Part shown: piece by piece, positions 1 through 54,313 of the stretch
Layout of the letters: every line of letters begins with the position of its first letter
How positions within the stretch are numbered: position 1 is the stretch's first letter
Assembly (NCBI GenBank): GCA_902795965.1
Contig: CADBNI010000048.1
Coordinates: 1-54,313, forward strand
DNA: 54,313 bases
Source: an uncultured bacterium
GTDB taxonomy: Bacteria > Cyanobacteriota > Vampirovibrionia > Gastranaerophilales > Gastranaerophilaceae
Reading direction: 5' to 3'
Position numbers and translations under genes: made by a program
The notes under the pieces: generated by a model
What the model was told of the DNA's origin: nothing
What the model saw: only the letters and a program-made list of their open reading frames with translations
Databases searched by the model: none

Positions 1-172
1 CGGCGGGTTGAACCCCTCACCCATTTTTCTAATGCTCAAACTTCGTTTTCGCATTGAAAAATTTCCCTCTCCCGCAAGGGGAGAGGGGTATCGCACTCCA
101 CTCGCAGGTCGCTCCCCGTTGGGGCGAGGAAAAAGTTCTCGCCATTCCGACAGCATGACTGTTTCGGCGAGC
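1..172. repeat. Intergenic palindromic repeat cluster
   Basis: No gene is visible. The stretch carries CCCCTCACCC and CCCTCTCCCGCAAGGGGAGAGGGG, the latter a self-complementary arm pair, followed by a segment rich in CGCTCCCC/GGGGCGAGG. A related sequence in inverted orientation closes the window near 54230-54280, and another lies near 23085-23160, so this is a dispersed repeat family. Confidence 0.6.
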
Positions 173-209
173 TATGTTCACCGAAAATAACTATTCTTCT
201 GTTTATCTC

Positions 210-2693
210 TCAGCTCAAAAGAACTTTATCAGCTTTTCGTCTGTAAAATTCGGTATTAATATTAAGTTTTTCTCCTATCGACAAAAGCATTTCAACAAAT
301 TTTCGGTTAGAAGGACGTTTCATATCTGCTTCCAAAATATCACCTATTCTGTGATAAATTTTTCCGAAATAAACATTTTGTGCTTCGGCAATATCAATTT
401 CAAGTTCAAGCTGTTCAATATTTTCAAACAATTCCAAAACAACATCTGCCTGCTGAATTTCAAAACTGTGAACAAGTCGGTTAATATTTTGCAAAATTTT
501 TCGTGCATAAATCTCATTGGACTTTTGTTTATCCAATTTAATACCAATTCTTTTTGCCTCAAAATTTATATCTTTTGCCTGTTGAATTACATCTTCTTCC
601 AAAAATCCGTCAGAATGAACAACAAGGTCATTAAATTTTTTGCTCAAAGCATAAGTTGCGGAAATCTTAAATTCATCGGGAATATTCAACCCCAAACCCT
701 GCAAATGATAAATTGAGCCTTTACCCTCGTCATACATATCCTGATAAATTTGAGCAAATCTTTCAAGTTTACCGCGCAAAAGGATTTGCAAAATCTTTCG
801 TCTTTCCTCAATAAATATATCTTTAAGCGTAAAATATTCTTTGCCGAAACATTCGTCAAGTGCGCGAATTATCTCTGTAAGCGGATTTGACAGGAATGAT
901 TTTATCAAATTATTTTTTATATTGTTAAACTCGTTATCATCAGAGTATTCTTTTATTGCACAGTGAAAATCACCACCCGAATACTGCATCAGCGCAAAAA
1001 TAAGGTTTGATTTTTGCATTGTAATTTTTGATTTAATCTCAATATTACCGATAACAAAGGTCGAAGCCCCTTTGTGAACACGTTTATACGCTTTTCTTGT
1101 AATATTGTAGCAATATACGCTTTCTTCATCATCAAAATCCTGATACAAAGACGACAAAGCCCAAAGGCTCGCAATCTGTTTCGGAGTAATGACGGACGGT
1201 TTTACAAAGCGTTCGTAAATATCTTTGCCCGTACCGTATTCAACCAAATTACTTTTTGCTTCGGACAAAATATTTAAGAAATTTTCTTCCAAATTTTTGT
1301 CGGTAAATTTAGTCGCCAACTGCATTGAACGCGCAGCATATTTCATAATTTGAACGGTTTCAATCCCCGAAATCTCCGAGAAAAACCAACCGCAGCTTGT
1401 GTACATCAAAAGATTTTGACGCTGAATTTCCAAAAGTTGCATAGCGCGAACTTTTTCTTCATCAGACAAATCGGGTTTAAAATTTTCCTGCCAAAAACGT
1501 TTTACGTTCATTTCGCTTCTGTCTAAAATTACGTCAATATATTTGTTTCTGACGTCCCAAACATCATCATTAAAATATTTTGCGCCCTCTTTTTCAAATA
1601 TCGGAACAAGTTCGTCCCTGAGATAATCAAGCGCATTTCTCAAAGGTTTGCGCCATTTTTGATTCCAGCCCGGGTGTCCGCCCGTTGAGCAGCCGCAATC
1701 CTCTTTCCATCTGCCGACACCGTGGAAACAACTCCAGCTTGATGCCTGTTTAATCTCAACTTCGCAATCACTGCGGTATTTGTCAAGATATTCCGCATAA
1801 TTAGTTATAATAAAACCTTCGTCTTTTGCACGAATTTTTAACACATAAGACAAAGCCATATCACCGAATTTTGTATGATGTCCGTAGCTTTCGCCGTCTG
1901 TTGCGATATTTATAAGCTGAGGATAATCTCTGCAATCGGAAACCCCTTCTTTCAAGCGTTTTATAAACTTGTTTCCGTCCTTCAAAAGTTCATCAAACGC
2001 AACGGAGCGGGAAATTGCACCGTCATAAAAGAACAAATCAATAAATTTTCCGGGGGCGGATTTTATATAATATCTGTAAGAACGCGCAGGGTCAATGTTT
2101 CCCCAGCTTACGTCCGTCCATTCTTTATCGTTTTTATTTTTAAATTTATCCGCCTGATAAGGAGAAAGTACGGTAAATTTTATGCCGTTTTCTTCCAAAA
2201 TTCTCAAAGTATCGTCATCAACCGCAGTTTCCGCAAGCCACATGCCCTCGGGTTTTCGACCAAATCGGTATTCAAAATCTCTAATTCCCCATTGAATTTG
2301 AGTACGTTTATCCTGTTCGTTTGCAAGAGGCATGATTATGTGGTTGTAAACCTGTGCCATTGCGTTTCCGTGTCCCGAATGCTCGGAAATGCTTTCAATA
2401 TCGGCTTTTATAATTCTTTCGTAAGTAAGCGGAGCAAAATGTTCAAGCCAAGACAAAAGTGTCGGGCCGAAATTAAAACTCATGTATTCGTAGTTGTTGA
2501 CGACATCAAGAATACGATTACGGCTGTCGACAATTTTTGACACCGAATTAGGGTTGTAGCATTCCTTGTTAATTCTTTCGTTCCAATCGTGAAAAGGAAG
2601 TGCGCTGTCTTGCAGTTCTATTGCTTCCAGCCAAGGATTTTCTCTCGGGGGTTGGTAAAAATGCCCGTGAATTGTCAAAAATACATCTTTCAT
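210..2693 (-). CDS. Glycoside hydrolase family 57 / DUF3536 protein
   Basis: Predicted retaining alpha-glucan-acting enzyme of family GH57 with the DUF3536 C-terminal half; 827 residues is typical. The family's first motif is at H9-G-H11-FYQPP. The nucleophile region GMWLAE is around residues 150-155 with Glu155, and the acid/base region ATDGESYGHH is around 264-273 with Asp266. No signal peptide is seen, so it is probably cytoplasmic and acts on storage polysaccharide (inference). It lies 19 bases downstream of the secreted protein gene at 2713-3219 and is likely cotranscribed with it. The exact substrate cannot be read from sequence. Confidence 0.9.
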   Translation of the reverse strand: MKDVFLTIHGHFYQPPRENPWLEAIELQDSALPFHDWNERINKECYNPNSVSKIVDSRNRILDVVNNYEYMSFNFGPTLLSWLEHFAPLTYERIIKADIESISEHSGHGNAMAQVYNHIIMPLANEQDKRTQIQWGIRDFEYRFGRKPEGMWLAETAVDDDTLRILEENGIKFTVLSPYQADKFKNKNDKEWTDVSWGNIDPARSYRYYIKSAPGKFIDLFFYDGAISRSVAFDELLKDGNKFIKRLKEGVSDCRDYPQLINIATDGESYGHHTKFGDMALSYVLKIRAKDEGFIITNYAEYLDKYRSDCEVEIKQASSWSCFHGVGRWKEDCGCSTGGHPGWNQKWRKPLRNALDYLRDELVPIFEKEGAKYFNDDVWDVRNKYIDVILDRSEMNVKRFWQENFKPDLSDEEKVRAMQLLEIQRQNLLMYTSCGWFFSEISGIETVQIMKYAARSMQLATKFTDKNLEENFLNILSEAKSNLVEYGTGKDIYERFVKPSVITPKQIASLWALSSLYQDFDDEESVYCYNITRKAYKRVHKGASTFVIGNIEIKSKITMQKSNLIFALMQYSGGDFHCAIKEYSDDNEFNNIKNNLIKSFLSNPLTEIIRALDECFGKEYFTLKDIFIEERRKILQILLRGKLERFAQIYQDMYDEGKGSIYHLQGLGLNIPDEFKISATYALSKKFNDLVVHSDGFLEEDVIQQAKDINFEAKRIGIKLDKQKSNEIYARKILQNINRLVHSFEIQQADVVLELFENIEQLELEIDIAEAQNVYFGKIYHRIGDILEADMKRPSNRKFVEMLLSIGEKLNINTEFYRRKADKVLLS

Positions 2694-2712
2694 CTCTCAA
2701 CTCCAAAAAATT

Positions 2713-3219
2713 TTAATTGTTTTCGGTTTTAGGTTTTGAACTTATAACGGTAAAAGTATTTACTTCAAGCCACGGATCACCGAGAGCCGTTGAAAATACT
2801 CTGCCCGAAAATTCAACGATATCGCCCGAATTCAGGTCAATATATTTTTCCGCTTCAGTTCTGTCCAAAAATATTTTCAATTCCGACAAAGGAATATTGT
2901 GATCCGTAATGTCGGGTCTTTGGATTAAGAAGGAAATATATTTTTCGGAACTTTTCATTGCGGGTTTGTAATCAAGCCCGAGCGTAGAAAATTTGTCGAA
3001 TTTTGCTCTGATTTTTACGGTTTTGTTAAGATAAAAATTCGGTCTTGCAACCAAATCCAACGGACTGACCTGGGTGTATGTTTTTTGGGGAGCAAGCCTT
3101 TGAGTCATGCCGTTTGAATTGAGAACAACCGAACTTGACGGAACAACGCGCGTTGATGCAAAAACGTTCAATCCCGTAACAACTGCCAAAATTAATATAA
3201 GACTTTTTATTTTATTCAT
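2713..3219 (-). CDS. Secreted hypothetical protein, OB-fold-like
   Basis: 168 residues with a clear Sec signal peptide (hydrophobic residues 5-20, cleavage near VFAS). The mature part is rich in beta-strand and ends with an IVEFSGRVF-type strand pattern that recalls periplasmic OB-fold proteins; this resemblance is only by eye. First gene of a probable two-gene operon with the GH57 enzyme. Function unknown. Confidence 0.7.
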   Translation of the reverse strand: MNKIKSLILILAVVTGLNVFASTRVVPSSSVVLNSNGMTQRLAPQKTYTQVSPLDLVARPNFYLNKTVKIRAKFDKFSTLGLDYKPAMKSSEKYISFLIQRPDITDHNIPLSELKIFLDRTEAEKYIDLNSGDIVEFSGRVFSTALGDPWLEVNTFTVISSKPKTENN

Positions 3220-3239
3220 GTTTCTTTCCTCTTAAAAAT

Positions 3240-3443
3240 ATTCTATCACAACTTTTATTTTTTGTAACTACCCTGTTTAACATGAATCAGATTTGGTCGG
3301 TTGAATTGGTATTGAAGCGCAAAGCGCAACTAAACCGTCATACTTTCAGTATCTGTCAGTTTAATTAACATTAATAGATTTCTAATCGAGTTCGGAATGA
3401 CGTAACAAGCACATAATGACGTAACAAATTCGGGTGAGGGGTA
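3240..3443. repeat. Intergenic palindromic repeats
   Basis: Non-coding. It contains GCGCAAAGCGC, also seen near 26728 and 28362. It also contains the unit TTTAATTAACATTAATAGAT followed by CGGAATGACG. Nearly the same unit recurs near 54170-54215, ending CGGAATGACA. The tail ATTCGGGTGAGGGGTAT matches copies near 23140 and 17265. Confidence 0.55.
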
Positions 3444-3477
3444 TCAAAAAAACGGCAGATAATCTCAATGCCGTTTT
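3444..3477 (-). terminator. Intrinsic terminator of prepilin 1 gene
   Basis: Nine-base-pair stem AAAACGGCA/TGCCGTTTT with a T tract on the minus strand, 45 bases past the prepilin stop codon. A second hairpin, GTCGGCAT-agca-ATGCCGAC, follows at 3483-3502. Prepilin 2 has a near-identical terminator at 17283-17308. Confidence 0.7.
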
Positions 3478-3521
3478 GTATTGTCGGCATAGCAATGCCG
3501 ACCTACTTACTTTTTGTAAAA

Positions 3522-4187
3522 TCAGAGTTTAACTTTTTTGGGATAATCTTTAGGTATTTTCCAGCCGTTGTGTTGAATTATCGCCGTACAATAAACGTGA
3601 GCAACACTTCCGTCACGACAGGAGAAGTCCTTTCCGCTATATAACGTGTTTTCATCTCCGTCCCAATCATATAATAACGGTTCGAGTCCCTTTTTATAGT
3701 GATATTTCCAGGTTTCATGTCTGTCATTTGGCATAAAGCAAAATTTAAACACAGAAACTCCCATATCCGAGTTTGAAAAATTTTGCAAATTTTTATCCGA
3801 AGCATTCGGGAAAAACATTATATCACGATTGTGTGAAACAGAATAAGCAAATGCACTACCGTCAGACAAGTAATAAACAATCAATCCTTTATCGGGTATC
3901 TTTTTTGTATCAGTGATTTTCAAGTAAGGTCTCAGATACTTGTCAAATGCCAGTTCAATCGCTTCTTCATCACGCTTGTCAAAATAATCCCACTCCGTAA
4001 AATCACCATTATCGGCTATTGAAGATTGTATAGCTTGATTAAATACAGAATAAAACTTTTTAAGTCTTGTTTCAACAACATGATTTCTGTAATTCTGTAA
4101 CAGCACAGGCATCGTCATTGCCGCAACAACACCAATAACACCGAGGGTGATTAAGACTTCGGCAAGGGTGAAACCAAAATTTTTCAT
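3522..4187 (-). CDS. Prepilin-like protein 1 (type IV pilin N-terminus)
   Basis: 221 residues from the ATG at 4187, chosen because GGAGG lies 8 bases upstream and because the prepilin leader MKNFG is then short. The prepilin peptidase site is G|FTLAE, with Glu at +5 and a hydrophobic helix LITLGVIGVVAAMTMPVLL. The rest is a variable globular domain ending YCTAIIQHNGWKIPKDYP, a tail shared with prepilins 2 and 5 and two relics. Probably a minor pilin or pseudopilin exported by a type IV pilus/type II secretion machine not present here. Divergent from its own XRE regulator. Confidence 0.88.
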   Translation of the reverse strand: MKNFGFTLAEVLITLGVIGVVAAMTMPVLLQNYRNHVVETRLKKFYSVFNQAIQSSIADNGDFTEWDYFDKRDEEAIELAFDKYLRPYLKITDTKKIPDKGLIVYYLSDGSAFAYSVSHNRDIMFFPNASDKNLQNFSNSDMGVSVFKFCFMPNDRHETWKYHYKKGLEPLLYDWDGDENTLYSGKDFSCRDGSVAHVYCTAIIQHNGWKIPKDYPKKVKL

Positions 4188-4211
4188 ATATCTATCCTCC
4201 ATTTTATTTTT

Positions 4212-4240
4212 ATGATAACTCATTGTTTCCATTTTGTCAA
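4212..4240 (-). promoter_or_regulatory. Sigma-70 promoter of prepilin 1
   Basis: On the minus strand TTGACA (4240-4235), 17-base spacer, TATCAT (4217-4212). The -35 box overlaps one arm of the operator pair at 4236-4250, which suits repression. Confidence 0.7.
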
Positions 4241-4306
4241 CTAATAGTTACTTAAATGATACCAAAAGTTTACTGATTGAAGCAATGATTATAACTGTTA
4301 GTTGAC
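4236..4306. promoter_or_regulatory. Paired operator-like inverted repeats between prepilin 1 and XRE gene
   Basis: GTCAACTAATAGTTA at 4236-4250 and TAACTGTTAGTTGAC at 4292-4306 are reverse complements with one mismatch. Each half also holds its own dyad (AACTA-a-TAGTT is perfect). One copy covers the prepilin -35, the other lies just upstream of the XRE ribosome-binding site. This fits autoregulation plus control of the pilin by the XRE protein (inference). Confidence 0.65.
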
Positions 4307-4318
4307 AGGAGGTAAACT

Positions 4319-4609
4319 ATGATTGAATTTGGAAAAAGGTTAAAATATTTAAGAAAACAAAAAGGATTATCACAAATTCAACTCGCAGAAAGATTATCTG
4401 TTACAAGAGCATTAATCAGTTCATACGAATCATCATTAAGATATCCCTCACTTGATATGTTAATAAAACTTTCATATTCTTTTCATGTTTCAACTGACTA
4501 CTTATTAGGACTTGATAATAAACAAAAACTTGACCTCAGCAAATTAACGAAAAATCAAATTAACATTTTGAACAATATTATTTTGGAATTTGAAGAAAAA
4601 AATAATTAA
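4319..4609 (+). CDS. XRE-family regulator beside prepilin 1
   Basis: 96 residues. A Cro/C1-type helix-turn-helix fills residues 6-60 (LRKQKGLSQIQLAERL then TRALISSYESSLRYPS). A short helical tail follows. AGGAGG sits 6 bases before the ATG. It is divergent from the prepilin gene across an intergenic region with two matching inverted repeats, so it most likely controls itself and that gene. The same pairing recurs four more times in this window. Confidence 0.85.
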   Translation: MIEFGKRLKYLRKQKGLSQIQLAERLSVTRALISSYESSLRYPSLDMLIKLSYSFHVSTDYLLGLDNKQKLDLSKLTKNQINILNNIILEFEEKNN

Positions 4610-4618
4610 TTTTGCATC

Positions 4619-4647
4619 TTGATTTTTGGGACAAAATCATGTATAAT
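4619..4647 (+). promoter_or_regulatory. Promoter for leaderless toxin-fragment gene
   Basis: TTGATT, 17-base spacer, TATAAT, then exactly six bases to the ATG at 4654. A start site at the usual distance would fall on the start codon. Confidence 0.55.
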
Positions 4648-4653
4648 AAGAGT

Positions 4654-4803
4654 ATGGAACAAAAAATATTTACGGCTGAATATACACCGGAAGCAATAGA
4701 ACAGTTTTATGAGCTTGATAATGACAGCCAAGATAAAATTTTGGGTGCAATAAAAGCGTTTGAAATATTAGGTACAAAATACAAAAATATAAAAGGAGTA
4801 TAG
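4654..4803 (+). pseudogene. Truncated RelE/ParE-like toxin fragment
   Basis: 49 residues from the ATG just after TATAAT-N6. The sequence FTAEYTPEAIEQFYELDNDSQDKI resembles the N-terminal helices of RelE/ParE toxins, but the protein stops after TKYKNIKGV, about half the usual length, before the strands carrying catalytic residues. Likely a toxin remnant. The downstream small gene at 4807 could be its former antitoxin partner. Family assignment is by eye and modest. Confidence 0.45.
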
Positions 4804-4806
4804 CCA

Positions 4807-5049
4807 ATGAATAAAATAGTAACAAATGATGATTTGATTAATGCTCTTTCTGAAGAAAGACAAAAAAATATTAACAATGAAGTTGCAAAAACTATAGCAA
4901 AATGGGGTGGCAAACGCGAAGGTGCAGGACGAAAACCTAAGAGTGACAACGTTTTAGAATTAAGAATAAGGGTATCAAAGAAAGAAAAAGAATTTATTGA
5001 TTATGCAAGAAATCATAAATTAAATTTTGATGATCTTATGGAAGGTTAA
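4807..5049 (+). CDS. Small putative antitoxin / plasmid-type DNA-binding protein
   Basis: 80 residues, three bases after the toxin fragment with AGGAG before it. The middle carries KWGGKREGAGRKP, a linker typical of small phage and plasmid proteins. After it comes NVLELRIRVSKKEKEFIDYA, a strand-helix pattern like ribbon-helix-helix proteins. Possibly the antitoxin of the broken toxin-antitoxin pair, here left as an orphan. Confidence 0.5.
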   Translation: MNKIVTNDDLINALSEERQKNINNEVAKTIAKWGGKREGAGRKPKSDNVLELRIRVSKKEKEFIDYARNHKLNFDDLMEG

Positions 5050-5060
5050 TTATAAAAACC

Positions 5061-5088
5061 TTGAAATCCAAAATCCTCGTGTTACAAT
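5061..5088 (+). promoter_or_regulatory. Promoter of the hydrogen-sensor operon, leaderless type
   Basis: TTGAAA, 16-base spacer, TACAAT, then six bases to the ATG at 5095. No Shine-Dalgarno sequence is present, so the first gene is probably read from a leaderless mRNA. Confidence 0.55.
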
Positions 5089-5094
5089 TTAGTT

Positions 5095-5340
5095 ATGGAT
5101 AAGATTAGTATAACCGTTTGTATGGGAAGTTCGTGTTTTGCGAGAGGAAATCAGCAAAACTTAGCTTTCATAGAGGATTTTATTAATAAAAATAATCTCA
5201 ATGCCGAGATTGATTTGGCGGGCAACAGGTGCGAAAACAAATGTGCATCAGGTCCGAATATAATTATTAACGGTGTTGAATATACGGAAGTTACGGAAGA
5301 AAAACTTGAACAAATTCTTTCGCAGCTTTTGGTAAAATAG
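5095..5340 (+). CDS. Thioredoxin-like [2Fe-2S] ferredoxin (NuoE/HydC-like)
   Basis: 81 residues with the four cysteines of thioredoxin-fold [2Fe-2S] ferredoxins: Cys9 and Cys14 (VCMGSSC), then Cys46 and Cys50 (RCENKC). It corresponds to the C-terminal domain of NuoE/HydC electron-transfer subunits without their N-terminal helices. First gene of a four-gene operon with an [FeFe]-hydrogenase-type sensor and a phosphatase, so it probably passes electrons to or from that sensor. Confidence 0.85.
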   Translation: MDKISITVCMGSSCFARGNQQNLAFIEDFINKNNLNAEIDLAGNRCENKCASGPNIIINGVEYTEVTEEKLEQILSQLLVK

Positions 5341-5356
5341 TGTTTAGGAGTTAAAA

Positions 5357-7069
5357 ATGAATAATCAGTATCCCGTCTACACGTTGGTAAACGAATGTCA
5401 CGACTGTTATAAATGCATCAGGGAATGTCCCGTTAAAGCAATCAAAATCGAAAACGGACACGCTTCTGTTATCCCCGACAAATGCGTTGCCTGCGGAAAT
5501 TGCGTCAAAACATGCCCGTCTAACGCAAAGCGTGTGAGAAGTGATATTGACAAAGTTAAAAATCTTATCCTTGCGCAAAAAAATGTCTACGTATCTTTAG
5601 CACCGTCTTGGAGAGGGGTTTTTGACAATTCCGCTCCGAAAATTATTGCAATACTAAAAAAATTAGGGTTTAAAGACGTATCCGAAACCGCTCTCGGCGC
5701 GCAGGAAGTGTCAATAAAAACCGCACAAATCCTCAATGAAAGTGAAAAAGGACTTTACATCTCAAGCGCGTGTCCCGTAATTGTTGAATACATAAAACTT
5801 TATGAACCGCAATTTGCAAAATGCATTACTCCAATCGGTTCTCCCGCAATGACACACGCAAAAATTCTCAAAGAAACATTTGGTGAAGATATCTCCGTCG
5901 TATTCATAGGACCTTGTATCGGCAAGAAAAACGAGGCAAAATATTCGGATTTGATTGATGCGGCATTGACATTTGAAGAATTAAAAGTTTGGATTCATGA
6001 TGAAAATCTTGATTTGGCGGAATTTTATTCCGAAAACGATTTTCAATTCGTTCCCGAATCCGCCTGCGAAGGCTCTTTGTACCCGATTGACGGCGGTATG
6101 AACGAAACTATCCGTAAAATAGGGGTTAAAAATGAAGTTCAGCTTATGGATGTCTGCGGTTTGAATAATTTTCACCGCGCATTGAACAACCTTGACCCCG
6201 ACAAAGTGGACAAAACAATTTTTGTTGAGGCACTTTCCTGCGAAGGAGGTTGTTTCGGAGGTCCTTGTATTTCTACCGAAAAAGCAAGCATAAGCATGGT
6301 ATCGGACGTTTTGACAAAACTGAAAGTCAGAGAAAATATTCCGAAAACTCCAAAAACCGTTGTAAATTATGAAATTGTACCGCGAAAAGTCGTCAATTCG
6401 GACTATCCTATTGAAGATATCTTAAACACACTAAAACGCATAGGCAAACACTCGGTTGATGACGAGCTCAACTGCGGCGGCTGCGGTTACGCAACCTGCC
6501 GAGATTTGGCAAAAGCCCTCTTGGACGGTGATGCGGAAACTTCAATGTGCGTATCATATATGAGAAAAATTGCGGTAAGAAAAGCTGCAGCAATGTTCAG
6601 ATGCATGCCTGCCGCAGTCGTAATGGTTGACAATAATATGAACATTTTGGAAGCAAACGACAGCTTTATGAAAATGTTTACGGGTGATATGTACGAAGTG
6701 TTCAAAGCTCGTCCTGACGGGTTGACGGGTGCGGCAATCGACAGAATTGTCGATTTTGCGGATATTTTCAGAACGATTTTAAAAACGGGAAAAGATTTGC
6801 AAAAAGAACGTTATCACGTCAAAAACAGACTTTATAACATTTCGGCTTTCACAATCGAAGAAAACGAAATAGTAGGTGCAATCATTACTGACGTAACTTC
6901 TGCCGAAACAAACAGAGATAAAATCTCTCAAAAAGCGCATGAAGTTATTACAAAAAATATTTCAATCGTTCAAGAAATCGCCTGCCTTTTGGGCGAACAC
7001 ATGGTTGAAACCGAAACTCTCTTGAGTTCAATCGCGGAAGATTACGAGGATAAAGAGGAGGAAAAGTGA
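5357..7069 (+). CDS. [FeFe]-hydrogenase-type sensor with PAS domain (HydS-like)
   Basis: 570 residues. Two [4Fe-4S] ferredoxin motifs lie at Cys14/17/20/24 and Cys43/46/49/53. The H-cluster domain has three signatures: SSACPVI near 136-142, GPCIGKK near 185-191 and CEGGC near 294-298. The proton-channel cysteine of the catalytic TSCCP motif is Ala138, while the cluster-ligating Cys139 is kept, as in group C sensory enzymes. A further Fe-S domain (CGGCGYATC) is near 372-380, followed by a PAS domain around 405-520. It probably senses H2 or redox state and signals to the phosphatase encoded next. Confidence 0.87.
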   Translation: MNNQYPVYTLVNECHDCYKCIRECPVKAIKIENGHASVIPDKCVACGNCVKTCPSNAKRVRSDIDKVKNLILAQKNVYVSLAPSWRGVFDNSAPKIIAILKKLGFKDVSETALGAQEVSIKTAQILNESEKGLYISSACPVIVEYIKLYEPQFAKCITPIGSPAMTHAKILKETFGEDISVVFIGPCIGKKNEAKYSDLIDAALTFEELKVWIHDENLDLAEFYSENDFQFVPESACEGSLYPIDGGMNETIRKIGVKNEVQLMDVCGLNNFHRALNNLDPDKVDKTIFVEALSCEGGCFGGPCISTEKASISMVSDVLTKLKVRENIPKTPKTVVNYEIVPRKVVNSDYPIEDILNTLKRIGKHSVDDELNCGGCGYATCRDLAKALLDGDAETSMCVSYMRKIAVRKAAAMFRCMPAAVVMVDNNMNILEANDSFMKMFTGDMYEVFKARPDGLTGAAIDRIVDFADIFRTILKTGKDLQKERYHVKNRLYNISAFTIEENEIVGAIITDVTSAETNRDKISQKAHEVITKNISIVQEIACLLGEHMVETETLLSSIAEDYEDKEEEK

Positions 7070-7165
7070 AAAGTGAAAAGTTCATTAAGCTCGCTGCGCT
7101 CGAAAAATGAAAGTTTATGTTAACGCAACCTGGACTTCTCACATCTCACCTCTCACCTGCTGACT
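7070..7165. repeat. Heptamer tandem repeats in inverted arrangement
   Basis: GTGAAAA repeats directly after the hydS-like stop codon, and CTCACAT-CTCACCT-CTCACCT just before the next start, with CTCGCTGCGCTCG between. The two ends are roughly complementary, forming a large imperfect hairpin inside the operon. Related arrays lie at 26690-26852 and 28290-28411. Confidence 0.65.
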
Positions 7166-8329
7166 ATGTTTATAGACATTGACTGTAACCAAACAAAAAA
7201 ATATAACCAAAATGCCTTCGGGGATTATTTTGTTTCCAAAAGATATCCGGACGAGGCAAAACTTATTGCGGTTCTTTCGGACGGGTTGGGAAGCGGAATC
7301 AAGGCAAACATACTTTCATGCATGACCGCAACAATGCTTTTAAAATTTATTGAAGGAGATCAAATTCCCATAAGCAAAGCTGCGGAAATTATTATGAACT
7401 CACTTCCCGTCTGCAAAGTCAGAAGAATAAGTTATTCGACATTTTCGGCAATAGAAGTTGATGACGAAGGAAATGCCAAAATCGTAGAAGAAGGAAATCC
7501 CGAATTTATTTGGCTCAGAGATAACGAAGTTATGAAACCCGAATATGAATCAATTCCTTCCAAGACTTTTAAAAACAGATGTCTGAAAGTTTACAAAATC
7601 AAACTTAAACTGGGCGACAGATTGATTTTCTGCTCCGATGGGGTAACTCAAGCGGGTCTTGGCGGTGGAAGGTTAAAATTAGGATTGCGCCGTGAGGGTT
7701 TGGTAGTGCTTTTGCAGGACAAACTGAAAGAAACTCCCGATATTTCAAGTACCGAATTGTCACAATATATAGTAAATCAGGCTCGAAATATCGAAACAGA
7801 TCGACTTGCAAAAGACGATATTTCGGCATGTGTTTTGTATTTTAGAGAACCAAGAGAATCAATGGTATTTACGGGTCCTCCGTATCATCAGCAAAAAGAT
7901 GCGGAGTATGCAAAAATGTTTGATGCATTTAAGGGTAAAAAAGCCATTGCGGGCGGTACAACTGCAAATTTGATTTCAAGAGAATTAAACCGACCTATCA
8001 CAATGGATACTACAATAAGTATCGGAAAACTTCCCGCCTGTTCGTTTATGGAAGGGGTTGACCTTGTAACGGAGGGGATTTTGACCTTAACCAAAACCAT
8101 GGAATATCTTGAAAGCGGAACATACGATATTGACAACGCGGCGGGGAAACTGGTAAAATTTTTATTGGATAGTGACAGAATTTTGTTCATGGTCGGAGCA
8201 AAATTAAATCAGGCTCACTACGATCCGGCTTTGCCCATAGAAATTGAGATAAGAAAAAATATTATCAAAAAAATGGGAAAAGTCCTTCAAGACAAATATT
8301 TTAAACAAGTAAGTATACAGTACATGTAA
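7166..8329 (+). CDS. SpoIIE/PP2C-type serine phosphatase
   Basis: 387 residues. Residues 1-230 form a SpoIIE-like PP2C phosphatase domain: LSDGLGSGIKAN near 37 and FCSDGVTQAG near 153 carry the metal-binding aspartates. The C-terminal 150 residues (from about FTGPPYHQQKD) are an extension I cannot name. Cotranscribed with the [FeFe]-hydrogenase sensor, which suggests hydrogen- or redox-controlled dephosphorylation of a regulator. No convincing ribosome-binding site precedes the ATG because a heptamer repeat occupies that position. Confidence 0.85.
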   Translation: MFIDIDCNQTKKYNQNAFGDYFVSKRYPDEAKLIAVLSDGLGSGIKANILSCMTATMLLKFIEGDQIPISKAAEIIMNSLPVCKVRRISYSTFSAIEVDDEGNAKIVEEGNPEFIWLRDNEVMKPEYESIPSKTFKNRCLKVYKIKLKLGDRLIFCSDGVTQAGLGGGRLKLGLRREGLVVLLQDKLKETPDISSTELSQYIVNQARNIETDRLAKDDISACVLYFREPRESMVFTGPPYHQQKDAEYAKMFDAFKGKKAIAGGTTANLISRELNRPITMDTTISIGKLPACSFMEGVDLVTEGILTLTKTMEYLESGTYDIDNAAGKLVKFLLDSDRILFMVGAKLNQAHYDPALPIEIEIRKNIIKKMGKVLQDKYFKQVSIQYM

Positions 8330-8342
8330 TGAGGAAAACAAA

Positions 8343-8600
8343 ATGGAAAAAAAGATTAGTGTTAAAGTATGTTTAGGAACAACATGTTTCGTAATGGGTT
8401 CATCAAACTTGCAGGAACTTATTGATTCCGTTCCAAAAAAATACGGTGACAAGGTCGAAGTATCAGGTGTTCCCTGCTTGGGTTTGTGTTCTATTGACTG
8501 GGAATTTTCCAAAGCTCCTTATGTAAAAGTTGATGACGAAGTAATCAAAGAAGCAACGGTCGAAAAAGTTCTTTCCGCGATTGATGCAAAATTGAAATAA
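8343..8600 (+). CDS. Thioredoxin-like [2Fe-2S] ferredoxin, second copy
   Basis: 85 residues with Cys10, Cys15, Cys45 and Cys49 in the thioredoxin-like ferredoxin pattern (VCLGTTC, PCLGLC). Thirteen bases after the phosphatase gene with GAGG before the ATG, so it is the last gene of the operon. It is paralogous in architecture to the first gene at 5095, giving one ferredoxin at each end of the sensor/phosphatase pair. Confidence 0.83.
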   Translation: MEKKISVKVCLGTTCFVMGSSNLQELIDSVPKKYGDKVEVSGVPCLGLCSIDWEFSKAPYVKVDDEVIKEATVEKVLSAIDAKLK

Positions 8601-8832
8601 TGAAACTAAAACACTAAGAAGTAGAAAACAGCTGAGTTTTAGATAAATAGAGTTATGATTAGAGGTTTAGCTGTTTAAGTTTTGTTGTGCGCATTGAAAT
8701 TTTCTCCTGCCGGTAATATTTCATGTTACATTATTTCTCAAAACTTCTGCGTAAAACACTTTAATACGAAAAAACCTCATCATTGATGAAATTTTGGAAT
8801 ACAATTTATAATTTGTACGAATCCTTATATCT

Positions 8833-9411
8833 TTACCAGTCATTTGAACCGTATTTTTTGTACATATCTATATTTCGTTGAATTTTTTGTTCGACAAGTT
8901 CAATTTTTTTCAGGGTTTCTTCGTCTTTTGTACGCTTTTTCAACAGTTTAAGTTCCAAAAGTTCTTCTTTTTCACGTCTTACTTTTTGTTTAATTTCTTC
9001 CCGTTTCCAAAACAACCAGCCGTCAAATCCGCAATTAGGAGGAGTAATTGCCCAGGGAGTGGACGGAAAATGTATGCAAAGCGCAGGTCGATTTTCGTAA
9101 TTTGAACATAAATTGTCAGGCTGTAAGTATTTGCAACGGTAAAAAGTTATTTCGTTTTCGTTTAATTTTCCGTCAGCACGAAGTCTTTCTAAGATATTGT
9201 CAACCGTATCTTTGCCGACTTTACGCGCAGCCTCAATGCTTTCATAAGGCACAAAAATCGACAAAAAATCCTTTGCACCTTCATCACCTTCTTCAGCCAT
9301 TTGTTTTAATTTTTCGTAAGGTGTTGAAGTCGTTGATACACGACAACATTTTCCGCACATTTTACAAAGAGATTGAGGACGCTTTGACAAATAATTTTCT
9401 TCATAACTCAT
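8833..9411 (-). CDS. YkgJ-family cysteine cluster protein
   Basis: 192 residues from the ATG at 9411; an ATG at 9459 would add 16 residues. The N-terminal CKMCGKCCR and later CKY...NLCSNYENRPALCIHFP form the cysteine pattern of YkgJ-type (UPF0153) putative Zn/Fe-binding proteins. The C-terminal third is a charged helical tail. The 232-base stretch between this gene and the hydrogen-sensor operon shows no gene. Biological role unknown. Confidence 0.8.
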   Translation of the reverse strand: MSYEENYLSKRPQSLCKMCGKCCRVSTTSTPYEKLKQMAEEGDEGAKDFLSIFVPYESIEAARKVGKDTVDNILERLRADGKLNENEITFYRCKYLQPDNLCSNYENRPALCIHFPSTPWAITPPNCGFDGWLFWKREEIKQKVRREKEELLELKLLKKRTKDEETLKKIELVEQKIQRNIDMYKKYGSNDW

Positions 9412-9527
9412 ATAATTAATTATAAACCTTTTGGAAACTTTTAAAAAATTACGTAACATTTCTTAAAGATAAGGCAATAATTTTTAATTAAAATACTTTA
9501 TTAAGGTAAGTAGTAAAGGGTAGTTTA

Positions 9528-10391
9528 ATGCAAAGTGCGGTAGGACAGCAAAATATAGCACAAAATCCACAGACGGTTCAGCCATCGGCTTGTTATTGCC
9601 AGCCGGTACAACAACAGGTTCAGGCAATTCAGCCTCAACAGGCTCAGCAGGTTCAACCGCAATATGCGCAGCAGTATTCTCAAGGACAGAATGTTCAGGT
9701 TCCGAATTATTCGGGTGTAAATATTCAAATTTTTAATCCTTCCGTCACTCCTCCCGGAGCAACGGCTCCCGTTTATAACGTAAATGCTCCGAATTATGCA
9801 CCCAACGGCGGTTGTTATCCGTCAAATTATTATACAAATAATTGGGGACAAAACGGTCAAGGAACACAAAACGCATTTAATCAAAACGGTTTGGGAAATG
9901 CCCTCACGGCAAGCTCGGCTTCTTCAACAACCGATACCAAAACGGATAAAAAAACGGAAAAACGTGAAATTGTTCAACTTACTGATGAATATATAAAAAA
10001 TCTTGAGAATTATTTGAACAGTCAAGATAAAGAAGTGCGTCTTATGGGTGCAAAAGAAGTTATAGCACGTTTGGACGAAGACCATTCAAGAAAAGATGAC
10101 AAAGCATTGAACGCTCTTGTAAACAAAATGCTTCAAGATCCTTCCACTCCCGTCAGAGTGTTGGCAATGAGCGCATTAAATTCAAGAATTGCAACGGGTG
10201 ATGATTTTACGGTAAATCTTTTACAGCAAATCCAAAATTCCGCATCAGGATACGGACAAGATGCACTTCAGGCAAGCGAAATTCTGTTAAAGATGTCGGG
10301 ACAAAAGGTTGAAAAAGAATTTGAAGTAAAAGAAACCAAAAAGACCGAGACTAAACAGGAATCAACTCAAACGGCAGGTAAACAGCAATGA
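9528..10391 (+). CDS. Gln-rich protein with HEAT-like repeats
   Basis: 287 residues. Residues 1-60 are a Gln-rich low-complexity stretch, 60-130 are Asn/Gly/Tyr-rich, and 150-260 form HEAT-like helical pairs (LNSQDKEVRLMGAKEVIARL, PSTPVRVLAMSALNSRI). A charged Lys/Glu tail ends it. No signal peptide. It overlaps the next gene by four bases (ATGA), so the two are translationally coupled. Probably a scaffold or adaptor; no specific function can be assigned. Confidence 0.7.
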   Translation: MQSAVGQQNIAQNPQTVQPSACYCQPVQQQVQAIQPQQAQQVQPQYAQQYSQGQNVQVPNYSGVNIQIFNPSVTPPGATAPVYNVNAPNYAPNGGCYPSNYYTNNWGQNGQGTQNAFNQNGLGNALTASSASSTTDTKTDKKTEKREIVQLTDEYIKNLENYLNSQDKEVRLMGAKEVIARLDEDHSRKDDKALNALVNKMLQDPSTPVRVLAMSALNSRIATGDDFTVNLLQQIQNSASGYGQDALQASEILLKMSGQKVEKEFEVKETKKTETKQESTQTAGKQQ

Positions 10392-10858
10392 GTATAGGCA
10401 GTGTATTCAATAAAGGAAATATTGTAAAATATTTGACGAAAGGTACGGGTATTGCGGCACTTGGTATTGTAGCTTATGATGCCCATATTATCGGCAAATT
10501 GCAATCTGATTCTTATTCAAAAAGAAAAGATGCCGATGCTTGTATGGACACTTACAGTAATACTCAATATTTATCAAGTCCGAGTACTACAACTGCATCT
10601 GCAAAGGATTTTGTAAATAAAGTCGAGATGGACAGTAATATTCGTCACTTTTTCAACAGTGCAATCGGATATTTCCGCGGTGTAGGTCAAATGCTTGTGA
10701 ATGACGTAGTTCCGTTTGGTTTAGGACTTGGTGCGGTATTCGGTAAAAATTGGGTAGGTAAAGGTTCGGCAATAGGACTCGGGGCTTATGCCGTATTGAA
10801 AGTTTTTAAAGATGTCTTGGGTTTCGGACACTATAACGACTTGAACAGAAAATATTAG
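10388..10858 (+). CDS. Hypothetical glycine-rich membrane protein
   Basis: 156 residues, start overlapping the stop of the HEAT gene. One hydrophobic segment near residues 17-35 (GTGIAALGIVAYDAHIIG) and a Gly-rich one near 108-145 suggest membrane association. I do not recognise the family. Coupling to the HEAT protein implies a shared function. Confidence 0.6.
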   Translation: MSIGSVFNKGNIVKYLTKGTGIAALGIVAYDAHIIGKLQSDSYSKRKDADACMDTYSNTQYLSSPSTTTASAKDFVNKVEMDSNIRHFFNSAIGYFRGVGQMLVNDVVPFGLGLGAVFGKNWVGKGSAIGLGAYAVLKVFKDVLGFGHYNDLNRKY

Positions 10859-10935
10859 AATTTTAACGGATAATCCTTAGGAATTTTCCAATTATTAGGT
10901 TGTAACCAACATGCATAATTTGCAGCAACATTTTA
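10855..10935 (-). pseudogene. Relic of a prepilin C-terminus
   Basis: On the minus strand this reads NVAANYACWLQPNNWKIPKD then YPLKF and a stop. That is the tail of the window's prepilins (YCTAI...NGWKIPKDYP in prepilin 1). An in-frame stop lies just upstream and no FTLAEV start is visible in the following 310 bases, so only the 3' end of a former prepilin gene remains. Confidence 0.7.
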
Positions 10936-11248
10936 TGCATTTATATAACATTTTAATAAATCGTTATTTACTTTTATGGTATATAAGTCGTAATAACAAT
11001 GATAAGTGTCAAAGTGCTTTTCGCAACGGATTGCAATTAAAAACTTAAAAATTGATTTGAAACTGACTATGTTATGGCGAATTTTGGAGGCAGTCAAATT
11101 ATCAGAAACTTTTAAACAACTTGTAAACTAACTTGCTCACGATTTTTATATTACTGATATATAACACCCTTTATAAATTTTAACATGCAACTTGATTTTT
11201 AAGATTTTTAATATATTATTAAGATACACTAACGGAAAAGGAATAATT
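10936..11248. other. AT-rich intergenic region before rpmB
   Basis: About 310 bases without a credible reading frame. I see no clear repeat or terminator; the rpmB promoter presumably lies in the last 80 bases. Confidence 0.4.
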
Positions 11249-11440
11249 ATGGCTAAAAAATGTGAAATTTGCGGTAAAGAACCGATTAAAGCAGCAAAAT
11301 TGACTTTCTCGCATAAACAAATTGTTCATACTCAAGAACCCAACCTTCAATCTGTTAAAGTTAACATCAACGGAACGGTTAAAAGAATTAGAGTATGCAC
11401 TTCTTGTTTGAGAGCAGGAAAAGTTCAAAAAGCTGTTTAA
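11249..11440 (+). CDS. rpmB: 50S ribosomal protein L28
   Basis: 63 residues from the ATG preceded by AAAAGGAATAATT. It has the L28 N-terminus MAKKCEICGKEP, and the zinc-ribbon cysteine pairs CEIC and CTSC are intact, the Zn-binding form of L28. It also has VKVNINGTVKRIRVCTSCLR. Monocistronic, closed by a strong terminator. Confidence 0.95.
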   Translation: MAKKCEICGKEPIKAAKLTFSHKQIVHTQEPNLQSVKVNINGTVKRIRVCTSCLRAGKVQKAV

Positions 11441-11451
11441 ACCAATTAAAA

Positions 11452-11481
11452 AAAAGAACCCGTTTAAGGGTTCTTTTTTTT
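11452..11481 (+). terminator. Intrinsic terminator after rpmB
   Basis: AAAAGAACCC-gtttaa-GGGTTCTTTT, ten base pairs, followed by a T run. The A run on the other side lets it also end minus-strand transcripts. Confidence 0.85.
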
Positions 11482-11484
11482 TGC

Positions 11485-12267
11485 TTAATAAATAACTGAT
11501 TTCGTAAATCTGTCGTGGTCAAACACAAACCTAAAATCCATTGAATAAATATTTGATGCCAATCCCGGTAATTTCGGATACGGAACTGTTCTTTCAAGCG
11601 CACTTACAATAGATCTGTCGGTTTCTTCATCACCTGATGATTCTGTAACTTTATATTTCAACAAACTTCCGTCATGCCCGATTGTAACGTCAACAATCAT
11701 TCTTGAGCCATAGCCTGTTTTTGGCGGAACCCAATTTTGTTGGAGAAGTTTGGAAATTTTTGCAATATAAGCCTGAACAGCTTCGTTTGTAACCGTTGAG
11801 TCAATTTTGTGAGCTATCGGAATATCTTCTCTCAAAACAGCTCTTCCGACTGCAGAAACTTCATCACCGCCATAATTGTAAACAAGAGTTTTGTCGTCCG
11901 CGATTGCAGCCACGTATTGATTAGAATATCTCAAGATAGAGCTTTCTTTTACGGGTTTCATAAATACGTGCGGATTATCAAAAACGTAATTCGGCTGATA
12001 TTTTACCAAATCAAAATCATTAATATAAATTATACCTGAGTAGTTTGTATCTCTGTTAGTTTTGATGTATGCAAGTTTTTCGGATTCATCACCTGATTTG
12101 TATCTGATTGCATAAAGATATTCATTGTCAGATGCCCATCTCAAAGAATCTATGTCAAAATACATTTCAAGATTTGGGCTGTTAGTGTTAACAGGCTGCC
12201 AATTAACAGCATTGGCTGTAATACCCGACAATAACATAACCGATAATAATAAAATAGTCTTTTTCAT
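11485..12267 (-). CDS. Secreted TonB-C-terminal-like protein
   Basis: 260 residues with a Sec signal peptide (cleavage near ANA-VNW). The N-terminal half is beta-rich and unrecognised. The last 100 residues match the TonB C-terminal fold: VQAYIAKISKLLQQNWVPPK, then MIVDVTIGHDGSLLKYKVTESSG and LERTVPYPKLP. There is no N-terminal membrane anchor beyond the signal peptide, so a standard energy-transducer role is doubtful. Confidence 0.75.
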   Translation of the reverse strand: MKKTILLLSVMLLSGITANAVNWQPVNTNSPNLEMYFDIDSLRWASDNEYLYAIRYKSGDESEKLAYIKTNRDTNYSGIIYINDFDLVKYQPNYVFDNPHVFMKPVKESSILRYSNQYVAAIADDKTLVYNYGGDEVSAVGRAVLREDIPIAHKIDSTVTNEAVQAYIAKISKLLQQNWVPPKTGYGSRMIVDVTIGHDGSLLKYKVTESSGDEETDRSIVSALERTVPYPKLPGLASNIYSMDFRFVFDHDRFTKSVIY

Positions 12268-12393
12268 TTCACCCGCCTTTTTTCTTTGATTATATCAGAT
12301 AAATTTTCACTTGGCAATACGATTTTTTGAATTCTCAACTGATTAGTGGAGATTGGTGAACATAACTTCTCAGCTTCTTAGCCGTTTAACTTC

Positions 12394-12948
12394 TTAGGAA
12401 AAATTTTTCCTCAAATCTTCCGTAATCACTCCGCCCGAACCGCGGTCAATTTCTCTTTTTATCGGTACATTATTTTCATCAAACCAAGTCTTGACGGAAC
12501 CCCTATACTCAATCTTTTCAATCTGTTTGCCCGACTTATCATATTTTACCTCGGTCTTTATCTCACCCGGCAAAACTACAATTAACTCTCTCGACTTTCC
12601 GCCCTCATCATAATACTCATAACTTATTTCGGTCTTTTTTGCCAAAACATTATGTTCATCATAAAGAGAATTAAACTCCGTAATCATCTTCCCAAACTCA
12701 TCATAAGTATGACCTATCTCAAGGTTTCTACGCCTTATCCAATCCAAAATTAACCTGTCGGACTTATCATAAGTCATACAAATAACCGTACAATCGGGTG
12801 AAATCTCATAAATAACCCTGCCCAAAGGGGACTCCTGCTCAATAACCTTTGTACCGTCAGGTTTGACATACTTCGGTGTCATCGGATCCTTTGCGACATT
12901 CTTATTTATCATGCCAAACGGATTTATATGCTTTTTGATATTTTCCAT
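12394..12948 (-). CDS. Hypothetical protein with Tyr/Asp repeats
   Basis: 184 residues, cytoplasmic, with repeated strand units such as MTYDKSDRL, TYDEFGKMI, YDEHNVLAK, KYDKSGKQIE and WFDENNVPIK. This periodic YDxxG pattern recalls YD/RHS-type or MORN-like beta repeats, by eye only. Divergent from the TPR gene at 13015. Function unknown. Confidence 0.6.
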   Translation of the reverse strand: MENIKKHINPFGMINKNVAKDPMTPKYVKPDGTKVIEQESPLGRVIYEISPDCTVICMTYDKSDRLILDWIRRRNLEIGHTYDEFGKMITEFNSLYDEHNVLAKKTEISYEYYDEGGKSRELIVVLPGEIKTEVKYDKSGKQIEKIEYRGSVKTWFDENNVPIKREIDRGSGGVITEDLRKNFS

Positions 12949-13014
12949 AACTACAAAGATAATATATTTGAAGGTTTATATCATCATATATTTGAATTAT
13001 GTTATAATAAAGTC

Positions 13015-13899
13015 ATGAAAAAATTAATTTTGCTATGTTTAATATTTCCCTGCCTGTCGGTTTGCGCAAACGAAATGACCGAGGATTACCTTGATATTGC
13101 CACAAACTACTGTATTTACGGTAAATATGATGATGCCAAAAATTACATAGATAAAATTTTGCAAATTGAACCGAACAATACAGATGTCGCAGAACTCAAA
13201 AATACATTACTCAGAATAACAAACCCGACAATTCAATCATATCTGACAACCACAAACCAAAATATTAATCAGGCATACACGTACAGAAAAGCGGGAAACA
13301 GAACCGGTGAACTCCAAACTCTGATGTCAACACCAAACGATTTTTGGGCAAATTACTTTTTGGCGCAATATTACAGAGAAAACAACGATTTTCAAAATGC
13401 AATCACATATTACCAAAAAGCAATAGAACTCAAACCCAACTACTCACAGAGTTATCTCGGGCTTGCACAGAGTTATATTTCAACCAATCAATTTCAAAAC
13501 GCGATAGAAACACTTGACAAATATCTGACTTACAACAAAAATTCCGATATTGCATTTGCTCTGAGAGCGCAGGCAAATTTGAACCTTAACTACATTATTG
13601 AAGCGGAAGAAGATATTCAAAAAGCAATAAACATTGATGAAAATATTTCATATCTTCTTTTGGAGGCAATAATACTTTATTATAAAGGGAATTATGACCT
13701 TTCAAGAGAAAAACTCAATATCTTATCTCGAAATGTTCAAACATCAGAGGTTTACAAATACATAGGGCTTTGCGATTACGCGCAAAACGATTACAAAAAC
13801 GCACTTTTAAACCTTGACAAAGCAATCATACTCTCTGATGACGACAAACAATTAATTTCAACGTACAATAGCATTAAAATGATGTTGGATAAAAAATGA
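13015..13899 (+). CDS. Secreted TPR-repeat protein
   Basis: 294 residues. The ATG at 13015 is chosen because it gives a signal peptide (LILLCLIFPCLSVCAN) and lies six bases after TATAAT (13003-13008), the leaderless arrangement seen at several genes here. Tetratricopeptide repeats occupy about 25-60 and 120-290 (ITYYQKAIELKPNYSQSYLGLAQ is diagnostic). Overlaps the phosphoesterase gene by four bases. Confidence 0.82.
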   Translation: MKKLILLCLIFPCLSVCANEMTEDYLDIATNYCIYGKYDDAKNYIDKILQIEPNNTDVAELKNTLLRITNPTIQSYLTTTNQNINQAYTYRKAGNRTGELQTLMSTPNDFWANYFLAQYYRENNDFQNAITYYQKAIELKPNYSQSYLGLAQSYISTNQFQNAIETLDKYLTYNKNSDIAFALRAQANLNLNYIIEAEEDIQKAINIDENISYLLLEAIILYYKGNYDLSREKLNILSRNVQTSEVYKYIGLCDYAQNDYKNALLNLDKAIILSDDDKQLISTYNSIKMMLDKK

Positions 13900-14870
13900 A
13901 GAAAAAGCACAAAAAAAAGGAATCATTTATGTCAGTTATAAAAAATTGGTCAATATCAATATTGCTTGCGGGCGCAATGTTTATGGGACTCCAATCCTAT
14001 TGCGGAACGGCAAGCCTTAAATTTGCTCAAGTCAGTGACGTTCATTTTTTTACGGGACAAACCAACACTACTTATAAAATGACCGCAGAATCGCCAAAAC
14101 TTTTGGACGACGCAATCGAACAGATTAATCAAACCCCGAACGTTTCTTTCGTAATGTTTACGGGCGATTTAATCGACAAACCTTTTGAAAAAGAATTGAG
14201 CGCGTTTTTACCGCATACCGAAAAAATCAACGTTCCATGGTATTTTGCCTTCGGAAACCACGACACAATGTACGGAGGATACTTAAACCCGAGCGTTTAC
14301 ATGCAATTAGTGAACAAATACAACAAAAATTACAAATTTGACAAAACATACTATTCCTTCGTTCCCCAAAAAGGTTACAAAGTCATAGTTTTGGACTCAA
14401 TAATCCGCGACAGACTGACATCTAACGGCAGAATAGGCGAAGAACAACTCAAATGGCTTGACAACGAATTAAGCAATTCCAAAAAAGACGTTGTTCTCAT
14501 ATTTCTTCACGTTCCCGTTGTAGAACCCTATAACAGCCCAAATCACAGGCTTTTGGATGCCGATAAAGTAAAAGAAATTTTTGCAAAATACAAAAACCCG
14601 ATTGCGGTATTTCAGGGACATTATCATGGCGGAAAAATCATTCAACAGGGAAATGTCCTTTACGTAAGCTGTCCGTCACTCGTGGGTTATCCCAACGCTT
14701 TCAGAATGATTACCGTAACAAATTTCAGAACAAAAACAATCTTCAACATTGAAGAAAAAGAAACAGGGTTGAAAGATGTTCAAAAATTGGCGAAACTGTT
14801 GACCTTCACCCCAACGGTTTATACAGGTGAGGACAAGGACAGAAACGCTGCAATAACCATAAAAAAATAA
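13896..14870 (+). CDS. Secreted/membrane-anchored metallophosphoesterase
   Basis: 324 residues. A membrane segment at about 17-38 is followed by the calcineurin-like phosphoesterase motifs: VSDVHF, FTGDLID, FGNHD, FLHVPV and GHYHGG supply the two-metal ligands. Likely an extracytoplasmic phosphoesterase; the substrate is unknown. Translationally coupled (ATGA overlap) to the TPR gene. Confidence 0.85.
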   Translation: MKKKHKKKESFMSVIKNWSISILLAGAMFMGLQSYCGTASLKFAQVSDVHFFTGQTNTTYKMTAESPKLLDDAIEQINQTPNVSFVMFTGDLIDKPFEKELSAFLPHTEKINVPWYFAFGNHDTMYGGYLNPSVYMQLVNKYNKNYKFDKTYYSFVPQKGYKVIVLDSIIRDRLTSNGRIGEEQLKWLDNELSNSKKDVVLIFLHVPVVEPYNSPNHRLLDADKVKEIFAKYKNPIAVFQGHYHGGKIIQQGNVLYVSCPSLVGYPNAFRMITVTNFRTKTIFNIEEKETGLKDVQKLAKLLTFTPTVYTGEDKDRNAAITIKK

Positions 14871-14882
14871 GAGGAAATGAAA

Positions 14883-15812
14883 ATGAGCGAATTTAACGTA
14901 AAATTCAGAGGTGTAAGAGGAAGTTATCCGATTGCCGACAAGGATTTTTTGCAATATGGCGGAAATACCTCCTGCGTAGAAGTGAACGTCAACGGACATT
15001 TGATAATCCTTGATGCGGGAACGGGTTTAATCAGCCTCGGAAGTGAACTGTTGAAAAAACATATTCTCTCGGGTGCATCTGCCAAAAACAGAACCCCCAT
15101 AAACGCTACCGTTTTAATCTCTCATATTCATCAGGATCATTTGCAGGGATTTACGTTTTTCAGACCGTTACACATTCCGTCATCAAACATAAACGTTTTC
15201 GGAAACGTAAACTATAACGAAAGTCTTTCGGACGAATTGGCTCAGCTTTTGTTCGGAAAATCTTTCCCGCTCGATTTGGGCGACATTGCAGGAAACCTCA
15301 ACATCAGAGATTTGAACGAAACCGAAGGAATTGTTCTTCGCAACGGCGAATCACCCATTGTAAAACGTATTGAAACCGAAGATGATGAAAAAATTGAAGG
15401 TGATGAAGTCCTAATTACCTGCTACCGCTCTTATGCACACCCGCAGGAAGGGGTGTTGATTTACAAAATAACTTACAAAGATAAAGTCTTGGTTTATGCA
15501 ACCGACAAGGAAAGCTACGAAGGCGGAGATAAAAAATTGGCAAAATTTGCAAGAAATTGCAATCTGTTAATCCATGATGCTCAATATACTACGGAAGATT
15601 ATCTTGATACTTTTGTACCGAAACAGGGTTACGGACACTCCACGTTTGAAATGGCAGTAGAATGCAAAAAACAGGCAAATGCCGAAAAATTAGTGTTCTT
15701 CCACTATGACCCGAACTATGACGACAACAAATTAAACGCAATCAAAGAATATTACAAAAATGACGAAAACATTATCTTTGCGCAAGAAAATCTTCAAATT
15801 GATTTAATGTAA
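14883..15812 (+). CDS. MBL-fold metal-dependent hydrolase
   Basis: 309 residues from the ATG at 14883; GAGG is 8 bases upstream, whereas the ATG at 14877 is too close to it. The HxHxDH metal motif is SHIHQDH, with further ligands near VYATDKE and IHDAQYT. RGVRGSYPIADKDFLQYGGNTSC near the start is typical of the RNase Z/cAMP-phosphodiesterase-like branch that precedes some sensor proteins. Third gene of the operon starting at 13015. Confidence 0.83.
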   Translation: MSEFNVKFRGVRGSYPIADKDFLQYGGNTSCVEVNVNGHLIILDAGTGLISLGSELLKKHILSGASAKNRTPINATVLISHIHQDHLQGFTFFRPLHIPSSNINVFGNVNYNESLSDELAQLLFGKSFPLDLGDIAGNLNIRDLNETEGIVLRNGESPIVKRIETEDDEKIEGDEVLITCYRSYAHPQEGVLIYKITYKDKVLVYATDKESYEGGDKKLAKFARNCNLLIHDAQYTTEDYLDTFVPKQGYGHSTFEMAVECKKQANAEKLVFFHYDPNYDDNKLNAIKEYYKNDENIIFAQENLQIDLM

Positions 15813-15832
15813 AAAATAGTTATAAATTTTGT

Positions 15833-16390
15833 ATGAAAAAGTATTTTATAATATCTTTAATATTTTTCGGATTACTCACATCAGGATATCGAAAACCCGA
15901 AACTTTCGTGATTGATGCGACAAAAAATGCATATTTTCATAACAATTTGGGAGTAAATTATTTAAAAGAACATTGCTATTATGCCGCAATACAGGAATTT
16001 AAAATCGCAATCAGCCTTAATCCAAACACTCAGGCAACATCAGTTTATTACAAAAATATCGGTGATGCTTATATGGAAATAGGCTATCCGAATTTGGCAT
16101 TACAGCCTTATGAAGACGCAATAAAACAATATAGCCTGAATTTGCAGTATTACAAAGATTTGGCAAAATGCTACAAAACTCTCGGTCAAATCCCTTCAAG
16201 AATACAACAGTACAGCAAAACAGACAATCCGCTAAACAAAGTTATGCTTGGGATTTTGTATATAGAAAACGGGAATTTGAAACGCGGTATAACAATATTG
16301 GACGGATTTGCAATGTCGGAACCCGACTTGCTGATTACCCCTTCAATAAAACAGTATGTAAAAGAAACCGTTGATAAGATGAATAAATAA
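15833..16390 (+). CDS. TPR-repeat protein with signal peptide
   Basis: 185 residues. Hydrophobic N-terminus (residues 4-18) then TPR units at about 33-125 (AIQEFKIAISLNPN, ALQPYEDAIKQY). Own promoter TTGATT (15799-15804), 16-base spacer, TATAAA (15821-15826), then six bases to the ATG, predicting a leaderless mRNA. Confidence 0.72.
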   Translation: MKKYFIISLIFFGLLTSGYRKPETFVIDATKNAYFHNNLGVNYLKEHCYYAAIQEFKIAISLNPNTQATSVYYKNIGDAYMEIGYPNLALQPYEDAIKQYSLNLQYYKDLAKCYKTLGQIPSRIQQYSKTDNPLNKVMLGILYIENGNLKRGITILDGFAMSEPDLLITPSIKQYVKETVDKMNK

Positions 16391-16391
16391 A

Positions 16392-16556
16392 AGACAGAAA
16401 TTTTTGAGATTCTACGGGCTGTCTCGGATTTGCTCCACGCTCACAGAGTTTCGCATTTGTGACTTCGTCACAATATGCTCAATCTGCTCGCTACACAGAC
16501 TCGCTTCGTCCGTCCGCAAATCCGCTTTACCCTCTGAATAACAAGAATTTCTGTCT
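16392..16556. repeat. 165-base palindromic element, MITE-like
   Basis: AGACAGAAATTTTT at 16392-16405 and AAGAATTTCTGTCT at 16543-16556 are inverted repeats with one mismatch. Nested inside are CGGATTTG (16425) with CAAATCCG (16517) and a central TGTGAC-ttc-GTCACA hairpin. The whole can fold as one long imperfect hairpin. It lies between two convergent genes. Confidence 0.6.
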
Positions 16557-16562
16557 CACAAA

Positions 16563-17018
16563 TTATTTAATTGTCAATTTTTTCTTTGAATCTTTATCCG
16601 AATAAAGTTTCGGAGCATGGATTTTCAAAATACCGTGTTCAACTTTTGCTTCGGTTTTTTCCGTATCAATTTCTTCGGGGAAATATACCGTTCTTGCAAA
16701 TTCACCGTATTTAAATTCGGATTTTTTGTAATTTTTTTCTTCTTCGTGAATTTCTTCTTCTTTTTTCGCATTGATTACTATGTAATTTTTGTCGATATCA
16801 ATGTCCATATCTTCTTTTTTAACTCCGGGGAGTTCGGCTTTTACTTCATAATCTTTTCCTTTATCTGCTATTTCAACAGGTATGGAAAATTTGTCTTCAT
16901 CTGCCCAATAAGCAGCTTCGGGGAAATAGCTGTCAAAATGTCTGTTCAAAAGAGAACTGATTTCATCATTCACCGTCCTTATAAAGTTGTCGGGAGTTTT
17001 TCTTACTAAAAATTTCAT
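16563..17018 (-). CDS. Hsp20/alpha-crystallin small heat-shock protein
   Basis: 151 residues from the ATG at 17018 (AAAGGATG upstream). The alpha-crystallin domain spans about 50-140, with PVEIADKGKDYEVKAELPGV and the closing GILKIHAP motif. ATP-independent holdase chaperone in the cytoplasm. Confidence 0.93.
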   Translation of the reverse strand: MKFLVRKTPDNFIRTVNDEISSLLNRHFDSYFPEAAYWADEDKFSIPVEIADKGKDYEVKAELPGVKKEDMDIDIDKNYIVINAKKEEEIHEEEKNYKKSEFKYGEFARTVYFPEEIDTEKTEAKVEHGILKIHAPKLYSDKDSKKKLTIK

Positions 17019-17119
17019 ATTCTCACATCCTTTCTTTTTTCTCTTAACACTTATATTATTTATCCGATTTTTTGAAAAACCGATTTTTTTAACCAAAATT
17101 TAACAATCAAGTCAAAAAA

Positions 17120-17282
17120 TTTATATCATCAACCTTTGTCACCCTGAACCTGACAAAGCAAACCGCTTTTCGTCATGCTGAATTTATTTCAGCATCTTAC
17201 TACAGTTGTTCACATGTATCGACTGCAAGATTCCGAAACAAATTCGGAATGACAATGTTCCCTCAAGTGGTGAGGGGTATAA
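17120..17282. repeat. Intergenic palindromic repeat cluster
   Basis: Contains GCTGAATTTATTTCAGC, GATTCCGAAACAAATTCGG with AATGAC, and a GTGGTGAGGGGTAT tail. The first two recur near 54060-54215. Confidence 0.55.
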
Positions 17283-17308
17283 AAAACGGCAATCGCAATG
17301 TCGTTTTT
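17283..17308 (-). terminator. Intrinsic terminator of prepilin 2 gene
   Basis: AAAACGGCA pairs with TGTCGTTTT (one G-U), with a T tract on the minus strand. Same design as the prepilin 1 terminator. A partial nonamer repeat (ATAAGTACTTAT) follows at about 17311. Confidence 0.65.
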
Positions 17309-17353
17309 ACCGATAAGTACTTATCCTACTTACCAAACTCACCCAACTTTAGA

Positions 17354-18052
17354 TTACCAAGGATAATCAGGAGCGATTTTCCAACTGTCTAACATTATGA
17401 AACCTGCACAGTAACTTCCGTCTGCATAACTATAATAATTTTCACCTTTATCAATACAATTTTTTTTTAAATCTTCTCGTATAAGATTGGTTCCGGCAGG
17501 TAGAATTTTTGGTTTTACTTCTCGCCAATGCGCAACAAATGCAAAAATATCTCTACCCAATCTGTTCGGACCTTTTTTAGGTCCGTTTAAATCAACCCAA
17601 TACCACATGCCCTCACCTGCCGCATTAAGCCAATAGAATCCAGAATACCCGGATGCAGTAATAAAAGATACTCTTGTATTTACAGAATTCACTATACCAC
17701 TTGTTACAATATTACCGCTGACATTTCTGATTTCATCAGCCCAGCATTTAGAAGATGAAGGAATACAAGTTTCTACAACTTTCAGATATGGTAAAAGATA
17801 ATTTTTTCCAAAATATGTATTTCTTTCCAAAGCAGTATTAAAAACCTTAAAATCCCATGTTTCCATCAAACCATGGTCAATTTCAGCCATTTTTACGGCT
17901 TGCGAAAACTCGGAATACGCTTTTTTCAGTTGATTTACCGTTGCCTGCTTTTGGTAATGAGTAATCAACATCGGCATAGTAATAGCCGCCACAACCCCGA
18001 TAATTCCGAAGGTAATTAAGACCTCTGCAAGAGTAAAACCTTTTTTGTTCAT
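17354..18052 (-). CDS. Prepilin-like protein 2
   Basis: 232 residues. Leader MNKKG then FTLAEVLITFGIIGVVAAITMP, with Glu at +5. A conserved loop DLNGPKKGPNRLGRDIFAF fits the D-x-N-G...PN..G.D.F pattern shared with prepilins 3, 4 and 5, and resembles the calcium loop of pseudopilins. The tail AGFIMLDSWKIAPDYPW is shared with relics. AAAGGAAAA precedes the ATG. Divergent from its own XRE regulator. Confidence 0.88.
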   Translation of the reverse strand: MNKKGFTLAEVLITFGIIGVVAAITMPMLITHYQKQATVNQLKKAYSEFSQAVKMAEIDHGLMETWDFKVFNTALERNTYFGKNYLLPYLKVVETCIPSSSKCWADEIRNVSGNIVTSGIVNSVNTRVSFITASGYSGFYWLNAAGEGMWYWVDLNGPKKGPNRLGRDIFAFVAHWREVKPKILPAGTNLIREDLKKNCIDKGENYYSYADGSYCAGFIMLDSWKIAPDYPW

Positions 18053-18107
18053 ATTTTTCCTTTCTATTTATAAGTTAGTATTTTTTAAAAATATCTACCT
18101 ATGTCTT

Positions 18108-18137
18108 ATATTATCTAATGAATAATTAGAATGTCAA
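18108..18137 (-). promoter_or_regulatory. Prepilin 2 promoter with operator dyad in its spacer
   Basis: On the minus strand TTGACA (18137-18132), 18-base spacer, TAATAT (18113-18108). The spacer contains TCTAAT-gaata-ATTAGA (18114-18130, plus strand), a perfect 6-base dyad. A protein bound there would block RNA polymerase. Confidence 0.65.
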
Positions 18138-18193
18138 TATATTTCTTATTATATATTAGTTTTTAATATAGAATTATTACCTATAATTTAAGA

Positions 18194-18523
18194 ATGCAAA
18201 ACATTAGAGTCGTCATAGGAAACATCATAAAAAAGCATCGTAAAAAATTAAAAATTACGCAGTATGAGCTTGCATTAAAAGTTGGAGTCGACCCAAAGTA
18301 CATCAGCAGAATAGAAACCGGTATGTCATACCCTTCTTTATCTGTTGTAGAGAAAATTTTTGATGTTTTGGGCGTGGATATTTATTATTTGTTTGAAGAA
18401 GAAAAAGAAACAGATAAAAATAAAATAATTTCAATAATTAATGAAGATTTAAAAAATACATCCGTTAAAAATCTCTCTATTATAAAAGATATAATAAAAA
18501 CAATTACCGAAAAAAATATTTAA
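18194..18523 (+). CDS. XRE-family regulator beside prepilin 2
   Basis: 109 residues. HTH at 8-65 (HRKKLKITQYELALKVGVDP, KYISRIETGMSYPSL). A charged helical tail may dimerise. TATAAT at 18182-18187 is six bases before the ATG and there is no Shine-Dalgarno site, so translation is probably leaderless. Paired with prepilin 2. Confidence 0.85.
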   Translation: MQNIRVVIGNIIKKHRKKLKITQYELALKVGVDPKYISRIETGMSYPSLSVVEKIFDVLGVDIYYLFEEEKETDKNKIISIINEDLKNTSVKNLSIIKDIIKTITEKNI

Positions 18524-18653
18524 TAATTTCACTTTTTAATTTTTTTATCAAAAATTTTTTTGTTCAAATTTTAGTAATATTACTTAAAGAAAACTTGTAG
18601 ATAAAATTTTGAAAGCATATAATTAAGCATGCCAAAAACGAAAGGAATTGCAC

Positions 18654-19664
18654 ATGGTCGCAGAAATGACATTTTCTAAATTGGAACGCAGTATTAATCC
18701 CTCGCACGATATAAAACTTTTTGCGGGTCGTTCCAATATAAAGTTGGCGCAAGAAATTGCGGACTATCTCGGAACATCAATCGGTCCTATGATTGTTAAA
18801 AATTTTGCGGACGGCGAAATTTATGTTCAGGTAAAAGAAAGCGTCAGAGGTGATGATGTATTTATTATTCAGCCTTTGTGCAATCCCGTTAACGAAAATT
18901 TGATGGAATTACTGATTATTATTGACGCATTCAAACGCGCAAGCGCAAAAACAATTACTGCAGTTATTCCTTACTACGGCTACGCAAGACAAGACAGAAA
19001 AACCTCGGGCAGAGAAGCTATTACCGCAAAATTGGTTGCTGATTTGCTTACAACCGCAGGCGCAAACAGAGTTCTTGCAATGGACTTGCACACAGGTCAA
19101 ATCCAAGGATTTTTCAATATTCTTGTTGACCACATTTTTTCAACTCCTATATTGACAAATTATATAAAAAGTTTAAACATTAACCCCGATGATATGGTTG
19201 CAGTAAGCCCCGATACGGGCGGAGTTCAGAGAACAAGACATTTTGCGAAAGCAATAGGTTGTTCTCTTGCAATCATTGACAAACGCCGTGATAAACACAA
19301 CGAAGCTATTGCCTCAAACGTTATCGGTGAAGTTAAAGACAAAGTTTGCGTAATGTTTGACGATATTATTGATACTGCGGGAACAATTTGCGAGGCGTCA
19401 AAACTTTTGAAAGCGGAAGGCGCAAAAGAAATTTACGTTTGTGCCGCACACCCCGTATTTTCGGGGCCTGCAATCGAAAGACTTGCAAATTCTCCGATTA
19501 AAGAATGTATCGTTACAAATTCCATTCCGCTTGATATGGAAAAAATGCCCCCGAATATTAAACAACTTTCGGTTGCTCCGTTGTTGGGTTCTGCAATCGC
19601 GCGTATCCATGATGACGAATCCGTAAGTTCTCTTTTCGGCTTTGAAAAAGAAATGCAAGTGTAG
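18654..19664 (+). CDS. prs: Ribose-phosphate pyrophosphokinase
   Basis: 336 residues from the ATG at 18654 (AAAGGA 11 bases upstream; a TTG at 18648 is also possible). It makes PRPP from ribose 5-phosphate and ATP for nucleotide, His and Trp synthesis. Diagnostic segments are NFADGEIYVQVKESVRG, VIPYYGYARQDRK, AMDLHTGQIQGFF and the PRPP-binding loop DDIIDTAGT. Confidence 0.96.
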   Translation: MVAEMTFSKLERSINPSHDIKLFAGRSNIKLAQEIADYLGTSIGPMIVKNFADGEIYVQVKESVRGDDVFIIQPLCNPVNENLMELLIIIDAFKRASAKTITAVIPYYGYARQDRKTSGREAITAKLVADLLTTAGANRVLAMDLHTGQIQGFFNILVDHIFSTPILTNYIKSLNINPDDMVAVSPDTGGVQRTRHFAKAIGCSLAIIDKRRDKHNEAIASNVIGEVKDKVCVMFDDIIDTAGTICEASKLLKAEGAKEIYVCAAHPVFSGPAIERLANSPIKECIVTNSIPLDMEKMPPNIKQLSVAPLLGSAIARIHDDESVSSLFGFEKEMQV

Positions 19665-19666
19665 TA

Positions 19667-19800
19667 ATAAGGTATGATAAGTAAGATAAGTTGGGGTAAG
19701 TAGGATAAGTACTTATCGGTTAAATTGTACCCGCTTTGACTTCAAAAGGGTATATCTTTTGATACGTACTTACCAAACTTATCTTACTTATCAAACTATT
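19667..19800. repeat. Nonamer tandem repeats in inverted arrangement
   Basis: GATAAGTAA-GATAAGTTG-GGGTAAGTA-GGATAAGTA reads as 9-base units, followed after about 40 bases by the complementary series ACTTACCAA-ACTTATCTT-ACTTATCAA. The array sits between prs and miaB. Similar arrays occur at 21187-21285 and 34034-34170. Confidence 0.7.
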
Positions 19801-19859
19801 ATACTTGCCCCAATGCCGTTTTTTCATGTTAAAATAACTCACATAAGGATATAAGGAAA

Positions 19860-21188
19860 ATGAAAAAAGTTTATATAGAAACAATGGGCTGTCAGATGAA
19901 TAAATCCGATACGGAAAGAATGCTTGGCATGCTCTCGCATTTTGATTACGAAGAAACCCAAAACCCAAAAGAAGCTGATTTATTGATGATTAACACCTGC
20001 TCAATTCGTCAGCTTTCCGAAAATAAAGCATTTAGCGCAGTCGGAGCATGGGGAAAACATAAAAAGCAAAGCAAAAAAGATATCAAAATCGGGTTTTGCG
20101 GGTGCGTTGCCCAGCAAAAAGCAAGAGAAATCTTTAAACGCGCGCCTTATGTTGATTTTGTACTCGGTACTCACAAGATTTACGCATTACCCGAAATTCT
20201 TAAACGTATCCAAAACGGTGAAAAAGTTTGCGAATGCGAAGAAACAAACAAAACCGAAGATAACAAAGCAAAAGACTATGAAATAAACCGCGTAAAAGGA
20301 GTTAATGCCTGGATTCCGATTACCGAAGGGTGCAACAATTTCTGTACATATTGCATTGTACCTTATACAAGAGGCAGAGAACGCTCAAGATTACCCGAAA
20401 TTATTATAAAAGAGGTGAAAGATGCACTTAATGCAGGGTTTAAGGAGATTACACTTTTGGGGCAAAATGTCGACAGCTACGGCAAAGATTTTAAAGACAA
20501 AAATTATCGTCTTGCTCAGCTTTTAACCGATTTGAACGCATTGGAAGGCAATTTCAGAATACGTTTTGTAACCTCTTATCCCACGGATATTACGGATGAA
20601 TTGATTGAAACCGCAAGGGATTTGGACAAAGTTTGCGAATATTTTCATATCCCTATGCAATCGGGAAGTTCAAGGGTCTTGAAAGCTATGAACAGACGTT
20701 ATGACCGCGAAACTTATGCAAAAATCGTTGAAAAAATCCGCAAAATGGTGCCTGATGTTACTATTACAAGTGATTTTATAGCGGGTTTTCCCGGTGAAAC
20801 GGAAGAAGAATTTGAAGAAACTTTGACCGCTATTGACGAATTTGAACTTGATTATTCCAACGTTGCGGCATATTCTCCGAGAGAAAAAACCGTTGCGGCA
20901 AAATGGACCGATAAATTTATTCCCGAAGATATTAAAGATGAAAGATTTCAACGTTTGAACAAAAAAGTTCAGGAAAACTGCTTAAAATCCAACAAAAAAT
21001 ATGTCGGCAGAACAATGGAAGTTTTGGTCGAAAGTTTTTATAATCATAAAGGTAAAAAAGTAAATACGGGCAAAACCCGCAATTTTAAAACCGTCCATAT
21101 CCCTTATGACCAAGACCTCACAGGGCAATTTGTAAACGTAAAAATAACGGGAACAAAAACGTGGTATCTCAAAGGGGAGATTGATTAA
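19860..21188 (+). CDS. miaB: tRNA-2-methylthio-N6-dimethylallyladenosine synthase
   Basis: 442 residues. It has an N-terminal UPF0004 domain (ETMGCQMNKSDTERM, NTCSIR) with three Fe-S cysteines, the radical-SAM motif CNNFCTYC with IVPYTRGRERSR, and a C-terminal TRAM domain. It methylthiolates A37 of tRNAs reading UNN codons. Good length for the family. AAGGAAA precedes the ATG. Confidence 0.95.
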   Translation: MKKVYIETMGCQMNKSDTERMLGMLSHFDYEETQNPKEADLLMINTCSIRQLSENKAFSAVGAWGKHKKQSKKDIKIGFCGCVAQQKAREIFKRAPYVDFVLGTHKIYALPEILKRIQNGEKVCECEETNKTEDNKAKDYEINRVKGVNAWIPITEGCNNFCTYCIVPYTRGRERSRLPEIIIKEVKDALNAGFKEITLLGQNVDSYGKDFKDKNYRLAQLLTDLNALEGNFRIRFVTSYPTDITDELIETARDLDKVCEYFHIPMQSGSSRVLKAMNRRYDRETYAKIVEKIRKMVPDVTITSDFIAGFPGETEEEFEETLTAIDEFELDYSNVAAYSPREKTVAAKWTDKFIPEDIKDERFQRLNKKVQENCLKSNKKYVGRTMEVLVESFYNHKGKKVNTGKTRNFKTVHIPYDQDLTGQFVNVKITGTKTWYLKGEID

Positions 21189-21285
21189 GGTATGATAAGT
21201 TTGATAAGTAAGGTAAGTCTGGTAAGTACATTACGTTAAAGTACTTACATCACTTATCTTACTTATCTTACTTTACCAACTTCTT
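21187..21285. repeat. Nonamer tandem repeats in inverted arrangement
   Basis: Starts right at the miaB stop: ATGATAAGTTTGATAAGTAA and GGTAAGTCTGGTAAGTA, then the complementary ACTTACATCACTTATCTT series. Same family as 19667-19800. Confidence 0.68.
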
Positions 21286-21427
21286 TAAGTTTTGTAAACC
21301 GTCCAAAACCCAATTATATCAATAAAATTTGCATGTATTTTGTTTTTGGTATAATTAAGTTAGCAAATAATAATATGTTCTCACTTTATATACATGCAAA
21401 AGTAAAATTGGAGGTTAGTAAAAAACA

Positions 21428-22420
21428 ATGGAAGTAAAAGCAATTAACAGTGTATCTTCATTAAATTTCGGACAAAGGTCAGACAAACCGAAAAATAAAA
21501 ATGTATCACAACCCGATTATCCGCAAATGGATGCACCGTCATCAAGAAATGCCGCTAATGCCATGAGACATTTGGTTATGGCAGCAGCATTACTTGGTGC
21601 AACTACAATGGCAACAGGCTCATTAACATCTTGCGATAAATGGGACGACAAATCATATTCATATTCGGAATCAAAATCTGAATCAAATTCAAGCGCAATA
21701 GCGGTCGGTAAAAGCTGCTGCGGTTGCGGTAAAGATACCGTTGTAATTCACGATACAATTAAAGGTGATACGGTTATAAAAATGGAATTTGTTCCCGTTA
21801 TTATACATAATTATCCGTTCCACCTTGCAGATTCTTTAATCCAACAAGGTAAAAATATCGGTATCCCCATTGAAGGACCGAGTACAGGTGACAGCCTCGT
21901 ATTTGTAGGTTCTTTCGCACGCAATATGTACGATAACATAACTTATCAAACTTATGCAACAGAAAACCTGTCTGACAATACACAATACAAATTATCAACC
22001 ATTACAAAAATCACAAATGGTTATAATGAAGCAAATCCGAAAGTATCTTGGATGAGATCTACAATATCGGATATTAAAGATGAAGGTATCTATATCAAAC
22101 GTGAAGTATGCGATTCGCCGCTTCCACCTTCCGCAGATCAGGAATACAAATGGAAAGATGCCGGTTATGAAATCCGTACAAACGGAAGCAACGGCAAAAA
22201 CAACAAAATCTCCGTATTTGACAAAAACGGCAACCTTGTTTATGCAAACAAAGATTATGTCAGAGGTATGGAAGCAGGAACATTTGAACTTGCAACTGTC
22301 GCTTATGACAGAGACGGAAACGTTATCTATGACGAAGAAACAGGCAAACCGGAAATGGTTTATTACGATTTTGACAATGCAAAAATTTGGGCAGAAAAAG
22401 CTCAACCGATTTACAAATAA
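21428..22420 (+). CDS. Hypothetical lipoprotein-like protein with an N-terminal extension
   Basis: 330 residues, GGAGG before the ATG. About 45 polar residues (with SSLNFGQR near 9-16) precede a hydrophobic segment HLVMAAALLGATTMATG and the lipobox-like LTSC. A start at an internal Met would give a standard lipoprotein, so the true start is open. The rest is Ser-rich, then globular with beta-rich strands (DKNGNLVYANK, DRDGNVIYDEE). Ends in a strong terminator. Function unknown. Confidence 0.6.
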   Translation: MEVKAINSVSSLNFGQRSDKPKNKNVSQPDYPQMDAPSSRNAANAMRHLVMAAALLGATTMATGSLTSCDKWDDKSYSYSESKSESNSSAIAVGKSCCGCGKDTVVIHDTIKGDTVIKMEFVPVIIHNYPFHLADSLIQQGKNIGIPIEGPSTGDSLVFVGSFARNMYDNITYQTYATENLSDNTQYKLSTITKITNGYNEANPKVSWMRSTISDIKDEGIYIKREVCDSPLPPSADQEYKWKDAGYEIRTNGSNGKNNKISVFDKNGNLVYANKDYVRGMEAGTFELATVAYDRDGNVIYDEETGKPEMVYYDFDNAKIWAEKAQPIYK

Positions 22421-22439
22421 AAATTTTGCAACAATATAT

Positions 22440-22475
22440 AACAGCCTCTTGAACAAAGAGGCTGTTTTATTTTAT
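22440..22475 (+). terminator. Intrinsic terminator
   Basis: AACAGCCTCTT-gaaca-AAGAGGCTGTT, eleven base pairs, then TTATTTTATAATTTT. Twenty bases after the lipoprotein-like gene. Confidence 0.88.
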
Positions 22476-22504
22476 AATTTTATTGTCAAAATATAATTTC
22501 CAAA

Positions 22505-22577
22505 TGTCGTTCTGAGCCGATTTTTAAACGGATTCTTCGCCCGCCCCGCAGATGGCGGGGACGTAGCTCAGAATGAC
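22505..22577. repeat. Palindromic repeat ending in TTCTGAGC/GCTCAGAA
   Basis: GTCGTTCTGAGC near 22505 and GCTCAGAATGAC near 22565 are complementary with one mismatch, enclosing CCCGCCCCGC/GGCGGGG. Its ends match the repeat found inside the DUF4127 gene at 49526-49573. Confidence 0.6.
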
Positions 22578-22611
22578 ACAAAAGGCAAAGAATTTCAATA
22601 AATTTAGAACT

Positions 22612-23016
22612 ATGAAAACTTTAGCACAATTTATACAACAAAAAAGAGATAACTTGGGTTTGTCGGCAAAGGGACTTGCAATGACGGCAAATCTGCCTTT
22701 GGAAACCATTGAAGATATTGAGGCGGGAAAAGATTTGTTTTTGTCGGTTACGATAAGACAAAATCTTGCTAAAATATTGCGATGCTCACCCGAAGAAATC
22801 AAGAGTTATGAAAAAGATTTTACGACTTATACCGTTTCACAAGAAATTATTGACAGTTTGCGCGAACTCATTTTAAAGGGTTCAGGCGGTTTGAAATGCC
22901 CGATGTGCGGAGCGGATTTGGTAACAAGAGTGCAAACGCTTTATGATTTGGAAGATAATTTAACTTATACCCCGAAAGCACATTGCTCAAAATGTTCGTT
23001 TCATATTACGGAATAG
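22612..23016 (+). CDS. HTH protein with C-terminal zinc ribbon
   Basis: 134 residues from the ATG at 22612. N-terminal XRE-type helix-turn-helix at 3-62 (QKRDNLGLSAKGLAMTANLP, LETIEDIEAG). A zinc ribbon CPMCGADL...CSKCSFHI lies at about 98-131. Probably a DNA-binding regulator; target unknown. It is not beside a prepilin and differs from the small XRE genes here by its zinc ribbon. Confidence 0.72.
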   Translation: MKTLAQFIQQKRDNLGLSAKGLAMTANLPLETIEDIEAGKDLFLSVTIRQNLAKILRCSPEEIKSYEKDFTTYTVSQEIIDSLRELILKGSGGLKCPMCGADLVTRVQTLYDLEDNLTYTPKAHCSKCSFHITE

Positions 23017-23084
23017 GGTTGAAAAATAAAAAAAACGAGTTATAATCTATAATACGGAACATTGAAATTACTGCTCTCATTACC

Positions 23085-23160
23085 CTCGCCCCTTGTGGGA
23101 GAGGGAAGAATTGCTTAATGAGCGGAGCGAATTTAGCAATTCGGGTGAGGGGTTTAAATT
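23085..23160. repeat. Intergenic GC-rich repeat
   Basis: CCCTCGCCCCTTGTGGGAGAGGG followed by TGAGCGGAGCGAATTTAGCA and CGGGTGAGGGG. Same dispersed family as at the two ends of the window. Confidence 0.55.
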
Positions 23161-23170
23161 ATAATTTTAA

Positions 23171-23311
23171 TTCATGGGGACGTTTTGAAAGGCGTCAGCC
23201 GATGTTCGCAGTGTTGGCTTGCGTGAGCAAGACAAGCAGGCGAACATAACGATAGCGACGTAAGAGTTTGTGTAAGCAAACTCTACAGGAGCAACGTCCC
23301 CAAAATCAATT
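23171..23311 (+). repeat. Structured unit duplicating the tmRNA 5' end
   Basis: TTCATGGGGACGTTTTG at 23171-23187 is identical to 23312-23328, the start of the tmRNA, giving a 141-base unit. Within it GGGGACGTT (23176-23184) pairs with AACGTCCCC (23293-23301). Inner perfect hairpins include ATGTTCGC/GCGAACAT, CTTGC-gtga-GCAAG and GAGTTTG-tgtaa-GCAAACTC. It could be a compact structured RNA or an element inserted at ssrA; no gene is seen. Confidence 0.5.
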
Positions 23312-23316
23312 TTCAT

Positions 23317-23725
23317 GGGGACGTTTTGGATTTGACAGGACGTTCGGTGGATACAGATTGCGAGTCGGAGAGCTGTTCTCCGTTATCAACGGGCAAACCA
23401 AATTAAATGCTAACAACAATAATGTAGTTAAAGGTGTATTTGGTGCAGACAGAGCATACGCTCTTGCAGCCTAAGCCTTTGATGGTATAGCTACTCATAA
23501 AGCCCAGCTTGCCGGTTTTATGGGTCCATTATGCAAGCGGCAGTGAACAAATGACGATATGTTCATCAAGATTAATCGTCAAAAGTTAGTGTTTCTTAAA
23601 AAAACACTTTGGGTTCGTAAAGGGTTTTGATATTTCCCGAGGACTTGAGCGAATTAATATCTACACTCGTAGACGTTTGTTGAAATCCGTTTTGGACAGG
23701 GGTTCGACTCCCCTCGTCTCCACCA
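23317..23725 (+). ncRNA. ssrA: Transfer-messenger RNA (tmRNA)
   Basis: The 5' GGGGACG pairs with 3' CGTCTCC to form a seven-base-pair acceptor stem, followed by ACCA. The T-arm is GGACAGGGGTTCGACTCCCC. The tag frame starts at GCT 23409 and ends at TAA 23474: ANNNNVVKGV...ADRAYALAA, 21 residues with the usual ALAA degradation end and a cyanobacterial-type ANN start. One-piece tmRNA that rescues stalled ribosomes. Confidence 0.95.
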
Positions 23726-23837
23726 ATAAAGATTACAAATGCACTTTAAACAAATATGCGTAAGGGAAAATAAAATTCATAATATTGATAATTCGTAACA
23801 ATAGAATTTAATTGATATAAATGTACACAAAAAAATA

Positions 23838-23911
23838 TAGCTGAGGACAGATTCGAACTGTCGACCTCGGAGGTATGAGCTCCGCGCTCTCACCAACTGA
23901 GCTACTCAGCC
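23838..23911 (-). tRNA. tRNA-Met (CAT anticodon)
   Basis: All arms are present: acceptor GGCTGAG/CTCAGCT, D-arm AGCTCAGTTGGTGAGAGC, anticodon stem CGGAG/CTCCG with loop CTCATAC, T-arm GACAG-TTCGAAT-CTGTC. CCA is not encoded. CAT could also be tRNA-Ile2 after lysidine modification. An initiator is less likely because G1-U72 is paired. Confidence 0.9.
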
Positions 23912-23955
23912 ATATTTATAAATTCTATTTAGTTATCATTTTTGCTTTTGGTTTT

Positions 23956-24001
23956 CACGGGTATAAGCCATACACTCCTGCCGGCTGAGCTAACACTCCG
24001 C
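23956..24001 (-). pseudogene. tRNA relic lacking its 3' half
   Basis: On the minus strand GCGGAGTGTTAGCTCAGCC starts like a tRNA. It continues through a D-arm and an anticodon-like arm (TATGG-CTTATAC-CCGTG), then runs into A-rich sequence with no T-arm or acceptor 3' strand. It is upstream of tRNA-Met in the same orientation. Confidence 0.6.
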
Positions 24002-24043
24002 AATTTCTATATTCTCACAAAAATTTTAAATTTCAAGCGATTT

Positions 24044-25096
24044 TTATATATTCATTGCACGCAAAATTTCATTCATATCCGCTGATGTCTTTTTAACATC
24101 AGAATTTGAATATTTTATTGCGTTATCAGGGTCTTTCAATCCGTTGCCTGTCAATATGCAAACAATCTTTGAACCTTCCCTAACTTTATCTTTCACCTTT
24201 ATCAAACCTGCAACAGACGCAGCACTTGCAGGTTCTGCAAACACGCCTTCACAAGATGCAATCAATTTGTAAGCATTGACAATTTCTTCATCTGTTACAA
24301 AATTAATCATGCCACCGCTTTCATCTCTCGCAGCCTCCGCAAATTTCCAGCTTGCAGGGTTTCCGATACGAATTGCGGTTGCAAGAGTTTCGGGTTTAAA
24401 AATTCTTTCACCCTTCACAATAGCGGCCGCACCTTCTGCCTCAAATCCCATCATTTTAGGCAGTTTAGAGATTTTACCGAGTTCATGCCACTGTTTGTAA
24501 CCTTTCCAGTATGCGGTAATATTACCCGCATTTCCGACAGGAATAAAATGGTAATCGGGCGCACCGCCCAAAGCGTTGCAAATCTCAAATGCACCCGTTT
24601 TTTGACCTTCAATTCTGTAAGGATTTACGGAATTTACAAGGGTTATCGGATAATTGTCCGAAATTTTGCGAACCATTTCCAATGCTTCGTCAAAATTACC
24701 TTTAATTGCAATAATTTCTGCACCGTACATCATTGCCTGAGAAAGTTTTCCGAGTGCTATATAGCCGTCGGGAATAAGTACAAACGTTCTCAAACCCGCT
24801 TTTGCACCGTAAGCTGCGGCTGATGCGGAGGTGTTGCCTGTTGATGCGCATATTATTGCACCCGAACCCGATTCTTTAGCTTTTGAAACCGCCATTGTCA
24901 TTCCGCGGTCTTTAAAACTTCCCGTCGGGTTGCAACCCTCAAATTTCAAGTAAATTTCTGCCTCAAGCCCGATTTTTTTAGCCAAATTTTCTGCCTTTAT
25001 AAGCGGTGTGTTACCTTCATTAAGCGTAACGACAGGAGTTTTGTCCGAAACGGGCAAATATTCTCTAAACGTATTTATTAAACCTTGATAATACAT
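24044..25096 (-). CDS. thrC: Threonine synthase
   Basis: 350 residues, type II short-form enzyme. The PLP lysine motif is [13 protein letters not shown], and the phosphate-binding loop region [19 protein letters not shown] follows. It converts O-phosphohomoserine to threonine. It would normally be adjacent to hom; here a 300-base stretch holding a prepilin relic separates the two. Confidence 0.95.
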
Positions 25097-25160
25097 AACT
25101 TCCTCATTTCAATATTATTTTACAATAAAAATTTAAATAATAATACTTCTATGAAAATTA

Positions 25161-25392
25161 ACAGTCTTTTCACTTTTTTATTGGTGACAGTAATGAAACA
25201 AGATATTTATACCGAAACAAAAGTGGTGTTATTCCGTTCGACTATGTTGGCAATAATAACTTAAATACAGATTTTAGAAAAAATTTAACTGACTCTCCTG
25301 TATATGGTTGTAATACAAATGCTGATAAAGATTTGTGCGCGGCATTAATCATATATGACGGGTGGAAAATTGCTCCTGATTATCCGTGGTAA
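25161..25392 (+). pseudogene. Relic of a prepilin C-terminal half between thrC and hom
   Basis: Plus-strand frame reading GVIPFDYVGNNNLNTDFRKN...CNTNADKDLCAALIIYDGWK then IAPDYPW and a stop. This closely matches the tail of prepilins 2 and 5. No FTLAEV start, leader or ribosome-binding site exists upstream. It is opposite in orientation to thrC and hom. Confidence 0.75.
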
Positions 25393-25398
25393 TACATC

Positions 25399-26667
25399 TT
25401 ACACCTGAACTCTTATCAGACTGTTGACTTTTGAGCCGTCAGCCTCTATAAGTTTAATCGCGTTTTGCATTGCGCTTTCCGAGGCAATTTCGGTTATAAC
25501 GGTTATATCTGCCGTATTGTCCTCGCCTACGCATTTTTGAACGATACTTGCCAAGCTGATATTGTTCTCCGCGCAAATCGTTCCGATTTTGCCTATTACA
25601 CCCATATTATTTTTTGCGTTGATAGAAAGATAATATTTATTCTTTGTTTGTGTAATATCAATCATATTAGCAGTTTCTTCGTGACGACATCTCATCATAG
25701 GCAAGATATAATCGGAATTTCCCAATTCCGCAACGATTGATAAAATATCACCGACAACAGAACTTGCGGTCGGAAATTCTCCCGCACCCGGTCCTGAAAG
25801 CGTAATTGAGCCGACAGGTTCGCCCGTAAGCGTAACCGCATTGGTTACATAATCTATATGTGCAAGGGTTGCTTTTTTGGAAACAAGCATGGGGTGAACT
25901 CTTACGTCAGCGTTACCGTTTTCGTCAATTTGTCCCGATGCAATAAGTTTTATTTTGTAACCCAAATCGTTTGCGGCTTTCATGTCTTGTGCGCGAATTT
26001 TTGTAATCCCTTCGCGATAAATATTTTCGATTTTAATTCGTTTTTTAAACGTAATTGTAGCAAGCGTTGCAATTTTGTATGCCGCATCAAACCCTTCAAC
26101 GTCACCTGTCGGGTCAGCTTCGGCATAACCCAATTCCTGCGCCTCTTTCAAAACATCATTATAAGATGCACCCTGCATATCCATTTTTGTTAAAATATAG
26201 TTTGTTGTACCGTTTACGATAGCTTCAATTTTGTTAATTTTATTTCCTGCCAAAATCGTTTTTATCGGCATTATCAAAGGGATACCGCCTGCAATAGCTG
26301 CCTCGTACAAAATAACTTTGTTATGTTGTTCGGCAAATGTAAAAAGTTCTTCTCCTCTTTTGGCAAGGAGTTCTTTGTTAGCGGTAACAATATGTTTGCC
26401 GTTTTCTATCGCTTTTGTAATAAGTTCAAATGCGGGGTTTATACCGCCTATAAGTTCGGCAACAATGTCAATTTCGGGATTGTTCACAACTTCATAAGGA
26501 TTATCCGTCAAAATCGAGTTGTCCAAACCTTCTATATTGCGCGGTTTATTCAAATTTTTCACCGCAATTTTTACAACTTCAACGTTATCAAAGTTTTTTA
26601 ATGTTTTAAAAACTCCCGAACCGACCGTGCCGAGTCCTATCAATCCGATTTTAATTTTTCTGTTCAT
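25399..26667 (-). CDS. hom: Homoserine dehydrogenase
   Basis: 422 residues: an N-terminal NAD(P)-binding fold (IGLIGLGTVGSGVFKTL), the catalytic domain with TGDVEGFDAAYKIATLA, and a C-terminal ACT domain from about 345 (NNMGVIGKIGTICAENNISL), implying threonine feedback control. It reduces aspartate semialdehyde to homoserine. Upstream of thrC in the same direction. Confidence 0.95.
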   Translation of the reverse strand: MNRKIKIGLIGLGTVGSGVFKTLKNFDNVEVVKIAVKNLNKPRNIEGLDNSILTDNPYEVVNNPEIDIVAELIGGINPAFELITKAIENGKHIVTANKELLAKRGEELFTFAEQHNKVILYEAAIAGGIPLIMPIKTILAGNKINKIEAIVNGTTNYILTKMDMQGASYNDVLKEAQELGYAEADPTGDVEGFDAAYKIATLATITFKKRIKIENIYREGITKIRAQDMKAANDLGYKIKLIASGQIDENGNADVRVHPMLVSKKATLAHIDYVTNAVTLTGEPVGSITLSGPGAGEFPTASSVVGDILSIVAELGNSDYILPMMRCRHEETANMIDITQTKNKYYLSINAKNNMGVIGKIGTICAENNISLASIVQKCVGEDNTADITVITEIASESAMQNAIKLIEADGSKVNSLIRVQV

Positions 26668-26689
26668 ATTGAGATTATAGCATAAATAA

Positions 26690-26852
26690 GTGAAAGGTGA
26701 GAAGTGAAATGTGAAAGGTTCGTATCAGCGCGCAAAGCGCACGAAGATATAATGGATGAGAAGTGAAAAGCTCTTTAAATTAGTTGTTTTTGCATAATTT
26801 TGTCAAAATAACTTTTGATAAGGTCTTTTCACCTTTCACTTCTCACTTATTT
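26690..26852. repeat. Heptamer tandem repeats in inverted arrangement
   Basis: GTGAAAGGTGAGAAGTGAAA on the left and TTTTCACCTTTCACTTCTCA on the right, with GCGCGCAAAGCGCACG between. It reaches the ffh stop codon. Units are 7 bases, as at 7070-7165 and 28290-28411. Confidence 0.68.
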
Positions 26853-28277
26853 TCACTTAAATCTTCTCATCATTTTCATGGCTTTATTAATGGCATGTTT
26901 ACCCAATTTTCCGTTAAAACCGCCAAGTCCGCCCATGTTACCCATACGACTCATGTCAGGCATACCGCCTTTGAACATGCTTTTCATATCGGTCATACCT
27001 TTCATCATCATTCGCATTTGTTCAAACTGTTTGATGAACGCGTTGATTTCAGCCAAATCCATTCCGCACCCTTTTGCAATACGTTTTTTACGGCTTGTGT
27101 TAATCAAATCGGGGTTGTTGCGTTCCGCAGGCGTCATACTTGAAATAAAAACTTCCATTTTTTTGAGTTGTTTTCCGCCTTCATGAGAAATCATTTCACG
27201 GTCGTTTTTGCTGATGTTCATTCCGGGGAGCATGCCCAAAATTTGATCCATTGAGCCGAACATTTTCATTTGTTTTTGCATTTTTAAAAAATCATTATAT
27301 GAAAAACTGTTTTTGCTCATTTTTTCTTCAAGTTCTCGAGCCTGTTTTTCGTCAAAAACTTCTTGTGCGCGTTCGACAAGCGAAACAATATCTCCCATGC
27401 CCAAAATTCTTGTTGCCATGCGTTCGGGATAAAAATCCTCGAGTGCATTGAGTTTTTCGCCCGTACCCGTCAGTTTTATGGGTTTTCCCGTACAGTAAGA
27501 TACGCTCAATGCCGAACCGCCTCGGCTGTCACCGTCCAATTTTGTTAAGACAAGGCCTGTCAAACCTAACTGCGCATCAAAGTTTTCGGCTACATTTACG
27601 GCTTCTTGCCCTGTCATGGCATCTATTACAAGTAATTTTTCGGCAGGTTTAAAAATTCTGTCTATAAGCAAAAGTTCCGCCATCATATCGGTATCGATTT
27701 GTAAACGTCCTGCGGTATCAAGGATTATCGTATTAAATCCTTTTTCTTTTGCGTAATCTATTGCGACCTGAACGATTGTCTGAACATCCTTGCAATCAGG
27801 GATTGTAAAAACTTCGGTGTCAATTTCTTTTCCGAGAGTTTGGAGCTGAGATATTGCAGCGGGTCTGTATACGTCACATGCCGTTAATAGAGGATTTCGT
27901 CCTTCTTTTTTAAGTTTTACGGCAAGTTTTGCTGACGAGGTGGTTTTTCCCGAACCCTGCAAACCAAGCATCATTATAATGTTTGGGTGTCCCGAAAAAT
28001 CAAGCGGATTTTGTTCATGACCCAAAAGATTTACGAGTTCGTCATGTACAATTTTTATCAGTTGTTGAGAAGGATCAACACCTTCAAGTACTTTTTCGCC
28101 TTCGGCTTTGTCTTTTATTGACGAAATGAAGGATTTCACTACACGAAGATTAACGTCCGCCTCCAAAAGTGCGCGTCTGATTTCGCGCAAAGCCTCTTGC
28201 ATATTGTCCTGCGTAAGTTCTTTCCCGCGGGTTTTGCTGATTATATCCTGTAATTTTTCACTTAAACTGTCGAACAT
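26853..28277 (-). CDS. ffh: Signal recognition particle protein Ffh
   Basis: 474 residues from the ATG at 28277 (MFDSLSEKLQ). It has the N domain, then the G domain with GLQGSGKTTSSAKLA, DTAGRLQ and TKLDGDSRGG, and a Met-rich M domain (about 330-470) ending MKMMRRFK. It binds signal sequences and SRP RNA to target membrane proteins. SRP RNA is not seen nearby. Confidence 0.95.
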   Translation of the reverse strand: MFDSLSEKLQDIISKTRGKELTQDNMQEALREIRRALLEADVNLRVVKSFISSIKDKAEGEKVLEGVDPSQQLIKIVHDELVNLLGHEQNPLDFSGHPNIIMMLGLQGSGKTTSSAKLAVKLKKEGRNPLLTACDVYRPAAISQLQTLGKEIDTEVFTIPDCKDVQTIVQVAIDYAKEKGFNTIILDTAGRLQIDTDMMAELLLIDRIFKPAEKLLVIDAMTGQEAVNVAENFDAQLGLTGLVLTKLDGDSRGGSALSVSYCTGKPIKLTGTGEKLNALEDFYPERMATRILGMGDIVSLVERAQEVFDEKQARELEEKMSKNSFSYNDFLKMQKQMKMFGSMDQILGMLPGMNISKNDREMISHEGGKQLKKMEVFISSMTPAERNNPDLINTSRKKRIAKGCGMDLAEINAFIKQFEQMRMMMKGMTDMKSMFKGGMPDMSRMGNMGGLGGFNGKLGKHAINKAMKMMRRFK

Positions 28278-28289
28278 AAGATTAGTATA

Positions 28290-28411
28290 GCACAAAAAAG
28301 TAAAAAGTCCGTATCAGAGGTATGGATGAATAGAGGTATGGAGGTATAGCTATTTATGTGCGCTTTGCGCACCAATAAGGATTTTTCACTTTTCACCTCT
28401 CACTTCTCACA
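28290..28411. repeat. Heptamer repeats and GCGCTTTGCGC motif
   Basis: TTTTCAC-TTTTCAC-CTCTCAC-TTCTCAC at the right end, GTAAAAAGTCC at the left, GTGCGCTTTGCGCACC in the middle. Also a short AGAGGTATGGA tandem. Confidence 0.62.
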
Positions 28412-28515
28412 TTCCCTAAAAACATCATACATTTTTATGATTTATTTTCAGATTTGGTCTGCTAATATATAACCATACTCCTTAGAGAACTAAGATACAC
28501 ATATCCCTAATCAAC

Positions 28516-28548
28516 AGCTATGCACTTCGTACATAGCTTTTTTTTTAT
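28516..28548 (+). terminator. Plus-strand intrinsic terminator with no obvious gene before it
   Basis: AGCTATG-cacttcgta-CATAGCT followed by nine T on the plus strand. The flanking genes are both on the minus strand, so it either ends an unrecognised plus transcript from about 28430 or guards the XRE/prepilin 3 cassette from read-through. Confidence 0.55.
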
Positions 28549-28862
28549 TCCATAACGTTTTTTATATATTTAAAAATTTGTCTTATTTGACTGTCATTCA
28601 TTTTCTCAAATGATGTTTTAACATATTGTTTTATTAACTCAATATCATCAAAATATTCATAATTGAAAAAATCAGACAAATTTATTTCTAAAATTTTTGC
28701 AATCTTTTCTAAAGTATTAAGGGTAGGAAAATTTCTTCCCGATTCAATGACACTGATTGTATTTTGTTCCATATCAATAAGTTCAGCAACCTGTTCCTGT
28801 GTAAACCCTCTGCTTTTTCTCAATTCTTTTATTCTTTTACCGAGCTTTTTTCTGCTATCCAT
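28545..28862 (-). CDS. XRE-family regulator beside prepilin 3
   Basis: 105 residues. HTH at 8-66 (RIKELRKSRGFTQEQVAELI, DMEQNTISVIESGRNFPTL). The C-terminal helices include FEKMNDSQIRQIFKYIKNV. Divergent from prepilin 3 with a 10-base perfect inverted repeat between the two genes. Confidence 0.85.
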   Translation of the reverse strand: MDSRKKLGKRIKELRKSRGFTQEQVAELIDMEQNTISVIESGRNFPTLNTLEKIAKILEINLSDFFNYEYFDDIELIKQYVKTSFEKMNDSQIRQIFKYIKNVME

Positions 28863-28908
28863 AATAAAAATGATACAATTTTTACTGTAATAATTCTATT
28901 GAAATAAT

Positions 28909-28934
28909 TTAAGTATTTTGTAACAAATACTTAA
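28909..28934. promoter_or_regulatory. Perfect operator-like palindrome between XRE gene and prepilin 3
   Basis: TTAAGTATTT-tgtaac-AAATACTTAA: two perfect 10-base arms with a 6-base spacer, about 46 bases before the XRE start and 66 before the prepilin start. Best candidate for the XRE binding site. Confidence 0.65.
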
Positions 28935-29000
28935 TAAATTTAATTAATATTGAAATGTAATCAATAAAAAGTGGTAAAATATTATTACAGGAGGGATATT

Positions 29001-29678
29001 ATGAATAAAAAAATTGCATTCACACTCGCCGAAGTCCTTATCACCCTTGGCATAATCGGAGTTGTTGCGGCTATAACCATGCCGACAATTATTCAAAAAC
29101 AAAACGAAAAGGCGACAATCACAAAATTAAAAAAAGAATACAGCGTAATGAGCAACGCCCTATTGAATGCTATAAGCGAATACGGAGACCCCGAACATTG
29201 GGGAACAAAAAGTTATACATATAAAAACGACAATGGTGATGATGTTGAAAACAACTTTGCAGATATTGATGTAATTACAAAATATTTAAAAATTGTCGAA
29301 GATTGCGGACATGAGGCAAAAGGCTGCTTTGCACACAGGTATAAACGACTGGATGACTCACAAGAGAGGGATTTTGAAAATTTGTCTTATTACAGAAAAT
29401 TTATTTTAGCTGACGGAACACTTGTTGCCATACAAGGCTATGGTGAACCCGGTAATGGTGAAATCTGGATTGATATCAACGGCAAAAATCCGCCTAATAT
29501 TGCAGGCAAAGATTTGTTTTTATTTTATTTATCAAATCATAAAATAGGACCGTATTTTCAAAGGAAAGTTTCCGATAATGGTTATGAGGCATCAGGCTGG
29601 ATTTTGGCTTTTGATAATATGGATTATTTGCATTGTAACGACAAATTGTCATGGGAAGGTAAGCATTCGTGCAAGTAA
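29001..29678 (+). CDS. Prepilin-like protein 3
   Basis: 225 residues from the ATG at 29001; AGGAGGG lies 9 bases upstream. Leader MNKKIA then FTLAEVLITLGIIGVVAA. The residue before the cleavage site is Ala instead of the usual Gly, which prepilin peptidases can accept. The DINGKNPPNIAGKDLFLF loop is present. The tail differs from the WKI..DYPW type and ends KLSWEGKHSCK. Confidence 0.86.
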   Translation: MNKKIAFTLAEVLITLGIIGVVAAITMPTIIQKQNEKATITKLKKEYSVMSNALLNAISEYGDPEHWGTKSYTYKNDNGDDVENNFADIDVITKYLKIVEDCGHEAKGCFAHRYKRLDDSQERDFENLSYYRKFILADGTLVAIQGYGEPGNGEIWIDINGKNPPNIAGKDLFLFYLSNHKIGPYFQRKVSDNGYEASGWILAFDNMDYLHCNDKLSWEGKHSCK

Positions 29679-29716
29679 ATATTTTTCAAGTTTTTAACAT
29701 TCATAAATTTACACAC

Positions 29717-29802
29717 TTGACAAATAATAAATTGTATGATATAAAGTGGGTGGGGTAAATGTATATTTATAAGTCTTGTTATTCGACAAGACTTTCTTTT
29801 TG
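29717..29802 (+). ncRNA. Candidate small RNA with consensus promoter and terminator
   Basis: TTGACA (29717-29722), 17-base spacer, TATAAA (29740-29745), then about 20 bases from the predicted start to a hairpin AAGTCTTGT-tattcg-ACAAGACTT (29771-29794) followed by TCTTTTT. The transcript would be about 50 bases (about 29752-29802). A small reading frame from the ATG near 29759 extends past the terminator, so it is unlikely to be the product. Confidence 0.5.
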
Positions 29803-29930
29803 CCCAAAACCCCGTTGTAATAATGTTTTTTGCCATTTGTAAAATTAATGTAACAAATCACCTTTTTTGTTAAAGTTTTCTTCAAAAAAATCCGAGATTA
29901 AATTTACGAACACATTAATCGGAGGTTCAG

Positions 29931-30281
29931 ATGAATTTAAACTTGGAGAAAGTTACTGTTCTGGACAGTAACGCACTTGCCAACGAAATCATGCATGACA
30001 TTGATGATGTTGATTCCATGGAGAGAATGCTTGATTTTGAACTTAGTTCGGCTGATTTGTTTAAAATTGATTGTGCAATTTTAAACTCATTGCGAAATAA
30101 TTCCGACTTTTCGCGGGATTTGTTACATCAGCTTGAAACGGGGAAATTTGAAATGATTACGGAACGTCCCCAAAAATCTTTTGAGTTACACAAACAGGAG
30201 GCTTTAATGGATATTACTTTACCCTTACAAGATTTGTTTGACGATTTGGCTGTTATTGTAGAAGAATCATTAAGGAGTTGA
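29931..30281 (+). CDS. Hypothetical acidic protein
   Basis: 116 residues, CGGAGG 8 bases before the ATG. Mostly helical and acidic (MHDIDDVDSMERMLDFELSS, LPLQDLFDDLAVIVEESLRS). No signal peptide or known motif. Coupled to the small gene starting 3 bases after its stop. Confidence 0.6.
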   Translation: MNLNLEKVTVLDSNALANEIMHDIDDVDSMERMLDFELSSADLFKIDCAILNSLRNNSDFSRDLLHQLETGKFEMITERPQKSFELHKQEALMDITLPLQDLFDDLAVIVEESLRS

Positions 30282-30284
30282 AAA

Positions 30285-30464
30285 ATGAGAAGAAAAAAAT
30301 TTAAACCGCCCGAATTGGTTATTGATTATTCGGAAATTGTACCCGTAGAGGATTTTGAACCCATTATTCTTACGGATAAAATCCTTAAAGAGTACAAATT
30401 AAAAGTTGATAAAACAAAAATTGAAAACTTTAAAGATATAAACTTTATCAGCATTTTTGAATAA
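30285..30464 (+). CDS. Small hypothetical protein, 59 residues
   Basis: MRRKKFKPPELVIDYSEIVP followed by an acidic and then Lys-rich part ending FKDINFISIFE. AAGGAG is 9 bases before the ATG and the gene starts right after the preceding stop, so translation is likely. Convergent with der. No family recognised. Confidence 0.6.
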   Translation: MRRKKFKPPELVIDYSEIVPVEDFEPIILTDKILKEYKLKVDKTKIENFKDINFISIFE

Positions 30465-30480
30465 GAGGTATTTATACCTC

Positions 30481-31806
30481 TTATTTTTTGTCCGAGCGTT
30501 CACGAACGGAAAGTTTTACGGGTGTGCCAAAGAATCCGAACGCTTCTCTCAATTTGTTTTCAATATAGCGTTTGTAATGATCTTTCATCAAGTCCGCATT
30601 GTTTGCAAAAATAACTATATGCGGAGGTTGTACCCCTGTTTGGGTTACATACATTATTTTTAAGCGTTTACCTTTTGAGGAGGCGGGAGGATTGAGCATG
30701 TAGGCCTCTTTTATAACTTTATTCAAAAGCCCTGTTGATATGCGTTTTGTACATTCCGCATAAACATTCTCAGCCTCGACAAATATTTGGTTAAGCCTTT
30801 GTTTTGTTACGGCAGAAATAAATATTTTCGGTGCGTATTCGAGGAACGGTATATCGTTAGCCAACTTTTTGTTGTATTGGTTAATCGTATTGGATTGTTT
30901 ATCTTCGATTAAATCCCATTTATTAATTGCGATAATCAGTCCTTTGCCCGCTTCCGTAATAATTGAGGCAATTTTTTTATCCTGATCGGAAACCCCTTGG
31001 GTTGCATCAATTACCAAAAGTGCAACATCACAATCTCTGATTGAACGAATTGCTCTGTCAACGGCAAATTTTTCGACACCCCAATTAACTTTTGATTTTT
31101 TTCTTATGCCTGCCGTATCGACAATCACAAATTCTCTGTCTTTATATTTTATAAAACTGTCAATACTGTCGCGGGTTGTTCCTGAAATGTCCGAAACAAT
31201 TACCCTGTTTTCGTTTAAAAGTGCGTTTACGATAGATGATTTTCCCGCATTCGGACGTCCGACTATTGCAATTTTAATTGTGTTGTCGTCCTGTGTTTCA
31301 ATATCTTGTTCAAAATCTTCCGTCACAAGGTCTAACAAATCTCCGACACCACCGCTTCCATGAAGTGCCGAAATCCCAATGGGTTCACCTATTGCAAGTG
31401 AATAAAAATCATTTACCATTAAAAGTGATTCGGGGTTATCGGATTTGTTAACCGCCAAAAATACAGGCTTTTTCGATTGGCGTAAAATGTTTGCAATATC
31501 GTAGTCGATTGGGTTTACACCTTCTTTTCCGTCAACGATAAAAATGATTTTGTCGGCTTCTTCACAGGCAATTTTTGCCTGATCAAAAATAGAAAGCATA
31601 ATTTCGTCTTCGTCACCGGGGATAATTCCGCCTGTGTCGATTACGGTAAAAATTTTGTTTTGCCACTCAACGTCAAAATAAATTCTATCGCGCGTAACCC
31701 CCGGCAAATCGTCGACGATAGAGTTTCTTGTACCTATCAAACGGTTTACGAAGGTTGATTTTCCGACATTCGGACGTCCTACTATTGCAACAATCGGTTT
31801 TGACAT
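30481..31806 (-). CDS. der: Ribosome biogenesis GTPase Der (EngA)
   Basis: 441 residues with the tandem GTPase domains unique to Der: GRPNVGKSTFVNRL near 10 and GRPNAGKSSIVNAL near 181, each with DTGG/DTAG and NKSD/NKWD motifs, then the C-terminal KH-like domain. Acts in 50S subunit assembly. Its start shares a base with the stop of the 84-residue gene upstream. Confidence 0.96.
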   Translation of the reverse strand: MSKPIVAIVGRPNVGKSTFVNRLIGTRNSIVDDLPGVTRDRIYFDVEWQNKIFTVIDTGGIIPGDEDEIMLSIFDQAKIACEEADKIIFIVDGKEGVNPIDYDIANILRQSKKPVFLAVNKSDNPESLLMVNDFYSLAIGEPIGISALHGSGGVGDLLDLVTEDFEQDIETQDDNTIKIAIVGRPNAGKSSIVNALLNENRVIVSDISGTTRDSIDSFIKYKDREFVIVDTAGIRKKSKVNWGVEKFAVDRAIRSIRDCDVALLVIDATQGVSDQDKKIASIITEAGKGLIIAINKWDLIEDKQSNTINQYNKKLANDIPFLEYAPKIFISAVTKQRLNQIFVEAENVYAECTKRISTGLLNKVIKEAYMLNPPASSKGKRLKIMYVTQTGVQPPHIVIFANNADLMKDHYKRYIENKLREAFGFFGTPVKLSVRERSDKK

Positions 31807-32060
31807 TAATTTTTACCTATTTTTTCTTTTTGTTCTTTCAAACGTTGTTTAAACAACACTTTTTGAAAAATATTATACATTTTTTCGTTATTAACAACCG
31901 TAATTTGTGTTTTTTTATTCACAAAATCAACACCGATATAGGGTTTTTGGCTGAAAATATTATTTTCGATATTTACAAGCTGAAACAGCCCGTCAGTTAG
32001 TACACTGATGGGCTCTCTCAAAAATATTTCAAATGTTTTTCGAATATCGAATTTTTTCAT
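31806..32060 (-). CDS. Hypothetical 84-residue protein between TPR gene and der
   Basis: One-base TAATG overlaps at both ends couple it to the TPR gene and to der. The sequence MKKFDIRKTFEIFLREPISV, then PYIGVDFVNKKTQITVVNN and a basic helix KQRLKEQKEKIGK, suggests a small cytoplasmic protein, possibly RNA- or ribosome-binding. No family recognised. Confidence 0.65.
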   Translation of the reverse strand: MKKFDIRKTFEIFLREPISVLTDGLFQLVNIENNIFSQKPYIGVDFVNKKTQITVVNNEKMYNIFQKVLFKQRLKEQKEKIGKN

Positions 32061-33922
32061 TAGTGTGATTTCGGCGCAAGCTGTTGAATCTTGCTTTCGA
32101 TTGCACCTCTGTCAGATGCATCGGGGCTCATTGCCAAATACTGTTGATAGTATTTTACCGCACCGCGATAGTTAAGTTCTTTTTCATAAGACATTGCTTT
32201 CAACTTAGCAATTTGCGGGCTGTTGTGATAAAAGTCAATCGCATGGTTGCAATATTCGATTGCAGATGCGTAATTGTTTTCCTGATATTGTCTTTGAGCG
32301 ATATCAAAGAACTCGTTTGATTTTGTTTCGCAAAGGTTGATGTATTCAATACCGTTTTTCGCAATAACGTTATCGGGATCTTTCATCAATGCTTTTTGCA
32401 AAGCAACTCTTGCGGTTCTGAACTGTTTGTTGTGAACAAGAATTTCACCCAAATACAAGTCATCATCAACGTTATCGGAGAAGTTGACCGCATTTTCAAA
32501 TGCATAAACCGCATCTTTTTCTCTGCCCAAAGCCAAATATGCCTCACCTTTCAAGACATTATCCATAAGGTTGTTGCCTGCGGATTGAACAATATAGTTC
32601 AAACTGTCTTGAGAAATGGGATCTTGGTGAACAAGTCTTGCAAGTTTGAGTTTTGCAAGGTGAAGTTCCAAATCCTCGGGACATTTTTCGATTGCTTTGT
32701 TAATATAGTCATAAGCAAGGTATACTTCGCGGTTTGTTGTAATTCTGTTATTTTCACCGCGATCTTTTGACATTTCGTAATAAGTGTTTGCAAGACCAAT
32801 GATTGCATCATCATTATAAGTTGCATCACCGACCAATTTTGAAAAATAATCAAGTGCTTGATCGTATTTTCTGATGTGCAATGACATATTTGCAATTCTT
32901 AATTTGCTTTCGGAGTTATTCGGAGTAATTGCAAGAGCGGTTTTCAACTGTTCGATTGCAAATTCTTCGTCCGCACGGTTTTCGTAAACCGTAGCAAGGT
33001 TAAGATAAGGTCTTATGTTTTCAGGCTTAACAAGCTGAGCTTTTTTGAAAGAATTTATGGCAGCAGCCTGGTTTCCTTGTTTCAAATACAATTCACCCTG
33101 TAAAGTCCAACCCGGAGATGAATTGGGATTTACGTGCAAAGAGTGGTTAACCCAAGTCAATGCTTTTGAGTAGTTACCTCTGCGGGTTTCGACCTGGCTC
33201 ATGTGATACCACGCTGTGGGGTTGTGAGTATTGTATTTCATTGCTTTCATGAAATTGCTTTCGGCAGCATCAAGATTTCCGTTCATCATTTCAACAATAC
33301 CTACGTTGTCGTAAGCATTTGCGAAACTCGGGTTAATTTTCAAAGATGTTTTAAACAAATCCAAAGCATCATTTTTGTTACCCAATTTCAGTGTTGCCAT
33401 ACCCATAGCGTTGTATGCCTGATAGTAATTTTTGTCTAAGTTAACCGCATTTAAAAATTCTTTTATGGCAGAGTTAACCAATCCCCTTGTTGTTTTGATG
33501 TAATCAACGTCAGATGCCGTTTGACGCATCAAATAAACATATCCTTGCGCATAGTGAGCGACAGGGTTGTTCGGATGGCTTTTTAGCAATTTGTCAAGTT
33601 CAAACTGAGCGGGTTCAAGCTGATGTTGTTTTGCTTGAGAAACAGCTTTCAAAGCGATTAAATTCGCATCGCCCGGTTTTTGATTTAACATTTCTTTAAG
33701 TTTTTTATCTGCTTCTTCGTAATGGTTGTATTCAATCAATCTTGCAATTTCGGGGTAAGGCTGAGAGATTGATTTGATATCAATAGGCTTTGATTGCGTG
33801 TAGATATCGCCCGTATTAGCGGTATATTTCTGAACCTGAGCCTGTAATTCCTTAGCATAGACCTGAGTTGACAGTGCAGTCATAACGATAACAGATGATA
33901 TCAACAATTTTTTGTAATTCAT
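32060..33922 (-). CDS. Large secreted TPR-repeat protein
   Basis: 620 residues from the ATG at 33922 (GGAGAAAAAT upstream). Signal peptide 5-23 (LLISSVIVMTALSTQVYAK). At least ten TPR units run from about residue 55 to the C-terminus, for example AINSFKKAQLVKPENIRPYL and ALDLFKTSLKINPSFANAYD. Likely a periplasmic or envelope scaffold. First gene of the operon leading to der. Confidence 0.85.
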   Translation of the reverse strand: MNYKKLLISSVIVMTALSTQVYAKELQAQVQKYTANTGDIYTQSKPIDIKSISQPYPEIARLIEYNHYEEADKKLKEMLNQKPGDANLIALKAVSQAKQHQLEPAQFELDKLLKSHPNNPVAHYAQGYVYLMRQTASDVDYIKTTRGLVNSAIKEFLNAVNLDKNYYQAYNAMGMATLKLGNKNDALDLFKTSLKINPSFANAYDNVGIVEMMNGNLDAAESNFMKAMKYNTHNPTAWYHMSQVETRRGNYSKALTWVNHSLHVNPNSSPGWTLQGELYLKQGNQAAAINSFKKAQLVKPENIRPYLNLATVYENRADEEFAIEQLKTALAITPNNSESKLRIANMSLHIRKYDQALDYFSKLVGDATYNDDAIIGLANTYYEMSKDRGENNRITTNREVYLAYDYINKAIEKCPEDLELHLAKLKLARLVHQDPISQDSLNYIVQSAGNNLMDNVLKGEAYLALGREKDAVYAFENAVNFSDNVDDDLYLGEILVHNKQFRTARVALQKALMKDPDNVIAKNGIEYINLCETKSNEFFDIAQRQYQENNYASAIEYCNHAIDFYHNSPQIAKLKAMSYEKELNYRGAVKYYQQYLAMSPDASDRGAIESKIQQLAPKSH

Positions 33923-34033
33923 ATTTTTCTCCGAGAATAAATAATTTTCTTTTCTTCCAAAAATATTGTATAATAACAAATATAAAAAATCAATAATGTA
34001 AATGATGTATAAGAATTATTGATAATTTATATT

Positions 34034-34170
34034 ACGGGTAGGATAAGTAAGATAAGTTTGATAAGTAGGGTAAGTACTTATCGGAATAATTGCCCGATAA
34101 AATTTTACTGATACATATTTATTTAAAGTACTTATCAAACTCACCAAACTTACCTGACTTATCCAACTTT
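34034..34170. repeat. Nonamer tandem repeats in inverted arrangement
   Basis: GGATAAGTAAGATAAGTTTG then GATAAGTAGGGTAAGTACTT on the left and ACTTATCAAACTCACCAAAC plus ACTTATCCAAC on the right, separated by about 60 bases. It ends nine bases before the recombinase start codon. Confidence 0.7.
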
Positions 34171-34179
34171 AAAAAAGCT

Positions 34180-35088
34180 ATGAACATAAATTCCAAACAA
34201 GATCTTGAAGATTTTAAATCCTACATAATTGCGGAAAAAAACTTTTCCGAACATACCGCAAAAGCCTATTGCTCCGATATTTTGAGCTTTATTGTATGGC
34301 TTGACGAAGATTCGTGCGAAAATGCGGACTTTCAAAAAATGAAGGATTATATCCATTTTATCCAAAAATTTAACTACAAAAAGACTACAATATCCCGCAA
34401 AATTGCATCTTTGAGGACTTTTTACAAATATCTTTACAGAGAAAACAAAACAAATTCAAACCCCGCAATGAATCTTAACAATCCTAAACGTCCGAAATCT
34501 TTGCCAAAATTTTTGACACCTGACGAAGTCGAACAAATTTTAAACAACATAAAAATCGACACCCCTTCGGGTTACAGAAACAGAACCATTTTGGAACTTT
34601 TGTGGGCTACGGGAATGCGAATTTCCGAACTTTCGGGACTTAATTTCGGAGATTTGAACCTCGAACAAAACGAAATAAGAGTTTTCGGAAAAGGTGCAAA
34701 AGAGAGGATTATTCTTGTTTCCGACAGGGCAAAAAACTTTTTGGAACGTTACATTGAAACCGCAAGAGCATTGATACCGAAGGGTTTTCCCGTTGGAGAA
34801 CCCGACGAAACCTCACCTGTATTTATAAACAACACAGGTTACAGACTCCAAACCAAAACAGTCAGAAACGTAATAAACGAAACGGTTGAAAAAATTCATT
34901 TACCCAAACACGTTACACCACACGTTTTTCGACACAGTTTTGCAACGCACCTGATAGAAAACGGAGCGGATTTGAGGGTTGTACAGGAGCTTTTGGGCCA
35001 CGCAAGCATCTCAAACACACAGATTTATACCCACATCTCGACCCGCCACATGAAAGAAGTCTACAACGAAACCCACCCGAGAGCGTAG
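34180..35088 (+). CDS. Tyrosine recombinase, XerC/XerD type
   Basis: 302 residues. The catalytic set is complete: Arg147 (GMRISEL), Lys171 (GKGAKER), His248 and Arg251 (HVFRHSF), His274 (LLGHAS) and Tyr283 (TQIYTH). The N-terminal SAM-like domain spans 5-90. Length and sequence fit the housekeeping dif recombinase rather than a phage integrase. The reading frame stays open 30 codons upstream into the repeat, but that part is repeat sequence, so the ATG at 34180 is preferred. Confidence 0.9.
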   Translation: MNINSKQDLEDFKSYIIAEKNFSEHTAKAYCSDILSFIVWLDEDSCENADFQKMKDYIHFIQKFNYKKTTISRKIASLRTFYKYLYRENKTNSNPAMNLNNPKRPKSLPKFLTPDEVEQILNNIKIDTPSGYRNRTILELLWATGMRISELSGLNFGDLNLEQNEIRVFGKGAKERIILVSDRAKNFLERYIETARALIPKGFPVGEPDETSPVFINNTGYRLQTKTVRNVINETVEKIHLPKHVTPHVFRHSFATHLIENGADLRVVQELLGHASISNTQIYTHISTRHMKEVYNETHPRA

Positions 35089-35115
35089 AAGTACAGATGT
35101 TATAAGATTGCCGCC

Positions 35116-35697
35116 TTACTTTTCAATCTTATGTTTTCTGCCGAAAAGATGCCATTTTTTATGAATCGGGCAAAGTCTGTTTTCTTGAACATACATTTTT
35201 TCGCCAAATGGTCTTAAGCGCGGATCGCGTTTATAAAACGCTTTGTTCTTCTTGCAATAATTTAAGGTTTTTCTTTCCATACGTCTGATTGTACGAAGTT
35301 TTGAACGTTGCTCATAACTTAATACCGAGCAAAATTCTTTTTCATACTTGCCGTTAAGACCTTTCATCTCTTTTTCGAGGGAATTTATGATTTTTTCCTG
35401 CTTTTTAAGCGCAGATTCGCTCGCCCCGTGCTTTGTCATATTTTCAAGTACGAATTTTTCCTGATTGTATTGTTCATACTTGAGTTCAAGTTCTTCATTA
35501 TATTTTTTATCAATGGTGTCCTTGCATTTTTGCTGATCGGGCGAAAGCTCCAAAACATTGTACAAAGTCGCACGGTTGTTATACATATAATCCATTAAAT
35601 CAACGCATTTTGACTGCATACAATTTTCACAAGACTCATTTGCAAAAATCGGGCTTGAAATTAATATCAACGCAAAAATTAAAACAAGTTTTTTCAT
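35116..35697 (-). CDS. Secreted Spy/CpxP-like helical protein
   Basis: 193 residues with a signal peptide (cleavage near FAN-ESC), AAGGAGA before the ATG. Cys pairs near CENCMQSKC. The long charged helices with LSPDQQKCKDTIDKKY and LSYEQRSKLRTIRRMERK resemble the LTxxQ motifs of periplasmic Spy/CpxP chaperones, by eye. The tail is basic and His-rich. Confidence 0.6.
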   Translation of the reverse strand: MKKLVLIFALILISSPIFANESCENCMQSKCVDLMDYMYNNRATLYNVLELSPDQQKCKDTIDKKYNEELELKYEQYNQEKFVLENMTKHGASESALKKQEKIINSLEKEMKGLNGKYEKEFCSVLSYEQRSKLRTIRRMERKTLNYCKKNKAFYKRDPRLRPFGEKMYVQENRLCPIHKKWHLFGRKHKIEK

Positions 35698-35765
35698 ACA
35701 TTCTCCTTGAAGTAATTATTACATAATTCTATGTGAAATACAATATTTTATAGTAAACTGATTTT

Positions 35766-36122
35766 ATGGAAGAAATGAATTTAAGAAATTACGCATATAT
35801 AGGTGATGCGGTTTGGGAACTTTTTGTGCGGGAAAAAACCGTCAAAATGACCGATAACGCAAAAAATCTTCACAAACTGACAACCGATAGAGTAAAAGCA
35901 TCTTTTCAGGCGGAACTTTTACATTCTTTTGAGGATGAATTGACGGAAGAAGAAAAAGAGATTGCACGCAGGGCAAGAAACTTGCCAATCCCCGTCGGAC
36001 GTCGCTCCAATCAAACGGAATACCGTCAGGCGACCGCGTTTGAGGCATTAGTGGGTTGGTGGTATTACTATGATAAGGAAAAATTGGAAAAGTTTTTGGA
36101 AAAAGTTATAAATCTTATTTAG
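35766..36122 (+). CDS. mrnC: Mini-ribonuclease III
   Basis: 118 residues. RNase III fold without the dsRNA-binding domain: the signature YIGDAVWELFVRE and TAFEALVGWWYY carry the catalytic acidic residues, and RRARN is in the middle. It matures 23S rRNA in Firmicutes and cyanobacteria. Its 3' end overlaps prepilin 4 by eight bases tail to tail. Confidence 0.9.
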   Translation: MEEMNLRNYAYIGDAVWELFVREKTVKMTDNAKNLHKLTTDRVKASFQAELLHSFEDELTEEEKEIARRARNLPIPVGRRSNQTEYRQATAFEALVGWWYYYDKEKLEKFLEKVINLI

Positions 36123-36879
36123 GCAAACATTCAAAATAACCTGCTTTACCCGTATACGGACAAATATCCTTTAATGCATAATATGAACAGTCAAAACCGT
36201 TTCCGACAGCGGTTGATGTGAGTGAACATGAGTTGTTTAGTGCATATTCACATTCATATGTATTGTATGAACCTGACTCTTTGTCACAATATGTCTTACT
36301 TTGTTCTTCAGTCATTTCTTGTGTGAGTGGTATGCGATAACTTGCAAGAACATCATTTTCGGGATTTATTTGAAATGTAAATATATCATGTCCCAGTCGA
36401 TTTGGACCTTTTGAACCGTTTGTATCAACAGAAAGCATATACATACCATTATAAATATGCCACCCAAGATATGTTCCGTCACTCATTCGTGCCTGATATA
36501 AAACAGGAAGTGACATTGAATCAATGTAATATACAGTCGCCTTATTATTGTATGTCTTTATGTCATTTCGATAAATTTTATCAGTTTTCAAATCTTTTTT
36601 AGAATATGAATTTACCAATGCGTTTATACATTCATTTGTATTATAGTACCCGCCATTACTCTCATTAAAACTTATACAATATTTCCCGAAATTATCAATT
36701 TGCGAATTTATTTTTGCAAATTGAATAGCTTGTGCCAAATTTGAAACCGAGTGTTTAAATTGAGTTTTTAATACATGTGTTTTGTATGTATTTATTAATG
36801 AAGGAATTGTCATTGCCGCAACAACACCAATTATGCCTAATGTAATGAGTACTTCTGTAAGAGTAAATCCTTTTTTCAT
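36115..36879 (-). CDS. Prepilin-like protein 4
   Basis: 254 residues. Leader MKKG then FTLTEVLITLGIIGVVAAMT, with GGAGG before the ATG. The loop DTNGSKGPNRLGHDIFTF is present. The C-terminal part is Cys-rich (CDKESGSYNTYECEYALNN, then CSLTSTAVGNGFDC, CPYTG, FECLPK) and likely disulfide-bonded, unlike the other prepilins. Divergent from the XRE gene at 36960. Confidence 0.87.
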   Translation of the reverse strand: MKKGFTLTEVLITLGIIGVVAAMTIPSLINTYKTHVLKTQFKHSVSNLAQAIQFAKINSQIDNFGKYCISFNESNGGYYNTNECINALVNSYSKKDLKTDKIYRNDIKTYNNKATVYYIDSMSLPVLYQARMSDGTYLGWHIYNGMYMLSVDTNGSKGPNRLGHDIFTFQINPENDVLASYRIPLTQEMTEEQSKTYCDKESGSYNTYECEYALNNSCSLTSTAVGNGFDCSYYALKDICPYTGKAGYFECLPK

Positions 36880-36909
36880 ATATCCTCCATTATTATGTGT
36901 AACATGTCC

Positions 36910-36938
36910 ATTATATCACGTGTATAATTATGTGTCAA
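36910..36938 (-). promoter_or_regulatory. Consensus promoter of prepilin 4 with repeated operator
   Basis: On the minus strand TTGACA (36938-36933), 17-base spacer, TATAAT (36915-36910): a perfect consensus. ACACATAAT occurs twice, once overlapping the -35 and once about 36 bases downstream past the start site. CACGTG lies in the spacer. Confidence 0.75.
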
Positions 36939-36959
36939 TAGCATATTATAAAATGTGAA

Positions 36960-37187
36960 ATGGTTATAAAAATAGATGAAATAGATAAAAAAGTAGGTAT
37001 GAATATAAGGCTTGAGCGAACAAAGCGAAGTCTTTCTCAAGAGGGATTGGCGGATTTGGCGGGATTGGCACGTTCAACTATGGGGATTGTCGAAAGAGGG
37101 GAACAATCACCTTCATTACAAACTGTTGCTAAAGTCGCAAATGCCTTAAACATAGATATCCAAAAATTATTTATATTTGATTTTTAA
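36960..37187 (+). CDS. XRE-family regulator beside prepilin 4
   Basis: 75 residues, almost only an HTH domain (RLERTKRSLSQEGLADLAGL, ARSTMGIVERGEQSPSLQT). TATAAA ends seven bases before the ATG, so it may be leaderless. Ends three bases from the stop codon of the second XRE gene on the other strand. Confidence 0.83.
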   Translation: MVIKIDEIDKKVGMNIRLERTKRSLSQEGLADLAGLARSTMGIVERGEQSPSLQTVAKVANALNIDIQKLFIFDF

Positions 37188-37189
37188 AT

Positions 37190-37402
37190 TTATAAAATAT
37201 CATTTTTAACATCAATCAAAATGTCATGAATACTGCATTCAAAAAAATCACATAATTTTTCAAGTGTACTCAGTTTTACATCAACATGCTCACCCTTCGT
37301 AAGTTTGGTAATCGTAGTAGGACTTACATTTATGGCTTTGGCAAGTTCTTTACGCGTAATTTTTCGTTTCCAACTAATTTTGTACAAATTAACTATAATC
37401 AT
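37190..37402 (-). CDS. XRE-family regulator beside prepilin 5
   Basis: 70 residues; HTH of the compact Cro type (KRKITRKELAKAINVSPTTI, TKLTKGEHVDVKLSTLEKLC). Divergent from prepilin 5. TTGTACAAAT is repeated at its start and about 35 bases upstream, a possible autoregulatory site. Confidence 0.82.
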   Translation of the reverse strand: MIIVNLYKISWKRKITRKELAKAINVSPTTITKLTKGEHVDVKLSTLEKLCDFFECSIHDILIDVKNDIL

Positions 37403-37446
37403 ACAGTTGATTGTACAAATAAGTTAATTTAAAAGTCCAAAAAGAC

Positions 37447-37475
37447 TTGACATTGATTAAAAAAGACAGTATAAT
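37447..37475 (+). promoter_or_regulatory. Consensus promoter of prepilin 5 with dyad at the -35
   Basis: TTGACA (37447-37452), 17-base spacer, TATAAT (37470-37475). AAGTC-caaaaa-GACTT overlaps the -35 box. Strong promoter likely held off by a repressor. Confidence 0.75.
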
Positions 37476-37511
37476 GTTTATATAGAAATAAAAATTCATA
37501 ATGGAGGATAC

Positions 37512-38159
37512 ATGAGAAAAGGCTTTACACTTGCAGAAGTATTGATAACGTTAGGTATAATCGGTGTTGTGTCAGCAATTACAATGCCTTTATTAATAAA
37601 AAGTTATCAAAAACAAGTAACAATAAATAGATTAAAAAAGACATATACAACCCTTTCTCAGGCAATGCTATATGCTCAGAATGATTATGGGGATTTGGGA
37701 AACTGGGATTATAATCTTACTTGTGAGGCATATATGAATAAGTATATTTCACCGTATATCAAAAAAATTACATCATCATCAAATGCTTATTATTTACCTG
37801 ATGGAACGAGTTTAAAATGTTTACGCTATTCAATAGCAGGTTCAGTGTATGAATTACAAATAGATATTAATGGCAATAATCTTCCAAACATATTCGGAAA
37901 AGATAAATTCAGTTTTTACATATTTAATGAGGCAAAAAATGTCTATAATAACGGTCGAGGAGATATAGCATGGAATGTAAAAAAAGCAGGATTATATCCG
38001 GACGGATATGGTAGAAATAGAAATACACTAAAAAATGATACTTGGCGTGGATGTAATAGTAGAAAATCCGGAGCAGGCAAAAATATGGATGCTGGTGCAT
38101 ATTGTACCGCATTAATACTATATGACGGTTGGAAAATATCAAATGATTATGATTGGTAA
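37512..38159 (+). CDS. Prepilin-like protein 5
   Basis: 215 residues. Leader MRKG then FTLAEVLITLGIIGVVSAIT, GGAGG 7 bases before the ATG. Loop DINGNNLPNIFGKDKFSF. Tail AYCTALILYDGWKISNDYDW, the same type as prepilins 1 and 2 and the relics. Divergent from the XRE gene at 37190. Confidence 0.88.
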   Translation: MRKGFTLAEVLITLGIIGVVSAITMPLLIKSYQKQVTINRLKKTYTTLSQAMLYAQNDYGDLGNWDYNLTCEAYMNKYISPYIKKITSSSNAYYLPDGTSLKCLRYSIAGSVYELQIDINGNNLPNIFGKDKFSFYIFNEAKNVYNNGRGDIAWNVKKAGLYPDGYGRNRNTLKNDTWRGCNSRKSGAGKNMDAGAYCTALILYDGWKISNDYDW

Positions 38160-38242
38160 TATTTTTTTTAAAGGGGGGGTTTACAAAAAAAAATCAGCAT
38201 GTAATATAAATAATGCAGAGGGAAAACCTCGCACCCATAAAT

Positions 38243-38318
38243 GGGGGATTAGCTCAATTGGTAGAGCACCTGCTTTGCACGCAGGGGGTTAGGAGTTCGA
38301 GTCTCCTATTCTCCACCA
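38243..38318 (+). tRNA. tRNA-Ala (TGC anticodon)
   Basis: Acceptor GGGGGAT/ATTCTCC, D-arm AGCTCAATTGGTAGAGC, anticodon stem CCTGC/GCAGG with loop TTTGCAC, T-arm AGGAG-TTCGAGT-CTCCT, encoded CCA. Its last 20 bases are repeated at 38476-38495. Confidence 0.95.
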
Positions 38319-38321
38319 TAA

Positions 38322-38356
38322 AAAGAGGGTAAGAAAATATCTTACTCTCTTTTTAT
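38322..38356 (+). terminator. Intrinsic terminator after tRNA-Ala
   Basis: AAAGAGGGTAAGA (38322-38334) pairs with TCTTACTCTCTTT (38340-38352), 13 base pairs with one G-U, then TTATT. Confidence 0.8.
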
Positions 38357-38360
38357 TATG

Positions 38361-38495
38361 AAGAATGGAACTCTCACTCGTTATTTTGTTTGTTAAACAA
38401 AATAACGGAGTTCTACCCGTTCGAGTATCCGACCTCGTACGGCTCGGATTTCATATCCTCGCCTACGATGTCAGAGAGTCTCCTATTCTCCGCCA
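38361..38495. repeat. Hairpin-rich segment ending in a copy of the tRNA-Ala 3' end
   Basis: Contains a perfect 13-base-arm palindrome (38379-38391 with 38395-38407), then CCGTTCGAGTATCC resembling a T-loop, a second hairpin at 38435-38468, and finally GAGTCTCCTATTCTCCGCCA (38476-38495), 19 of 20 identical to the tRNA-Ala end at 38299-38318. Resembles an att-type duplication left by a tRNA-targeting element. Confidence 0.6.
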
Positions 38496-38587
38496 TTTAA
38501 ACAAAAGAGCCTTTTCTTTTTTATTGAATTTTAATAAAACAAAAAGTTTTAGTAAAATAAAATTATTTCTATTTAATAGTATAATAA

Positions 38588-39037
38588 ATGTATGAGTATA
38601 AAAGATGCATTATTAAAAATGATGATAACTACAAAGATACAAAAGTAATTATGATTACTGCAAAAAAAATGGAAGATGATGTATTAGAAGGCTTTAAATG
38701 CGGAGCTGTTGATTATATCACAAAGCCTTTCAGTAATAAAATTCTTTTGGCAAGAATAAAGGCTCATTTAGAATCTTTAAATTCCATTGGCGGTATAAAA
38801 AATTATAAAGATATTATTGTTGATACGGATAAAATGATTGTAAAAGTCCAAGATAAAGAGGTTGAACTAACCAATTTTGAATATAAAAGGGTAGATAAAG
38901 CAAGAAGTCGGCAAACAGGAGGTACCGGTTTGGGACTTGCGATTGTAAAACATATTACTCAACTTCACAAAGGAAGTGTAAGTGTTGAAAGCAAAGTTGG
39001 CAAAGGTTCAACTTTTAAAATTATTTTACCTGAATAA
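38588..39037 (+). pseudogene. Fused remnant of a PhoB/PhoR-like two-component pair
   Basis: 149-residue open frame made of three incomplete parts. Residues 8-65 are the C-terminal half of a receiver domain ([15 protein letters not shown] with the conserved Lys), without the phosphorylated Asp. Residues 73-100 are the first strands of an OmpR-type DNA-binding domain. Residues 101-149 are the end of a histidine kinase ATPase domain ([31 protein letters not shown]). The junction is near 38888. A deletion has joined response regulator and kinase in frame; signalling function must be lost. Confidence 0.8.
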
Positions 39038-39104
39038 ATTATCCTAATATTTTGCTAACAATACTATTTTATGATAATAATATAGTAGTCTGATTGGAGA
39101 ATAT

Positions 39105-40856
39105 ATGGACATATTTTCAATTTTTACGTTATGTGGCGGGCTTGGTTTTTTCTTATTCGGTATGATAGTAATGTCAAACGGTTTGGAAAAACTTGCCGGT
39201 GACAAACTTGATAAGTTCATTAAAAATGCTACATCAAATCCTATTAAAAGTTTAACACTCGGAGCAGGAATAACGGTTGCTATTCAAAGTTCTTCCGCTT
39301 TAACAGTCATGCTTGTAGGGTTCGTAAATTCCGGCATTATGGAATTGTCTCAAACCGTTGGAATGATTATGGGTTCTAATATCGGGACAACTCTGACTTC
39401 TTGGATATTGAGTTTATCCGGAATAGAAAGTTCTAATTTCTTTCTAAGACTTTTAAAGCCTGAGTCTTTTTGTCCTATTTTATCTTTACTTGGTGTAATA
39501 CTAATAATGTCGGGCAAAAATAATACTTCCAAAAGAAAAAATATCGGTATGTTTTTTGTTGGTTTTGCAATATTGATGTTCGGTATGATTTTGATGTCAT
39601 CATCTATGTCTCCGTTGGCTCAAAATAGTGAATTTGCAAAATTTTTGACTTATTTTACAAACCCTGTTTTGGGTTTGTTGGCAGGTATGATAATCACTGC
39701 GATTATTCAAAGCTCTGCCGCTTCTGTCGGTATATTGCAGGCTCTTGCGTTATCAGGCGGTGTAAACTGGGCGATTGCTGTTCCTATTATTATAGGTCAA
39801 AATATAGGAACTTGTATTACTTCAATGATATCTGCGATTGGTGTTAATACTGCCGCAAAAAGAGTCGCCGTTATACATGTCAGTTTCAATATTTTGGGTG
39901 CTTTGATATTTTTACCTTTATATGAAATAGGACATCTGTTTATAAATTATATCCCTTTTAATCAATCAATTTCACCATTTGGAATTGCCGTAATTCATTC
40001 GGTTTTTAATATTGGTACAACAATATTATTACTTCCTTTTGCAAACATGTTAGAAAAAATAGCATATTTTGTTATTAAGGAAGGTAAAAATGATAAGAAA
40101 GTTATATTAGATGACAGATTACTTGTTGTTCCTTCCGTTGCCATCAAGCAATCTTACCAAGTTGCGGTTGAAATGGGAAAATTGTCAAAAGACATTTTAA
40201 AAATGTCCGTTAAAATGTTTAAACAATATAACCCTAAATTTATAGAAATAATTGATAAAAAAGAAAAATTGATTGACAAATATCAAGACGAATTAGAAAG
40301 TTTTCTGCAAAAATTGTCGGCAAAAGATTTAACTGAAGCAGAAAGTAACAAGATTTCACAATTATTTTTAACAATATCGGATATAGAAAAAATTGCAGAT
40401 TATTCTGTTGACATACTACATATCGCCCAAAAAACAGATTCAAAAAATTGGACTTTTATGGAAGATTCTATTTCTGAGTTAAAAAATGTTGTCAACGCCG
40501 TAAAAGATATATACGATTACACAATGAACAGTTTTATTAATTTTGACTATAATAATGCATTAAAAATAGAATCGTTTGAAAATATTATTGATGAAATGAT
40601 TGTTAACGCAAAGAAAAACCATATAAAAAGAATTAAAAACCAAAAAATTCATATTAGAAGAAGTTTTTATTTTGTTGATATATTAACAAATCTTGAAAGA
40701 ATTTCAGATCATTGTTCAAATATTGCTTCTAATATTATTCATTCTCAAGGTAATATTATTCCAAAACATGAATTAAAAAATAAATTAAAACAAAATACAG
40801 AATCTAATGAAATAAAAACATTTAAAGAAAAATACTACATAGAAAAAAGTAACTAA
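39105..40856 (+). CDS. Na+/phosphate cotransporter with PhoU-like domain
   Basis: 583 residues. Two inverted NptA/PNaS repeats with the QSS motifs: AIQSSSALTVMLVGFVN near 60 and AIIQSSAASVGILQALALS near 200, eight or more membrane segments to about 325. The C-terminal 230 residues are a cytoplasmic PhoU-like helical domain. Imports phosphate with sodium. It directly follows the wrecked phoB/phoR-like pair, which fits a former phosphate regulon. Confidence 0.9.
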   Translation: MDIFSIFTLCGGLGFFLFGMIVMSNGLEKLAGDKLDKFIKNATSNPIKSLTLGAGITVAIQSSSALTVMLVGFVNSGIMELSQTVGMIMGSNIGTTLTSWILSLSGIESSNFFLRLLKPESFCPILSLLGVILIMSGKNNTSKRKNIGMFFVGFAILMFGMILMSSSMSPLAQNSEFAKFLTYFTNPVLGLLAGMIITAIIQSSAASVGILQALALSGGVNWAIAVPIIIGQNIGTCITSMISAIGVNTAAKRVAVIHVSFNILGALIFLPLYEIGHLFINYIPFNQSISPFGIAVIHSVFNIGTTILLLPFANMLEKIAYFVIKEGKNDKKVILDDRLLVVPSVAIKQSYQVAVEMGKLSKDILKMSVKMFKQYNPKFIEIIDKKEKLIDKYQDELESFLQKLSAKDLTEAESNKISQLFLTISDIEKIADYSVDILHIAQKTDSKNWTFMEDSISELKNVVNAVKDIYDYTMNSFINFDYNNALKIESFENIIDEMIVNAKKNHIKRIKNQKIHIRRSFYFVDILTNLERISDHCSNIASNIIHSQGNIIPKHELKNKLKQNTESNEIKTFKEKYYIEKSN

Positions 40857-41038
40857 ACTCCTATAAACATTCTTGTATTAGTTTTTTTTAAGCAACAGAT
40901 ATTTGCAAATAACGTTAAAGTTGAAGTCCGAATACATTGGTTTTGTAAAGAAAAAATTGATTAAACCCGACAACAATATTTGTAATTAATAAAAATTTAT
41001 TATACTATAACAGTGTCGATATTTTTTGAGGATTGAGT

Positions 41039-41455
41039 ATGAATAAAGCAATAAAATTAGTAATTACACTCGGTATAATGATTTTGTGTACAACAATTTC
41101 AGTATATTCGGCTGAAAAAAATGTATTATTAAAAACAACTTCCACCTGGGATAATGCGAAATATGAAAAATTAAAGATTAAAAAACCCGAAGTTACGGTT
41201 TTAAAAATTATTATAAATGTCAATGAAGAATTGCCTATGCACAAGCACGATTTAGTGAATATTGCTTACGTAAAAAAAGGCACTTTGACGGTTATTACAG
41301 ATGACAACAAAGCCATAACCCTTCACGAAGGAGAGGTTCTGCCCGAATTAATCGGCAAATATCATTACGGCAAAAATACGGGAAATGAACCCGTTGAACT
41401 TATTGTTTTTTATATTGGCGAAAAAGGAACTCCGCTGTCTGTAAACAAATTCTAA
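41039..41455 (+). CDS. Secreted cupin-domain protein
   Basis: 138 residues from the ATG at 41039 (GAGG 8 bases upstream). Signal peptide 5-24 then a small single-domain cupin: NEELPMHKHDLVNIAYVKKG and a second motif EGEVLPELIGKYHYGKN. Metal-binding His residues are visible (HKH, H in KYHYG). Ligand unknown. Its stop overlaps the preA stop on the other strand. Confidence 0.78.
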   Translation: MNKAIKLVITLGIMILCTTISVYSAEKNVLLKTTSTWDNAKYEKLKIKKPEVTVLKIIINVNEELPMHKHDLVNIAYVKKGTLTVITDDNKAITLHEGEVLPELIGKYHYGKNTGNEPVELIVFYIGEKGTPLSVNKF

Positions 41456-42630
41456 CACATTTTTATGGCATTTTTCGGGCATACATGACTGCACAAAGAA
41501 CACCCGACACAAAATTCTTTTTTCAAACACATACAATTTTTATCAAGACTTAATGCATGATATTCGGATTCGGAACAAATTTTTGCACATTTTCCGCATT
41601 TTATGCATTTTTCTGCATCTATTGAAGGGTAAAGATGTGATTTTTTATTTAAATTTTCGTGTGATGTTATTTTTGGAATTGCAATATTTTTTAATTCCGA
41701 TATGTCATTAAACCCTTTTGATTCCAAATAATTCAAAAGTCCTGATTTTAATCCGTTAATAATTCCATATCCGTTTATCATAACTTCCGTACAGATTTGA
41801 ACGGCATCAGAACCGAGTGCTATATATTGCACAGCATCTTCCCAAGAAGATATTCCGCCCATACCCAAAATCGGCAAATCAGAATTTTGTCTTAGTTGAG
41901 CAACACACCTAAAACCGATTGGTTTGACGGCTTCGCCCGACAATCCGCCATAGGTTGAATGACCGTCAATATTTAAGACAGGTTCTAACGTATCAAGATT
42001 AATTCCCAAGAAACCTTGTACGGTATTAATTGCAGCAAAACCGTCAGCTCCTGCTCTTTCAACGGCATTTGCAATCCACGTAATATTTGTTACGTTTGGA
42101 GTTAATTTTACGAATACGGGTTTTGTTGCAACAGCTTTTACCCAAGCCGTAATAAGTGTTGAAATTTCGGCACTTGTTCCGATAGCCATTCCGATATGTT
42201 TTTCGGGCATTCCATGCGGGCATGAAAAATTAAGTTCATAAGCATCAATCGGAGTTTCATTTAATGTTTTAACAAGATTTTGCCATTCTTCGCGTTCAAC
42301 CGGTGCCATAATACTTGCAATTATAACTTTTGAGGGGTATTTTTCTTTCAGATATTTAATGCCTTCAACCCAATGTTGAACGGTTTCATGGCTTAATAAT
42401 TCTATATTTTGCAGGCATATTACTTTGCCTTTTTCTTTAATTGTTGCATAGCGAGGACTGGCTTCAATCATTTCCAAATCATCAGGTGTTATGGTTTTTA
42501 AAACCGCACCGCCCCAACCCGCTTCAAAGGCTTTATCAATACTTTCTATTGATGCCGTAGGCGGTGCAGATGCCAATAAAAACGGATTTTCAAATTCTAT
42601 TCCCAACACAGATGTTTTTAACGTAGCCAT
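41452..42630 (-). CDS. preA: Dihydropyrimidine dehydrogenase-like subunit PreA
   Basis: 392 residues. FMN-binding dihydroorotate-dehydrogenase-like barrel (1-300) with the active-site cysteine in NFSCPHGMPE, then two [4Fe-4S] motifs CIKCGKCAKIC and CVGCSLCSHVC at the C-terminus. PreA normally works with flavoprotein PreT in NAD-dependent pyrimidine reduction; no preT is seen here. AAGGAATT before the ATG. Confidence 0.9.
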   Translation of the reverse strand: MATLKTSVLGIEFENPFLLASAPPTASIESIDKAFEAGWGGAVLKTITPDDLEMIEASPRYATIKEKGKVICLQNIELLSHETVQHWVEGIKYLKEKYPSKVIIASIMAPVEREEWQNLVKTLNETPIDAYELNFSCPHGMPEKHIGMAIGTSAEISTLITAWVKAVATKPVFVKLTPNVTNITWIANAVERAGADGFAAINTVQGFLGINLDTLEPVLNIDGHSTYGGLSGEAVKPIGFRCVAQLRQNSDLPILGMGGISSWEDAVQYIALGSDAVQICTEVMINGYGIINGLKSGLLNYLESKGFNDISELKNIAIPKITSHENLNKKSHLYPSIDAEKCIKCGKCAKICSESEYHALSLDKNCMCLKKEFCVGCSLCSHVCPKNAIKMC

Positions 42631-42704
42631 ATATTAATTCCTTACACTTTAGACATTTTCTAATTCCTGTATATTAACATAAAAATTTTTGCTATAATAA
42701 GCCT

Positions 42705-43181
42705 ATGCGTATTTATATAATTTTAAAAAAAATAATAAAATTATTAGCAATTTTTATGCCTTTTGTAATGGTAATCGGCATAATGACAGGCTGTACGGAT
42801 ATTGAAAATACTGCAAAAACGCAAGCCGTTACGGCATTTAAATTTCAAAAAGGAGTATACAAAACTTATTCTCCCGATAAAAAAAATTCATACAAAGATT
42901 ATTTTTATATCTTTTATGACGAAACTTCGGGTTATACGGAAGAAAGCGAGCGAGGTATCGGCTTGCCGTTTTCTTGCATACAAAAAAACGGTTACGTCAG
43001 ATTTAGATTTGGCGGTGCGACCGAACCCGAAGAAGTATTTAAAATAAAATACGTAAAAGACCAATCGGTTGCGGGGGCTTTTGATAACGGTTCACTGCTT
43101 ATATTCACTCCTGTTTCAAACGCAAATCCCGATAATTTTGATGCTGTTGAATACGTGAAAAATAACGGAAAAAAATTATGA
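42705..43181 (+). CDS. Hypothetical lipoprotein
   Basis: 158 residues. Lys-rich N-terminus, hydrophobic stretch and lipobox IMTGC around residue 30. The mature part is a small beta-rich domain. TATAAT (42693-42698) lies six bases before the ATG, so the mRNA is predicted leaderless. Function unknown. Confidence 0.65.
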   Translation: MRIYIILKKIIKLLAIFMPFVMVIGIMTGCTDIENTAKTQAVTAFKFQKGVYKTYSPDKKNSYKDYFYIFYDETSGYTEESERGIGLPFSCIQKNGYVRFRFGGATEPEEVFKIKYVKDQSVAGAFDNGSLLIFTPVSNANPDNFDAVEYVKNNGKKL

Positions 43182-43200
43182 TGAAAAGAAGTTTATGTAA

Positions 43201-43836
43201 TCACAAATCATATATCTGCTCATAACTGTTTATTCTGAAAAACAAATTATGGCGGGAATTTGGTACAACTTTCAATCGAGTTCCGTAAAATTCTTTTTGT
43301 GCTGTAATATCAAATATTTTATCGTACTCACCAATCAGTGCAAAATCATAAATATCTTTGATTTTTTGTTTATGCAAAGTATACAACTCCCTTAAACTGT
43401 CAAATTCCGACTTGCAACTTTCCAATGTCCTTTTGGAATGATGAAATTTTTCCCATTCCTCATCAGTTTTTACCAAATAATTTCTTGCAAAATCATCTGC
43501 ATTTTCCGCGGTTATATTATACAAAATATCTTGTATTTCTTTTGAAAGTCCTAATTTTTCATCAAACAAATACGGATTTCCGCCGATTGCAATTTTTCTG
43601 TCAATTTTAAAATCAAAATCCGTTACGGAAGCTGTAAAAACACCTGCGGAAAATGCCATTAAATCAAATTTTTTGTATTTTGAAAAGTCAAAATCCATAT
43701 TCAAATCAGAATAATCATATAAAATTAAAACATCTGAATTGGCATTGAGATGTTCAAACTCAAATTCGTCACACCCCCAACCCGAAAAAAATATTAAAAG
43801 TTTATCGGACTTTTTACTAATCAGATGTTTTTTCAT
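43201..43836 (-). CDS. DUF452 / BioG-like alpha-beta hydrolase
   Basis: 211 residues from the ATG at 43836 (AAGGTG upstream; an in-frame GTG is 9 bases earlier). LLIFFSGWGCDE and MAFSAGVFTA match the oxyanion and nucleophile-elbow regions of DUF452 proteins, which include the pimeloyl-ACP methyl ester esterase BioG. The C-terminal SRHNLFF fits the catalytic His. No other biotin gene is present in the window, so that role is only a suggestion. Confidence 0.65.
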   Translation of the reverse strand: MKKHLISKKSDKLLIFFSGWGCDEFEFEHLNANSDVLILYDYSDLNMDFDFSKYKKFDLMAFSAGVFTASVTDFDFKIDRKIAIGGNPYLFDEKLGLSKEIQDILYNITAENADDFARNYLVKTDEEWEKFHHSKRTLESCKSEFDSLRELYTLHKQKIKDIYDFALIGEYDKIFDITAQKEFYGTRLKVVPNSRHNLFFRINSYEQIYDL

Positions 43837-43854
43837 AAATTTCACCTTATCGTT

Positions 43855-44880
43855 TTACAATTTTATCCTACTTAAGGGAATGAAATCAAACCTTTCATAT
43901 TGTTCAAAAATCTTTTTTCTCTCATTAAAAACAGCTTGATCAACATTTTCCCACTTTTCGTTTGAATACCCGATAAACCAAGGTTTTTGCGGATTTTCAT
44001 ATCCGTCATATTTAAAACTTACCTGAGGATATAATTCCGTTGAATTTTCAACCAAATTATAAACTCTCACACCGCTTTCCGCCGCACCCGAAGAATATTC
44101 GTTGCATACAAAACTTCCGTCACAAACATAATATCTGTCACGGCTTCCGCCGCTTACAACGTGCATTGGTTTGCGATTAACCATTGTATAGATATCATAA
44201 ATGACACCTTTCCAATTTCCGTCTGCAATTTCACCAATCAAAAGTTCATCAATTCCGTCAGCGTTAACGTCATAATAAACATAACCGATTTTATCCGAAA
44301 CATTTTTTTGTGAAAGCCCAAGCACATTGTACATATAGCTCATATCTTCTTTTTCGAGTTTTTCGGAATCCCATTTTTCATTTATTGCAATAATGTGTTT
44401 GTTTAAAATACTTTTGTATAAATCTTCGCCCTTCATACCTTGATTTTTATGATATGTAGAACCTTTAATTCCTCTGATACTAACCGTTTCGCCCAACTCA
44501 TACAAATTTTTAAAATCTTTTGGCGGTTCGGGACTTTTTGTGTAATCGTATTGAACATCTGTCGGGTGTTTCAGCACTATATCGTATAACACACCTTTTT
44601 TATCCGTAAGTTCGCCTATTTTTCGACTGCCCGGGAGTACCGCGTGATCCGAAGGATTTTTGTATGCTTTTATTCCAAAAGCAAAACCGCCAAAACCTGC
44701 TTTTTTAGAGGCTTTGTGAAACAAAGAAATTTTATTTTTTTCTTTTTTAACTACGTATGAACCCTTAAAATTTTCTGGAATATTAATTGAAAACAAACCT
44801 GTTTTCAAAACGGTATCTTGTGCCAAAACAACATTTGACACAAGACACATAAATAAAATCATATATACTAATTTTTTCAT
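43855..44880 (-). CDS. Secreted hypothetical protein with a calcium-loop-like motif
   Basis: 341 residues, signal peptide (cleavage near VLAQ-DTV). Residues 190-220 contain YYDVNADGIDELLIGE, a DxNxDGxxE loop like calcium-binding repeats. The rest is not recognised. Lies 18 bases upstream of the DUF452 gene and 6 bases downstream of rubrerythrin, so all three may be cotranscribed. Confidence 0.6.
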   Translation of the reverse strand: MKKLVYMILFMCLVSNVVLAQDTVLKTGLFSINIPENFKGSYVVKKEKNKISLFHKASKKAGFGGFAFGIKAYKNPSDHAVLPGSRKIGELTDKKGVLYDIVLKHPTDVQYDYTKSPEPPKDFKNLYELGETVSIRGIKGSTYHKNQGMKGEDLYKSILNKHIIAINEKWDSEKLEKEDMSYMYNVLGLSQKNVSDKIGYVYYDVNADGIDELLIGEIADGNWKGVIYDIYTMVNRKPMHVVSGGSRDRYYVCDGSFVCNEYSSGAAESGVRVYNLVENSTELYPQVSFKYDGYENPQKPWFIGYSNEKWENVDQAVFNERKKIFEQYERFDFIPLSRIKL

Positions 44881-44886
44881 AAGAAT

Positions 44887-45441
44887 TTACTGCTTTCTGA
44901 ATGCTGTTTTTGGCATTCCGCAAATCGGACATTTGTAATCGTCTGATTCACTGTCTAAATCTCCGACATACTCAAACCCGCAAACATTACATACATAAAC
45001 CGGTTTATCCAAATTATCTTCTTTCGGAGCATATTTTTCAATAATAGCTTTTGTAACTTCACCATGATGTTTTTCTTGCAGAGCAAATTCTCTGACCTGC
45101 TCAACCGCCTCACTATCAACTCCTAATTCGGCTAATTTATCGGCAAGCTGATTGATATTTCCTTCGCCTTTGTATTCGGCTTTTGATAACCCTCTGACCA
45201 TTTGCCAAAATGTTTTTTCATCATAAGGATATCTGCCGTTTAGTGATGCATAAAACGCGCCGTGATTTGTTTCCTGATTACCAAGTTCAACAAACTCACG
45301 TGCAACATCATCCAACCCGAAATTTTCTTTTGCGATTTTTGCGAGTGCATAATACATAGCACCACCGATTGCTTCACCCGTTGCTAATTGAGCAATCTGT
45401 TTTTCAATCTCTGTACCTTTTGTCTGTCCGAAAAAACTCAT
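44887..45441 (-). CDS. Rubrerythrin
   Basis: 184 residues. Ferritin-like diiron domain (1-140) with the Glu/His ligands in [23 protein letters not shown] and [10 protein letters not shown], followed by a C-terminal rubredoxin-like domain [11 protein letters not shown]...CPICGMPK. Peroxide-reducing protein of anaerobes. TATACT and AAGGAG precede the ATG. Confidence 0.92.
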
Positions 45442-45474
45442 ATTCTCTCCTTTTGTATTAGTATAATAACATAA

Positions 45475-45500
45475 AAAAACCGACCTTAAGGTCGGTTTTT
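45475..45500 (-). terminator. Bidirectional intrinsic terminator
   Basis: AAAAACCGACCTT-AAGGTCGGTTTTT, a full palindrome. It ends the minus-strand transporter operon eight bases after the small gene at 45508 and precedes the rubrerythrin promoter. Confidence 0.8.
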
Positions 45501-45507
45501 AAGTAAT

Positions 45508-45627
45508 TTAACGAGATAGCAAAAACATTATAATCAATGCCGTTATCAAGAATATTATGGAACTCCAAATTCCTGTTCCAAAACTTTCCGATAAATTATT
45601 AGATTTTTTTTCGTCATTATTATCCAT
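45508..45627 (-). CDS. 39-residue single-pass membrane protein
   Basis: A polar N-terminus MDNNDEKKSNNLSES is followed by one hydrophobic helix GIWSSIIFLITALIIMFLLS and a final Arg. AAGGAAAA lies five bases before the ATG. It starts 12 bases after the stop of the ion transporter and ends before a strong terminator, so it is a likely translated small transporter partner. Confidence 0.6.
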   Translation of the reverse strand: MDNNDEKKSNNLSESFGTGIWSSIIFLITALIIMFLLSR

Positions 45628-45639
45628 TTTTATTTTCCT

Positions 45640-46959
45640 TTATTTTAGAAATACCAAATAAATATATGCAGCACTAACTGCAAGAGATATTCCGACAACA
45701 ACCGCACCATATTTCATAAATTGCATAAATCGTATCGGATATCCTTGTTTTGCGGAATTTTCCGAAACAATAACATTTGCTGCCGCACCTATCATTGTCA
45801 TATTGCCGCCCAAACATGCTCCCAACGATAAGCACCACCATAAAGGAACGGTATAATCAGCCCCCATACTTTTTTGTATTTCAACCAACATGGGTGACAT
45901 TGTCGCGGTATAAGGAATATTATCAATTATACCGGAAATTATTCCTGATGCCCAAAGTATAAGCATTGACGTTGCCTGTTGCGAACCTTGCGTAATTTTT
46001 AATATATATTCCGCCATAAGTTTTATACCGCCTGATGCTTCCACACCGCCGATAATTATAAATAAACCTATAAAGAAAAATATTGTATTCCATTCAACAT
46101 CTTTCAATATATTAGTCGGTTTTTCAAACAACAATAATATACTTGCTCCCGCCATAGCAGCAATACAAGTTTCAATATGTGTTATATCATGTGTTACAAA
46201 TCCTAATATTACCAATCCTAAAACAATTATTGAACGAATCATTAAATTTTTATCAGTTATTGTTTTTGAGTTGTCAATATTTATTATCTCCCGCATTTTT
46301 TCTTCCGTTGTTACCAGTTCTTTTTTGAATATAAAAGTCAGAAAGGCTATTACAAAGAATAAAATAATTGCAATTACGGGAGTTAATACTTTTATAAAAT
46401 CAGTAAATGACAGTCCTGCCGCACTACCGATAATTATATTCGGAGGATCACCGATAAGCGTAGCGGTTCCGCCGATATTTGATGCAAATATTTCTACCAA
46501 CAATAAAGGAATTGGGTTTATATCCAATTTTTTTGCTATAAAAAATGTGACGGGCATAATCAAAATTACGGTAGTAACATTATCAAAAAAAGCACTTGTT
46601 ATTGCCGTAAACAAAGCAAGCACCGTAAAAATTGCTACAGGCCTGCCTTTTGTTAATTTTAATAATTCATTTGCTATGAAATTAAAAATCCCGCTTTTTG
46701 TTGATATATTTACGATTATCATCATTGAAACAAGTAAAAATATTACATTAAAATCAATAAAATTAATAAAATAATTTGGGTTTAAAAGTTCCCCGTTCAA
46801 TTTATTTTGACTTACTAATCCTAAAAGTACGGTAATAACCGCACCTAAAAGTGCGATTGTTACTTTCGGAATTTTTTCTGCCGCTATAAAAATATATGAA
46901 ATAATCAGTATAAGGGCTGATATTAAAATATTATTTTCGGTTATAAAATTTGCTATCAT
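45640..46959 (-). CDS. ArsB/NhaD-type ion transporter
   Basis: 439 residues, about 11-12 membrane helices. FFDNVTTVILIMP, GGTATLIGDPPNIIIGSAAGL and DNIPYTATMSP with GACLGGNMTMIGAAANVI are the paired helix-breaking motifs of the ion transporter superfamily (NhaD Na+/H+ antiporter, ArsB). Start overlaps the OadG-like gene by four bases. Na+/H+ exchange is more likely than arsenite export, as no ars genes are near. Confidence 0.85.
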   Translation of the reverse strand: MIANFITENNILISALILIISYIFIAAEKIPKVTIALLGAVITVLLGLVSQNKLNGELLNPNYFINFIDFNVIFLLVSMMIIVNISTKSGIFNFIANELLKLTKGRPVAIFTVLALFTAITSAFFDNVTTVILIMPVTFFIAKKLDINPIPLLLVEIFASNIGGTATLIGDPPNIIIGSAAGLSFTDFIKVLTPVIAIILFFVIAFLTFIFKKELVTTEEKMREIINIDNSKTITDKNLMIRSIIVLGLVILGFVTHDITHIETCIAAMAGASILLLFEKPTNILKDVEWNTIFFFIGLFIIIGGVEASGGIKLMAEYILKITQGSQQATSMLILWASGIISGIIDNIPYTATMSPMLVEIQKSMGADYTVPLWWCLSLGACLGGNMTMIGAAANVIVSENSAKQGYPIRFMQFMKYGAVVVGISLAVSAAYIYLVFLK

Positions 46960-47198
46960 GATTTTGCCCTTTCTTTTTCATAAATTGCACAAGCAATAGC
47001 CAATGCAATTTCTGCATCATTATTTGTTTTTTCTTTTTTTGTTTTAGGCTCAATCGGTAATTCTTCGGGAAAATATTTGTTTATATACGATAATATTTTT
47101 GAACAAATATTCATGGCATAAACCATTATGGTAAGGAATATAAAAACAGTACCCATACCTATTACCATAATAAACAAGCCTTCTTTTAATGCTTCCAT
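46956..47198 (-). CDS. OadG-like small membrane protein
   Basis: 80 residues from the ATG at 47198 (GGAG 8 bases upstream). One membrane helix LFIMVIGMGTVFIFLTIMVY at 8-27 and a C-terminal EIALAIACAIYEKER segment are typical of oxaloacetate decarboxylase gamma subunits. No oadA or oadB is nearby. It is translationally coupled to the ArsB/NhaD transporter, an unusual pairing. Confidence 0.75.
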   Translation of the reverse strand: MEALKEGLFIMVIGMGTVFIFLTIMVYAMNICSKILSYINKYFPEELPIEPKTKKEKTNNDAEIALAIACAIYEKERAKS

Positions 47199-47275
47199 TA
47201 TGTTTTCTCCTATTTTTTGCATAACTAAACGGTGTATTTAAAAAATACACAACGAAATTATAAACGGGAGAAATT

Positions 47276-47671
47276 TTACGGAGCTCTTGTATAAATCGCA
47301 TTTTTCAAATTTGGAGATATATTATGAGCCATGCGATTATGACTGTTATTATTTTTAATAAATAAACAACCGTTCAAAAATGTATCTGACAAGACTTGGT
47401 TATCAAATCCCGCATTTGAATTATTATTTTTATTTGAAGAATTACATATTTGTATTTGATTGTAATTTTGGGCTACAATGTAAAATTCTTCTATTGTATC
47501 CGATAAAATAATTTTTGTTTCGGATTTTGAAATATAATTATTAAAATATGTATTATCTAAAACATTATTTACCGCAAAAACTTCACCGGGTTTTACAAAA
47601 AAACACAGGCAAAAATATATGAATATTAATAATGTTTTCAATAAAACTTTCACTATTTTATGGTAACACAA
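47276..47671 (-). CDS. Secreted hypothetical protein, Asn/Ser-rich
   Basis: 131 residues. Hydrophobic signal at 8-30, cleavage near VFA-VNN. The mature part is rich in Asn, Ser and strands (SDTIEEFYIVAQNYNQIQIC, SDTFLNGCLFIKNNNSHN), recalling right-handed beta-helix repeats. No ribosome-binding site is clear. Possibly a fragment of a longer surface protein. Confidence 0.5.
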   Translation of the reverse strand: MCYHKIVKVLLKTLLIFIYFCLCFFVKPGEVFAVNNVLDNTYFNNYISKSETKIILSDTIEEFYIVAQNYNQIQICNSSNKNNNSNAGFDNQVLSDTFLNGCLFIKNNNSHNRMAHNISPNLKNAIYTRAP

Positions 47672-47690
47672 AAAATATTCGGTAAATTTT

Positions 47691-48353
47691 TTATTTTTTC
47701 ATAATTTGGCAGGAAATTACACTAAAGAGATAATCTTTGCGTTTTTGAAACTTAAAACCCTTACTTTCAAAATCCTTTATCAATTCATCGGGAGATAAAA
47801 ATTCCCGTTTTGATTGAATAAGATACGAATATGCAAAAGAATTTTCCGTAAAAAATTTCACCAATAACGGAGTAACTTTATCATAAATTGAACTCAAAAA
47901 ATTTTTTTCACCAAAATCAATATGCATAAATTTACCGTTCGGTTTTAAAACCCTATAAGTCTCCTCAATCGCTTTTTCCGCGTTTCGGATATTTCTCAAT
48001 CCAAACCCCATAACAACATAATCAAAACTTTCATCAGGAAAAGGAAGATTTGTAACATCACCCTGAAGCCAGCAAATATCCGAAAATCTGTCCTTTGCAA
48101 TATCAAGCATTTTTTCCGAAAAATCTATTCCCGTAACATTTGCACCCCTGTTTTTTATCATGCCTGCCAAATCACCAGTACCGCAGCACAAATCAAGAAC
48201 ACTGTCCCCCGATTTTATGTCAAGATTTTTTATACAACACGATTTTATAAATTTTTGAGTTCCAAAAGACATAACATCATTGATAAAATCGTATTTTTCG
48301 GAAATCAGATTAAACATTGTATGAATTTTTTCGGGATTTTTGTCAAGCGTCAT
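47691..48353 (-). CDS. UbiE/MenG-type quinone methyltransferase
   Basis: 220 residues from the ATG at 48353 (AAAAGG upstream). SAM-binding motif LDLCCGTGDLAG, then VTGIDFSEKMLDIA, and MGFGLRNIRNAEKAIEETYR, characteristic of demethylmenaquinone methyltransferase. Likely the last step of menaquinone synthesis. Divergent from the DUF4127 gene. Confidence 0.88.
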   Translation of the reverse strand: MTLDKNPEKIHTMFNLISEKYDFINDVMSFGTQKFIKSCCIKNLDIKSGDSVLDLCCGTGDLAGMIKNRGANVTGIDFSEKMLDIAKDRFSDICWLQGDVTNLPFPDESFDYVVMGFGLRNIRNAEKAIEETYRVLKPNGKFMHIDFGEKNFLSSIYDKVTPLLVKFFTENSFAYSYLIQSKREFLSPDELIKDFESKGFKFQKRKDYLFSVISCQIMKK

Positions 48354-48401
48354 AAATTTTAACCTTTTTGCCTGCTTTCCATAATAACATATAATAAAGA
48401 T

Positions 48402-49817
48402 ATGAACATAGCTTTTATTCCGATAGATAATCGTCCCGTATGTTACACTCTTGCAAAACAAATTGCGGATATTAATCCCGGCATAAAACTTTTTATGCCC
48501 GAAAGAAAATTTTTGGGAGGATTAACAAAAATTTCCGATACCGAAGCAATATTTGAATTTCTTGAAAATCTCAAAGAAATTGATGCGGTTGTAATGTGCC
48601 TCGATACGGTTGCTTACGGAGGTTTGATACCTTCAAGACGTTCAACCGACAGCTTTGAACAAATAAAAAACCGTATTGAAAAACTAAAAAAAATTCTTGA
48701 TAAAAAAAATACTAAAATTTATGCGTTTTCAAGCATTATGAGAATTTCAAACAATAACATCAATCAGGAAGAAAAAGAGTATTGGAATTTGTGGGGCAAA
48801 AAGATTTTTGAATACTCTTATGATTTTCACAAAACGGGTATTGAACCTCAAAATGATATTCCGAAAAAAATTCTTGACGATTATTTAACAACAAGAAAGC
48901 GAAATTTTGAAATTAATAAAATTTATTTACAATGGCAAAAAGAGGGATTTTTTGACACACTTGTTTTTTCAAAAGATGATTGTGCAGAATACGGATTGAA
49001 CGTAAAAGAGGCAAAAGAACTTGAAGCATTGGGCGGTTTTGTAAAAACGGGAGCGGACGAAATTCCTCTGACCCTTTTGGCACGCGCAATTAATTGCGAA
49101 ATAAAGGTTGCACCGATTTTTCTTTCACCCGAAAATAAAAATCTTATCTCAAATTACGAAGATATTTCTATTGAAAAATCCGTCAACGGTCAGTTGGAAC
49201 TTGCGGGTTGCAGGATCTGTGAACCCGAAGATGCCGATATTTTACTTTACATAAACAATTTTGAAACCCGTCAGGGTGAAATCGTTATGAAAATACCGAC
49301 AAAACCTTTTGAAGGGGATTGGAATTTGCCCCAAAAGCCTTATATGATTGCAGATGTGAGATTTGCAAACGGAGCGGATAACAATTTTGTTGAAAAAATT
49401 TTTGAAAATGGAATTGATGAAAACTTTTACGGTTATTCCGCGTGGAACACTTCCGCCAATACTCTCGGAAGTTTGATTTGTGCGGCAAAAATGATGTTTG
49501 CTTCAATCGATTTTCGTTCTCACGGTCATTCTGAGCGAAGCGAAGAATCTGTTGACGTAATGACACAGAATGATAGGGAGGAAGAAAATCGGTTATTATC
49601 TGAAACTTTTTTAAAACTTCAAGCCGTGCGGTTGCTTGACGATTGGGCTTATCAGGCAAATGTCAGACAAATGCTTGACAAACCCGATGAAAATTTTTGC
49701 AAAAAACTTATGATACCTTTTGAAAAAAAAGTGTTTGCTTTTCTGAAAAAAGAGTATAATATAAAGTATAAATTTCCGTGGGAAAGGTTATTTGAGGTAG
49801 AAATTGAACTTAATTGA
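48402..49817 (+). CDS. DUF4127 family protein with an inserted repeat peptide
   Basis: 471 residues. It begins AFIPIDNRPVCYTLAKQIA, the DUF4127 start, and continues with VMCLDTVAYGGLIPSRRS. TATAAT (48390-48395) is six bases before the ATG: leaderless. Near residues 376-391 it contains HSERSEESVDVMTQND, encoded by an intergenic-type palindromic repeat inserted in frame. Overlaps mntP by 14 bases. Enzymatic function of the family is not established to my knowledge. Confidence 0.82.
   Translation: MNIAFIPIDNRPVCYTLAKQIADINPGIKLFMPERKFLGGLTKISDTEAIFEFLENLKEIDAVVMCLDTVAYGGLIPSRRSTDSFEQIKNRIEKLKKILDKKNTKIYAFSSIMRISNNNINQEEKEYWNLWGKKIFEYSYDFHKTGIEPQNDIPKKILDDYLTTRKRNFEINKIYLQWQKEGFFDTLVFSKDDCAEYGLNVKEAKELEALGGFVKTGADEIPLTLLARAINCEIKVAPIFLSPENKNLISNYEDISIEKSVNGQLELAGCRICEPEDADILLYINNFETRQGEIVMKIPTKPFEGDWNLPQKPYMIADVRFANGADNNFVEKIFENGIDENFYGYSAWNTSANTLGSLICAAKMMFASIDFRSHGHSERSEESVDVMTQNDREEENRLLSETFLKLQAVRLLDDWAYQANVRQMLDKPDENFCKKLMIPFEKKVFAFLKKEYNIKYKFPWERLFEVEIELN
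49526..49573 (+). repeat. 48-base palindrome-ended repeat inside the DUF4127 gene
   Basis: Ends TCATTCTG and CAGAATGA are perfect inverted repeats. The length is 48 bases, exactly 16 codons, so the frame is kept. Its ends match the intergenic repeat at 22505-22577. Confidence 0.7.
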
Positions 49818-50340
49818 CATAATAATACTTGCAATAGCTTTGGGTGTAGATTGTTTGGTTGTATCGTTCACACAGGGGTTAATCCTCAAATCAAACAGAA
49901 CCCGAAATTCCATACTTTTGGCGGTTACAATGGGATTGTTTCAGGGATTGATGCCCGTAATCAGCTATTTTTGTACCGAACTGGTGAGTGAATATATTGA
50001 ACCTTATGCCGAAACTCTTGTTTTCGCAATATTTATGTTTTTGGGTTTGAAATTTATTTATGAATCTTTTATTGAAAAAGACAATATTTGTTGTATTGAC
50101 TTGAAATGCTTGATTGGTATGGGAATTGCGACAAGTATTGATGCACTTGGAGCAGGTGTAAATTTGAGTTTGACGGACACTTCCGCAATTTTTTCCTGCA
50201 CAATAATCGGTATAATGTCATTTTTAATGTCGCTTTGCGGATTTTGGGGCGGTAATATTTTCAAATGTTTCCCTTCTCAAATTTTGGAAATTTCAGGCGG
50301 ATTGATTTTGATATTTCTTGCACTAAAGGGAGTTGTGTAG
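49804..50340 (+). CDS. mntP: Manganese efflux pump MntP
   Basis: 178 residues from a TTG start with GAGG upstream, overlapping the DUF4127 gene. Two DUF204 halves of three membrane helices each, with the conserved Asp in ALGVDCLVVSFTQG and in ATSIDALGAGVNL. Exports Mn2+. No yybP-ykoY riboswitch is seen upstream, which is expected since it sits inside an operon. Confidence 0.88.
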   Translation: MNLIDIIILAIALGVDCLVVSFTQGLILKSNRTRNSILLAVTMGLFQGLMPVISYFCTELVSEYIEPYAETLVFAIFMFLGLKFIYESFIEKDNICCIDLKCLIGMGIATSIDALGAGVNLSLTDTSAIFSCTIIGIMSFLMSLCGFWGGNIFKCFPSQILEISGGLILIFLALKGVV

Positions 50341-50374
50341 ATTTATATTGTCAAAACGTAATCACCTTAAGACT

Positions 50375-51055
50375 TTAGCGGTAATTTTTCTTTACATTGG
50401 TATTGACAAATTCAATTAAATCGTTTATACTGTAATTAGTCACTTGGCAATGGCTACGGAAGGTTCTTTCGGAAACCGTAGAGGAACTGTCAAGTGGTTT
50501 TTTGTTTTTGATAGTTTGTGAATATAAATCATAAACCGTAAATTCATCAATCGACATTTCTTGATAATCAATTCTTTCTTTAACTGTTATCATTACAAAA
50601 AACATCAAACCGCCAATTTTTAAGGGTAAAGCCATACGGTGTATAATTTGGTTATTATATAGAGCTTGAGTTTTTAATTCCGGGTGTTTCAATATTGGTA
50701 TTGAAGCAAAAAATATAGTATCTACATTTGAAATCAATTCTTTTTTCAAATAAGTATGTCTGCTTTCTACATCACGGGTAAAAATTGTAGAAATAATTTT
50801 GTTAAGGTGTTTTTTGGATAATCCTGCAACTATTTTTGATTTTTTATTTTGTAAATATATTTTTTCTTCACCTTTTAATACCGCATCATGTATTTGAGAT
50901 TTTTTTATATCTTTAGTTTTCATACCCTCAAATTTGAGAGTTTTAATATTTAAAATCTCAATATTATTTATATCTGAATTGTTATAATATATGGCTTGAA
51001 CAGCTTTTCCGTCAGCACGTTTAAGTTTTAACGGTTCTAAAATTACATTATCCAT
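50375..51055 (-). CDS. Possible LPD3-type (polyvalent protein/toxin) domain protein
   Basis: 226 residues. Residues 60-185 show a pattern I associate with the LPD3 domains of phage polyvalent proteins and toxins: KIYLQNKKSKIVAGLSKKHL, SRHTYLKKELISNVDTIFFA, HPELK, then IIHRMALPLKIGGLMFFVMI and TVKE. Conserved His are in SRH and IIHR. The C-terminal 40 residues are encoded opposite a promoter, double hairpin and terminator on the plus strand. Could be a stray mobile-element protein or a toxin. Family call is by eye. Confidence 0.5.
   Translation of the reverse strand: MDNVILEPLKLKRADGKAVQAIYYNNSDINNIEILNIKTLKFEGMKTKDIKKSQIHDAVLKGEEKIYLQNKKSKIVAGLSKKHLNKIISTIFTRDVESRHTYLKKELISNVDTIFFASIPILKHPELKTQALYNNQIIHRMALPLKIGGLMFFVMITVKERIDYQEMSIDEFTVYDLYSQTIKNKKPLDSSSTVSERTFRSHCQVTNYSINDLIEFVNTNVKKNYR
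50403..50509 (+). ncRNA. Candidate structured small RNA antisense to the LPD3-like gene
   Basis: Perfect TTGACA (50403-50408), 17-base spacer, TATACT (50426-50431). From about 50438 the transcript folds: outer stem CACTTGGCA (50441-50449) with TGTCAAGTG (50488-50496), inner stem CTACGG (50454-50459) with CCGTAG (50476-50481), then TTTTTTGTTTTT. About 70 bases. All of it overlaps the 3' part of the minus-strand gene, so it is a cis-antisense RNA candidate, or an elaborate terminator for mntP. Confidence 0.6.
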
Positions 51056-51077
51056 ATATGTATTTTAGCACAAAATC

Positions 51078-52097
51078 TCAACACACTCTGAAAGCCGAAC
51101 CGCCTTTGATACAGTCCAAAATTCCGCGTATGCTCGTATTCAAAATATATTCCAAGACATCTTCCGTATTGTGAGCAATAAACGGGGTTATTATTACGTT
51201 TTGCATTTCGGTTAATTTTTTTATAATCTTTGTTTCTTCATAACATTCAAGATTTATATGCATATCGTTTTCAAATTTTGCACATCTTGGATTTACGGAG
51301 TTGCAAACCTTTATATCAAGCGCGGCACCTCTTATTTGTTTGTTTTTTAATGCGTTGTATAAATCGGTGAGATTAACTATTCCCGATTTTGAGGTATTTA
51401 CAAGATATGCGGATTTTTTCATTTGGTCTAATTGATTTTTGGTAATCAAATTTCGGCTTTCCGTTGTGTAAGGTATGTGAACGGAAACAATGTCGGATTC
51501 TTTCAAAAGTGTTTCCAAATCGACATATTGGGCTTCCGTATTGTTTAAAAGTTCCTGTTTTTCAAAAATATCATAAGCCAAAACTTTCATACCTATTGCC
51601 TGAGCGATTTTGCAGACTTCCGCACCCGTCAAACCCGTTCCGACAACTCCGAGAGTCATTTTTGACAAATCGTAACCCGTATAATCAAGCGTCCGCCCTT
51701 GTTCAACGGTTTTTGATGCAGGGATTAAACACCTGACAAGCGCGGTAATCAAACACATTGTAAACTGTGCCGCGGGTTTGTAGCTGTATTTTTCAACGTT
51801 TACGATAGAAATATTTTTATGCTCGGCGGCTTTTTTGTTTATGTGGTCTGTTGTTGAGGAGCGTGTAGAAATTATTCTCAAATTTTTGAAAGAATTTATT
51901 ACACTTTCGGTTATGTCGGAATCAATAAACACGCTAATCGCCATGGTATTATCCAATTCTTCCTGCGTCAAGTTTTTTACGGTATTTTCGTTTAAGCATT
52001 CGGGATAAAGCGTAATGTCAAAATTTTCGATATTGTTTTTGAGGAAATAATGTTTTTCAAAATCTTTGACATCAAAAACTAACATTTTTATAGCCAT
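51078..52097 (-). CDS. D-2-hydroxyacid dehydrogenase-like protein with altered active site
   Basis: 339 residues. Rossmann motif LGVVGTGLTGAEVCKIAQAI near 148-167 is intact. The catalytic residues look replaced: the Arg of NxxRG is Lys (LVNTSKSGIVN), the Glu after GAALD is Val, and the His of TPHxA is Phe (ITPFIAHNT), although a His follows three residues later. It may bind NAD without standard dehydrogenase activity, or have a different substrate. Confidence 0.78.
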   Translation of the reverse strand: MAIKMLVFDVKDFEKHYFLKNNIENFDITLYPECLNENTVKNLTQEELDNTMAISVFIDSDITESVINSFKNLRIISTRSSTTDHINKKAAEHKNISIVNVEKYSYKPAAQFTMCLITALVRCLIPASKTVEQGRTLDYTGYDLSKMTLGVVGTGLTGAEVCKIAQAIGMKVLAYDIFEKQELLNNTEAQYVDLETLLKESDIVSVHIPYTTESRNLITKNQLDQMKKSAYLVNTSKSGIVNLTDLYNALKNKQIRGAALDIKVCNSVNPRCAKFENDMHINLECYEETKIIKKLTEMQNVIITPFIAHNTEDVLEYILNTSIRGILDCIKGGSAFRVC

Positions 52098-52176
52098 AAA
52101 ATCTCCTTTTTTCCGTATTATGTAATAAAGAATAAATTACTCTATCGGACAAAAAGGCTATATCGGATAGAGAAGT

Positions 52177-53319
52177 TCAATTCAATACGGCTTTGGAATA
52201 TACTCCGTTCGGAGAGATAAACAGAGAGTTAAAGTTAAGGCAAAAATCTATTCTGATTTCATAAGAGAGAGTTTTTTTCAAGATTCCGAGATAACTGTTT
52301 ATAGAACTGCGAAACGCTTTGAGATAATCGACCTCAAAGCGTTTCTTGCTGTTTTTCCATTTTTGAATAATTGATTTTATTTTCAAGATTGTACGTGTTC
52401 TGATACATAGCCTGTGCGGTTTAATAAAAAAGCCGACAAAGTCCAAACCTTTTGTCAGCAAATTTATAAAGCATTTTTTTATATTCAGTTCAAGAGCCAA
52501 TTTTTCTTTGATGTAACTTTTAATTCCCTTAAAACAGCTCATAAGTTTTGACGGAGAATACTCAAGGATAACAAAATCGTCCACGTACCTGCAATAATAT
52601 TTGCACCTGAGATTATGTTTTACGTATTGGTCAAGAACATTCAGGTATACATTGCTAAAAAATTGACTCGTAAGATTTCCGATAGGCAGTCCGTATCTTT
52701 GTTCGGTGTTCCAAAGGCTTTTGTGAGGCGGAAGGAGATTAAAAATTCCCCTGCTTGATTTTATGTAGACGTTTGTCCGCGGGTCATGAAATATTATTTG
52801 TTCGATAAGTTTTAAAATCCATTCTTCCCGAATTTCTTTTGCCACGAGTTCAAAAAGGATTTTTTTATCTATTGATACAAAAAAGTTAGACAAATCCGCT
52901 TTGAGATAATAGACACGTTTTTTGTAATTGTTTGAGGCGGAACGGGTGTATGTAAGCATTTGTTGCGCGCAGGCGAGCGTTCCGCGTTTTGGGATACAAC
53001 TGTAAGTATCTTTGATAAATCTTTTGTAGAAACGGTCTTTTATAGCGTTGTAGACAAGGTGATGGACAATTCTGTCACGAAAATTGGCTGCCCAGACTTC
53101 GCGTGGTTTTGGTGAAGTAACCACAAAACATATGCATCTTCCGATTTTGTAAGTTCCGCTTTTAAGTTCGTGATAGAGTTTGAGGAGATTTTTTTCCGCC
53201 TCAATCTCGAATTTTATTGCGGAAAGCGTACTGCGCTTGCGTTTTCTGCAATCGTAATATGCTTTTACGAGATCTTCAAAACTGAAATCGTTGACAAGTT
53301 CTTCTTCTTTGACAGACAT
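52177..53319 (-). CDS. Diversity-generating retroelement reverse transcriptase
   Basis: 380 residues from the ATG at 53319. Palm motif A is ADLSNFF (141-147, Asp142), and the DGR hallmark LPIGNLTSQ (211-219) has SQ where retroviral, retron and group II enzymes have SP. The catalytic YVDD is at 245-248. No intron maturase or protease domain. The frame stays open to a TTG at 53427, but those 36 residues are the template repeat. It makes mutagenised cDNA from the template repeat together with Avd. Confidence 0.92.
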   Translation of the reverse strand: MSVKEEELVNDFSFEDLVKAYYDCRKRKRSTLSAIKFEIEAEKNLLKLYHELKSGTYKIGRCICFVVTSPKPREVWAANFRDRIVHHLVYNAIKDRFYKRFIKDTYSCIPKRGTLACAQQMLTYTRSASNNYKKRVYYLKADLSNFFVSIDKKILFELVAKEIREEWILKLIEQIIFHDPRTNVYIKSSRGIFNLLPPHKSLWNTEQRYGLPIGNLTSQFFSNVYLNVLDQYVKHNLRCKYYCRYVDDFVILEYSPSKLMSCFKGIKSYIKEKLALELNIKKCFINLLTKGLDFVGFFIKPHRLCIRTRTILKIKSIIQKWKNSKKRFEVDYLKAFRSSINSYLGILKKTLSYEIRIDFCLNFNSLFISPNGVYSKAVLN

Positions 53320-53344
53320 ATACCGAAAAGCTGTGTTTTTTTCA

Positions 53345-53480
53345 TCTCCTACGCACAGAGGAACGTTGTTGTTGTTACGGTTGTTCTCGTTCCACGAGCT
53401 GTTGTTCGAGTTGATGTTGCGTTTCAAGGCCGTAGTAGCCGTCCTCTCGGAACTCGACCAAAAGTTGCCGTAATTAAGAA
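53345..53480 (-). repeat. DGR template repeat (TR), core
   Basis: Between avd and the reverse transcriptase, same strand. Read in frame it gives YGNFWSSSERTATTALKRN then INSNNSSWNENNRNNNNVPL and CVG. NFWSSSE is the entry to a C-type-lectin-type variable region, and about twelve AAC codons follow. Adenine mutagenesis of AAC yields many residues but no stops, the classic TR design. Outer limits are uncertain; homology could extend to about 53590. Confidence 0.85.
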
Positions 53481-53599
53481 CACTATTGATGACGGAGCCG
53501 AACTGCGTTCAGCAGAGTCAACTTCGATTGTTACCAATCTCAAATTCGGTTTCTCTCAAAGAGCCACCGGTTCTCACGTGATGAAAAGCGCACTCTCCG

Positions 53600-53971
53600 T
53601 CAAGTCGTAACCTGCTCGGACTCTCGCGGCTTTTCGGTACTGTTTAGCCAACCTTGTGCCTGACGTGCGATACCGTCTACCATTTCAACAATACTTGCAT
53701 ATTTTTCGGTGGGCAGAATTTTAATATCGTGAGCAATTCTGATGTACAGATACAAGAGCTGCACTTGATTCATAAGAGCTTTGAGGTGCTGCGATTTGTA
53801 TTTTACGGTATTTGCTCTGTAAATGCTGACCACTGCTTCAATGCAGGCGTTTTGAATTCTTTCTCCGAGAGTATATTTGTACTCTTTAGGAAAATGTGTT
53901 ATGACGTTCATCATTCTTAAGAGAAAGTCATAACACGCTTTATATATAGGTAAAGTATCGTACTGTGCCAT
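53600..53971 (-). CDS. avd: DGR accessory variability determinant (Avd, four-helix bundle)
   Basis: 123 residues from the ATG at 53971 (TGGAGAAA 14 bases upstream); earlier in-frame codons lie in repeat sequence. Four helices: IYKACYDFLLRMMNVITHFP, RIQNACIEAVVSIYRAN, HLKALMNQVQLLYLYIRIAH and YASIVEMVDGIARQAQGWL. This is the bAvd/four-helix-bundle family that forms a basic pentamer needed for mutagenic retrohoming. First gene of the retroelement. Confidence 0.9.
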   Translation of the reverse strand: MAQYDTLPIYKACYDFLLRMMNVITHFPKEYKYTLGERIQNACIEAVVSIYRANTVKYKSQHLKALMNQVQLLYLYIRIAHDIKILPTEKYASIVEMVDGIARQAQGWLNSTEKPRESEQVTT

Positions 53972-54061
53972 AAAAGATTTATTTTCTCCAAAAAATTGTG
54001 ATACTGAAATCAATTTATTATCGACCGGAATAAACTGATTTGTGAAATGTATTTTTGAGGA

Positions 54062-54313
54062 TCTTCCCGTCATGCTGAACATCTTGTCATGCTGAACTCG
54101 TTTCAGCATCTTGCCGTTTTGACATGTTACATGTATCTTCCCGTCACCCTGAATTTATTTCAGGGTCTATCAATTTAATTAGCATTGATAGATTCCGTGT
54201 CAAGCACGGAATGACATAAAACTTTACCCTCGCCCCTTGCGGGAGCGACCTGCGAGCGGAGGCTGGAGCGCTTTTGTTTGATAGCGATAAAATCGCTGAA
54301 AACAAAACGCGGA
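54062..54313. repeat. Intergenic palindromic repeat cluster upstream of avd
   Basis: CATGCTGAACTCGTTTCAGCAT, CCCTGAATTTATTTCAGGG, the GATAGATTCCGTGTCAAGCACGGAATGAC type unit and CCCTCGCCCCTTGCGGGAGCG follow each other. No gene seen. These match the clusters at 1-172, 3240-3443 and 17120-17282. Confidence 0.6.

Follow-up and report, generated by a model that had tools for sequence, protein, structure and literature searches.

The window, by which we mean the whole 54,313-nt stretch of DNA that was analysed, carries what is probably (about 0.86) a complete DGR that acts in trans on remote pilin-like genes, would start copying at an RNA helix and may have its products displayed on pili. The core claim, namely that this DGR diversifies remote genes, is strongly supported. 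The trans reading as a whole draws on adenine-only changes in two variable repeats (VRs), a sharp tract of identity between two remote targets, inverted codon-position patterns, a family of prepilin/Lcl_C paralogs, a second DGR in the same genome, the VRs of a sister DGR and a covarying template RNA. Avd, the template RNA and the reverse transcriptase (RT) are encoded together, and in the proposed mechanism an RT-Avd complex would copy the template repeat (TR) with errors at A. Copying would start beside a helix in which a loop of the RNA's 5′ domain pairs with the TR's 3′ border. The resulting cDNA, carrying the mutations, would replace the remote VRs, so that the set of binding domains which cells carry on a pilus or pseudopilus would vary.

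The window is the entire contig C48, one of 85 in a 1.81-Mb genome that is 97% complete. The host is a gut bacterium and a non-photosynthetic relative of cyanobacteria; it belongs with Candidatus Gastranaerophilales, and MAGs of that group are among the RT relatives that carry names. The DGR core has the order avd-TR-RT, with all three elements on the minus strand (see table). An earlier sequence-only reading had recognized avd, a TR and an RT with an SQ motif on one strand; this arrangement is real and its outer coordinates, 52177 and 53971, are correct. The same reading had placed the TR at 53345-53590. The AAC-rich repeat is indeed there, but its extent was about 120 b too long: the remote copies match 53344-53471 only, and the surplus falls in 53614-53472, which is a structured RNA domain and not part of the repeat.

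Table. Features of the DGR locus in the window
Feature	Position	Strand	Evidence
DGR reverse transcriptase, 380 aa, start ATG 53319	52177-53319	-	RVT_1, 8ub7, GNLTSQ, YVDD
Loop partner GATGAAAA at TR 3′ border	53339-53346	-	Complementarity and covariation with loop
TR1 template repeat, 128 b, 40 adenines, 12 AAC codons in VR frame	53344-53471	-	C42 and C44 VRs differ only at adenines
Structured 5′ domain of template RNA, between avd stop and TR; first bases overlap avd end	53472-53614	-	Covariation; model R1, 134.6 bits
Hairpin-loop segment TTTTCATC of 5′ domain	53580-53587	-	Complementary to 53339-53346; covaries over 14 loci
avd (accessory variability determinant), 123 aa	53600-53971	-	PF22296 bAvd above cut-off; NF033474 below cut-off
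Upstream of avd to contig end; dispersed repeats, no target gene	53972-54313		Sequence comparison

The RT matches Pfam RVT_1 at 2.7e-15 and carries the motifs GNLTSQ and YVDD at residues 214 and 245, respectively. Its best PDB relative is 8ub7 (7e-38), which we take to be the BPP-1 RT; the title of the entry reads only ‘Reverse transcriptase’. Avd matches Pfam PF22296 (bAvd) at 4e-18 with 66 bits (cut-off 40), and NCBIfam NF033474 at 5.6e-19 with a score of 68, just under the cut-off of 80. The locus thus has a DGR-type RT, a TR/VR pair whose differences are confined to adenines and an Avd, the last being common among DGRs and not universal. It was also observed that the RT reading frame stays open upstream across the TR (52177-53506, minus strand), in the same frame as the VR translation.

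A search of the 54,313-nt window for a VR or a TR/VR pair found none, in keeping with the sequence-only reading, which had seen no target copy there and had offered two options, a remote, trans-acting target or one just beyond 54313. Comparison of the TR region with its own genome gave matches at C42:642-769 and C44:646-772 (E < 1e-41) and a weaker one at C7:695-823. The C42 and C44 VRs match every non-adenine base of the TR: in ungapped alignments to TR1, 14 of the 40 adenines are changed in C42 (hypergeometric p = 1.3e-8) and 15 of the 40 in C44 (p = 3.0e-9), with 0/88 non-adenines changed in each case. Given these values, chance is excluded as the source of the adenine-only changes. A genome-wide search for TR copies mismatched at adenines alone had been set beforehand as the check that could refute the DGR, and C42 and C44 are such copies.

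The two VRs differ from one another at 14 TR adenines and at no other VR base, although identity drops to 29/60 and 37/55 in the sequence immediately upstream. Repeated retrohoming would fit this sharp tract better than recent duplication. The VRs lie at the 3′ ends of coding genes and end at the stop codon, and the IMH border mark is found, the TR reading GTAGGAGATGAAA and the VR GTAGGTGATTAG. In a gapped alignment to TR1 the C7 VR shows 18/87 non-A changes, and this copy looks retired. Contig C56 holds the 5′ part of a fourth target, in which a prepilin motif is present; the assembly lacks the 3′ end of this copy.

A stem-loop follows the VR at C7 and at most targets of the second DGR described below, and is absent at C42 and C44. 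The post-stop stem-loop of C7, TTTTTGGGGC-TAAA-GCCCCAAAAA, looks cleanly deleted in the other two (L002 from 754 and L003 from 757, compared with L004 from 808). Another inverted repeat is present farther downstream in both C42 and C44.

That C42 and C44 lack the stem-loop seen after most other VRs of the genome counts against the trans reading, and would suit a defunct DGR, in which diversification has stopped and the adenine-only pattern was left by past activity. The non-A changes in C7 and the many paralogs for which there is no TR point the same way. Decay, however, would soon add changes at other bases, and C42 and C44 together have 0/176; the RT, Avd and RNA domain are also intact. In BPP-1, loss of the post-VR stem-loop impairs retrohoming severely but not completely, making it an enhancer and not a strict requirement (PMC12875486). 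We consider a defunct element unlikely, and infer that the DGR is presently active in mutagenic retrohoming. A comparison of sister species fits such activity: the TRs of G010 and G001 differ by one base and their VRs at 16 adenines and one other base, and there are 76 differences over about 800 columns of flank. It is barely credible that the RT comes from some other retroelement, i.e. a group II intron, a retron or a defence RT, with the AAC-rich repeat being incidental. The NCBIfam list for the RT does include group II maturase and retron models, but their scores are far below cut-offs; every one of the 29 mismatches found in C42 and C44 is at an adenine, which contradicts such an origin, Avd and the SQ motif are present, and the second DGR has the same pattern.

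A further alternative leaves the mechanism as it is and concerns only the position of the targets: an ordinary cis target may lie just past 54313, missing from the assembly, with C42 and C44 as extra remote targets. The target adjoins avd in many related cassettes (e.g. C10, G010, G001 and G321 C75), the C56 target has lost its 3′ end, and the contig end has several candidate neighbours, among them C17 with a TR2-type pilin target. Against this, the 342 b upstream of avd contain no target end and exceed the about 160 b found in C10. Contig C48 ends within a dispersed repeat common to other contig ends: its last 53 b are the start of C17, this repeat also terminates C20 and C61, and the stretch common to C61 and C17 is longer than the 53-b overlap of C48 with C17. 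Joining C48 to C17 through this exact overlap was rejected as ambiguous, since C20 and C61 carry the repeat too. We regard an additional cis target as possible, at clearly less than even odds.

The trans DGR of the window is not alone in its genome. A second DGR (G000:C10:31454-33514, L043) comprises avd, its own template repeat (TR2) and an RT 60% identical to that of the window. Its adjacent VR on C10 has 21 of 41 adenines changed and no other changes. Ten remote VRs of TR2, all in pilin-like genes, lie on C17, C8, C25, C41, C40, C13, C6, C36, C21 and C82, each with 16-24 A changes and 1-9 other changes. This genome, from a gut lineage that has been little studied, appears to keep two hypermutation cassettes serving 13 or more pilin-like adhesin genes, the majority at remote sites; the target counts are lower bounds.

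Other paralogs of the same genome have VR-like C-termini, namely: a set ending in CVGK on C31, C53, C2, C58 and C40, and a set ending in CVRR on C29, C14, C68, C21, C64, C46, C43, C49 and C54. No TR for these orphan paralogs was found in the assembly, in which guessed A-rich templates matched only the VRs themselves and TR2-type sequences. The TR of G010, one of the two sister species compared above, was ruled out as the source of the CVRR copies, from which it differs by 37-50 non-A mismatches in the seven copies compared. Since the CVGK set keeps the inverted codon pattern, a third DGR behind it, lost or unassembled, is plausible.

A protein search of the genome returned some 30 related stretches, of which 28 could be aligned. 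The target family numbers about 28 proteins, which resemble type IV prepilins and have a hypervariable C-terminus of the Lcl_C type: Pfam finds the N_methyl prepilin cleavage/methylation motif in 24 of the 28 and Lcl_C/DUF1566 (PF07603) in 23 of the 28 at E <= 0.1 (best 5e-8, single members mostly weak). In the PDB, a profile of the family matches type IV pilins of solved structure as well as HbP1 (the latter at 4.5e-7). Homology shows an N-terminal type IV prepilin signal and helix, followed by an Lcl_C-like C-terminal domain that bears the VR. For the TR1 subfamily the prepilin part rests on C56, because contig borders truncate the other three targets (C42, C44 and C7) on the 5′ side. The codon-position pattern of TR1 and TR2 targets is normal upstream of the VR and inverted within it, with changes at positions 1 and 2 and few at 3, as is expected if AAC codons are rewritten. 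The targets may be displayed on a pilus or pseudopilus; genes pilA, B, C, D and T are present in a Gastranaerophilus relative from the termite gut (PMC5877343). An AlphaFold model of a related target had a mean pLDDT of 40 and was set aside.

Six divergent DGRs conserve the sequence that lies between the avd stop and the TR, and in its fold 13 of 28 base pairs are changed on both sides; slid structures fail, and 0/500 shuffles reach the observed number of double changes, a count that is not a probability because shuffling leaves relatedness in place. The resulting covariance model, R1, found ten further copies. Nine of these, none of them used in training R1, were folded alone; the closing helix came out the same and the fold was a related one, with 20/25 pairs doubly changed (again 0/500 shuffles). 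Across all sixteen copies 22/28 pairs are doubly changed, in an alignment that leans toward the model. A few bases separate the end of the closing helix from the TR. Searching Rfam with the window locus gave nothing credible, and nine related loci likewise have no match to RT-15 (RF03018).

The hairpin loop of the window's 5′ domain, UUUUCAUC, is complementary to GAUGAAAA at the TR 3′ border. In order to assess this long-range helix, the position was fixed by the end-of-TR motif, so that the anchors are independent of pairing. The complement begins one base past this motif, and 6-8 of the 8 positions pair in 14/14 loci. In total 100 of 112 cells pair, compared with a mean of 91.4 when flanks are dealt among loci and at most 81 at slid positions; the associated p of 4.5e-5 is not a strict probability, as the 14 loci are relatives of one another and are also where the match was first seen. 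Paired changes are seen in CUAUUAUC/GAUAAUAG (L181) and AAUUUAUC/GAUAAAUU (L073), and in UUUCCAUC/GAUGGAAU (L124) with seven of eight pairs. At the helix site the VRs read GATTAGTT, in which only 3 contiguous bases pair, and TR/VR identity ends at the motif, one base before the helix. From this geometry we infer that the helix may mark the start of cDNA synthesis, whose site the precise loop-flank pairing could explain.

It is conceivable, at somewhat short of even odds, that these features reflect a rearranged template RNA, in which a structured platform 5′ of the template pairs with the TR 3′ border, encloses the template in a loop and so sets the cDNA start. As platform and template form one module, the RNA-TR unit could move away from the RT, and DGRs could become split into an RT, a template and many remote pilin targets. 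Calls of split systems come from fragmented assemblies, and two genomes provide candidates. In G109, target, avd, RNA and TR lie together on C19 (L180; 20 A changes and no others), and the only RT found is inside C9 (L125), where neither avd nor TR was detected. In G246, a solitary RNA-TR unit precedes a 16S rRNA gene on C118 (L177:3793-4075), a contig without RT, avd or target, and the RT and avd are on C29. G295 was dismissed as a split system, as its two contigs seem to meet within the target. It was also noted that G101:C14 (L178:5464-5619) has a target, avd and the RNA element, with no TR after the element and no RT match; it looks like a decayed DGR.

The DGR of Bordetella phage BPP-1 (avd-TR-brt, with Mtd as target) has the same gene order, adenine-specific differences and a VR at the 3′ end of the target. 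In BPP-1, however, avd directly abuts the TR and brt follows the TR after 144 b, whereas in the window 128 b of structured RNA separate avd and TR and only 25 b lie between TR and RT. The structured spacer of BPP-1 sits 3′ of the TR (PMC12875486), R1 has no match in BPP-1, and the BPP-1 target is adjacent whereas the known targets of the window DGR are remote. RT-15 RNA (Rfam RF03018) is likewise a structured RNA between avd and a DGR-type RT, in some phages, but its model does not match the window, nor does R1 match the RT-15 phages.

Remote DGR targets are already known in cyanobacteria (PMC7517822) and Thiohalocapsa (PMC10907252). In the cyanobacterial case, one DGR likewise serves several remote paralogs with C-terminal variable domains, and two DGRs per genome are possible; those targets are mostly predicted cytosolic CLec proteins, whereas the ones described here are prepilin-like with Lcl_C. 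The Thiohalocapsa DGRs also act in trans, but on conflict-system sensors. Pilus-borne binding domains of gut bacteria are likewise reported to be diversified by DGRs in Bacteroides, at type V pilin tips (PMC12632263, citing Macadangdang 2024), whereas the window targets are type IV-like and from a different lineage. To our knowledge, the prepilin/Lcl_C target set in this lineage and the 5′-structured template RNA are new. The window also shows why surveys that need an adjacent VR miss such systems, a requirement that has been stated as a survey limit (PMC8144416), and with the template RNA model DGR templates can be searched for independently of the RT and the target.

Relatives of the RT at E <= 1e-40 occur in 3/33 genomes of the genus and in 45/383 of the family sample. 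A virus origin was rejected: a search of IMG/VR found no relative, and identity to phage RTs reaches about 47% at most. A same-strand TR/VR pair was detected in at least eleven related loci, with a target that is mostly pilin-like. In ten others (L117, L127, L129, L132, L136, L138, L142, L147, L148 and L154), avd and RT lie within about 80 b of each other, too close for a TR to fit between them, and the surroundings gave no TR/VR pair. Finally, FR900457.1 (L080), labelled Fusobacterium sp. CAG:439, is the same contig as that of G001, a genus-mate of the host.
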